Below, piece by piece: positions 1 to 33,506 of a stretch of DNA of 33,506 nucleotides; position 1 is the stretch's first letter; every line of letters starts with the position of its first letter. The translations under genes and the position numbers were made by a program. Source of the stretch: Salinisphaera hydrothermalis C41B8 (GTDB taxonomy: Bacteria; Pseudomonadota; Gammaproteobacteria; Nevskiales; Salinisphaeraceae); assembly GCF_000732535.1 (NCBI RefSeq), contig NZ_APNK01000039.1, positions 1 to 33,506 on the forward strand, read 5' to 3'. The notes under the pieces are model-generated. The model was given only the letters and a program-made list of their open reading frames with translations. It ran no database searches and had not been told where the DNA came from.

Positions 1-57
1 AAGATCGCTTTGAACTCTGGCGTTAACGTTGAACCATCATACAGCGGGACCAAACAC
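1..57. repeat. Left copy of a 57-bp perfect inverted repeat at the window ends
   Basis: Bases 1-57 are the exact reverse complement of 33447-33503; the match stops sharply at 57/58 on this side. No coding sequence is visible in it. The likeliest reading is the outer end of an insertion sequence present in opposite orientations at both borders, where a short-read assembly would break. An assembly fold-back is the alternative. I do not recognise the family. Confidence 0.85.
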
Positions 58-72
58 CTAGGGTCTGTTGAG

Positions 73-185
73 GTTTCGTGTGAGTCCGCGCCAAGCGCAG
101 TTTTGCGGCAAGACAAGGCGTAGCGAACGTGGCGTAGTGGTTCTACGCGAGAGAGCTATAATGCTGGATTGCCGCCTCACGGGCC
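73..185 (+). repeat. Interspersed repeat, partial copy (5' part only)
   Basis: This stretch matches the 5' part of the repeat at 17183-17480 (minus strand) and more loosely that at 6485-6762. Shared words with the 17 kb copy include ctacgcgagagagc (143-156) and ctggattgcc (164-173). A small hairpin, gcgtag-tggtt-ctacgc (about 133-149), has its arms preserved in the 17 kb copy. Similarity ends near 175-185, where a different GC-rich hairpin (gcctcac/gtgaggc, 174-204) begins just upstream of the YrhK-like gene. The second half of the element is absent. Confidence 0.75.
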
Positions 186-258
186 CGGGCCCTGCGGGTG
201 AGGCCCGCCGATATGCCGGTGGTAGTCTGGACCGATTCCATCGAGGGGCCCGATCGTC

Positions 259-1050
259 ATGCCGCATCTCATCACCCACCGTCCGCGTGTTTCCAATCTC
301 GTATCGCAGAATGAGAACAGCACCTCGCACAAGGTCTGGGAAACGATTAACGCCTTCAGTTACAAACTCGGCGGGCTGGGCTTCGTCGGCGGCAGTCTGT
401 TCTTCTTTCCGGCCTTGTCCTCTTACCTCGCCGTAGGTGACTGGCTGTTCTTCGTCGGCTCGCTGCTCTATCTGTTGGTCACCGGCCACGATCTGCTCGA
501 AGTGATGAAGTACTGGCGCCGACACGATACCGATACTTTTGCCGACCACATCGAGTTCATTGCAGCGTGGTCGTACGTGCTGGGATCGGCATTGTTCGTG
601 GTCGGCAGCCTGTGTTTTCTTCCCTCGCTGGATGCCACGACGCTAGGCGCCTGGACGTTCATCATCGGCTCGGTGCTATTCGTCATCGGCGGGCTGGTCA
701 ACATCCTGCAGGTGGTGGAAGCGCCGTCGCTGATCTATATGCAGCTGTTCAACATGACCGTAGCGATGTTTCTGGTCGGATCGGCGCTGTTCGCGGTAGC
801 CTCGATTCCCTACCTCTGGGATCTGTCCGGCTCGGCCAAGACGCAGATCACCACCTTCGCGGCCGCTCAGTTCCTGTTCGCGAGCGTATTGTTCTTTGCC
901 GGCGGCATCGTGGTCTATTACCGCAAGCTGGTACGCGACAAGCTCGAGTCGTTCTGCCACGCCAGCGGCCTCGGCACGATGTTCATTCGCGAACTGCAGA
1001 GCGAAATCGATACCAAGGGCAAGCTGGGCAAGACGTACAAGGCCGGCTGA
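259..1050 (+). CDS. YrhK-like multipass membrane protein
   Basis: A 263-residue integral membrane protein. It contains about six hydrophobic segments, several built on the pattern F-x-x-G-S-x-x-F (for example GGSLFFFPAL, VGSLLYLL, LGSALFVVGSLCFLP, IGSVLFVIGG, VGSALFAVAS), typical of the YrhK family of small membrane proteins. The pattern recurs along the chain, suggesting a duplicated YrhK unit. The C-terminus (about residues 225-263) is charged and probably cytoplasmic. The ATG at 259 has gagggg ten bases upstream. It converges on the yccS-like gene, with 42 bases between the stop codons. The molecular function of YrhK proteins is unknown; I infer only membrane location. Confidence 0.7.
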   Translation: MPHLITHRPRVSNLVSQNENSTSHKVWETINAFSYKLGGLGFVGGSLFFFPALSSYLAVGDWLFFVGSLLYLLVTGHDLLEVMKYWRRHDTDTFADHIEFIAAWSYVLGSALFVVGSLCFLPSLDATTLGAWTFIIGSVLFVIGGLVNILQVVEAPSLIYMQLFNMTVAMFLVGSALFAVASIPYLWDLSGSAKTQITTFAAAQFLFASVLFFAGGIVVYYRKLVRDKLESFCHASGLGTMFIRELQSEIDTKGKLGKTYKAG

Positions 1051-1092
1051 CGCTTGCCGCGGGCGAGCAAGCGTGCACGGAGGCGCGATAGC

Positions 1093-3291
1093 TCAGCCCG
1101 GGAACCAGCGTCGCGCCGGCGCGTTCGGCGCCGGCGCACGATGATGGCCGACCAGCTGGGCGCCGATACGCCGCAGCTCGGGCAACTCCTCCAACAGTAG
1201 CTGAAGCTGACCGGCGACCAGGCGGACCGTGCCCTCGCGCTCGGTACGCAGCCGGGCCAGCCGATCGTAGATGCGCGATGCAGCGTCGCCGTCGAACGGG
1301 GCCGGCTCGGAGCGGATCAGCCCGTGGGCCACATGATCCAGTGCCTCGGCGATATGCGCGACCGCCTCGTCCAGCGTATCGACATCGGTGGGGTCAAGCA
1401 CTTCGCGGTGCGCGCCGAGCGTCGACAGATGACCGATCAACGTCTGCGCACAGGCCAGGACCGCCAACGCCTCGCGGCTGTCAGTGCGAGCGCCGTGCGG
1501 ATCCTTGAGCGCGGTCGCCACATGTGTGCTCACGGCCGCGTCGGCGTTGTGCGCATCGCGCCGGGCGATGCGATAGGCCAGATCGTCGGCACGGCCGTTG
1601 CGATACTGCGAGAACAACACCCGCAGATAAGCGGCATGCGCGGTCAACGCATCGGCCAGCCGATGATGCAGCTCGCGTTCGCGCCAGTCCGGCAGCACCA
1701 ACAGCATGACCGCCGCGGCCAAACCGCCACCGATCAGCGTATCGATAAAGCGCGGCCAAATCAGATCGAAGCCGTTGCCGATCTGGTTGAACGACATCAG
1801 CACCAGCACGCTGATGCCGGCGGCCGCCGTGAAGTAATAACGAAAACGCGCGGCAAAAAAGACCACACCGGAGGCCACGATCATCAGCAGCTGGACCTCG
1901 GGCGACGGAAACAGCCGCATCAGCGCCCAGCCGAGTACCAGCCCGGCCACCGTGCCGCCGACGCGCTGCAGAAAACGCGTGCGCGTGGCGCCATAATCCG
2001 GCTGACAGACCAGCATGGTGGTCAGCAGAATCCAGTAGCCCTGGGCCGGATGAACGGCCAGCAGCACGAGATATCCGGCCCACATCGCCAGCGCCAGGCG
2101 CAGCGCGTGGCGAAAACGCGCGGAGGCCGGCGTGAGCTGCACACGGATCCGTTGCCAGATTTCCATCGAGGACTGCGGCAGCGGATTCTGCAGCACGGTG
2201 TCGCTGTCGGCATCGGGCGCGCCGGCGTCCTCGACGCGCTCGGCGAGTCCACGCAGGTTGTCGGCCACGTCGTCGACGGCATAGAGCAGATCGGCACCGG
2301 GGGCGTCCACCATGGTCCGCCGATGCGCAATCGCGGCGTCCAGATCATCAACGGCGGTCGCCATGCGGCCGTCGTCGACGAACGGCTCGTCGTAGCGCAG
2401 CGCGGCGGCCCGCGCGCGACAGGCCGCCCCGGTCACCCGCAGCAGGCGCTGGCAGCGGAACATCAGATCACTGTGGAAGAAGGCCTCGGTCAATGCCTTA
2501 TATGGATAATGCGCCGAGCTGGTGCGTTCGTGGATGTCCTGGGCGGCCAGGTAGAGACGCAGATTCTCGGTCATCGCCGAACGCGAGCGGCGGCCGGCCA
2601 GGCGATCCATCAGCGCCAGGCGGGTATCGTTGAGCGCGCCGACCACGCGGGCGTTGGCATGCGCGAGATCGCTGCGCCGGGCCGCCACGTCCAGATCGCG
2701 CACCGGTTCGAACAGCCAGGACTTGCAGACCAGATAATCATCCAGCGCGCCGTATAGTCGCGCCAGCGACTGTCGCACCGGGCGGTGTACGAATACCGCG
2801 TTCCAGGCCAACGCCAGCACGCCGTACCAGGCGGCGCCGATCACCAGCAGCAGCGGCTCGACCCAGAACGGGCGCGGCGCGCCGGTATGCTGGGTCACAC
2901 CAATCATGGTGTAGACCGACAACAACAGCGTGGCATTGCCGATCGTGGCGAATCGACCGCTGGCCGCGCCCAGCATGATGAGCACGAACGTGCCGACCGG
3001 CAGCGCCAGCGCGAACGCCCAGGGCATCCCGAGCAGCCCTTCGACGGTGAGTGCCGCCACCGAAAAACACACCAGCGTAAGTAATAGTGCTCGGGCGCGC
3101 CGGCGCCAACTGTCGTCGGTTTCGGCGATCGCACTGGCGATCACACCGAGCATCAACGGAATCAGCTGATGCGCGTCTTCGCGCAGGCCGGTATAAAGCA
3201 TCACCCCGGACAAGGCGACCAGCACCCGGATGGCATCGGCGAAGCGATCGAACGCCGTGACGCGTTGCAGACGGAACCAGCGCAATGACAT
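1093..3291 (-). CDS. yccS: FUSC-family inner-membrane protein, YccS/YhfK type
   Basis: A 732-residue protein close in length to E. coli YccS (about 720). It has the two-lobed FUSC layout: an N-terminal membrane block of about six helices (residues 20-170), including the conserved stretch IPLMLGVIASAIAETDD, then a soluble helical region (about 170-390). A second membrane block (about 395-530) opens with HPAQGYWILLTTMLVCQPDY, followed by a C-terminal cytoplasmic domain. FUSC proteins include aromatic-acid efflux components such as AaeB, but YccS itself has no proven substrate, so transport is an inference. The gene is monocistronic and divergent from the TSUP permease. Its last codons contain the GC-rich palindrome 1113-1137, which looks like a codon-composition effect. 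Confidence 0.9.
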   Translation of the reverse strand: MSLRWFRLQRVTAFDRFADAIRVLVALSGVMLYTGLREDAHQLIPLMLGVIASAIAETDDSWRRRARALLLTLVCFSVAALTVEGLLGMPWAFALALPVGTFVLIMLGAASGRFATIGNATLLLSVYTMIGVTQHTGAPRPFWVEPLLLVIGAAWYGVLALAWNAVFVHRPVRQSLARLYGALDDYLVCKSWLFEPVRDLDVAARRSDLAHANARVVGALNDTRLALMDRLAGRRSRSAMTENLRLYLAAQDIHERTSSAHYPYKALTEAFFHSDLMFRCQRLLRVTGAACRARAAALRYDEPFVDDGRMATAVDDLDAAIAHRRTMVDAPGADLLYAVDDVADNLRGLAERVEDAGAPDADSDTVLQNPLPQSSMEIWQRIRVQLTPASARFRHALRLALAMWAGYLVLLAVHPAQGYWILLTTMLVCQPDYGATRTRFLQRVGGTVAGLVLGWALMRLFPSPEVQLLMIVASGVVFFAARFRYYFTAAAGISVLVLMSFNQIGNGFDLIWPRFIDTLIGGGLAAAVMLLVLPDWRERELHHRLADALTAHAAYLRVLFSQYRNGRADDLAYRIARRDAHNADAAVSTHVATALKDPHGARTDSREALAVLACAQTLIGHLSTLGAHREVLDPTDVDTLDEAVAHIAEALDHVAHGLIRSEPAPFDGDAASRIYDRLARLRTEREGTVRLVAGQLQLLLEELPELRRIGAQLVGHHRAPAPNAPARRWFPG

Positions 3292-3411
3292 TCGTGCCCA
3301 TCAACCCAAGAGAAGTCAGTGTAGCGCGTGTCGCGACACCGGCGATCGGCTACGCCCGGCGCAGACCGGTACGCTACACTACGTCGCCGCATAATACTTT
3401 AGTCTAATACT

Positions 3412-4140
3412 TTGCAGATACTTCTGTTCAACCTCGCGGCACTCGTGGGCGCGACGGCTCAGGGGCTGACCGGTTTCGGCAGCGGTACGCTGATGGTCAG
3501 CAGCCTGGTGCTGATCTATCCGTTTCGCGACGTGGTGCCGGTTGTGGCCGTGGTGGCGCTCGGCACCAATCTGGTGATGATGGGCCTGGCCCGGCGCGAG
3601 TTCGATTGGCGACGTGGCCCGATCGCCGCCCTGTCGCTGTCGGCGGGCATACTCGGCGGCGCGCAGCTGCTGGCCGTACTGCCGGTGGACATTCTGCAGC
3701 GCACGCTCGGCGCCGTAATCCTGTGTTATGTCGTACTCAACGTGTTCCGGACGCCCGCGCCCGAACGCATGCCGGCCATGGGACGGGCCGATGCCTCCGG
3801 TCTGGCCGGTTCGTCGCTGTTTGCGGGCGTGATCGTGGGCGCAGTCGGTGTATCGCCGATCCCGCTCCTGATCTATACCAACATGCGCTATCCGAAGCGC
3901 TATTCGCGCTCCATCCTCACCATGGCCTTTTTGCTGGGCTCAGCCGTTCAGGCGGCCATCTACAGTCATCTCGGTCTGCTCAAGATGCATTCCTGGTGGC
4001 TCGCCGCGTCGTGCCTGCCGATAATCCTGATCGGCCTCATCGCCGGCCATAAGCTGCATTACCGGGTCGAGCAGAAAACCTTCAGCCGAATTCTGGCGCT
4101 CGTGCTGGCATTGCCGGCGCTGCGTCTGGTGATCGGTTGA
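3412..4140 (+). CDS. TSUP-family permease (TauE/SafE-like)
   Basis: A 242-residue membrane protein of the TauE/SafE (TSUP) family, which exports or imports small organic and sulfur anions such as sulfite or sulfoacetate. The substrate here cannot be read from sequence. The family hallmark GATAQGLTGFGSG sits at the N-terminus (about residues 13-25), and a matching half-repeat, GVIVGAVGVSPIPLL, starts the second four-helix bundle (about residue 140). The start is TTG at 3412: an in-frame stop lies 12 bases upstream at 3400-3402, and no Shine-Dalgarno is visible, so initiation may be weak or leaderless. The last 59 bases overlap, tail to tail, the convergent cyclic-di-GMP gene. Confidence 0.88.
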   Translation: MQILLFNLAALVGATAQGLTGFGSGTLMVSSLVLIYPFRDVVPVVAVVALGTNLVMMGLARREFDWRRGPIAALSLSAGILGGAQLLAVLPVDILQRTLGAVILCYVVLNVFRTPAPERMPAMGRADASGLAGSSLFAGVIVGAVGVSPIPLLIYTNMRYPKRYSRSILTMAFLLGSAVQAAIYSHLGLLKMHSWWLAASCLPIILIGLIAGHKLHYRVEQKTFSRILALVLALPALRLVIG

Positions 4141-6232
4141 GGCCACGTTCGCCGTAGCGCATGCCGCCCAGCAGGCGCTCGAAGCGATCCGCCGGCACCG
4201 CCCGACTGAACAGGTAACCCTGCATCTCGTCGCAGCCGAGCTCGACGACATAATGCAGCTGTTCTTCCGTTTCCACGCCTTCGGCCACCACATCGAGCCC
4301 CAGATTATGGGCCAGCGTCACGATCGAACTCACGATCGCGGCTTGCTGCGGCATGGCAGGCCCCAGATCACGAATGAACGAGCGATCGATCTTGAGCTGC
4401 TGGATCGGCAGTTGTTCCAGATACGACAAGCTCGAATGCCCGGTCCCGAAATCGTCGAGCGCTACATCGATGCCCATGCGCGCGAACCGTTCGAGCGTAC
4501 CGATCGTCTCCTGCATGCCCTTGATCGAGACGGATTCGGTAATTTCCAACAGCAACGCCTGCGGCTCGATACCGTGACGATCCAAATGCCGCTGCACCAT
4601 GTCCGGCAGCTGAGGATCGCTGACTCGGGCGGCCGACAGATTCACCGAAATTCGAGGCGCGGTCAGGCCGGATGCGCGCCAGTCCCGAATCTGACGGCAT
4701 ACGTTGTCGAGAATGACCCGTTCCAGTTGATCGATCTGGCCCGACCGTTCGGCCAGAGGGATGAAACGATCCGGCGTGATCAACCCAAGCTGCGGATGAT
4801 GCCAGCGCACCAGGGCTTCGGCACCGGAGAGCGTACCGTCAGAGGTCCGATATTTAGGCTGGTAGTAGACCGTGATGGCCTCGGTTTCGAGCGCTTTGCC
4901 CAGCTCGCGCCGGAGGTGGAATTCATCCCGAGCCTGGCACGCCATCTCAGCACGATAGCCCACATAACTGTTTTTGCCGTGGGTCTTGGCCCAATACATG
5001 GCACGATCCGCCGCCGTAACCAGTGCCTGTGCCGTCTGCCCATGGTCCGGGAAACGCGCCCAGCCGATGCTGGCCGATAATCCCGGCGCGGTTTCGCCGG
5101 CCTCGCGGATCGCCGTGAGCAACCGATTCGCCAGCATATCGATATCGGCGGCGGCCTCGACCTCGGCGGTCAGCACGACGAACTCGTCGCCCCCCATGCG
5201 CGCAATCGTGTCGTTGTCGCGTACGGTCTCACGCATTGCATTGGCCACCCGCTCCAGCGCTTCGTCGCCTGCCTGGTGGCCCAGATGGTCGTTGAGCTGC
5301 TTGAAACCATCGAGGTCGAGATAGAACAACGCAAAGCCGCTACCACGCCGGCTCGCTCGCTGAATCTCGTGGCTGATCCGCTCGCCGAGCAGCTTGCGAT
5401 TCGCCAGATTGGTGAGGGCATCGTGATAGCTACTGTGGCGTAGCTGCTCGTTGGCTTCCTGGAGCGAAGCGACCAGTTCGGCCGTCTGTGTTTCCAGCCG
5501 TCGATCGAGCGCCGCGGCGAGCAGGGTCGCCGACAGCAGGACCACCGAAAGCGAACTGATCAACAGTGCCAACCAGCTTTTCTCGACCCCCACAGTCGTC
5601 AGGGCGTGCGTGGCGGCCGGGAACTCGGCGGCAGCCATGCCCGAGTAGTGCATACCGGCGATCGCGATCCCCATGAACACGGCCGCGATGCATTTCCGGA
5701 CCCGCAGAAAACGCCGGCTCAGCCCGCGCAACGCGAACGACAGGCCAAGCGCGGCCGCAGACCCGACGAGCGCCACCAGTACCGACAAGGCGACCCATAC
5801 CGGGTCGTAGACGATCCCCGGCGTGATTTCCATCGCGTACATGCCGGTGTAATGCATGCTCACGATGCCCAGTGCCATGAAGGCGGAGCCCGCGAACCAC
5901 GGCCCGCGGTCGAGCTGCGTTCGACAGGCCAGCCTTAATGCGACGGCCGAGGCGGCGACGGCCATCAGCCAGGACAGCGCCGTGGGCCACACGGCGTAAC
6001 TCATGTGAATCGGCAGTATCAACGCAAGCATGCCGATGAAATGCATCGACCATATCCCCGACCCCAGCGTGACCGCGCCGGCGGCGATCCAGATCCAGGC
6101 ATAGCGGCGCTGCGCGGCGTGTACACGATTGACGAGATCGAGCGCGGCGTAGCCCGCGAGAATCGCGACCGCGATCGATAGCAGCACGAGACCAGGCTGG
6201 TAGCTCTGGGTGAGAAAGCGAGCGGCATGCAT
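4082..6232 (-). CDS. MHYT-GGDEF-EAL cyclic-di-GMP synthase/phosphodiesterase
   Basis: A 716-residue membrane signalling protein. The N-terminal seven-helix MHYT sensor (residues 15-240) carries three repeats, MHFIGM (63-68), MHYTGM (126-131) and MHYSGM (194-199), whose Met/His residues are proposed to bind copper and sense O2, CO or NO. A short helix leads to a GGDEF domain (about 265-425) with intact GGDEF (347-351) and an intact RxxD inhibitory site (RDND, 338-341). The EAL domain follows (about 435-690) with EALVRW at 472-477, DDFGTGHSSL, EGVET and QGYLFS all preserved. Both catalytic activities therefore look possible; which dominates cannot be told. It reads convergently into, and overlaps, the TSUP gene by 59 bases. 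Confidence 0.95.
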   Translation of the reverse strand: MHAARFLTQSYQPGLVLLSIAVAILAGYAALDLVNRVHAAQRRYAWIWIAAGAVTLGSGIWSMHFIGMLALILPIHMSYAVWPTALSWLMAVAASAVALRLACRTQLDRGPWFAGSAFMALGIVSMHYTGMYAMEITPGIVYDPVWVALSVLVALVGSAAALGLSFALRGLSRRFLRVRKCIAAVFMGIAIAGMHYSGMAAAEFPAATHALTTVGVEKSWLALLISSLSVVLLSATLLAAALDRRLETQTAELVASLQEANEQLRHSSYHDALTNLANRKLLGERISHEIQRASRRGSGFALFYLDLDGFKQLNDHLGHQAGDEALERVANAMRETVRDNDTIARMGGDEFVVLTAEVEAAADIDMLANRLLTAIREAGETAPGLSASIGWARFPDHGQTAQALVTAADRAMYWAKTHGKNSYVGYRAEMACQARDEFHLRRELGKALETEAITVYYQPKYRTSDGTLSGAEALVRWHHPQLGLITPDRFIPLAERSGQIDQLERVILDNVCRQIRDWRASGLTAPRISVNLSAARVSDPQLPDMVQRHLDRHGIEPQALLLEITESVSIKGMQETIGTLERFARMGIDVALDDFGTGHSSLSYLEQLPIQQLKIDRSFIRDLGPAMPQQAAIVSSIVTLAHNLGLDVVAEGVETEEQLHYVVELGCDEMQGYLFSRAVPADRFERLLGGMRYGERGLNRSPDAAPAMPARAPEFG

Positions 6233-6805
6233 AGAACGATTGCTCCGGCATCCAACCGAGTGGCGGTTGCGGCCAAGATCCGGTGTTAGACGAACGCCTC
6301 AGCACGGGGCGACGGTGCGGTGCTCGTCAAAATACTCGATGACCGGTACGACGGGTGGCCGACCCAAAGATGCACCGCCGCCGTCCGAACACTCATTCAA
6401 TTGTACACAATAAAGTTCAGTCGACTGTTATATCGTCACAACCGTTTGACCTTCCCAGCTGTGTTGCCATCTTTTCCGAGCCCGCCAAACGCGTCCTTTA
6501 ACATTGGCGATAAGCGGCAAAACGAGGCGTCGCGAACGCCGGGTGATGGTTCTGCGCGGGAAAGCGACCATGCCGTATTGCCGGCATGTGGTTAATGCCT
6601 CGGCTACTCGACCCTCGGGGCCGACACCCATAAAACGTTCCGGCGCGCCCCGCGGCATTGCGGGTCGGGGTCGTGGCGTGCCCGGGGCCGGAGGCTCGCG
6701 CCTTGCCGAAGACACTTTGCGGTCTTCACGCGGCGCTCGTACGAAACGGCAACAGGCTCTACACTGCCGCGGTTGAAACATCGCCTCGAATGCCGACCGC
6801 GCCCG
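6233..6805. other. Gene-free spacer with AT-rich island and repeat copy
   Basis: About 570 bases between the divergent cyclic-di-GMP gene and methyltransferase gene. It holds an AT-rich island around 6395-6445, unusual for this GC-rich DNA and probably promoter-bearing, including the 10-bp palindrome cagtcgactg at 6418-6427. The remainder is largely the interspersed repeat at 6485-6762. Short ORFs here are translations of the repeat, and I do not regard them as genes. Confidence 0.6.
6485..6762 (+). repeat. Interspersed repeat, full-length diverged copy
   Basis: About 280 bases similar along their whole length to the reverse complement of 17183-17480. Exact shared words, in the same order, include ctcgcgccttgccg (6695-6708), tttgcggtct (6716-6725) and cgaaacggcaacag (6742-6755). 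The first part also matches the partial copy at 73-185, but this copy has lost the internal gcgtag/ctacgc hairpin. The centre (about 6590-6650) differs from the other copy. Both copies lie in spacers and both lack a sustained open frame. Confidence 0.75.
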
Positions 6806-7795
6806 ATGCCAGCCGAGACGTCCGCCGCACTTCCGATCGAATACGACACCGTGCACCAGGCGGCCGATGGACAGCGCGATGCGCTCGTCGACGAACTGGT
6901 GCATCGCGGCAGCCAGATCGTCGACGACATCGACTCGCTCATATTTACGCGCGACGTTCCCGGTCCGGCGGCCTGGGCACAGAACACGTGGCTCGCGCCA
7001 CGCGAGTACCGCGTGGACTCGATCGGCGATGCTGCGCGGCGGCTGACTTCGATCCAGCGTAATTGGCATCTGCATTCGATTGCGCATCATCGGCGGGCCC
7101 GCCTGATTGCCGACAAGTTACCGCCCATTCGCTTCAAGCCGCTGGAATTCCCGGCGTTTGTACCCTCCGCTCCCCTGGGCAGTTTTGCGCTACTGGATCG
7201 TGATCGCCTGCTGGCATCGCCGGTCTGTTCAAGCGCTTTCGCCGACGGGCATCCGATCTTCGCCGAGGACCGGACGGGCCCGCCGAATCGCGCTTATCTC
7301 AAACTTTGGGAAGCCCTGACGCTAGCCCGGCGGCGGCCGGGTCCGGGCGATGTCTGCCTAGAACTCGGCGCCTCGCCGGGAGGCTGGACGTGGGTACTCG
7401 ACCGGCTCGGCGCCGAGATTATCGCGGTAGACCGCGCGGACCTGGCGCCGCAGATCATGGCGAGCACGCGGGTGACGACATGGCGCGGCGACGCGTTCGG
7501 GGTGACCGTTGACGATCTGGAACGCCCACCCGACTGGATTCTGTCGGATGTCATCGCGTACCCCAGCCGATTGTTGGATCTGGCCGATTACTGGTGCCAC
7601 GCGTGCCCGCACGCTGCCGTCATTATTACCGTCAAATGCCAGGGCATGGTCGATCCGGCCGAAATCAGCCGCTTTCTCGATATAAAAAACGCCCGTCTGT
7701 GTCACCTGGCGGCCAACAAGCACGAACTGACATTCTTTCGTCTACCCGAAGGCGGGCCGCCCGAAGCCGTATTCCGCGGCCCGGACCCTCACTGA
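6806..7795 (+). CDS. FtsJ/RlmM-like SAM-dependent RNA 2'-O-methyltransferase
   Basis: A 329-residue protein whose C-terminal half is a Rossmann-fold methyltransferase. The SAM-binding motif I is LELGASPGGWTWVLDRLG, followed by the acidic loop IIAVDRADL. The K-D-K-E catalytic tetrad of FtsJ-type 2'-O-methyltransferases can be traced: K in AYLKLWEAL, D in LSDVIAYP, K in TVKCQG and E in KHELTFF. The N-terminal part (about 150 residues) is not a domain I recognise; in RlmM-type rRNA methyltransferases this is where the RNA-binding domain sits. The RNA target is unknown. The chosen ATG at 6806 is 11 codons inside a frame that could also start at TTG 6773. prc follows on the same strand after 182 bases. 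Confidence 0.8.
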   Translation: MPAETSAALPIEYDTVHQAADGQRDALVDELVHRGSQIVDDIDSLIFTRDVPGPAAWAQNTWLAPREYRVDSIGDAARRLTSIQRNWHLHSIAHHRRARLIADKLPPIRFKPLEFPAFVPSAPLGSFALLDRDRLLASPVCSSAFADGHPIFAEDRTGPPNRAYLKLWEALTLARRRPGPGDVCLELGASPGGWTWVLDRLGAEIIAVDRADLAPQIMASTRVTTWRGDAFGVTVDDLERPPDWILSDVIAYPSRLLDLADYWCHACPHAAVIITVKCQGMVDPAEISRFLDIKNARLCHLAANKHELTFFRLPEGGPPEAVFRGPDPH

Positions 7796-7977
7796 ATGCC
7801 GCCCTCTTTACAGAGAACCGTAGGAGTGCGTATTCCTGCGTGTGGCACCCTTCATGTATCGTTGCCCCTCGTGCCGACAATTTCGACGATTCTCGGCGGG
7901 GCCGCTACCCTGTACGCGACCCTCTACGATCCCGATGCCGTGTTCCCGCGGTCAACTCGATAGGACACGTGATTTTC

Positions 7978-10119
7978 ATGCGCTACCTAGCCCTGTCTCT
8001 TGTGCTGCTGGCGATGCTTTGCGTCCAGACCGGCTGTGCCGCCTCGGAAACTCAACCGGCCCCGGTCCCGGATGCCGGCGCAGGCCCGGCCCAGGGCTAT
8101 ACCCCGCTGACGCCGGATAACGACCAGAGCAAGATCGATCAGGAAGTCGTGCGCGAACTGCAGGACAACCACTACAACAAGATCAAGCTCGACAACCAGT
8201 TTTCCGAGAAGTTCTTCAAGGCCTATCTCGACGATCTCGACGGCACCCACAGCGTCTTCCTGGCTTCCGACGTCAAGCGTCTGAAGCGCGAATACGGCGA
8301 CGAGCTCGACGATCAGTTGAAAAGCGGCAACCTCACCGCGGCTTATGCCATCTTCAACACCTACCAGAAGCGCCGGATCCAGATCGATCAATGGGCGCTC
8401 AATCGCATCAAGCAGGGTTTGGGCACGCTCAATCTGGACGATCAGGAATCGTTCAAGGTCGATCGCGAAAACGCGCCATGGCCGGCCAATGCCGACGCCC
8501 GCGAGAAACTCTGGACCAAGCAGCTGGAGAATCAGGTCATCGACCTGCGGCTCAACGACATCAAGCCAGCCGAAATCCAGAAGCGCCTGACCCAGCGTTA
8601 TACCAACGAACTGAAGCAGCTGCGCCAGGCCGAGCCGACCGACGCGTTCTCGGTGTACATGGATGCCTACACCCACTGCTACGATCCGCACACCGACTAT
8701 TTCTCGCCGCGGCGCTACGAAGATTTCAGCATCGACATGAACCTGCAACTGCAGGGCATCGGCGCCGAGCTACGCTCGAAGAACGGTTACGCCGAGATCG
8801 TGCGCCTGATCCCGGGCGGCCCGGCGGCCAAGTCCGGCAAGCTCAAGCCCACCGATCGCATCATCGCCGTCGGCCAAGGCAAGAAAGGCGACTTTACCGA
8901 CGTGATCGGCATGCGGCTCGACGAAACCGTACAGCTGATCCGGGGCAAGGCGGGATCGTATGTTCGCCTGCAGGTCTCGCCATCGGATAACGGCCAGACC
9001 AAGACCATTACCCTCAAGCGCGCCAAGATCAAACTCAAGGATCAGGAGGCGAGCTCCCAAATCATCCACGTCAAACGCAATGGTACCGATCACAAGATCG
9101 GGCTTATCACCCTGCCGTCGTTCTACAACGGCACCGCGGAAGACGTGAAGAAACAGTTGATCAAGCTGAAAAAAGACCACGTCGACGCGGTGATTCTCGA
9201 CCTGCGCAACAACGGCGGCGGCGCCCTCGGCGAAGCGATGCAGCTGATCGGCCTGTTCATGAATTCAGCGCCCGGCGTACAGATTCAGGACGCCGACGGC
9301 AATATCCAGGTGCTGGGCGATCGCAACAACGGCGCGGTGTATACCGGGCCGCTGGCGGTCATGACGAACCGGCTTTCGGCCTCGGCGTCCGAGATTGTCG
9401 CCGGTGCGCTGCAGGACTACGGCCGCGCTCTGATCCTGGGCAGCCAGACCTTCGGCAAGGGTACGGTACAGACGCTGTTACCGTTGTCGTCCGGCCAACT
9501 CAAGCTGACCGAGGCCAAGTTCTATCGTGTCTCCGGCAAGAGCACGCAGGATCGGGGCGTAACCCCGGACATCACCTATCCGTCGGCCATCGACCCCGAC
9601 AAGATCGGCGAGTCCGCCCTGCCCAATGCCTTGCCCTACGACACGATCCCGCCGACGGCCTATCCGTCGTCCGACACGCTCCAGAAGCTGCTCCCGACGC
9701 TCAAGAAGGAGCACCAGGAGCGCATCGCGCACGACCCGGATTTCCAGTATCTGGTTCAGCGCATCGAGCTGGCGCGCAAGCAGAGCGACCAGAACACCGT
9801 GTCGCTGGATATCAACACCCGGCGCAAGGAGCAGCAGCAACTCGAAGACAAGATGCTGGCGCTGGCCAACGCGCATCGCAAGGCGACCGGCAAGACGCCG
9901 TACAAGGACTACAAGGCATTTGAAGACGCCCAGGACGCCGACGCCACATCCGGCGACAATGGCAACAAGGGCGAGACCAAAGATACGCTGCCGACACAGC
10001 CCACAGGGTCGACCAACAGCGACAAGATCGACGCCTACGAGACCGAGAGTGCCAATATCCTGCTGGATCTGATCCAGGCTTATCACTCGGCACAACAAGG
10101 GCATAAAAAGGCGGCATAA
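7978..10119 (+). CDS. prc: Tail-specific (C-terminal processing) periplasmic protease
   Basis: A 713-residue S41 protease, somewhat longer than E. coli Prc (682). It starts with an N-terminal signal sequence ending in TGC (Cys20), so it may be a lipoprotein, although the residue at -3 is Gln. An N-terminal helical domain (about 45-240) precedes a PDZ domain (about 258-345) and the S41 catalytic domain (about 365-560). By alignment with Tsp S430/D441/K455 the catalytic residues are S469 in SASASE, D480, and K494 in FGKGT. The C-terminal DUF3340-like region carries a low-complexity Asp/Gly/Thr-rich insert (about 650-675). Prc trims or degrades periplasmic proteins with nonpolar C-termini and tunes peptidoglycan hydrolases. 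The open frame extends upstream, but the signal peptide fixes ATG 7978. Confidence 0.95.
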   Translation: MRYLALSLVLLAMLCVQTGCAASETQPAPVPDAGAGPAQGYTPLTPDNDQSKIDQEVVRELQDNHYNKIKLDNQFSEKFFKAYLDDLDGTHSVFLASDVKRLKREYGDELDDQLKSGNLTAAYAIFNTYQKRRIQIDQWALNRIKQGLGTLNLDDQESFKVDRENAPWPANADAREKLWTKQLENQVIDLRLNDIKPAEIQKRLTQRYTNELKQLRQAEPTDAFSVYMDAYTHCYDPHTDYFSPRRYEDFSIDMNLQLQGIGAELRSKNGYAEIVRLIPGGPAAKSGKLKPTDRIIAVGQGKKGDFTDVIGMRLDETVQLIRGKAGSYVRLQVSPSDNGQTKTITLKRAKIKLKDQEASSQIIHVKRNGTDHKIGLITLPSFYNGTAEDVKKQLIKLKKDHVDAVILDLRNNGGGALGEAMQLIGLFMNSAPGVQIQDADGNIQVLGDRNNGAVYTGPLAVMTNRLSASASEIVAGALQDYGRALILGSQTFGKGTVQTLLPLSSGQLKLTEAKFYRVSGKSTQDRGVTPDITYPSAIDPDKIGESALPNALPYDTIPPTAYPSSDTLQKLLPTLKKEHQERIAHDPDFQYLVQRIELARKQSDQNTVSLDINTRRKEQQQLEDKMLALANAHRKATGKTPYKDYKAFEDAQDADATSGDNGNKGETKDTLPTQPTGSTNSDKIDAYETESANILLDLIQAYHSAQQGHKKAA

Positions 10120-10170
10120 GCCGATCGGCAGCCGGACTCGCTTGGGGGCGGCTGCTCCGATATCCCAACC

Positions 10171-10204
10171 AAGAAGGCCGGCATTAGCCGGCCTTCTTTT
10201 TTGG
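10171..10204 (+). terminator. Intrinsic terminator of prc
   Basis: A perfect 12-bp stem (10171-10182 with 10187-10198, arm aagaaggccggc), a four-base atta loop and a run of T residues through 10202, 52 bases after the prc stop. It is a textbook rho-independent terminator. Confidence 0.95.
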
Positions 10205-10461
10205 CGTCGAGATTGGCTTCGAGCCCGTGCCGAACGAAGCCTCACCACGCGCTTAAGGAAGGGGCGTTACGAACGCAGCGGGCTCATTTCACAAACAGCG
10301 ATAGCGACACGAGCGCGTCGTGCCAAGCCGGCGATGAGTGCGCCCGGTGCCGCCATGCGAAAACGCATACACACCGCCTTTGGCGTGCTCAAACACCAAA
10401 CGCCGTATCAACCCCAAGCCCCTTCTCTATAGCCCTTGGGTTGGGGCACGCACGATGGTAT
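10205..10461. other. Spacer without recognised gene
   Basis: Between the prc terminator and the stop of the convergent small membrane protein. The only structure seen is an imperfect hairpin near 10406-10446 (caaccccaag with cttgggttg, one bulge, loop about 16), which lacks a T tract on either strand. It might be a weak terminator for the minus-strand gene. No convincing ORF, RNA or repeat was found. Confidence 0.5.
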
Positions 10462-10884
10462 CTAGCGCTGCCCGGTCAATGAGGCGTAGCTCATACCGAG
10501 GACATTGCCATAAACGATGTGCATCGCCAGCGTGAAGCCGATCAACGGCCAGCCGATCGCGATACCGAAAAATCCGTAGCCGGTCACGGGCAAAAACAAC
10601 AGCATCATCGCCAGCCACGCGAACAGCCCGAAGACGATGCCGCGTACCAGCCCACGATTGCCCGGCAGGCGCCGGTATAACAATGCGAAGAGCACGCCCC
10701 ACAGGATGGCGCCGATCACGAAATGGCCGACCCAGCCCATGACCAACAAACCGCCGGTCAGGCGATGAATTGCCTCAATCGCGTTAAAAGCCGACAGCCA
10801 GTGCGAAAAAGCCTTGATGATCATCAGGATCGACAGCACGACCGTGGCGATGAAGCCGGCAACGACACCCTTGAGTGGGTTCAT
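10462..10884 (-). CDS. Small four-helix membrane protein, DUF6789-like
   Basis: A 140-residue protein with four predicted transmembrane helices (about residues 5-25, 45-75, 80-105 and 110-132). Conserved-looking pieces are GWVGHFVIGAILWG, RRLPGNRGLVRGIVFG and MHIVYGNVLG. The arrangement of a membrane His followed by small-residue helices resembles the DUF6789/YagU-like group of uncharacterised proteins. The ATG at 10884 has aggag about seven bases upstream, so I reject a frame extension to 10932. It is transcribed alone. Function unknown. Confidence 0.75.
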   Translation of the reverse strand: MNPLKGVVAGFIATVVLSILMIIKAFSHWLSAFNAIEAIHRLTGGLLVMGWVGHFVIGAILWGVLFALLYRRLPGNRGLVRGIVFGLFAWLAMMLLFLPVTGYGFFGIAIGWPLIGFTLAMHIVYGNVLGMSYASLTGQR

Positions 10885-11066
10885 GAGGTCTCCTCTGCGG
10901 TGCAAAGAGGCCAGCCTACCGTATGGTGCCAACCCGGCGGCCGACGTGCGTAACCGCTGCGTTAGACTTTTTGTAACAACCGTGGCGCCAAGTTCCTCGA
11001 TCGATCAGCTCGTTGCATAGCCCACAGGACTACGAGCGACCTGCCAACGCGGCGCTCACACGAAAC

Positions 11067-12440
11067 TTAGAACGCGTTGCCAAACGACAGATACACCAGC
11101 CCTTTGCTCTCGCCCGAGAAGCCGGCCTCGAGACGCGCCGAGATCGCCTCACCCAGCGCCACACGCAGCCCGGCGCCGTAGCTGAACTGGATATCGTTGC
11201 TCAACCCCGGCGCGACCTGTGGTGTATCGGCGAGCAGATCGCTGGGCAGACGCGATTTGTCCAGGAACACCCGGCCGGCGCCGCCGAACACGGTGCCGTC
11301 GAGCCGCACGCGCCATAGATCACGGAATTGAAAATCGGCGAGCAGTTGCTGATAGCCGACGCGGGCGAAGATCCGGCTCTGTCCCAGGAAACGATTGGGG
11401 TAAAAACCTTCCAGGCTGTCGAACCCGCCGATCGACGAAAACTCGTAGAACGGCAGATCGTTACCACTGCCGGTCAAGTACTGGCCATCGATCCGAAAGC
11501 CGATCAAATGTTTGGGCGAACCGATCGGATGCACGTAGCTCGCATCGCCGGTGAATCGCGCATAGTTGAAATCGTTACCGAGTTCCGGCCCGACGTGGGT
11601 GACTTTGCCGACGACGTTCCAGCCCTGTTGCGGCCGGGTGAGATCGCGCTGGGTGTTGTAGATGATCGATAGCGATAACGGGTTGTTATAACCACCCTTG
11701 ATGCCGGGTAATTTGCTGAACGCGTCGGTCGTGGCGAGCTTACCGTGCTGGGGATCACCCGGGCCGACAGTGGTGCGGTCATAACCGATAGTGCCGGCCG
11801 CGACCCAATGCGGCGCTAAGCGACGGGCGAGCGTGAACAACAACGACGTGGCGTGATACTCGTGCTGGCTCAGCTCCTTGTCGCCGACATTGTTGTTGCC
11901 GAGGCCGTAGAAATCAGTGGTCGGGCGCAGCTCGTACTCGAACCGCACCAGGCCAATGAAATCGCTGCCGAATAAATGCGGCACGCCCCAGGTGCCATCG
12001 ACGCTGGTCTCGCCACCGGTCGACTGCGTCGCGCCGATATCGAGGTTCATGTGCGTATCGCCGAAATTGATATCGCTGAACTTACCGCCCACGATGAAAC
12101 CCACTTCCGGGTCATAACCCAGCTGTGGCAACAAGGCGACATTGTGGGACGAATCGAGCGCGTTGGCCGCTTCCGAATCACCCGGCTGGGCCTGCCCCTC
12201 TTGTCCAGCCGCCGCGGCTTTGTTTTCCTTGATCGCCCGGCGCTCGTTGTCCAACACAATGAACTGCCCCACGCTACGCTCAATATCGAGCGTACCGCCG
12301 GCATAGGCAGGGCTGGCCACTGCCCAGGACAAACCAAAACCGAGCGCACAACATGCCAGGCCTCGGCCGGCAACGGTGCCACGCTGGCGCCAACGCATGG
12401 GCCGGTCGGCCACGTCTGGCGCGGTAGCGAGTGTGTTCAT
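11067..12440 (-). CDS. BamA/TamA-family outer-membrane beta-barrel protein
   Basis: A 457-residue protein with a long basic N-terminus and signal peptide ending near AYA-GG (about residue 48). A short periplasmic linker (50-95) is followed by a barrel of alternating amphipathic strands ending in Phe, the usual BAM-recognised C-terminus. The segment GGFDSLEGFYPNRFLGQSR resembles the conserved loop-6 (V/I)RG(F/Y) region of Omp85 proteins, with LEGF in place of VRGF. There are no visible POTRA domains, so it belongs with the short surface-antigen/D15-like barrels rather than BamA itself. Its role is unknown; lipid or peptide transport across the outer membrane is only an inference. SD agagg precedes ATG 12440. 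Confidence 0.8.
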   Translation of the reverse strand: MNTLATAPDVADRPMRWRQRGTVAGRGLACCALGFGLSWAVASPAYAGGTLDIERSVGQFIVLDNERRAIKENKAAAAGQEGQAQPGDSEAANALDSSHNVALLPQLGYDPEVGFIVGGKFSDINFGDTHMNLDIGATQSTGGETSVDGTWGVPHLFGSDFIGLVRFEYELRPTTDFYGLGNNNVGDKELSQHEYHATSLLFTLARRLAPHWVAAGTIGYDRTTVGPGDPQHGKLATTDAFSKLPGIKGGYNNPLSLSIIYNTQRDLTRPQQGWNVVGKVTHVGPELGNDFNYARFTGDASYVHPIGSPKHLIGFRIDGQYLTGSGNDLPFYEFSSIGGFDSLEGFYPNRFLGQSRIFARVGYQQLLADFQFRDLWRVRLDGTVFGGAGRVFLDKSRLPSDLLADTPQVAPGLSNDIQFSYGAGLRVALGEAISARLEAGFSGESKGLVYLSFGNAF

Positions 12441-12609
12441 CGTCGAAAACCTCTAGCGTGAGCCCGCCCGTCGTCCCGGCCCAACGCCGGGCGACCATGA
12501 AATATCGGCGTGACCGAAAGTTACGTTACCGCAACGAATGGGGCCGGGATATGGGGAACCTCACGGATCTCGACGCACGACCGTGACCGTCCGCCGTGGT
12601 CGTCCACGC

Positions 12610-13104
12610 TCAGGTCAACCGGCGTATGAGATCGGCGTGCTGTGGCCAGTCGGCGATGCGCTCGGCGGCGTCGGCCAGCTCGAAATCGTCGAAATCGAAG
12701 CCCGGCGCCACGGTATTGCCGACCAGCGCAAAGCCCTGACTACCCGCCATTTCGGCCCCGAACCAGGCGCCTTGCGGCACCACGAATTGGGGCGCCTGAC
12801 CGGCCACCAGATCGTGGCCGAGCATCTGTTCGATATGCTGGCCTTCGGGCGTGATGACATGAACGATCAATGGATCGCCGGTATAGAAATGCCAGACTTC
12901 ATCCGACTTCAGGCGATGCAAGTGCGACACCTCGGCGTCGCGCAACAGAAAATAGATCGCCGTGGCGGCAGCACGCGGCCCGTCGTAGCGGTCGGGTAGG
13001 CCCGTGGACGCGAGCGTGTCGGCGGCCTGATAGGTTTGGCGATAATACCCGCCCTCGGGGTGCGGCTGGAGGCATAGCCTCTGGATGATGTCGTCGGCGG
13101 TCAT
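12610..13104 (-). CDS. Cupin_5 (DUF985) family protein
   Basis: A 164-residue RmlC-like cupin. Family signatures are HPEGGYYRQTY (15-25), AIYFLLRDAEVSHLHRLKSD, EVWHFYTGDP and VPQGAWFGAEM, covering the two cupin motifs with His and Glu residues placed for metal or ligand binding. DUF985 proteins are structurally related to sugar epimerases, but their reaction is not established. The start at 13104 matches the family N-terminus; a longer frame to 13176 adds an unrelated basic extension. It lies downstream of no obvious partner, 170 bases before the outer-membrane protein gene on the same strand. Confidence 0.88.
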   Translation of the reverse strand: MTADDIIQRLCLQPHPEGGYYRQTYQAADTLASTGLPDRYDGPRAAATAIYFLLRDAEVSHLHRLKSDEVWHFYTGDPLIVHVITPEGQHIEQMLGHDLVAGQAPQFVVPQGAWFGAEMAGSQGFALVGNTVAPGFDFDDFELADAAERIADWPQHADLIRRLT

Positions 13105-13271
13105 CGTGTCGCAGGCGAATGAAACAACATGGCCATCGTTAACACAGATGACGCGCCGGCCCCGAGCGAAGCGCATGCCACGGCCGGCCCCGGCGGCGGT
13201 TCAAATCCGATTCATGCAGCGCGGCGTAATAATAGAGACTCATCGAGCGCGCGTTTCGCGCGGCGGTCGCC

Positions 13272-13730
13272 ATGAAACGTTTGATTCCTGCGTTGGCACT
13301 GACCCTGGCCGGCGTCGGTTGCGCCCCATACGCCTACCACGACGTGGAATACGAGCGAGTCTACCCTCGCTACGACATCGACTACCCGGGCTATATCGTT
13401 TATCCCGGCTACGACGATTATCCTGCGTATCGTGACTGGCATCGGAATGATCGGCATCGAGACGACGACCGCTGGCGCTCCGATCATCGATGGGATGACC
13501 GGGACCGCCGACCCGCCCACCGCGACTTCGATCACCGCGAGGTCGGGCATGATCGCGATCGTATCCGGGACCGGCACGACTGGCATTCCGGGCATGACAG
13601 ACCGCCCGACCGGCACGATGCCCGGCCGGGACACGACGTCTCGCCTCGCCCGTCGTTCCAGCTACGAGAGTCGCACCCGCCCGTCGACGGGAGGCCCGGC
13701 GTCCCAGCTCCGGGGCGCGTGCGCGATTAG
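13272..13730 (+). CDS. Putative H/D/R-rich lipoprotein
   Basis: A 152-residue protein with a lipoprotein-like leader ending at Cys17 (GVGC; the -3 position is not the usual Leu). A Tyr/Pro/Asp-rich segment follows (20-55, with repeated YPGY and PxYD units), then a strongly low-complexity tail of Asp, Arg and His (about 57-120, many HRD/DRH units). Such His/Asp-rich exported tails can bind metal ions or nucleic acid, but no family is recognised. Several long antisense frames over this region reflect the repeat-like codon pattern and are not annotated. The stop overlaps the stop of the convergent DUF3253 gene by four bases. Confidence 0.6.
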   Translation: MKRLIPALALTLAGVGCAPYAYHDVEYERVYPRYDIDYPGYIVYPGYDDYPAYRDWHRNDRHRDDDRWRSDHRWDDRDRRPAHRDFDHREVGHDRDRIRDRHDWHSGHDRPPDRHDARPGHDVSPRPSFQLRESHPPVDGRPGVPAPGRVRD

Positions 13731-13993
13731 ACGCGGGGTAGCCCAAGCCGGATCGGCCCGCTGAAATTGTCGGGGTCGACCTGTTCGCCGCGCTGCCGGA
13801 TTTCGATCCGCTGCCGGTGAGCGAGATCGACCGCGGCCTGCCGGACGCGGGGCATCAACTCGCGCCAATCGCAGCCGCCCTCTTCGCTTGCAATATCGCG
13901 CGCGATTTCCGAGGGGCAGCAGGTCGCATCCAGCCCGCGTTCGTGTACCCGATCAACGATGGCACGGGCAATCGCCTGGTCGCTGACGCTCAC
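13727..13993 (-). CDS. DUF3253 domain protein
   Basis: An 88-residue protein covering the whole DUF3253 domain. The signature TCCPSEIARDIA, a Trp-containing RELMPRVRQAAVDLA helix, and the C-terminal IRQRG-QVDP followed by GPIRL are all present. The fold looks like a small winged helix, but no function is known. Its ATG overlaps the stop of the upstream FrnE-like gene by four bases, so the two are translationally coupled and probably made together. Confidence 0.85.
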   Translation of the reverse strand: MSVSDQAIARAIVDRVHERGLDATCCPSEIARDIASEEGGCDWRELMPRVRQAAVDLAHRQRIEIRQRGEQVDPDNFSGPIRLGLPRV

Positions 13994-14655
13994 GCGTCGG
14001 ATGCGGCTTCACCCGCGAGCTCTGTTGCGATCTGGCGCAAGGCATCCGCCAGTACCTCAGGCGGCTGAGCCCCGGAAATGAGATAACGCTCGGCGACCAC
14101 GAACGAGGGAACGGCAGTAACGCCGAGCTGGTGGTAGTAGTCGATTTCGGCTTGCACCGCGTCGGCGTGACGCTCGCCGGCCAGGATATCGTCGATGGTG
14201 CCCGCATCCATGCCCAGCGAGACGCCAATCTCGCGCAGCAGCCCCGGATCGGTCGGGTTGGCGGCTTCGCGGAAGTACACATCGAACAATTGCTCGTTGA
14301 ACGCCTGATCGACACCGGCCTCGCGCGCTTCATGCAGCACGCGATGCACATCGAAGGTGTTCCAGGAGCGGCGCTCGGCGGCACGCTCGAAGTTCAGACC
14401 GGATTCGGCGGCCGCCGCGATGATTTGCTGCTGCGACTCGCGCACCTCGTCCGGCGTCTTGCCGTATTTCGCGGCCAGATGATCCACCATGTCGCGCCCT
14501 TCGGGCCCGATATCGGGATTCAGCACGAACGGATGCCAGCGCAGCCGGCAATCGATGTCGTCGAGCCGATCGGTGGCTTGTTGCAAACGGGCAAGGCCAA
14601 TCGCGCACCAGGGACAGACAATGTCCGAGACGAGATCGATATCCAAGGTCATCAT
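13990..14655 (-). CDS. FrnE-like DsbA-family thiol oxidoreductase
   Basis: A 221-residue protein of the DsbA superfamily, FrnE/HCCA-isomerase branch. The active-site motif CPWC is at residues 14-17 after a short beta strand (IDLVSDIVCPWCAIG). The all-helical insertion follows, and the cis-Pro loop appears as GVTAVPSFVVAERY near residue 170. No signal peptide is visible, so it should act in the cytoplasm on disulfides or glutathione adducts. The C-terminal segment SGAQPPEVLADALRQI is typical. SD ggag lies seven bases before the first of two adjacent ATGs. It forms an operon with the DUF3253 gene. Confidence 0.9.
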   Translation of the reverse strand: MMTLDIDLVSDIVCPWCAIGLARLQQATDRLDDIDCRLRWHPFVLNPDIGPEGRDMVDHLAAKYGKTPDEVRESQQQIIAAAAESGLNFERAAERRSWNTFDVHRVLHEAREAGVDQAFNEQLFDVYFREAANPTDPGLLREIGVSLGMDAGTIDDILAGERHADAVQAEIDYYHQLGVTAVPSFVVAERYLISGAQPPEVLADALRQIATELAGEAASDA

Positions 14656-14817
14656 GATGGGCTCCGGGGGTGGGCGCGTCTAACAATCTGTCGCCGTGCG
14701 GGCGATGTTTCAATACATGCGTTGTCGGGATTACCCTTGGGTGCCCCCATCTTGATAGGCTAGCGAGCTTTCATGATGCAGCGAGCCGGCACGGCGCCGG
14801 TCGTTGGGGGATTGTCG

Positions 14818-16305
14818 ATGACCGCAAAGCGTGTGTTCCTGACCTGGGCGACAGCTCTGGGCGGCTGTCTACTGCCACTGGCGGCCTGGGCGGCCGAATC
14901 GAGCGCCGGTTCCGGTGGCTCGAATCACGGTCTCAATCTCACGACCGCTTGGCCCGGCTTCGTGGCGCTGGCGCTATTCGCGGGCGCCTATCTGCTGGTC
15001 GTGCTCGAGGAATACACCGATCTGCGTAAGTCCAAGCCGGTGATTCTCGCCGCGGGGCTCATCTGGATGCTGATCGCCGCCTATGTGCATTTCACCGGTG
15101 TATCCGCCGGGGTCGAAGACGCCCTGACCGAAACGCTGGTCGATTTCGCCGGCTTGTTCCTGTTCCTGCTGGTGGCGATGACCTACGTCAACGCCATGAC
15201 CGACCGAAACATCTTCGAGGCATTACGCACCTGGCTTGCGGCCCGGGGGTATTCGTTCCGGCAACTGTTCTGGATCACTGGCTTTCTCGCGTTCATCATC
15301 TCGCCGGCGATCGATAACCTGACCACCGCACTGGTGCTGTCGGCCGTAGTGCTGGCAGTCGGCGGCGGCAACCGGCGGTTCATCGCCCTGGCCTGTATCA
15401 ACATCGTGGTCGGCGCCAATGCCGGCGGCGCCTTCAGCCCCTTCGGCGACATCACCACGCTGATGGTCTGGCAGACCGACCAGCTCGGCTTCGCCGAATT
15501 CTTCCGGCTGTTCATTCCGGCCCTGGTCAACTTCGTGGTCCCGGCGGCGATCATGCATTTCGCGGTACCCGCCGGCGCCCCCGAAGCCAGCGAGAACACC
15601 GGGCACGTCCGCCGCGGCGGCTATGCCGTACTGATCGCCTTCGCCGCGACCATCGCCACTGCCGTGGTCGGGCACAGCTACTTCGGCCTACCGCCCTATC
15701 TCGGCATGATGCTGGGCATGGCCTACCTGCAGCTGCTCATGTATTACCTCATGAAAACAGCGATGTGGAAGGACGAGGCGCTGGCCGCTTATCGCGAGTC
15801 CGACGAAATGACGCCGCCGGATCTGGTACGGCACGAGGAGCACGGCGATTCAGCCGAGCGCTTCAACGTATTCGGGCATGTGGCCGAGGCCGAGTGGGAT
15901 ACGCTGCTGTTCTTCTACGGCGTGCTGCTATGCGTGGGCGGCCTGGCGTTCCTGGGTTATCTGTCGGTGCTGGCCAACGTGCTCTACCTGCAATGGGGCG
16001 CGACCTGGGCCAATACGGCGATAGGCGTGATGTCGGCCATCGTCGACAACATTCCGATCATGGCGGCTGTAATCCAGATGAAACCGGCCATGTCGGACGG
16101 TCAGTGGCTGCTCGTGACAATGACGGCCGGCGTGGGCGGCAGCCTGCTATCGATCGGCTCGGCGGCCGGCGTGGCGCTCATGGGCCAGGCGCGCGGCTAC
16201 TACACCTTCATGTCGCATCTGAAATGGAGCTGGGCGGTCGCCATCGGCTACATCGCCTCGATTCTGGTGCATATGCTGGTCAACGCGGGCACGTTCCACG
16301 GCTGA
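14818..16305 (+). CDS. nhaD: Na+/H+ antiporter NhaD
   Basis: A 495-residue polytopic membrane protein of the NhaD branch of the ion-transporter superfamily. An N-terminal signal-like segment (MTAKRVFLTWATALGG to about residue 27) precedes about twelve transmembrane helices. Diagnostic stretches are ISPAIDNLTTALVLS, NAGGAFSPFGDITTLMVWQ and SAIVDNIPIMAAV, which hold the paired Asp/Asn residues of the two ion-binding half-helices. NhaD exchanges cytoplasmic Na+ (or Li+) for external H+ and is common in marine and haloalkaliphilic bacteria, matching the inferred habitat. I choose ATG 14818 because ggggga lies upstream and the signal segment starts there; ATG 14773 would add 15 residues. Confidence 0.95.
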   Translation: MTAKRVFLTWATALGGCLLPLAAWAAESSAGSGGSNHGLNLTTAWPGFVALALFAGAYLLVVLEEYTDLRKSKPVILAAGLIWMLIAAYVHFTGVSAGVEDALTETLVDFAGLFLFLLVAMTYVNAMTDRNIFEALRTWLAARGYSFRQLFWITGFLAFIISPAIDNLTTALVLSAVVLAVGGGNRRFIALACINIVVGANAGGAFSPFGDITTLMVWQTDQLGFAEFFRLFIPALVNFVVPAAIMHFAVPAGAPEASENTGHVRRGGYAVLIAFAATIATAVVGHSYFGLPPYLGMMLGMAYLQLLMYYLMKTAMWKDEALAAYRESDEMTPPDLVRHEEHGDSAERFNVFGHVAEAEWDTLLFFYGVLLCVGGLAFLGYLSVLANVLYLQWGATWANTAIGVMSAIVDNIPIMAAVIQMKPAMSDGQWLLVTMTAGVGGSLLSIGSAAGVALMGQARGYYTFMSHLKWSWAVAIGYIASILVHMLVNAGTFHG

Positions 16306-16353
16306 CGAGGACAACGCAGCCGGCCCCGGAAGCCGGCCCGGCAAACAGCCGCG

Positions 16354-17043
16354 TCAGGCCGACGACCCGGGGCCATTTTCCGACGCGCGCACCGCCGCGT
16401 CATCGATCGCGCCATCGCCCGGCGGCACGGGCGGTGGCGTCCAGCGACCGGCCCTGAGCGCCATCGCGGTTTCCATCGAACTTCGGCAGAACGCCAACAC
16501 CTGATTGAATTCGGCCTCGGGCAGCTGGCGCACGGCCTCATTGCCGCGGTAGATGTTCATCCATTTACGATCGCGTTCGATCATGGTCGGCAGATGACCG
16601 ATGCCCCAATCCTCGGCCAACGCCCACAGCCGCGGATTGAAACCACGCACGAGGCTGATCAGAAACGGAATGGGGTCGTTGCGGGCGAGCAGCGAGGTCA
16701 GCCGCAGGATGAGCTCGAACGACACGGTCGCACTGCCCTGCTCCATGGCCTGGAGCACCGTCTTGTCCTCCAGAGCGAGCGCTTCGGCCAGGCCGTCGAT
16801 CGACAGCCCCGCGGTCGTACGGGCGTCGTGGATGGCCTCACCGGCGCGCTTCATCCAAGCACGCTGTTCGGCTGACAAGCGCTTACGCTGCGCCTTGTCG
16901 AGGATCAGGGTGGAGCCGATACGTAGCGTCAAGCCGCCGACACGGCCGGCGAGCGCTCCGACCGCCTGACGCGACAGATTGAACGTCAGGCTGGACACCT
17001 GTTCGAAAAGTCGGGCCCGTGTCGAATCCTCTGATCGGCCCAT
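16354..17043 (-). CDS. Helix-turn-helix (XRE-like) regulatory protein
   Basis: A 229-residue protein. Residues 1-65 form a helical N-terminal region. An XRE-type HTH spans about 69-128 (AIHDARTTAGLSIDGLAEAL, then a helix ending LRLTSLLARNDP), and a conserved-looking C-terminal segment follows (130-195; FNPRLWALAEDWGIGHLP, ERDRKWMNIYRGN). The last 30 residues are Pro/Gly/Ala-rich. It is probably a DNA-binding regulator. The target is unknown, though its position convergent to nhaD offers a candidate. SD aggaga precedes ATG 17043, so the longer frame to 17118 is unlikely. Confidence 0.78.
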   Translation of the reverse strand: MGRSEDSTRARLFEQVSSLTFNLSRQAVGALAGRVGGLTLRIGSTLILDKAQRKRLSAEQRAWMKRAGEAIHDARTTAGLSIDGLAEALALEDKTVLQAMEQGSATVSFELILRLTSLLARNDPIPFLISLVRGFNPRLWALAEDWGIGHLPTMIERDRKWMNIYRGNEAVRQLPEAEFNQVLAFCRSSMETAMALRAGRWTPPPVPPGDGAIDDAAVRASENGPGSSA

Positions 17044-17531
17044 GGTCGTCTCCTGAAAATGAGCGTGGCGCCCGGGTCCCCGGCCGCCACGGCCGAGCAT
17101 AACGCGATTCGGCCACAAGATTGAGACCGCTAGCCGCCGGCATGGCGCCGGTCATTTCCCTCGCGGGCATGACATCGTCGTCGTAGGGACTGTTGCCGTT
17201 TCGTGCGCGCGCCGCGTTGGAGACCGCAAATCGTATCCGGCAAGGCGCGAGTCGCCGGCTCTGGGCGTGCCACGACCCAGACTCGCAACGCCCCGGGCGC
17301 CCCTGATTAATTTCTTTGGCCGGCCCAACCCGAAGGGACAAGCGCCCACAAATTAACGACACGATGGCAATCCAGCGTTGTCGCTCTCTCGCGTAGGCCC
17401 ACTACGCCGCGTTCGCTACGCCTCGTCTTGCCGCCCGGAGTTAATTTTCACGGAGCACTTGGCGCGGACGCGCACGAAACAACAACGACTCGGATGCGCG
17501 AACGGCGGCGCCCGCTCGTTCGCGACCGGCC
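17044..17531. other. Gene-free spacer dominated by the interspersed repeat
   Basis: About 490 bases between two minus-strand genes. Some 300 of them (17183-17480) are the interspersed repeat in minus orientation. The rest includes the promoter region expected upstream of the HTH gene. Short ORFs inside the repeat have no ribosome-binding site and are not supported as genes. Confidence 0.6.
17183..17480 (-). repeat. Interspersed repeat, longest copy
   Basis: The reverse complement aligns along its length with 6485-6762, and its first third aligns closely with 73-185. Shared words with the 6.5 kb copy are at 17238-17251, 17221-17230 and 17190-17203. Those shared with the left-end copy are at 17383-17396 and 17366-17375, and the run 17410-17434 matches 105-129 with one difference. 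The inner hairpin gcgtag/ctacgc is kept, with a different loop. The outer 5' edge, gtttcgtg (17473-17480), equals 73-80. No terminal inverted repeats or transposase were seen, so it looks like a non-autonomous or palindromic intergenic element. Confidence 0.8.
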
Positions 17532-18170
17532 CTACCGATAAAACCGTTTCTTCAGAAGCGCATCGATCTCGTTGTACAACGCGCCGAAGCGTGTCGCGGC
17601 GCCGGACATGATTTTCGACAACGCCGGATCGGATTCGCGCCGGGCGAGCGTCTGCGCCAGAAAACGCTGCTGGTCGACAATCACAAGCAGACGAATGAGC
17701 AGCCCGCGCTCGAACGTCTTGCCGGAATCGCCCACGATCGGCGCATAGCGCTTGATCAAGGCTTTCTTTTCGGCCGCATGGGCGGCCTTGATCAGCGGCG
17801 GCGTGGTGGGTCGATCGAGCGCCAGCGCCGGAAAATCGTGGGTGAGCTTCTGCAGCCGGTCGGCCAATTGCCCACTGTAATCGGTCACGTCGCGCACCAC
17901 CTTCTCGACGTCCGCCGATTCGTTCTTCACCAAGAGGAACTTGTCGATCTTAGACAGGCCTTTGACGTTCGAGTACAAATCGCTGTACCCGTCGTTGAGC
18001 TGGTCGCGCGCCGACTCTTGACCCGCAGCGAAGGGCGGGCGAGCCGCGTTCGACGCACCCGGGTCATGCGGACCGATCAGCGCACAACCGCCAAGCTCGG
18101 CGGACAAAATAAGCCAGAGGATACCCACGACCGCCGACGGGCGGCCCGGGCTGGGATTCAATCGTTTCAT
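17532..18170 (-). CDS. Putative helical lipoprotein of unknown function
   Basis: A 212-residue protein with an N-terminal lipoprotein signal: basic start, hydrophobic core VVGILWLILS, and lipobox LGGC with Cys at about residue 29. The mature part (about 35-212) is predicted mostly helical, with charged heptad-like stretches (LYSNVKGLSKIDKFLLVKN, LADRLQKLTHDF, LLIRLLVIVDQQRFLAQTLA). No domain is recognised. It is likely anchored to a membrane facing the periplasm. It lies downstream of the sugar porter gene on the same strand but is separated from it by a strong hairpin at 18183-18211, so it may be transcribed separately. Confidence 0.7.
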   Translation of the reverse strand: MKRLNPSPGRPSAVVGILWLILSAELGGCALIGPHDPGASNAARPPFAAGQESARDQLNDGYSDLYSNVKGLSKIDKFLLVKNESADVEKVVRDVTDYSGQLADRLQKLTHDFPALALDRPTTPPLIKAAHAAEKKALIKRYAPIVGDSGKTFERGLLIRLLVIVDQQRFLAQTLARRESDPALSKIMSGAATRFGALYNEIDALLKKRFYR

Positions 18171-18182
18171 TGCCCCAAAGCT

Positions 18183-18211
18183 ACGCGTATCGCCGTTACG
18201 GCGATACGCGT
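18183..18211 (-). terminator. Hairpin after the sugar porter gene
   Basis: A perfect 13-bp stem (acgcgtatcgccg with cggcgatacgcgt) around a three-base loop, 20 bases past the porter stop and 13 bases before the lipoprotein start. The following T tract on the minus strand is short (agctttgg), so it may be an inefficient terminator or an mRNA-stabilising hairpin. Confidence 0.5.
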
Positions 18212-18230
18212 TTCGAATCGGAGCCCGCGA

Positions 18231-19646
18231 TTAACGCAACGGCACGGCCGCGGCGTGATCGCGCTGATCCGCTGGGAAGAACTCGCCCGCCTTCAGATCG
18301 GATTCGATCTGCTCCAGCGATCGGCCGTTGGTTTCCGGCACATAGCGGATGATGAACACCACGCCCAGCGCGCTGATGACCGCATACAGCCAGAAGGCGC
18401 CGGAAGTACCGAGCGCATTGATCAGGGTGAGCGTGGTCAGCGTGACCAGCAGATCGAAAGTCCAGTGCGAGAACGCACCAACGCTCGCGCCCTTGCCGCG
18501 TACGAACAACGGGTAGACCTCGGCATTGATCAGCCACAACGCCACACCGAAGCTGCAGTTCAAGGCCATGTAGACGGCCATGCATGCAATCAGCAGATAC
18601 TGAGCGGCCGAGGCCTGCGGCATGCCGCCCATGAACAGGATCGCCATCACCGCCATGGCCACGGCCGAACCCGGCACCATCCACAACAAGAAGCGGCGCC
18701 GACCGATGCGATCGACCATCAGGATGCCGAAGATGGTGCTGATATTGACCAGCACGATGGCGCCGATCGACGCCAGGATCGAGGCGTTGTCGCCGAACCC
18801 AGCCTCGGTCAGGATGGTCGGCGCGTAATACAGCAGCGCATTGTTACCGGTGATCTGTGAAAACATGGCGATCCCGGCCCCGGCCACCAGCGCCGGGCGA
18901 ATCCAGGGCGAAAACAGATCCGCCCAGCTGCCTTCCGGCCGGGCCGAAATATCCTTGATTTCGTCCACTTCTCGCTGTGCCGCCGCCCGATCCAGGCGCA
19001 CGCGGGTGAGCACCCCCAGGGCGTCGTCCTCGCGATCGCGGTTGACCAGCCAGCGCGGCGACTCGGGCAACAGCAGCATGCCGACCATCAAAATCACGGC
19101 CGGAATCATCCCCAGGCCGAACATCCAGCGCCAGGCGTCACCCAGCGCGTAGCCGGTGAGATAAGCCACCAGAATGCCGAACACGACCATGAACTGGAAC
19201 ATCACCACCAGCTTGCCGCGGGAAGCGGGCGGCGCGACTTCGCCGATATAGACCGGGATGATCTGGGTCGCGCTGCCCGCGGACAGGCCCAGGATGAAGC
19301 GCGAGGCGATCAGGAAGATCACCGTCGGTGCCATCGCCGACATCAACGAACCGATGGTGAAGATCAACCCCACCAGCATGATCGAGCGTCGGCGCCCGAT
19401 CTTGTCGGAGATCGCGCCGGTGCTGAACACGCCGAACAGCGCCCCGAAGATGATCGCGCCGGTGACGATCTGTTTGAGGTTGTCGGTCAGCGAAAAGTCG
19501 TGTGCGAGGCCAAGCAGGGCCACGCCGATGATGCCGGTGTCGTAGCCGAACAACAGCCCGCCCAGGGCCGCGACGACCGACACCATGCCGATCAGCGGCC
19601 GTCCCTTGAGCAGCCCGGTGGGTGCTGTGCTGACGGATTCGCTCAT
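18231..19646 (-). CDS. Sugar porter family MFS transporter
   Basis: A 471-residue, twelve-helix major-facilitator protein of the sugar porter family, probably a proton-coupled uptake system for a sugar or polyol. Family motifs are FGYDTGIIGVALL (helix 1), SDKIGRRRS (loop 2-3), PVYIGEVAPPASRG, PESPRWLVNR, DRIGRRRF (loop 8-9) and the C-terminal PETNGRSLEQIE. Two sugar-site motifs differ from XylE/GLUT: QQxxGxN is SQITGNN, and the helix-10 GPVxW motif reads FGVALW. The substrate may therefore not be a standard hexose. SD gaggg precedes ATG 19646; the leader holds an attenuator-like hairpin and a palindrome. Confidence 0.9.
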   Translation of the reverse strand: MSESVSTAPTGLLKGRPLIGMVSVVAALGGLLFGYDTGIIGVALLGLAHDFSLTDNLKQIVTGAIIFGALFGVFSTGAISDKIGRRRSIMLVGLIFTIGSLMSAMAPTVIFLIASRFILGLSAGSATQIIPVYIGEVAPPASRGKLVVMFQFMVVFGILVAYLTGYALGDAWRWMFGLGMIPAVILMVGMLLLPESPRWLVNRDREDDALGVLTRVRLDRAAAQREVDEIKDISARPEGSWADLFSPWIRPALVAGAGIAMFSQITGNNALLYYAPTILTEAGFGDNASILASIGAIVLVNISTIFGILMVDRIGRRRFLLWMVPGSAVAMAVMAILFMGGMPQASAAQYLLIACMAVYMALNCSFGVALWLINAEVYPLFVRGKGASVGAFSHWTFDLLVTLTTLTLINALGTSGAFWLYAVISALGVVFIIRYVPETNGRSLEQIESDLKAGEFFPADQRDHAAAVPLR

Positions 19647-19661
19647 GGTTTCACCCTCAAG

Positions 19662-19698
19662 AAAAAAGACGCGCCGGGGCGGATTAATGCCGGGCGCG
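19662..19698 (-). promoter_or_regulatory. Attenuator-like hairpin in the sugar porter leader
   Basis: On the minus strand, arms cgcgcccgg (19698-19690) and ccggcgcg (19677-19670) pair with one bulged C around a 12-base loop, followed two bases later by six T residues (19667-19662). The Shine-Dalgarno of the sugar porter begins four bases further on. It could end transcripts from the upstream UDG gene. Because it sits within the porter leader it could also act as an attenuator. Confidence 0.5.
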
Positions 19699-19706
19699 CT
19701 GTTTGC

Positions 19707-19723
19707 TGAATCGATTCATTATC
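19707..19723 (-). promoter_or_regulatory. Candidate operator overlapping a -10 box upstream of the sugar porter gene
   Basis: A perfect 12-bp palindrome TGAATCGATTCA (19707-19718) abuts a minus-strand -10-like GATAAT (19718-19723), 60-75 bases before the porter ATG. A central CG flanked by A/T half-sites with TG/CA ends resembles LacI/GalR-type operators. No regulator of that family is in the window, and the -35 region is poor. Confidence 0.4.
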
Positions 19724-19774
19724 GCGTTCACTGCGTGATACAGCACTACATCTTTGGGATGAGACGCACGACTT

Positions 19775-21232
19775 TTAGGTGGCGGTAATCGCACTCAGAT
19801 CGGCCACGAACCGGCGATACTCCGCATCGCGCCGCTCGCGCGATCGGAGGATGAACGACGGATGCACGGTGGGAATCAGGCATCGTTCGTGCCAAGCGAT
19901 GCGCTGGCCGCGTTGCCGCGTCACCGAGATACGGCGGTCGAGCAGTGCCATGGCCGCGCTCGCGCCCAGGGCAACCACGACGTCGGGCGCCACGCGCTCG
20001 ATCTCGGCCTCGAGCCAGGGGCGGCAGGCGTGGATCTCATGGTAGTCGGGCTTGGCGTGCAGCCGGGTCTTGCCTTTGGGCGTGAACTTGAAATGCTTGA
20101 CGGCATTGGTGACATACAACGATCGACGATCCAGCCCCGCCTCGCTCAGCGCTGCATCGAGCAGTTGCCCCGCCGGGCCGACGAACGGCCGCCCGGCGAG
20201 GTCCTCGGCATCGCCGGGCTGTTCGCCCACCAGCATGATGCGCGCGTCGGCCGGTCCCTCGCCGAACACGGTCTGGGTCGCCGGCCCGCACAAAGCACAG
20301 CGCTGGCAACCGGCCGCGCGCAGCGCCAGCTGTTGCAGCGAGCCGCTTTCGGCATCGTCGGCGCGACGCGCCAGCATGGCCGCGGGCGCCTCCGGCGTGG
20401 CGCCGCAACGCAGCGTGTCCTGTTCGCGCCGGTCGGCCTCCATGGCCGCCACGCGACGATCGGCCCCGGCGATCAAGCCCGGGATGAGCGCGGCTTCCGG
20501 CAGGTTCTTCCAGTACTTTGCCGGCATTTCCGACATCATCGCGCGCGTCTTGATCCGGGCCGGATTGAAGATGCTGCGGTAATAGACTCGCCACGCGTCT
20601 TCCGTGACGTCGCCGTCCGGCGCCGCGCTCTTGTCGGTGCCGGGCGAGAACCAGACATCCCCGCTGCCCTCCCAGTGCGCACAGCGATCGGGCGTCAGGA
20701 TCGACCAACGCATATTGGCGAAGCGACGCTGAAAGAAGCCGGCCGCATAGGCCACGATCTCGTGTTCCGGCTCGAACCAGGCCACGTAACGCGGCTCGTC
20801 GAAACCAGGTTCGAACACCGTGCGAAAACGCACGAACGCCTTCATTTTGTGCACGTCGCGCCGCACCGCCTTGGCGTAGCGGTTCACCCGGGCGACGTCC
20901 GGATCGCCCACCAGCGTCAGTAGATGCCGTTCGCCGTGAGACAACCGCCACAACAGCCGATACAACAACGCCCAGCGATCCGCGCTGCGATAACAGGCCG
21001 CGGCACGCGCCAGCGTCACGAACGACCGCGGCACCCGCGGCCCCGGTGCATCGTCGGCAGCGGGCGGGGCCTTGGCTTTCGGGTCGGCTTGCCACCAGAG
21101 CGACGCCGGCGGCAGGCCGGCCTGCCACTGAGCACGGGCGGCGGCCTGCCAGCCGACGAAATCCGGCACGAAACGCACGGCGACATGACCCGCGGACGTG
21201 GCACTGCCGCCGAACAACGAGACTTGTTCCAT
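19775..21232 (-). CDS. DUF4130 (TIGR03915)-UdgX-type uracil-DNA glycosylase fusion
   Basis: A 485-residue two-domain protein. The N-terminal half (about 15-260) is the DUF4130 DNA-metabolism domain that partners a radical SAM protein; typical pieces are RRDVHKMKAFVRFR and FFQRRFANMRWSILTPDR. The C-terminal half (about 300-485) is a family 4/UdgX-like uracil-DNA glycosylase with Cys residues for a 4Fe-4S cluster (GCQRCALC; HACRPWL), motif 1 GEQPGD (336-341), GRPFVGPAG, and HPS with H457. The UdgX loop that links covalently to the abasic site, KRRIH, appears here as KTRLH with His392 kept. Uracil excision or covalent capture is therefore plausible. It starts two bases after the DUF3307 stop, so it is coupled to that gene; its radical SAM partner is 1.5 kb upstream. 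Confidence 0.92.
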   Translation of the reverse strand: MEQVSLFGGSATSAGHVAVRFVPDFVGWQAAARAQWQAGLPPASLWWQADPKAKAPPAADDAPGPRVPRSFVTLARAAACYRSADRWALLYRLLWRLSHGERHLLTLVGDPDVARVNRYAKAVRRDVHKMKAFVRFRTVFEPGFDEPRYVAWFEPEHEIVAYAAGFFQRRFANMRWSILTPDRCAHWEGSGDVWFSPGTDKSAAPDGDVTEDAWRVYYRSIFNPARIKTRAMMSEMPAKYWKNLPEAALIPGLIAGADRRVAAMEADRREQDTLRCGATPEAPAAMLARRADDAESGSLQQLALRAAGCQRCALCGPATQTVFGEGPADARIMLVGEQPGDAEDLAGRPFVGPAGQLLDAALSEAGLDRRSLYVTNAVKHFKFTPKGKTRLHAKPDYHEIHACRPWLEAEIERVAPDVVVALGASAAMALLDRRISVTRQRGQRIAWHERCLIPTVHPSFILRSRERRDAEYRRFVADLSAITAT

Positions 21233-21234
21233 CC

Positions 21235-22014
21235 TCAGCGTCCCGTGGTCTGCAGGCCGATGAATGCGGCGTGCGTCAGCAGCGCGACGATGATCGCCCA
21301 GCCGAAACTCGCCAGCGTACCGATAATTACGATCTCGCTGATTCGCGGCTCGCGCGCGTATTGGAACCGCAGGATGGATTTCGCGGCGATGACAAAGCCG
21401 ATGGCATTGAACTGACCGAGCAACACGAAAAGAAATACCAACGTGCGTTCCAGCCAGCCGATCCAGGCGCCCGCGCCGGGCATCTGAGGGCTATCGTCAT
21501 CGCCGTCCGAGGCGCGGTACGCGCGATGAAACCCGGCCATCAATAGAGCCAGCATCAGATCACCGACACGCGTGGCCAGCCAGAAGCCGCCCCCAAAGAC
21601 GAACCCGATCAGCAGGCCCCGGACATGCTCCGGCGTCAGCAGCGCCGGCCAGAAGCCGTGGGCGAAGGCGCCTGGCCAGAGCAGCGCGGCCAAGCCGATG
21701 AACACCAGATGGGCGATTTGATCGAGGGCGAACAACTGCAACGCCCCGAACGGCATCGCGGCCGCGCGCGCGTCGACACGCGGATGGATCTTGAGCGCAT
21801 CGCACACGGCATGGGAAACCACCACGAGGACGATGGCCGCCGCGGCATCGAGTGAGCGGGCGCCCAGCGCGAGCCCGGAGAATATCGCGACGCAGGCGAT
21901 ATGCAGCGCGAACACCGGCGGCTGGCGCTTGGCGGCGATCATGGCACGTGTCTGTGCCATGAAATCCGCGAGGACATGCGCGAAGACCAGCGCGATCACT
22001 GTTTCCAGCATCAT
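21235..22014 (-). CDS. DUF3307 polytopic membrane protein
   Basis: A 259-residue protein with about six transmembrane helices. The N-terminal part matches DUF3307: LETVIALVFAHVLADFMAQ, HIACVAIFSG, VVVSHAVCDALK and FALDQIAHLVFI, with conserved His/Asp residues inside the membrane (HxxxDF, SHxxxD, DQxxH). This pattern could bind metal or form a polar site. An acidic loop (SDGDDDSPQ, near residue 185) precedes two more helices. Function is unknown; the family is often seen beside SatD-family genes. It has two adjacent ATGs at 22014, lies after a terminator that isolates it from satD, and is followed two bases later by the DUF4130-UDG gene. Confidence 0.85.
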   Translation of the reverse strand: MMLETVIALVFAHVLADFMAQTRAMIAAKRQPPVFALHIACVAIFSGLALGARSLDAAAAIVLVVVSHAVCDALKIHPRVDARAAAMPFGALQLFALDQIAHLVFIGLAALLWPGAFAHGFWPALLTPEHVRGLLIGFVFGGGFWLATRVGDLMLALLMAGFHRAYRASDGDDDSPQMPGAGAWIGWLERTLVFLFVLLGQFNAIGFVIAAKSILRFQYAREPRISEIVIIGTLASFGWAIIVALLTHAAFIGLQTTGR

Positions 22015-22076
22015 GCGCGGCCGCCCTCGGACGACGCCCCGATACCACGCACCACAGCCTTTTCAGGCTGTTTATT

Positions 22077-22100
22077 AAAAAACAGTCGAAATCGACTGTT
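22077..22100 (-). terminator. Intrinsic terminator after the SatD-family gene
   Basis: On the minus strand an 8-bp stem aacagtcg/cgactgtt with loop attt leads directly into a run of T residues (plus-strand A run 22077-22082), 17 bases after the stop. A second small hairpin (cagcct/aggctg, 22055-22070) lies beside it, with a T-rich flank on the plus strand. Together they should separate satD from the DUF3307 gene. Confidence 0.85.
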
Positions 22101-22117
22101 ATTGATGGTGCCTACGG

Positions 22118-22759
22118 TCATGACGACAACGCCGCCTCGAAGGCATGCACGGCTTCAAGCAACGCATGCCCACCCGCGCGTGAAAAATGGGTCTGTACGG
22201 TCTGGGGCTGTACCGACATCGCTTCCGCGACTTCGGCCATCAACGGTGCGTCCGGCTGGGCCAGCCACATGAAAATTTCGGCCTGGCGGCTCGTCCAGTG
22301 ACGCGAGCGCTCGTCGCAGACGGCGAACAGCCCCTGCGTGAGCGCTCGCACCGCCAATGCCTCTGGCTCGCCTTCGATACGCCAGAGCTGGTGGACGCCG
22401 AGCGACTCGAGCCCGCGGCCGGATAACTCGAACGCGGGCCCGGCGGATTCGGCGAGCGTGGCCCCCGCTTGCACATGGCCCAGACCGATACCGATACGGG
22501 TTTCGGCGTCGTCGCAGGCCCAGCGCACCGCCGCGCGGGCAAACAGGCAAGCGCGCAGCGCATGAGCCGGCCGCTCGATGAGCATTTGCCAGCCGTCGCC
22601 GCGAAATCGTTCGTAGCGCACCCCATCCTCGTCGGGCCATTCGCCGATCGCAGACGCGGCTTCGCCGAGCGCGGTCATCACCGCATCGAGCGCGCCGGTC
22701 GACAGCGCTGAAGATTTGACGATGTCGCCGGTCAGAACACAAACGGTCGATGGGTTCAT
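22118..22759 (-). CDS. SatD-family protein with cyclase-like residues and C-terminal HTH
   Basis: A 213-residue protein of the SatD family (named from a Streptococcus acid-tolerance locus; biochemical role unknown). The first two thirds resemble class III nucleotide cyclases. TGDIVKSS holds Asp12 and FRGDGWQML holds Asp55, 43 residues apart, close to the 44 between the two metal-binding Asp of adenylate cyclase. RIGIGLGHVQAG (88-99) and GPAFELSGRGLESL (107-120) then mimic the cyclase beta strand and the helix that follows. Residues 172-200 form a helix-turn-helix (LMAEVAEAMSVQPQTVQTHF). Cyclase activity is my inference. It follows the radical SAM gene by 35 bases on the same strand and ends at a strong terminator. 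Confidence 0.82.
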   Translation of the reverse strand: MNPSTVCVLTGDIVKSSALSTGALDAVMTALGEAASAIGEWPDEDGVRYERFRGDGWQMLIERPAHALRACLFARAAVRWACDDAETRIGIGLGHVQAGATLAESAGPAFELSGRGLESLGVHQLWRIEGEPEALAVRALTQGLFAVCDERSRHWTSRQAEIFMWLAQPDAPLMAEVAEAMSVQPQTVQTHFSRAGGHALLEAVHAFEAALSS

Positions 22760-22794
22760 GGACGATCTCTCTTCGAATCGGCGGCGGCCGGAGC

Positions 22795-24072
22795 CTAGAA
22801 ATCAAAACTCTGCTGCGCCGCCGCGGGCGGTGCAAACCGCGAACGCAGCCGCGCGCTGCTGACATCGCCGAGCCCCGGGTGGTGATTGGCACAGATCACG
22901 AACGGCATGGCTTTCTTCACGCTCGCCTTGAGCGCCACCAGATCCTCCAGCCGTACTTTCTGCCAGCGTCGCATGGCCAGAATACGATTGACCGATTTCA
23001 CCCCAAGACCCGGCACGCGCAGCAAGCGCTCGCGGTCATCCCGATTCAGATTGACCGGGAAATACGCTCGGTTGCGCAACGCCCAGGCAAGCTTGGGATC
23101 GACCTCCAGATCCAGCATGCCGGCAGCCGACGCATCGTCGGCGCCGGCCGTGATTTCATCGTGGCGATACCCATAAAAACGAATCAGCCAATCCGATTGA
23201 TACAAGCGATGCTCGCGAATCAGCGATGTGCGCCGGGCCGGCAGCTTCGCCGACGCATCCGGGATCGGCGAAAACGCCGAAAAATAAACACGCTTGAGCC
23301 GATAGGACGAATACAGATCCGCCGTAGTCGAGAGGATGTCGGCATCGGTGGACGGCTCGGCACCAATGATCATCTGGGTAGACTGCCCCGCCGGCGCGAA
23401 CCGCTCGACCGGTGCGGCCTTGGGGCGCGCATTGGTAATGCGCCGGGCGGCCCGGCGCGCCTCGGCCTGTTCCTCCTGTCGCGACCGAATGCGCGCCATC
23501 GATAGCTTGATGGTGCGATGATCTTTTTCCGGGGCCAAATCGTGCAGCGCGGTCTGCGTCGGCAGTTCGACGTTGATCGACAGACGGTCGGCGTACTTGC
23601 CGGCATCGGCCAGCAGTTCGCCGTCGGCGTCCGGAATCGTCTTGAGATGGATATAGCCGCGAAAATCGTGATCGACGCGCAGACTGCGCGCGACTTCCAC
23701 GAGCTGCGCCATGGTGTAGTCGGCCGACTGGATCACGCCCGAGGACAGAAACAGCCCTTCGATGTAGTTGCGCTTGTAGAAATCCAGCGTGAGATCCACC
23801 ACTTCCTTCGTCGTGAACCGTGCGCGCCGCACGTTCGACGAGTTGCGGTTGATGCAGTAGCTGCACTCGTAGATACAGAAGTTCGTGAGCAGGATCTTGA
23901 GCAGCGAGATACAACGCCCGTCCGGCGCATAGGCATGGCAGATGCCCGAGCCCTCGGCCGAGCCGACCCCGCGCCCGCCCAACGACGAACGCGACGTCGT
24001 GCCGCTGGACGCACAAGACGCATCGTATTTGGCGGCGTCCGCGAGGATGGCCAGCTTGTCGATCGTTTCCAT
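22795..24072 (-). CDS. Radical SAM protein linked to UDG (TIGR03916), putative DNA repair
   Basis: A 425-residue radical SAM enzyme. The 4Fe-4S motif CxxxCxxC is CIYECSYC (Cys66, Cys70, Cys73). The start METIDKLAILADAAKYDASC and the segments GLFLSSGVIQSADYTM, GYIHLKTIPDAD and YYSAFSPI-like YFSAFSPIPD are characteristic of the family that accompanies the DUF4130/UDG protein. The C-terminus carries a helix-hairpin-helix (LLRVPGLGVKSVNRILAMRR), suited to DNA binding. Family knowledge: the two proteins occur together in many bacteria and are thought to repair or modify DNA, but the reaction is unknown. Here the partner is the fusion at 19775-21232, separated by satD and DUF3307. It is divergent from the MscS gene. 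Confidence 0.93.
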   Translation of the reverse strand: METIDKLAILADAAKYDASCASSGTTSRSSLGGRGVGSAEGSGICHAYAPDGRCISLLKILLTNFCIYECSYCINRNSSNVRRARFTTKEVVDLTLDFYKRNYIEGLFLSSGVIQSADYTMAQLVEVARSLRVDHDFRGYIHLKTIPDADGELLADAGKYADRLSINVELPTQTALHDLAPEKDHRTIKLSMARIRSRQEEQAEARRAARRITNARPKAAPVERFAPAGQSTQMIIGAEPSTDADILSTTADLYSSYRLKRVYFSAFSPIPDASAKLPARRTSLIREHRLYQSDWLIRFYGYRHDEITAGADDASAAGMLDLEVDPKLAWALRNRAYFPVNLNRDDRERLLRVPGLGVKSVNRILAMRRWQKVRLEDLVALKASVKKAMPFVICANHHPGLGDVSSARLRSRFAPPAAAQQSFDF

Positions 24073-24136
24073 ACTGTCTATTTATACAGGAGCGAGCGAT
24101 TCGGATGCAGCCGATCGTCGGCTCCGGCTTGCGGCG

Positions 24137-25099
24137 ATGCCGTCGCCCTGCGAACAATGGTTTAAAGCCACCGAGACCGCCGTGACCCAGGCCACACCCG
24201 ACACCGCGCTACCGGCCGCCAAGGCGGCCTTCTCGCTCGACCACGTCGTGGCGGTCGCGCTGAATACGCTGATGCAGGCCTGGACGGGCTTTGTCGCGCG
24301 CCTGCCGATGCTTGGCATCGCGCTGGTGATCCTCCTGATCACGTGGCTGCTGGCCTGGGCGAGTCTCAAGCTCGCCCACCGCATTGCCGGGAAGCGCGCC
24401 CGGCCGTCACTGCTGCGGCTGATCGAACGCCTGATCAAGATCGCGATCTGGGCGGCGGGCCTGTTGCTGGCCGCGATCGTGGTCTTTCCCGACTTGTCGC
24501 CCGCCAAGGCGTTGGGCGGGCTCGGTCTGCTGTCGGTGGCCGTGGGCTTCGCCTTCCGCGACACCTTCGAGAATTTCTTCGCCGGCATGCTGATGCTCTG
24601 GAAATACCCGTTCGAATCGGGCGACTTCATCGAATGCGGCGACCTGCTCGGCCGGGTGGAGCGGGTGCATATCCGCATGACCACGCTACGCCAGACCACC
24701 GGCGAACTGCTGCTGGTGCCCAACAGCCGGCTGTTCAAGAACCCGGTGCTGGTGCTCACCGATCAGCCGGAACGCCGGATATCGATCATCACCGGCGTGG
24801 CCTATTCGGTGGATCTAGCCGCTGCCCTCGAGGTGATCGAGAAGGCCATGGACGGCTGCGAGGACGTGATGCGCGAACGCCCGGTTCAGGTGTTCGCCCA
24901 CGGCTTCGGCGACAGCGGGATGGAAATCGAAGTCGCCTGGTGGTGCGGCTCGACCCCGCTCGAGGTCCGCCGTTCGCGCAGCGAGGTAGTGGTGGCGATC
25001 AAGGCCGCGCTGGATGCCGCGGGCATGGAAATTCCCTTCCCCTACCGTACCCTGACCTTCGCCGAACCGCTGACCATCGCCCGCGACGCCGATTCCTGA
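24137..25099 (+). CDS. MscS-type small-conductance mechanosensitive channel
   Basis: A 320-residue MscS homologue with three transmembrane helices. The last is the pore helix, carrying LGGLGLLSVAVGFAFRDTFE, followed by the conserved FFAGMLMLWKYPFESGDFI of the beta domain and LLLVPNSRLFKNPV. The cytoplasmic alpha/beta vestibule covers about residues 190-310. Such channels open under membrane tension and release solutes during hypo-osmotic shock, fitting a saline habitat. The start is uncertain: ATG 24137 avoids the divergent radical SAM gene (start 24072), while GTG 24182 would remove 15 residues; neither has a clear SD. The stop lies five bases before arfB, so the two are probably co-transcribed. 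Confidence 0.9.
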   Translation: MPSPCEQWFKATETAVTQATPDTALPAAKAAFSLDHVVAVALNTLMQAWTGFVARLPMLGIALVILLITWLLAWASLKLAHRIAGKRARPSLLRLIERLIKIAIWAAGLLLAAIVVFPDLSPAKALGGLGLLSVAVGFAFRDTFENFFAGMLMLWKYPFESGDFIECGDLLGRVERVHIRMTTLRQTTGELLLVPNSRLFKNPVLVLTDQPERRISIITGVAYSVDLAAALEVIEKAMDGCEDVMRERPVQVFAHGFGDSGMEIEVAWWCGSTPLEVRRSRSEVVVAIKAALDAAGMEIPFPYRTLTFAEPLTIARDADS

Positions 25100-25104
25100 C
25101 CGCC

Positions 25105-25530
25105 ATGCTCGCAATCTCCAACACCGTGACCCTCCCCGAGGCCGAGATCGAATGGCAGGCCGTGCGCGCCCAGGGCGCCGGCGGGCAGAAGGTCAACAAA
25201 ACCAACTCGGCCGTACACCTGCGCTTCTCGATTCCGGATTCGAGCCTGCCCGAGATCTACAAGAGCCGCCTGATGGCACGCGCGGGCACCGATCAACGCA
25301 TCACCCGCGACGGCACGATCGTGATCAAGGCTCAGCAGTATCGAAGCCAGGACGCCAATCTCGAGGATGCTCGCCAGCGTCTGGCCACGATCTTGGCCGC
25401 AGCCGGACAGGCCCCGAAGAAGCGTCGCCCGACCCGGCCCTCCAAAACAGCGAAACGCAAACGCACGGACGACAAGAAACGCCGCGGCCGGCTGAAGGCG
25501 CTGCGTGGCCGCGGCCGACCAAGCGACTGA
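25105..25530 (+). CDS. arfB: Alternative ribosome-rescue factor ArfB (peptidyl-tRNA hydrolase)
   Basis: A 141-residue protein matching ArfB/YaeJ in length and layout. The catalytic GGQ lies at residues 26-28, exactly as in E. coli ArfB, within RAQGAGGQKVNKTNSAVHLR. The C-terminal tail (about 105-141) is highly basic (KKRRPTRPSKTAKRKR), the part that enters the empty mRNA channel of stalled ribosomes. It hydrolyses peptidyl-tRNA on non-stop ribosomes, as a backup to trans-translation. It sits five bases after the MscS gene. Confidence 0.96.
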   Translation: MLAISNTVTLPEAEIEWQAVRAQGAGGQKVNKTNSAVHLRFSIPDSSLPEIYKSRLMARAGTDQRITRDGTIVIKAQQYRSQDANLEDARQRLATILAAAGQAPKKRRPTRPSKTAKRKRTDDKKRRGRLKALRGRGRPSD

Positions 25531-25640
25531 GCGCGCCGAGCGGCGGCCGGCGGCCGCGGCAAGCAACCCAGGCAGCGCCAAAGCCGGCGACCGCCCCCCC
25601 CTATCCGATTCCCGTATCCGGCGCCTTCTTTTCGATACGC

Positions 25641-26579
25641 TCAGGACGCGATCGGCGTATCTTCGTCGTCGGGCGCGGAACCGCGATCGTAGGCCGGCGC
25701 CACGCCGAAATAGCGCTTGTATTCGCGCGAGAATTGCGACGCGCTCTGGTAGCCGACCGCGCTCGCGGCACCGCTGACGTTCGAGGTATTCTGGACCAGC
25801 AGATCCCGTGCTTTCAGCAGACGGATACGCTTCTGATACTGCAGCGGCGAAATCCGCGTCAGCTGTTTGAAATGGGCATGAAAGCTCGACACGCTCATGT
25901 GGGCGCGGGCCGCCAGCGACGATACCGACAACGGCGAAGCATATTCCGTTCGCAGCATCTCGATCGCGCCGCCGATGCGAGCATAAGCGCCCTGGGATTG
26001 CAGCAACTGCCGCAAGAGATGCCCCTGGGGTCCACGCAGGGACTCGAAAATCACTTCGCGGATTCGGGCCTGCCCGAGTGCTTTCGCAGCTTCCGGGTCG
26101 TCGAGGCAATCGAGCAGACGTTCCAGGGCATCGCCAATGGCGCCGTCCAACGTCACCGCCGCCATGGGCAGGGCGTCATCGTCGTGAATGAGGCGGTTAT
26201 CCGGTGTTTCCCGGCTGACCGCGCCCGCCAGTTCGGCCAGCAGCTCCGGAGCGATACGCAGGGCCGCCCCCAGCAGTGGTTGATCGGGCGAGCCGGACGT
26301 CTCGCACTCGAACGGCAACGGCATGGCCTGAACCAGATAATGCCCGGCGCCGTAGCGAATGACACGATCGTCGACAAAACCGATTTTCCCGCCTTGCACG
26401 ATGAAAACAAGCCCGGGCTCGTAGACGATCGGCTCGCGTTCGCGCCGACAATGCGAGGCCACGAGGGACAGCGAATCGAGCGCCGTCTCGTTGAATCCGT
26501 CATGCCGCACATGGCGCTCGATCATCCGCGCCATGCGATGAAGCCGACTCGGCTCCGGCGTTGTCATCTGCTCAACCAT
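25641..26579 (-). CDS. AraC-family transcriptional regulator (YqhC-like)
   Basis: A 312-residue regulator with an AraC_N-type sensor domain (about 15-180; PIVYEPGLVFIVQGGK, GHYLVQAMPLPFECE) and a C-terminal double helix-turn-helix (about 205-300; SVSSLAARAHMSVSSFHAHF, ISPLQYQKRIRLLKARDLL, VGYQSASQFSREYKRYFG). The AraC_N type includes E. coli YqhC, which activates an aldehyde reductase gene in response to reactive aldehydes. Here the divergent neighbour is an alcohol/aldehyde dehydrogenase, so a similar local circuit is a reasonable inference. ATG 26579 has ggagg ten bases upstream; the frame extends to 26714 but lacks support. It converges on arfB. Confidence 0.9.
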   Translation of the reverse strand: MVEQMTTPEPSRLHRMARMIERHVRHDGFNETALDSLSLVASHCRREREPIVYEPGLVFIVQGGKIGFVDDRVIRYGAGHYLVQAMPLPFECETSGSPDQPLLGAALRIAPELLAELAGAVSRETPDNRLIHDDDALPMAAVTLDGAIGDALERLLDCLDDPEAAKALGQARIREVIFESLRGPQGHLLRQLLQSQGAYARIGGAIEMLRTEYASPLSVSSLAARAHMSVSSFHAHFKQLTRISPLQYQKRIRLLKARDLLVQNTSNVSGAASAVGYQSASQFSREYKRYFGVAPAYDRGSAPDDEDTPIAS

Positions 26580-26771
26580 CACAATGCCGCCTCCAGCACA
26601 GACATAAGATTGTGCACAAAACCAGGCGAATTCTATCGTCCCGCCCGCACCACTCATAGTTTCAGGCATAAACGGACCATGATTATCTATGGTGTCGGCA
26701 TCTACGCGACTCAATGCTTAATGGCGACAGCAGGCCGCTGCCTGCACTCATCGTCATTCAAAGGAGGCTTC
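26580..26771. promoter_or_regulatory. Divergent araC/adh control region
   Basis: A 192-base, AT-enriched region between the divergent regulator and dehydrogenase genes. It contains a perfect palindrome ttgtgcacaa (26610-26619), an ACCAT-N8-ATGGT inverted repeat (26677-26694) and a GCAGG/CCTGC hairpin in the dehydrogenase leader (about 26731-26746). The palindromes are candidate binding sites for the AraC protein or another regulator. The dehydrogenase has a strong Shine-Dalgarno, aaggagg, ending six bases before its ATG. I could not place -35/-10 boxes convincingly. Confidence 0.5.
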
Positions 26772-27836
26772 ATGCCTACGGAGACCCAAGCTTACGCGGC
26801 TCACGCGGCCGACAAACCGCTCGAACACTGGCATTTCGAGCGCCGCGACCCGCGCCCGGACGACGTTTCGATCGAGATTCTCTACTGTGGCGTCTGTCAT
26901 TCGGATCTGCACTTCGCCAAGAACGACTGGGGTTTCACCGAGTTTCCGGTTGTGCCGGGGCACGAGATCGTAGGCCGGGTCACCCATGTCGGCCCCGAGG
27001 TCACGCAGTACAAGGAAGGCGATCTGGTCGGCGTCGGCTGCATGGTCGATTCCTGCCGCGAGTGCCAGGCCTGCGATGACGGTCTGGAACAGTACTGCCT
27101 CAACGGCTTCACCATGACCTACGGCAGTGAAGACCGTCACGACGGCACCATGACCCAGGGCGGCTACTCCACCTTCGTGGTGGTCTCGGAGCGCTTCGTG
27201 GTGCGCATGCCCGATGGCATCGATCTGAAGTCGGCCGCACCGCTGCTGTGTGCCGGCATCACCACCTATTCGCCGCTCAAGCACTACGGCGTGAAGGCCG
27301 GGCACAAGGTCGGCGTAATCGGCATGGGCGGTCTCGGCCACATGGGCGTGAAGCTCGCCAAGGCCCTGGGCGCCGAAGTAACGGTGTTCACCCGCTCGGA
27401 ATCCAAGGTCGAAGAGGCCAAGTCCAACGGCGCCGATCACGTCGTGGTTTCGACCGACGACGAGCAGATGGCGGCCGTGGCCGAAACCTACGACTTCATG
27501 CTCGACACGGTGCCGGTGCAGCACCCGATCGATCCCTACCTGGCGACCCTGAAATATGACGGCACGCATATTCTGGTCGGCCTGATGGACCCGATCGAAC
27601 CGGCCATCACCGGCATGAACCTGATCTTCAAGCGCCGCGTCGTGGGCGGTTCGTTGATCGGCGGCATGCCGGAGACGCAGGAAGTGCTCGACTTCTGTGC
27701 CGAGCGCGGCATCACCTGCGACGTCGAGGTGATCAACATGGACTACATCAACGAAGCCTTCGATCGGATGAAGGATGGCGACGTGCGCTATCGCTTCGTC
27801 ATCGATATGGCATCGATGAAGGACAAGGCCGCCTAA
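26772..27836 (+). CDS. Zinc-dependent NAD(P) alcohol dehydrogenase, YahK/CAD type
   Basis: A 354-residue medium-chain dehydrogenase of the cinnamyl alcohol dehydrogenase/YahK group, which reduces a wide range of aldehydes, usually with NADPH. Catalytic zinc ligands are Cys42 (YCGVCHSDLH), His64-Glu65 (PGHE) and Cys160; structural zinc ligands are Cys95, Cys98, Cys101 and Cys109. The nucleotide-binding GMGGLG is at about 184-189, followed by VFTRSESK, whose small polar and basic residues suit NADPH. The ATG follows a very strong aaggagg. It is divergent from an AraC_N regulator and ends at a clear terminator, so it forms a single-gene unit likely induced by aldehydes. Confidence 0.94.
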   Translation: MPTETQAYAAHAADKPLEHWHFERRDPRPDDVSIEILYCGVCHSDLHFAKNDWGFTEFPVVPGHEIVGRVTHVGPEVTQYKEGDLVGVGCMVDSCRECQACDDGLEQYCLNGFTMTYGSEDRHDGTMTQGGYSTFVVVSERFVVRMPDGIDLKSAAPLLCAGITTYSPLKHYGVKAGHKVGVIGMGGLGHMGVKLAKALGAEVTVFTRSESKVEEAKSNGADHVVVSTDDEQMAAVAETYDFMLDTVPVQHPIDPYLATLKYDGTHILVGLMDPIEPAITGMNLIFKRRVVGGSLIGGMPETQEVLDFCAERGITCDVEVINMDYINEAFDRMKDGDVRYRFVIDMASMKDKAA

Positions 27837-27874
27837 GCGACCGCCTCCAATGGGCCACGTCCTGCGTGGCCTCG

Positions 27875-27906
27875 AAAAGCCGGCGTCTTCGGACGCCGGC
27901 TTTTTT
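27875..27906 (+). terminator. Intrinsic terminator of the alcohol dehydrogenase gene
   Basis: A perfect stem, aaaagccggcgtc with gacgccggctttt, around a stable ttcg tetraloop, ending in a T run through 27906, 38 bases after the stop. The A/T-rich base of the stem makes it usable in both directions, so it may also end the convergent lipoprotein transcript. Confidence 0.95.
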
Positions 27907-27924
27907 ATGGCCGCAGCACCGCCG

Positions 27925-28275
27925 TCAGGACGAAGAGCCGTTATCCGCGGCAGGCGCGCCCAGCTTCCCGGCCGAACGGATCGGCTTGTAGATACAGGTC
28001 GCCCCGACCGGCGTCACCGCCACCGCGTAACGCATGTCGCAATTGGCCGCCGCGAACAGCACCGGCGCATCGTCGGCCGCCGACTTGCTCGGCCGGAACA
28101 CGACCTTCTGGCCGGGCTCGCAGCTGTTGGCCACCGTGACCGGCTTCCAGGTATCCACCTGACACAGCTTGGCCTGATCGAGACTCGCATCACTGCGGCT
28201 TGCGTTCTGCTGACAACCGCTCAAGCCGGCAATCACCAGCCCCAGCCCCGCCGCACTCAACACCAGACTTTTCAT
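27925..28275 (-). CDS. Small Cys-containing lipoprotein
   Basis: A 116-residue exported protein with a clear lipoprotein signal (MKSLVLSAAGLGLVIAGLSGC; lipobox LSGC, Cys21). The mature part contains four further Cys (in KLCQVD, NSCEPG, ANCDMR and ATCIYK), probably two disulfides in a compact periplasmic domain. No family is recognised. It is transcribed alone, towards the alcohol dehydrogenase terminator. Confidence 0.78.
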   Translation of the reverse strand: MKSLVLSAAGLGLVIAGLSGCQQNASRSDASLDQAKLCQVDTWKPVTVANSCEPGQKVVFRPSKSAADDAPVLFAAANCDMRYAVAVTPVGATCIYKPIRSAGKLGAPAADNGSSS

Positions 28276-28339
28276 GCGTTAACTCCGCTTCGATGCTCAC
28301 GCCGGCCGAATACAGCGCACGGCCGGCGCGGCTCGGGCA

Positions 28340-29173
28340 TTAATCGAGAAACTCGATCAACGCCTGGTTGAACTCCTCGGCATGCGTGGCATTAATGCCA
28401 TGCGGGCCGCCCTGGATGACCACCAGCGAAGCGTCAGGAATGCTTTCAGCCGTGCGCTTGCCCGAGACTTCCAGCGGCACGATGGCATCGGCATCGCCGT
28501 GGATCACCAGCGTGGGCACATCGATACGTTGGAGATCGGCCCGGAAGTCGGTCCGCCCGAACGCCGCGATACAGTCCAGCGTGCCCTTGGCCGAAGCGCC
28601 CCAGGCCAAATTACGGTGATAGATCCGCGCCGCTTCGCTGACCAGCAGGCCGCCCGCCTCGGTGGAAAAGAAGTTCGACGAAAAATCCTCCATAAAGGCC
28701 AAGCGATCACCGGTCACGCCGGCTTCGAACTGTTCGATCGTGGCATCGTCCAGCCCGCCTTCCGGATTGTCGTCCGTCTTGTACAGATAAGGCGGCACGG
28801 CCGCAGCAAACACCGCCCCGGCAATCCGCGACGTGCCATAGGTACCCAGATAACGCGCGACCTCGCCGCCGCCCATGGAAAAACCGACCAGCGTGGCGTC
28901 GTGCAGGTCGAGTTTCTCCATCAGCGTGTTCAGATCGGCCGCGAAAGTATCGTAATCGTAGCCGCTCCACGGCTGCGACGACTTGCCAAACCCGCGCCGG
29001 TCATAGGTGATCACGCGGTAACCGGCTTCGACCAGCGGCCGGACCTGGTTTTCCCAGGAACGCCCGGACAGCGGCCAGCCATGGATGAGGACCACCGGGC
29101 GGCCCGCGCCGACGTCTTCGTAATAAAGCTCGATGGGGGCCGTGTTCTCGGTTCCGACCTGTATATATCCCAT
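28340..29173 (-). CDS. Alpha/beta hydrolase, non-heme chloroperoxidase/arylesterase type
   Basis: A 277-residue alpha/beta hydrolase. The oxyanion-hole motif HGWPLSGRSWE, the strand VITYDRRGFGKSSQP, the nucleophile elbow GFSMGGGE (Ser99), an Asp in HGDADAIVP (about residue 230) and His258 in GGPHGINATH complete the triad. These match the cofactor-free perhydrolase/chloroperoxidase subgroup, in practice esterases of aryl or small acyl esters. There is no signal peptide, so it should be cytoplasmic. ATG 29173 follows tggag. It is divergent from the HAD phosphatase operon. Confidence 0.93.
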   Translation of the reverse strand: MGYIQVGTENTAPIELYYEDVGAGRPVVLIHGWPLSGRSWENQVRPLVEAGYRVITYDRRGFGKSSQPWSGYDYDTFAADLNTLMEKLDLHDATLVGFSMGGGEVARYLGTYGTSRIAGAVFAAAVPPYLYKTDDNPEGGLDDATIEQFEAGVTGDRLAFMEDFSSNFFSTEAGGLLVSEAARIYHRNLAWGASAKGTLDCIAAFGRTDFRADLQRIDVPTLVIHGDADAIVPLEVSGKRTAESIPDASLVVIQGGPHGINATHAEEFNQALIEFLD

Positions 29174-29370
29174 GACGTTCTCCAGTAAGTCGAATGAGCA
29201 ACGCGCCCAATATGCGCCAGCTCGACGACACACGAAAGAGATCGGGCCCGACGGGGCCGGACGCGCGACGCCTCTTGCCAATAGTTCGGAGGAAAGGGCG
29301 CCGAAAGAATCGACCGATAGCCTTTCGCCCTGTGAGCACTTCAAGACCGGAGTCTTTCTTGCGCGACTGG

Positions 29371-30054
29371 ATGATCCTGTGTGACTTCGACGGCACGATT
29401 GCCTTGGACGATGTCACCGATGAATTACTCGCGAGCTTCGCAGCGCCCGAGTGGACTCGTATCGAGGCGGACTGGCGTGCCGGCCGTATCGGGTCACGCG
29501 AATGCATGACGGCCCAGGTGGCCTTGATCGATGCGTCGCAGCAGGCGGTGGACACGCTGCTCGATACCATGGTCATCGACCCGGCGTTCCCGGCCTTCGT
29601 CGCCGACGCCACGCGGATGGGCATGTCGGTCATGGTGGTCAGCGACGGGCTCGACTACGCCATACAACGCATCCTGGCCGGCTACGGCCTCGGCCATCTT
29701 CCGATTCGCGCCAACCAACTGGTGCACGACGGCCACCGGGGCTGGTCGCTGCGTTCACCGTACGCAAGCACCGCCTGTGCCGCCGGTAGCGGCACCTGCA
29801 AATGCCGCATCGCCAGCGACCGGGCAACGACGCTGCTCGTCGGCGACGGTCAGTCGGACTTTTGTCTGGCCGGCACGGCCGACTATGTATTCGCCAAGGA
29901 TCGCCTGATCGAGCACTGCCGAATCCATGGCATTCCCCATGCCGCAATCTCGGATCTGCGGGGCGCGCGCGCCCTGCTGCCGCATCTGGCCGAGCTTACC
30001 GGCATGCCGACCGTTTTTTCCGAAACCCTCCCCCTGCGCAGGCAAATGGTATGA
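29371..30054 (+). CDS. HAD-IB phosphatase, MtnX/SerB-like
   Basis: A 227-residue HAD phosphatase. Motif I, CDFDGT, supplies the nucleophile Asp5 and acid Asp7 directly after the start. Motif II is MVVSDGLDYAI and motif IV is LVGDGQSDFCLA. The cap inserted after motif I (DDVTDELLASF) fits the MtnX/phosphoserine-phosphatase group, which cleaves small phosphorylated metabolites. The substrate is not evident, and no other methionine-salvage or serine genes are nearby. The ATG at 29371 is chosen because family members begin about four residues before motif I; the frame opens further upstream with an unrelated basic sequence. The stop overlaps the next start (ATGA). Confidence 0.85.
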   Translation: MILCDFDGTIALDDVTDELLASFAAPEWTRIEADWRAGRIGSRECMTAQVALIDASQQAVDTLLDTMVIDPAFPAFVADATRMGMSVMVVSDGLDYAIQRILAGYGLGHLPIRANQLVHDGHRGWSLRSPYASTACAAGSGTCKCRIASDRATTLLVGDGQSDFCLAGTADYVFAKDRLIEHCRIHGIPHAAISDLRGARALLPHLAELTGMPTVFSETLPLRRQMV

Positions 30055-31463
30055 GTAGCGTTTTGAATAGCGAGGCGATCGTCCTCGACGACTCGAATGA
30101 CCGCATGCTGGCCGATGAGGCCCGCTACTGCTCCTTCGGCGACACGGTCCATTACACCGACCCGCCCAAGCTGTTCGACGGCTGCGAAGGCAGCTATATG
30201 TACGACGCCTCCGGCACGCCGTATCTCGATTTGCAGATGTGGTACTCGGCGGTCAACTTCGGCTATGCCAACCAGCGTCTGAACAACGCACTCAAGCGCC
30301 AGATCGACCAACTGCCGCAGGTGGCCAGCCAGTATCTGCATCGCGAGAAGATCGAGCTGGCCAAGACCATCGCGGTCGACGCCGAGCGCAAGTTCGGCCT
30401 GCCCGGGCGTGTGCATTTCAACGTGGGCGGTGCGCAGGCGATCGAGGATTCGCTCAAGATCATCCGCAATTACACCGGCGGCAAGAGCCTGATGTTCGCC
30501 TTCGAGGGTGGCTATCATGGCCGCACCCTGGGCGCCTCATCGATCACCTCCAGCTATCGCTATCGCCGCCGCTACGGCCACTTCGGCGAGCGCGCGATGT
30601 TCCTGCCGTATCCGTACCCGTTCCGTCGCCCCAAGGGCATGGATAAGGAAGAGTACGGCGAGCATCTGGTAGCCGAGTTCGCACGCCTGTTCGAAACCGA
30701 ATACCACGGCGTGTGGGACCCGAAGGTTCGCGAGTGCGAGTACGCAGCGTTCTACGTCGAGCCGCTGCAGGGCACGGGCGGCTACATCGTGCCGCCGATG
30801 AACTACTTCAAGGGCTTGAAGAAGGTACTGGACCAGTACGGCATCCTGATGGTCACCGACGAAATCCAGATGGGTTTCTATCGCACCGGCAAGTTGTGGT
30901 CGATCGAGCACTTCGGCGTCACGCCGGACATGATCGTATTCGGCAAGGCGCTGACCAACGGTCTCAACCCGCTGTCCGGCCTGTGGGCCCGGGAAGAGCT
31001 GATCAATCCGGAGGTGTTCCCGCCGGGCTCGACGCATTCGACCTTCAACGCCAATCCGCTGGGCACCGCGGTCGGCCTGGAGGCGATGAAGATGATGCAC
31101 GAGACCGACTACGAAGCCATGGTCATGGCCAAGGGCGCACACCTCCTGGAAGGTTTGAAGGACCTGCAGACGCGCCACAAGGAAATCGGCGACGTCGACG
31201 GCCTCGGCCTGGCGCTGCGCGCCGAGATCTGCACCGAAGACGGCTTCACGCCGAACAAGGCGCTGGTCGATCGCATGGTCGATATCGGCCTGGCCGGCGA
31301 CCTCGAATACAACGGCAAGAAGCTGGGCCTGGTGCTGGATATCGGCGGCTACTACAAGAACGTCATCACGCTGGCGCCGTCGCTGCATATCAGCACCGAG
31401 GAAATCGACCTGGGCATCGCCCTGCTGGACCAGCTGCTGACCAAGGCCAAGCGCCTCGCCTGA
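30051..31463 (+). CDS. Class III (omega) PLP-dependent aminotransferase
   Basis: A 470-residue class III aminotransferase, the group including acetylornithine, diaminobutyrate and omega-amino acid transaminases. Features are GGYHGRTLGASS for cofactor and substrate binding, Asp270 in TDEIQMGFYRTGKLW, and the PLP-binding Lys299 in VFGKALTNGLNPLSG, with SGL and THSTFNANPLG following. The substrate cannot be assigned. The N-terminal 40 residues (ARYCSFGDTVHYTDPPKLF) and the long insert around 185-210 are distinctive. Its ATG overlaps the stop of the HAD phosphatase gene, so the two enzymes probably act in one pathway on a phosphorylated amino or keto compound. A strong terminator follows. Confidence 0.93.
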   Translation: MSSVLNSEAIVLDDSNDRMLADEARYCSFGDTVHYTDPPKLFDGCEGSYMYDASGTPYLDLQMWYSAVNFGYANQRLNNALKRQIDQLPQVASQYLHREKIELAKTIAVDAERKFGLPGRVHFNVGGAQAIEDSLKIIRNYTGGKSLMFAFEGGYHGRTLGASSITSSYRYRRRYGHFGERAMFLPYPYPFRRPKGMDKEEYGEHLVAEFARLFETEYHGVWDPKVRECEYAAFYVEPLQGTGGYIVPPMNYFKGLKKVLDQYGILMVTDEIQMGFYRTGKLWSIEHFGVTPDMIVFGKALTNGLNPLSGLWAREELINPEVFPPGSTHSTFNANPLGTAVGLEAMKMMHETDYEAMVMAKGAHLLEGLKDLQTRHKEIGDVDGLGLALRAEICTEDGFTPNKALVDRMVDIGLAGDLEYNGKKLGLVLDIGGYYKNVITLAPSLHISTEEIDLGIALLDQLLTKAKRLA

Positions 31464-31501
31464 GCCACGTGACCGTCGTCTTGCGGCAACCATCGCCTCC
31501 A

Positions 31502-31534
31502 CCGCCCCGGCGTTTTCGCCGGGGCGGTTGCGTT
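31502..31534 (+). terminator. Intrinsic terminator of the aminotransferase operon
   Basis: A perfect 11-bp GC stem (ccgccccggcg with cgccggggcgg, 31502-31512 and 31517-31527) around a tttt loop, followed by ttgcgtt. The T tract is interrupted. It lies 38 bases after the aminotransferase stop and just before the convergent ketoacyl synthase stop, so it may serve both. Confidence 0.8.
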
Positions 31535-31549
31535 AGGACGCCTATATCG

Positions 31550-32770
31550 TCAGGGCTCGATGCGACGCAGTGCCAATACGGCGTTCAGGCCACCGAAGGC
31601 GAACGAATTCGACAGCACGGCCTCGACGCGCTGCTCTCGAGCGATGTTGGGCACGTAGTCCAGGTCGCACAGCGGGTCCGGGTCGATAAAATGGGCCGTG
31701 GGCGGAATCACGTCTTCGCGCAGGGCGCCGACCGCAGCGATCAGCTCGAGCGCGCCGGCCGCGCCCAGCGCGTGGCCATGGATCGCCTTGGTGGAGGATA
31801 CGGCCAGACGATCGGCATGCGCGCCGAAGACCTGGCGAATAGCACGCGTCTCGGTGGGATCGTTAACCGCCGTGGCGGTACCGTGGGCATTGATATAGCC
31901 GATACGTTCGGGCGCGAGTCCGGCCACGTCGAGCGCCATGCGCATAGCGCGCGCGGCCCCGTCCACCGAGGGCGCGACGATGTCGCCGGCATCGGCGCTC
32001 ATGCCGCCGCCGACGAGTTCCGCCAGGATGACGGCGCCACGCCGACGCGCGTGTTCCAACGTTTCCAGCACGTATATGCCTGCGCCTTCGCCCAGCACCA
32101 GGCCGCGGCGCTGCCGGCTGAACGGGCGGCAGGTGTCGTCGGCCACCACGCGCATGGCTTCCCAGGCGCGGATACCGCACAGACTCAGGCAGGCCTCGGT
32201 GCCGCCGGTCAGCGCTACGTCGGCCAGGCCGGAGCGCAGCATGGCCATGGCCTGGATAATGGCGTGGTTGGACGAGGCACAAGCGCTGACCACACCAAAC
32301 GCCGGCCCGGTCAACCCAAACTCCATGCTGATATGGCTGGCCGGCGCGTTGGGCATCGTGCGCAGGATCGACAAGGGATGCACGCGCGCCGAGTTGTCGC
32401 GGTACACGCGTCGGCTCTGGCTATCGCGCGAGATCTCGCCGCCTGTGCCCGTACCGACCACGGTGGCGGTCCGGGCGCCGACACCACCGGCCGCGAAGTC
32501 GATGCCGGCCTGGGCCACGGCCTCGCGGGCGGCGACCAAGCCCAGCTGGGATACGCGGTCGAGCAGGCTCAGCTGCGCGTCATCGAAATGCGCCGTGGGA
32601 TCGAAGTCCGCCAACTGGGCAGCCACTTTCATGCGCAATGCCACGTCGGGCTCGGGCGAACGCAGCGGCCCGATGCCGCTGCGCCCTTCCACCATGGCAC
32701 GCCAGAGCGGCGCCTGGCCCAGGCCGAGCGCGCTCACCGCACCCATGCCGGTAATCACCACGCGATGCAT
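31550..32770 (-). CDS. Beta-ketoacyl-ACP synthase, FabF-like
   Basis: A 406-residue condensing enzyme of the FabF/KAS II group. The Cys-His-His triad is intact: Cys164 in VVSACASSNHA, His296 in NAHGTATAVND and His333 in KAIHGHALGAAG. The nucleophile motif CASSNHA differs from the CATGAHA-like motif of housekeeping FabF, and the gene sits beside a dedicated ACP instead of fabD/fabG. It probably serves a specialised lipid or polyketide-like pathway. ATG 32770 has ggag seven bases upstream; an upstream TTG would add eight residues. It follows the ACP gene on the same strand after 36 bases. Confidence 0.93.
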   Translation of the reverse strand: MHRVVITGMGAVSALGLGQAPLWRAMVEGRSGIGPLRSPEPDVALRMKVAAQLADFDPTAHFDDAQLSLLDRVSQLGLVAAREAVAQAGIDFAAGGVGARTATVVGTGTGGEISRDSQSRRVYRDNSARVHPLSILRTMPNAPASHISMEFGLTGPAFGVVSACASSNHAIIQAMAMLRSGLADVALTGGTEACLSLCGIRAWEAMRVVADDTCRPFSRQRRGLVLGEGAGIYVLETLEHARRRGAVILAELVGGGMSADAGDIVAPSVDGAARAMRMALDVAGLAPERIGYINAHGTATAVNDPTETRAIRQVFGAHADRLAVSSTKAIHGHALGAAGALELIAAVGALREDVIPPTAHFIDPDPLCDLDYVPNIAREQRVEAVLSNSFAFGGLNAVLALRRIEP

Positions 32771-32806
32771 GCCGGTCTCCGCAGAGTTCGCCAAGGGTTA
32801 AGACAT

Positions 32807-33085
32807 TCAGCCGAGGCGCGCGTCGAGACCGCTGCTGGCAGCCTTCTGCTGCAACCCCTGGTCGATGGCGTCGATCAGGCCTTGCGCGGTATCGGTGTCG
32901 AAGTTCGGGTCGCGATCGGGCAGATTGATATCGAAGTGCTCCTCGATATCGAACACGATCTCCATTGCTTCCAGCGAGGCAATACCCAAGTCCGCCAACG
33001 TGGACTCGGGGGTAATCGTTTTCGCATCGATCTGGCCGTGCTCGGCGATGATCGCGAAAACCTGCTCTTGAACGGTAACGCTCAT
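32807..33085 (-). CDS. Acyl carrier protein, pathway-specific type
   Basis: A 92-residue acidic carrier protein. The phosphopantetheine attachment Ser37 lies in DLGIASLEAMEIVFDIEEHF, with Ile-Ala-Ser in place of the usual Asp-Ser-Leu, followed by the typical acidic recognition helix. The C-terminal extension (about 80-92) is longer than in housekeeping AcpP. Together with the neighbouring ketoacyl synthase this suggests a separate acyl-assembly system; further genes would be expected beyond the right border. It is divergent from the truncated ORF at 33198. Confidence 0.92.
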   Translation of the reverse strand: MSVTVQEQVFAIIAEHGQIDAKTITPESTLADLGIASLEAMEIVFDIEEHFDINLPDRDPNFDTDTAQGLIDAIDQGLQQKAASSGLDARLG

Positions 33086-33197
33086 ATCGATTCTCCGGAA
33101 GGACGCTGCGACGCTGCCAAGCCTGTTCCATGGCCATGGCCTCGGGGACGCGCGATGCGCCGGAGCGAAGCCACAAGCTCACGGTAGGAATCGAACC

Positions 33198-33467
33198 TTG
33201 CAAACGCCTTTCATCGGCCAACTCGAACCGGCCGCACTACTACAGCATCTACGCACCCATCCGCCGGCGGGCTTCGCGCTCGCCAGCACGGTCGGCGGCA
33301 CCCCCACGTTCGCGACCCGTTTCGACTTGCTGACCACCGCCGATGCGCCGCTGCGCGAACGCATACGCGGGCTACCGCTCTACCGCGTCTGGGGCCGGCT
33401 GTTACGACCACGCACACGCTTCATCGGCGCCACGGCCAGCGAATATGTGTTTGGTCCCGCTGTATGA
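33198..33467 (+). pseudogene. Truncated ORF ending in the 57-bp inverted repeat
   Basis: An 89-residue frame starting at TTG 33198, with aggaa eight bases upstream. The protein is soluble and not recognised with confidence; the segment GRLLRPRTRFIGATASEYV recalls, from memory only, small acyltransferase-like proteins found next to ACP genes. The last seven codons and the stop come from the inverted repeat that begins at 33447, so the natural C-terminus has probably been cut off, either by insertion of a mobile element or by the end of assembly. It is divergent from the ACP/ketoacyl synthase pair, so it may have belonged to the same pathway. Confidence 0.55.
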
Positions 33468-33503
33468 TGGTTCAACGTTAACGCCAGAGTTCAAAGCGAT
33501 CTT
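33447..33503. repeat. Right copy of the 57-bp perfect inverted repeat
   Basis: The exact reverse complement of 1-57, followed by three more bases (atg) to the window end. The identity begins abruptly inside the ORF at 33198-33467. If this is the edge of an insertion sequence, the terminal atg, about 58 bases inside the element, could be its transposase start. That is conjecture. Confidence 0.85.
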
Positions 33504-33506
33504 ATG

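Follow-up and report, generated by a model that had tools for sequence, protein, structure and literature searches.

A widespread, unstudied gene pair for a putative regulator and a predicted membrane protein lies between two repair partners in the genus Salinisphaera

Introduction

Regulators of the PucR/CdaR type carry a degenerate GGDEF-like domain together with a C-terminal helix-turn-helix, Pycsar combines a cyclase with a membrane effector, and NrdR boxes are palindromes in tandem to which a nucleotide-sensing repressor binds. The sat genes of Streptococcus are the "secretion and acid tolerance" genes. In the available portions of PMC11323703 and PMC10326533, SatD carries an acid-tolerance label only, and neither a cyclase fold nor a helix-turn-helix nor an operator is mentioned for it there; the former describes satD as an accessory gene of Streptococcus pyogenes that is nevertheless essential in the strains tested. 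In the literature, as far as its text was available, we found no mechanism for SatD or DUF3307, which are spread over many phyla, and DUF3307 appeared in one paper, as the best-hit label of a phage gene.

We analyzed a 33,506-nucleotide stretch from Salinisphaera hydrothermalis C41B8 (hereafter the window), in which satD and the DUF3307 gene sit between two partners in DNA repair, an arrangement that our surveys found in this one genus only.

Results

All genes concerned lie on the minus strand. The repair pair is interrupted; its upstream member is a TIGR03916 radical SAM gene (rSAM, 22795–24072), followed after 35 bases by the SatD-family regulator gene (22118–22759; identified by the ORF list, the family alignment and a structure model), a putative operator array of two 18-bp palindromes 28 bp apart (22054–22099), the DUF3307 membrane protein gene (21235–22014; PF11750) and a DUF4130–UdgX fusion gene (19775–21232; TIGR03915 and TIGR03914). 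An earlier sequence-only reading had given this order, with a hairpin between satD and DUF3307 and two bases between the DUF3307 and UDG genes, and the ORFs and profiles bear it out, the two bases being 21233–21234. The rSAM protein scores 541 bits against TIGR03916 (cut-off 343.5), also matches Radical_SAM (PF04055), and has its CxxxCxxC motif as CIYECSYC at residue 66. The UDG-family protein scores 197 bits against TIGR03915 and 287 bits against TIGR03914, both over the cut-off. Its UdgX part aligns to Mycobacterium smegmatis UdgX (6ajo, E 7.4e-54), with the histidine of KTRLH opposite the KRRIH histidine of 6ajo, and the UdgX motifs taken from PMC10359453 (GEQPG, the R-loop His and HPS) are all present, as GEQPG at 336, KTRLH at 388 and HPSFILR at 457. 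By its motifs and alignment, the fusion is a uracil-DNA glycosylase of the self-cross-linking type. Among 23 genomes of the order with a match, 19 were examined, and in all 19 the UDG gene is beside rSAM, 7 with the cassette of satD and DUF3307 between them and 12 without it. In the 12 cassette-free genomes rSAM and UDG are adjacent, in one of them (G309) as a truncated fusion. The two pairs that had been proposed, rSAM with DUF4130–UdgX and SatD with DUF3307, are both real.

The SatD label is probably right, though not obvious: the window protein does not match PF16264 even at E 10, whereas 18 of the 61 aligned family rows do at E ≤0.01 (best 2.3e-10). In its structure model (pLDDT 91.6), residues 5–130 or so are predicted to form a class III nucleotidyl-cyclase fold. 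The best Foldseek match is the cyclase domain of Rv1900c (E 7.6e-5, probability 1.00; TM 0.45 by query and 0.57 by target), and the matches include the uridylate cyclase 8jsz and, with poor superposition, 3onq of the PucR/CdaR type (E 8.2e-4). The metal-site aspartates D12 and D55 are invariant (61/61 rows), and a weak profile alignment with Ma1120 (E 0.087 to 0.16) places them at its DI and GD motifs. The evidence from sequence alone is weak (PDB profile match E 0.087; hhalign E 0.0055, probability 6.7%); the relation to cyclases is carried by the predicted fold. By the cyclase motif, positions 111 and 115 would be those of the transition-state Asn and Arg; both columns are variable (R17/E13/V7... 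and R19/K10/Q8... of 61, respectively), and neither a conserved Asn nor a conserved Arg is found there. Position 51, which by the same motif would stand opposite the base-reading Lys, is Ile in 32, Arg in 24 and Leu in 5 of 61. The C-terminal helices are modeled as a helix-turn-helix type with the recognition helix at 185–194, and single family members match MarR, Sigma70_r4 and HTH families (1–4 of 61 each). With the metal aspartates kept and the conserved Asn and Arg absent, the predicted cyclase fold most likely serves for binding of a nucleotide and metal that switches DNA binding, and not for cyclic-nucleotide synthesis.

The DUF3307 protein matches PF11750 (E 6.8e-12, 45.9 bits against a cut-off of 23), and Pfam finds DUF3307 alone, with no nucleotide-binding domain. 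Its model (pLDDT 93.9) has eight long helices, which we take to cross the membrane, and the best of its PDB fold matches is not significant (E 0.28). Across 59 rows, a His/Asp set and the C-terminal motifs IGxLER, AKSxxR, E and G..S are invariant. A relation to the YdjM-type membrane hydrolases (PF04307) was considered and found no support (hhalign over 21 columns, probability 1.6%, E 0.032). In PHROGs, DUF3307 matches one membrane-protein family (phrog_2470, E 4.1e-11) and SatD has none. A phage or defence link of the cassette was dropped: tblastn of SatD and DUF3307 against phages and PADLOC with the four proteins both gave nothing at E 0.01.

The hairpin between satD and DUF3307, first taken for a terminator, consists of an inverted repeat at 22100–22081 with perfect 9-bp arms and a T-run after it. 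Its core is the first palindrome of the array, ACAGTC-N6-GACTGT (22099–22082), and the second is ACAGCC-N6-GGCTGT (22071–22054). Terminator-like sites are not commoner than expected between 19000 and 24800 on both strands (4 against a shuffle mean of 4.2). The period-28 tandem pattern has its sole match in the 4.28-Mb genome here, with 0 mismatches where 3 were allowed, and the reversed pattern has none. With 2–3 mismatches the pattern is unspecific, since it also matched away from the cassette in five other genomes of the genus (G304, G306, G307, G309 and G310) and the reversed control matched in 7 of 14 Salinisphaera genomes; the search also missed the cassettes of G300, G301 and G303.

Arrays at 28 or 29 bp were found in 42 of 55 loci and are absent by our criterion in 13; five of the 60 loci were left out of the counts of gaps and arrays for a partial or missing gene (L091, L099, L100, L111 and L115). 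By region, 45 of 110 upstream or gap regions have an array against 0 of 110 coding regions and 0–1 in each of 20 shuffles. The palindrome distance is 28 in 12 regions and 29 in 34, each of 12 other distances occurring 0 times or once, while the coding control gave 2 at 30, 1 at 32 and otherwise 0. In a second set, 29 of 39 loci have the array and 10 do not, against 0/39 in the coding control. A motif-free count gave 9.07 spacer-6 palindromes per kb in the gap versus 0.31–0.66 in coding or downstream DNA. These three counts are fairer than that of our first array pattern (found in 45 of 57 sequences, against a mean of 7 and a maximum of 16 in shuffles), because that pattern was built from the loci counted. 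Several loci with a short gap between satD and DUF3307 have the array upstream of satD. Two chance-like arrays (in the gap of L090 and upstream of L106, loci that each keep another array) were excluded from the covariation and base-composition tables, and the half-site of L058 was placed in the ACAGCC register by hand.

The half-sites covary with the SatD recognition helix. All pairs of SatD column and half-site position were ranked by mutual information, expressed as a z-score relative to 60 shuffles, and the five highest fell within residues 185–192; the sixth (z 6.7) lies outside the helix. Four helix–base rules were drawn from the top five pairs, their final yes/no form being set after the helices of L127–L138 had been seen. 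Fisher tests, which ignore kinship, gave p of 5e-6, 3e-5, 5e-8 and 1e-5 in the first set and 5e-4, 1.5e-5, 7e-4 and 1e-3 in the second, the latter including 27 loci (L233–L259) that were fetched after the rules were set and all come from one order; rule 2 (C2 with Q186) is invariant among these 27. Tree-controlled pairs changed the same way 1.9, 3.0, 3.8 and 2.8 times for the four rules and the opposite way 0.0 times throughout, with no difference in 2.1, 0.1, 1.2 and 3.2; they were never discordant and are too few for significance rule by rule. For some arrays the half-site register can be read in more than one way; these include L130, L233, L235, L250 and perhaps L246, to which the second-set exceptions to rule 1 are traced.

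DUF3307 immediately follows SatD in 57 of 60 loci across phyla (53 of the 56 outside Salinisphaera), in 13 of 13 of the phylum sample (by a short match only in L138) and in 38 of 39 of the second set, 12 of these being phylum-sample loci. By the position tables, 13 of 24 genomes have DUF3307 with no SatD next to it. Clustering by BLAST revealed no third constant partner across phyla, only lineage-specific neighbors. Around the 56 SatD loci outside Salinisphaera, in stretches of up to 6 kb on each side, rSAM and UDG were found in none. Among 299 genomes of the phylum, SatD occurs in 13, rSAM in 53 and both in 4, linked only in Salinisphaera. A class-wide search with a single SatD sequence (4/229) was too insensitive and a profile search was used instead; in the class sample around G400, SatD was found in 2 of 289 genomes, both already counted. 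The rSAM tree, from which G309 was left out, requires two changes, which we interpret as a single gain and a single loss of the cassette; branch 83/93, the key one, carries no star, and in bootstrap trees 2–3 changes are required. The cassette was probably inserted once between rSAM and UDG in Salinisphaera, as far as this modest branch support tells.

Discussion

We consider it likely that the locus consists of two nested, independent modules, a repair pair of rSAM and DUF4130–UdgX and a SatD–operator–DUF3307 cassette in which SatD controls DUF3307. The unity of the cassette, the array, the covariation of helix and operator and the predicted fold are supported by computation, and so is a single gain of the cassette, with modest support at the branches. 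We infer transcriptional control, a nucleotide ligand, co-transcription and any role of the membrane protein. The rSAM and DUF4130–UdgX genes would be an old, adjacent pair, and the cassette a self-contained regulatory unit of many phyla. The helix-turn-helix of SatD would read the half-sites of the 18-bp palindromes repeated at 28/29 bp, placed before DUF3307 or, where both genes are close, before satD. SatD would be a transcription factor that acts locally on DUF3307 and probably senses a nucleotide, and its output would be this membrane protein with its conserved polar His/Asp cluster. As satD is close behind rSAM in Salinisphaera, the two are probably co-transcribed, and UdgX, whose gene follows DUF3307, may be under the SatD operator; the insertion probably put UdgX behind this operator and away from its rSAM partner.

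The sequence-only reading had instead proposed that the four proteins cooperate, a rival explanation whose setting could be lesion repair, DNA modification or defence. The four genes do occur together in 7 of 13 rSAM-bearing Salinisphaera genomes, with SatD down to 43% identical, and DUF3307 and rSAM share more genomes than expected (10 of 299 versus 4.3, P 0.004). However, in the nine others of these ten the two genes are 0.4 Mb or more from each other or lie on separate contigs, and all nine belong to two families (f209 and f202), rSAM and SatD are not shared in excess (4 versus 2.3, P 0.18), and PADLOC matches none of the proteins. The recurrent four-gene linkage across distant genomes that would have favored a system did not appear in our neighborhood surveys, on which we dismiss the four-gene system: the two pairs were seen linked in Salinisphaera only, the outcome that the sequence-only reading had itself named as refuting it, and joint action is highly improbable. 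The suggested "signalling or membrane module" was a fair guess for SatD and DUF3307, except that what separates them is better read as an operator than as a terminator. For an intrinsic terminator or attenuator, with palindromes working as RNA, speak the perfect arms and the T-run in the window; against it, two or more copies recur at a fixed period, the array lies upstream of SatD in several short-gap loci, around one copy the palindrome extends on either side into A/T-rich flanks, 73 mismatched arm pairs (G–T 26, A–C 17) have no marked RNA bias, and the half-sites follow the recognition helix of SatD. We regard the RNA reading as very unlikely and the hairpin as one copy from a tandem operator array, judged by comparison across loci, which could additionally terminate transcription.

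Another cellular regulator might bind the array instead of SatD, since common ancestry of linked genes produces some covariation by itself, and some is present in columns beyond the helix as well, up to the z of the sixth-ranked pair. We hold this equally unlikely: the five strongest of all column pairs sit in the recognition helix, and the tandem array occurs once only in its own genome. SatD might also be an active nucleotidyl cyclase with DUF3307 as its membrane effector, a Pycsar-like pair that autoregulates as well. The class III fold with both invariant aspartates, the uridylate cyclase among the fold matches and the near-constant pairing with a membrane protein fit such a system, but positions 111 and 115 vary freely, position 51 is mostly Ile or Arg, SatD has a DNA-reading helix, the partner has no nucleotide-binding domain in Pfam and PADLOC is without a match, leaving this unlikely. 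A combined form is perhaps a little less so, though still rather doubtful: SatD may be an active cyclase-fold enzyme on the palindrome array which, through a nucleotide signal that it produces or uses up, both switches its own operon and gates DUF3307, with UdgX captured as an additional output in Salinisphaera. Such a pan-bacterial signalling pair would unite a second-messenger enzyme and a transcription factor in a single protein. With SatD as a nucleotide-binding regulator of DUF3307, the preferred reading, the predicted operator and a readable helix-to-base code make a regulator open to testing out of a pair that had not been studied, and give a handle on its signal. In Salinisphaera, the insertion may uncouple repair partners, leaving a self-cross-linking glycosylase controlled by a regulator foreign to it.

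Compared with known systems, both members of the TIGR03914/TIGR03915/TIGR03916 rSAM–UdgX pair are here, with family scores above the cut-offs; unlike the usual pair, they are split by the SatD–DUF3307 cassette, probably into two transcription units. SatD shares its predicted fold and aligned metal aspartates with the class III cyclases Rv1900c and Ma1120, whereas it has no conserved catalytic Asn/Arg or base-reading Lys (positions assigned by motif) and its fold is joined to a DNA-binding helix-turn-helix. With the PucR/CdaR-type regulators it has in common a nucleotide-cyclase-like fold next to a helix-turn-helix, but SatD, a small protein, retains the metal aspartates and is tied to a periodic operator and a single target gene. 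Like Pycsar, SatD–DUF3307 pairs a cyclase-fold protein with a membrane protein; in contrast to Pycsar, conserved catalytic residues are missing from SatD, which carries a DNA-reading domain, and no PADLOC match was obtained. The likeness to NrdR is in the way of working, fixed-spacing tandem palindromes with a probable nucleotide sensor, while the SatD array has a period of 28/29 bp, is read by a protein of a different fold and seems to act locally rather than regulon-wide.

Gene families and the extent of the linkage

The gene order proposed by the sequence-only reading was borne out: on the minus strand lie a radical SAM gene (rSAM), satD, a hairpin, DUF3307 and a DUF4130-UdgX fusion (the UDG gene), with two bases between the last two genes as that reading had stated. 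In profile searches the rSAM protein scores 541 bits against TIGR03916, the product of the last gene 197 bits against TIGR03915 and 287 bits against TIGR03914, and the DUF3307 protein 46 bits against PF11750. The window SatD has no significant Pfam match of its own; PF16264 (SatD) is matched by 18 of the 61 rows in the alignment of its family. The UDG part is UdgX: it aligns to 6ajo (E 7.4e-54), with its KTRLH histidine opposite the KRRIH histidine, the UdgX motif used for comparison coming from PMC10359453.

The four proteins had been suggested to work together. Such a linkage was not borne out as a general system: among the genomes and loci searched, the neighbourhood recurs only in Salinisphaera, and elsewhere the two pairs are unlinked. 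In a phylum sample of 299 genomes we found SatD in 13, DUF3307 in 24 and rSAM in 53; SatD and rSAM shared 4 genomes, DUF3307 and rSAM 10. rSAM lies close to SatD or DUF3307 only in the window's own genome; elsewhere the genes are on separate contigs or no less than 0.4 Mb from each other. SatD showed no excess co-occurrence with rSAM (P 0.18); DUF3307 did (P 0.004), but unlinked, and outside the own genome this involves two families only. Searching the whole collection with the SatD alignment returned 60 loci, from records titled as Proteobacteria, Ignavibacteria, Bacteroidetes, Chloroflexi, Verrucomicrobia, Acidobacteria, Desulfobacterales and KSB1, among others. rSAM and UDG stood near SatD in four of these, every one Salinisphaera (record titles of L056, L057, L060 and L061).

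Among 85 genomes of the order, rSAM was detected in 23 and SatD in 8 (one weak match each). Wide stretches were examined in 18 rSAM genomes and the own genome; the UDG gene is beside rSAM in all 19, and SatD and DUF3307 stand between them in 7, all Salinisphaera, and are absent there in 12. For this genus 14 genomes were searched, 13 having rSAM and 7 of these the SatD-operator-DUF3307 cassette. On an rSAM tree of 18 rows, cassette presence requires two changes (two to three on bootstrap trees); the preferred reading is a single gain, in a clade of eight, together with a loss in genome G299, and the key branch has modest support (83/93). In G299, the clade member lacking the cassette, 82 bp lie between the rSAM and UDG matches (L042 5896-5977), and no operator remnant was seen by eye in this gap. 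The gap measures 12-22 bp in the cassette-free relatives G302, G308, G171, G304 and G296, while five further genomes of the order have 20-314 bp. G309, excluded from the tree and one of the 12 cassette-free genomes, carries a truncated fused pair: a single open frame (L049 6054-7379) joins rSAM residues 1-244 to UDG residues 298-479, apparently through a deletion.

SatD and DUF3307 form a constant pair

The constant feature is the SatD-DUF3307 pair. In 57 of the 60 loci the gene immediately 3' of SatD, in the same orientation, is DUF3307; of the exceptions, L091 reaches the contig end, in L115 SatD is partial and 0.3 kb from the end of its contig, and in L100 only a piece of DUF3307 is visible by eye. 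There (L100 2234-2422) a Desulfohalobiaceae SatD is followed only by the C-terminal piece, perhaps a decayed or interrupted pair. With the Pfam profile DUF3307 was found beside SatD in 11 of the phylum sample's 13 SatD genomes; a profile built from the pair's own DUF3307 raised this to all 13, the L138 match being short. In a second set of 39 loci, which contains 12 of these 13, it follows SatD in 38 (L244 is the exception). No third constant partner was found in the surveyed loci.

Several neighbourhoods had features of their own. In seven Rhodobacterales-like loci (L062, L068, L072, L074, L075, L087, L096) the open frame starting 4-52 bp after DUF3307 belongs to a single BLAST cluster, the one member scanned being Fe-S_biosyn (PF01521); in seven further loci an MgsA-type ATPase (one member scanned) lies 5' of SatD at varying distance. 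In ten of the 24 DUF3307 genomes (L153-L162) the open frame is short (127-187 aa) and SatD was matched nowhere in the genome; these may represent a second DUF3307 type that lacks the C-terminal motifs. The SatD match of L127 (G385) was reported with one internal stop, yet the domain was found within one open frame.

The DUF3307 model is confident (pLDDT 93.9), and no solved structure matched it significantly (best E 0.28). All 59 rows share H13, H38, H68, D72 and Q99, and each of D17, D98 and H102 is kept in 58. Judging from helix ends in the model and loop charges, these polar residues would share one face of the membrane, probably that towards the cytoplasm, and our guess is a membrane enzyme with a metal site facing the cytoplasm. 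A relation to YdjM was also tested, and none was found.

A predicted tandem operator array accompanies the pair

The hairpin after satD had been taken for a terminator dividing two transcription units. The hairpin is real, being an 18-bp palindrome (22099-22082, ACAGTC-N6-GACTGT), but is more probably part of an operator: it is one copy of a tandem array in the SatD-DUF3307 gap, 28 bp from the next (22071-22054, ACAGCC-N6-GGCTGT, 18 bp). All seven Salinisphaera cassettes have two copies at 28 bp, some with two mismatches to the pattern. A count that presupposed no motif gave 9.07 palindromes per kb (6-bp arms around a 6-bp spacer) in the gap; the density was 0.31-0.66 per kb in SatD/DUF3307 coding and downstream sequence and 1.86 5' of SatD. 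Within the gap the distances between these palindromes cluster at 29 (32 pairs), 28 (7) and 58 (9). Palindromes in tandem, 28/29 bp apart and with half-sites resembling each other, were present in 42 of 55 loci, or 45 of 110 regions; coding stretches had 0 of 110, and each of 20 shuffles gave 0 or 1. In addition, 12 other distances gave 0 or 1 each in the regions, and in coding stretches 2 at distance 30 and 1 at 32. The second set had arrays in 29 of 39 loci and none in 39 coding controls. Where the two genes are tightly spaced, the array is in many loci 5' of SatD. The period-28 pattern, allowing up to 3 mismatches, occurs once in the 4.28-Mb own genome, at this site with 0 mismatches; judged by this pattern, that suggests a dedicated operator and not a regulon.

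Half-sites are lineage-specific (ACAGCC, ACAACC, ACAAGY, GCAAGC, ATAGCC, GTAACY, TTAGCC and others) at a constant period. We ranked every SatD column against every half-site position by mutual-information z-score over 60 shuffles. The top five pairs (187-4, 185-1, 190-5, 192-4 and 186-2; z 13.1 to 6.8) all fall within the predicted recognition helix (185-194 in the model); the sixth involves column 17 (z 6.7). Four rules emerge: G1 with R185, C2 with Q186, G4 rather than A4 with T/S187, and C5 rather than G5 with K190. With kinship ignored, Fisher p values were 5e-6, 3e-5, 5e-8 and 1e-5 in the first set (45 loci) and 5e-4, 1.5e-5, 7e-4 and 1e-3 in the second (29 loci). When independent pairs were drawn from well-supported branches of a tree of the SatD N-terminal domain alone, they were concordant in 1.9, 3.0, 3.8 and 2.8 cases, opposite in 0.0 for all rules and without difference in 2.1, 0.1, 1.2 and 3.2, numbers too small for significance of any single rule. 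This covariation predicts that SatD reads the half-sites. L066, L067, L084 and L106 have five to seven copies partly grouped by differing half-sites; such mixed groups (ACAGGC then ACAGCC; ACAACC then ATAAGC; ATCGCC and ATAGCC) look as if specificity were in transition.

Discussion

Because satD starts only 35 bases after rSAM, the two are probably made together, and SatD would then act at the array ahead of DUF3307-UdgX. The cassette insertion would thus probably separate UdgX from the rSAM transcript and place it under SatD control, a proposal drawn from gene order.

In the open literature searched, among the matches listed, neither a SatD operator nor a regulatory role for SatD was seen described; SatD with 'cyclase' returned among them only chemistry and natural-product titles, and further listed matches were, by title, unrelated uses of the letters. 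DUF3307 is named in one paper, in a phage gene table (PMC8504454), 'SatD family' is used as a term in another (PMC10326533), and satD is reported as essential in tested S. pyogenes strains, yet present in 178 of 249 genomes (PMC11323703).

The closest structural comparison is with class III cyclases. The best fold matches of the SatD model (pLDDT 91.6) are their domains, Rv1900c (E 7.6e-5) and also Ma1120, and a uridylate cyclase is among the matches (E 2.1e-4). All 61 rows carry the metal aspartates D12 and D55, which fall on cyclase motifs, the sequence alignments being weak (E 0.087; E 0.0055, probability 6.7%). The positions we take to be those of the catalytic Asn and Arg, presuming the class III motif, are variable. 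SatD is therefore most likely a sensor that binds nucleotide and metal, not an enzyme.
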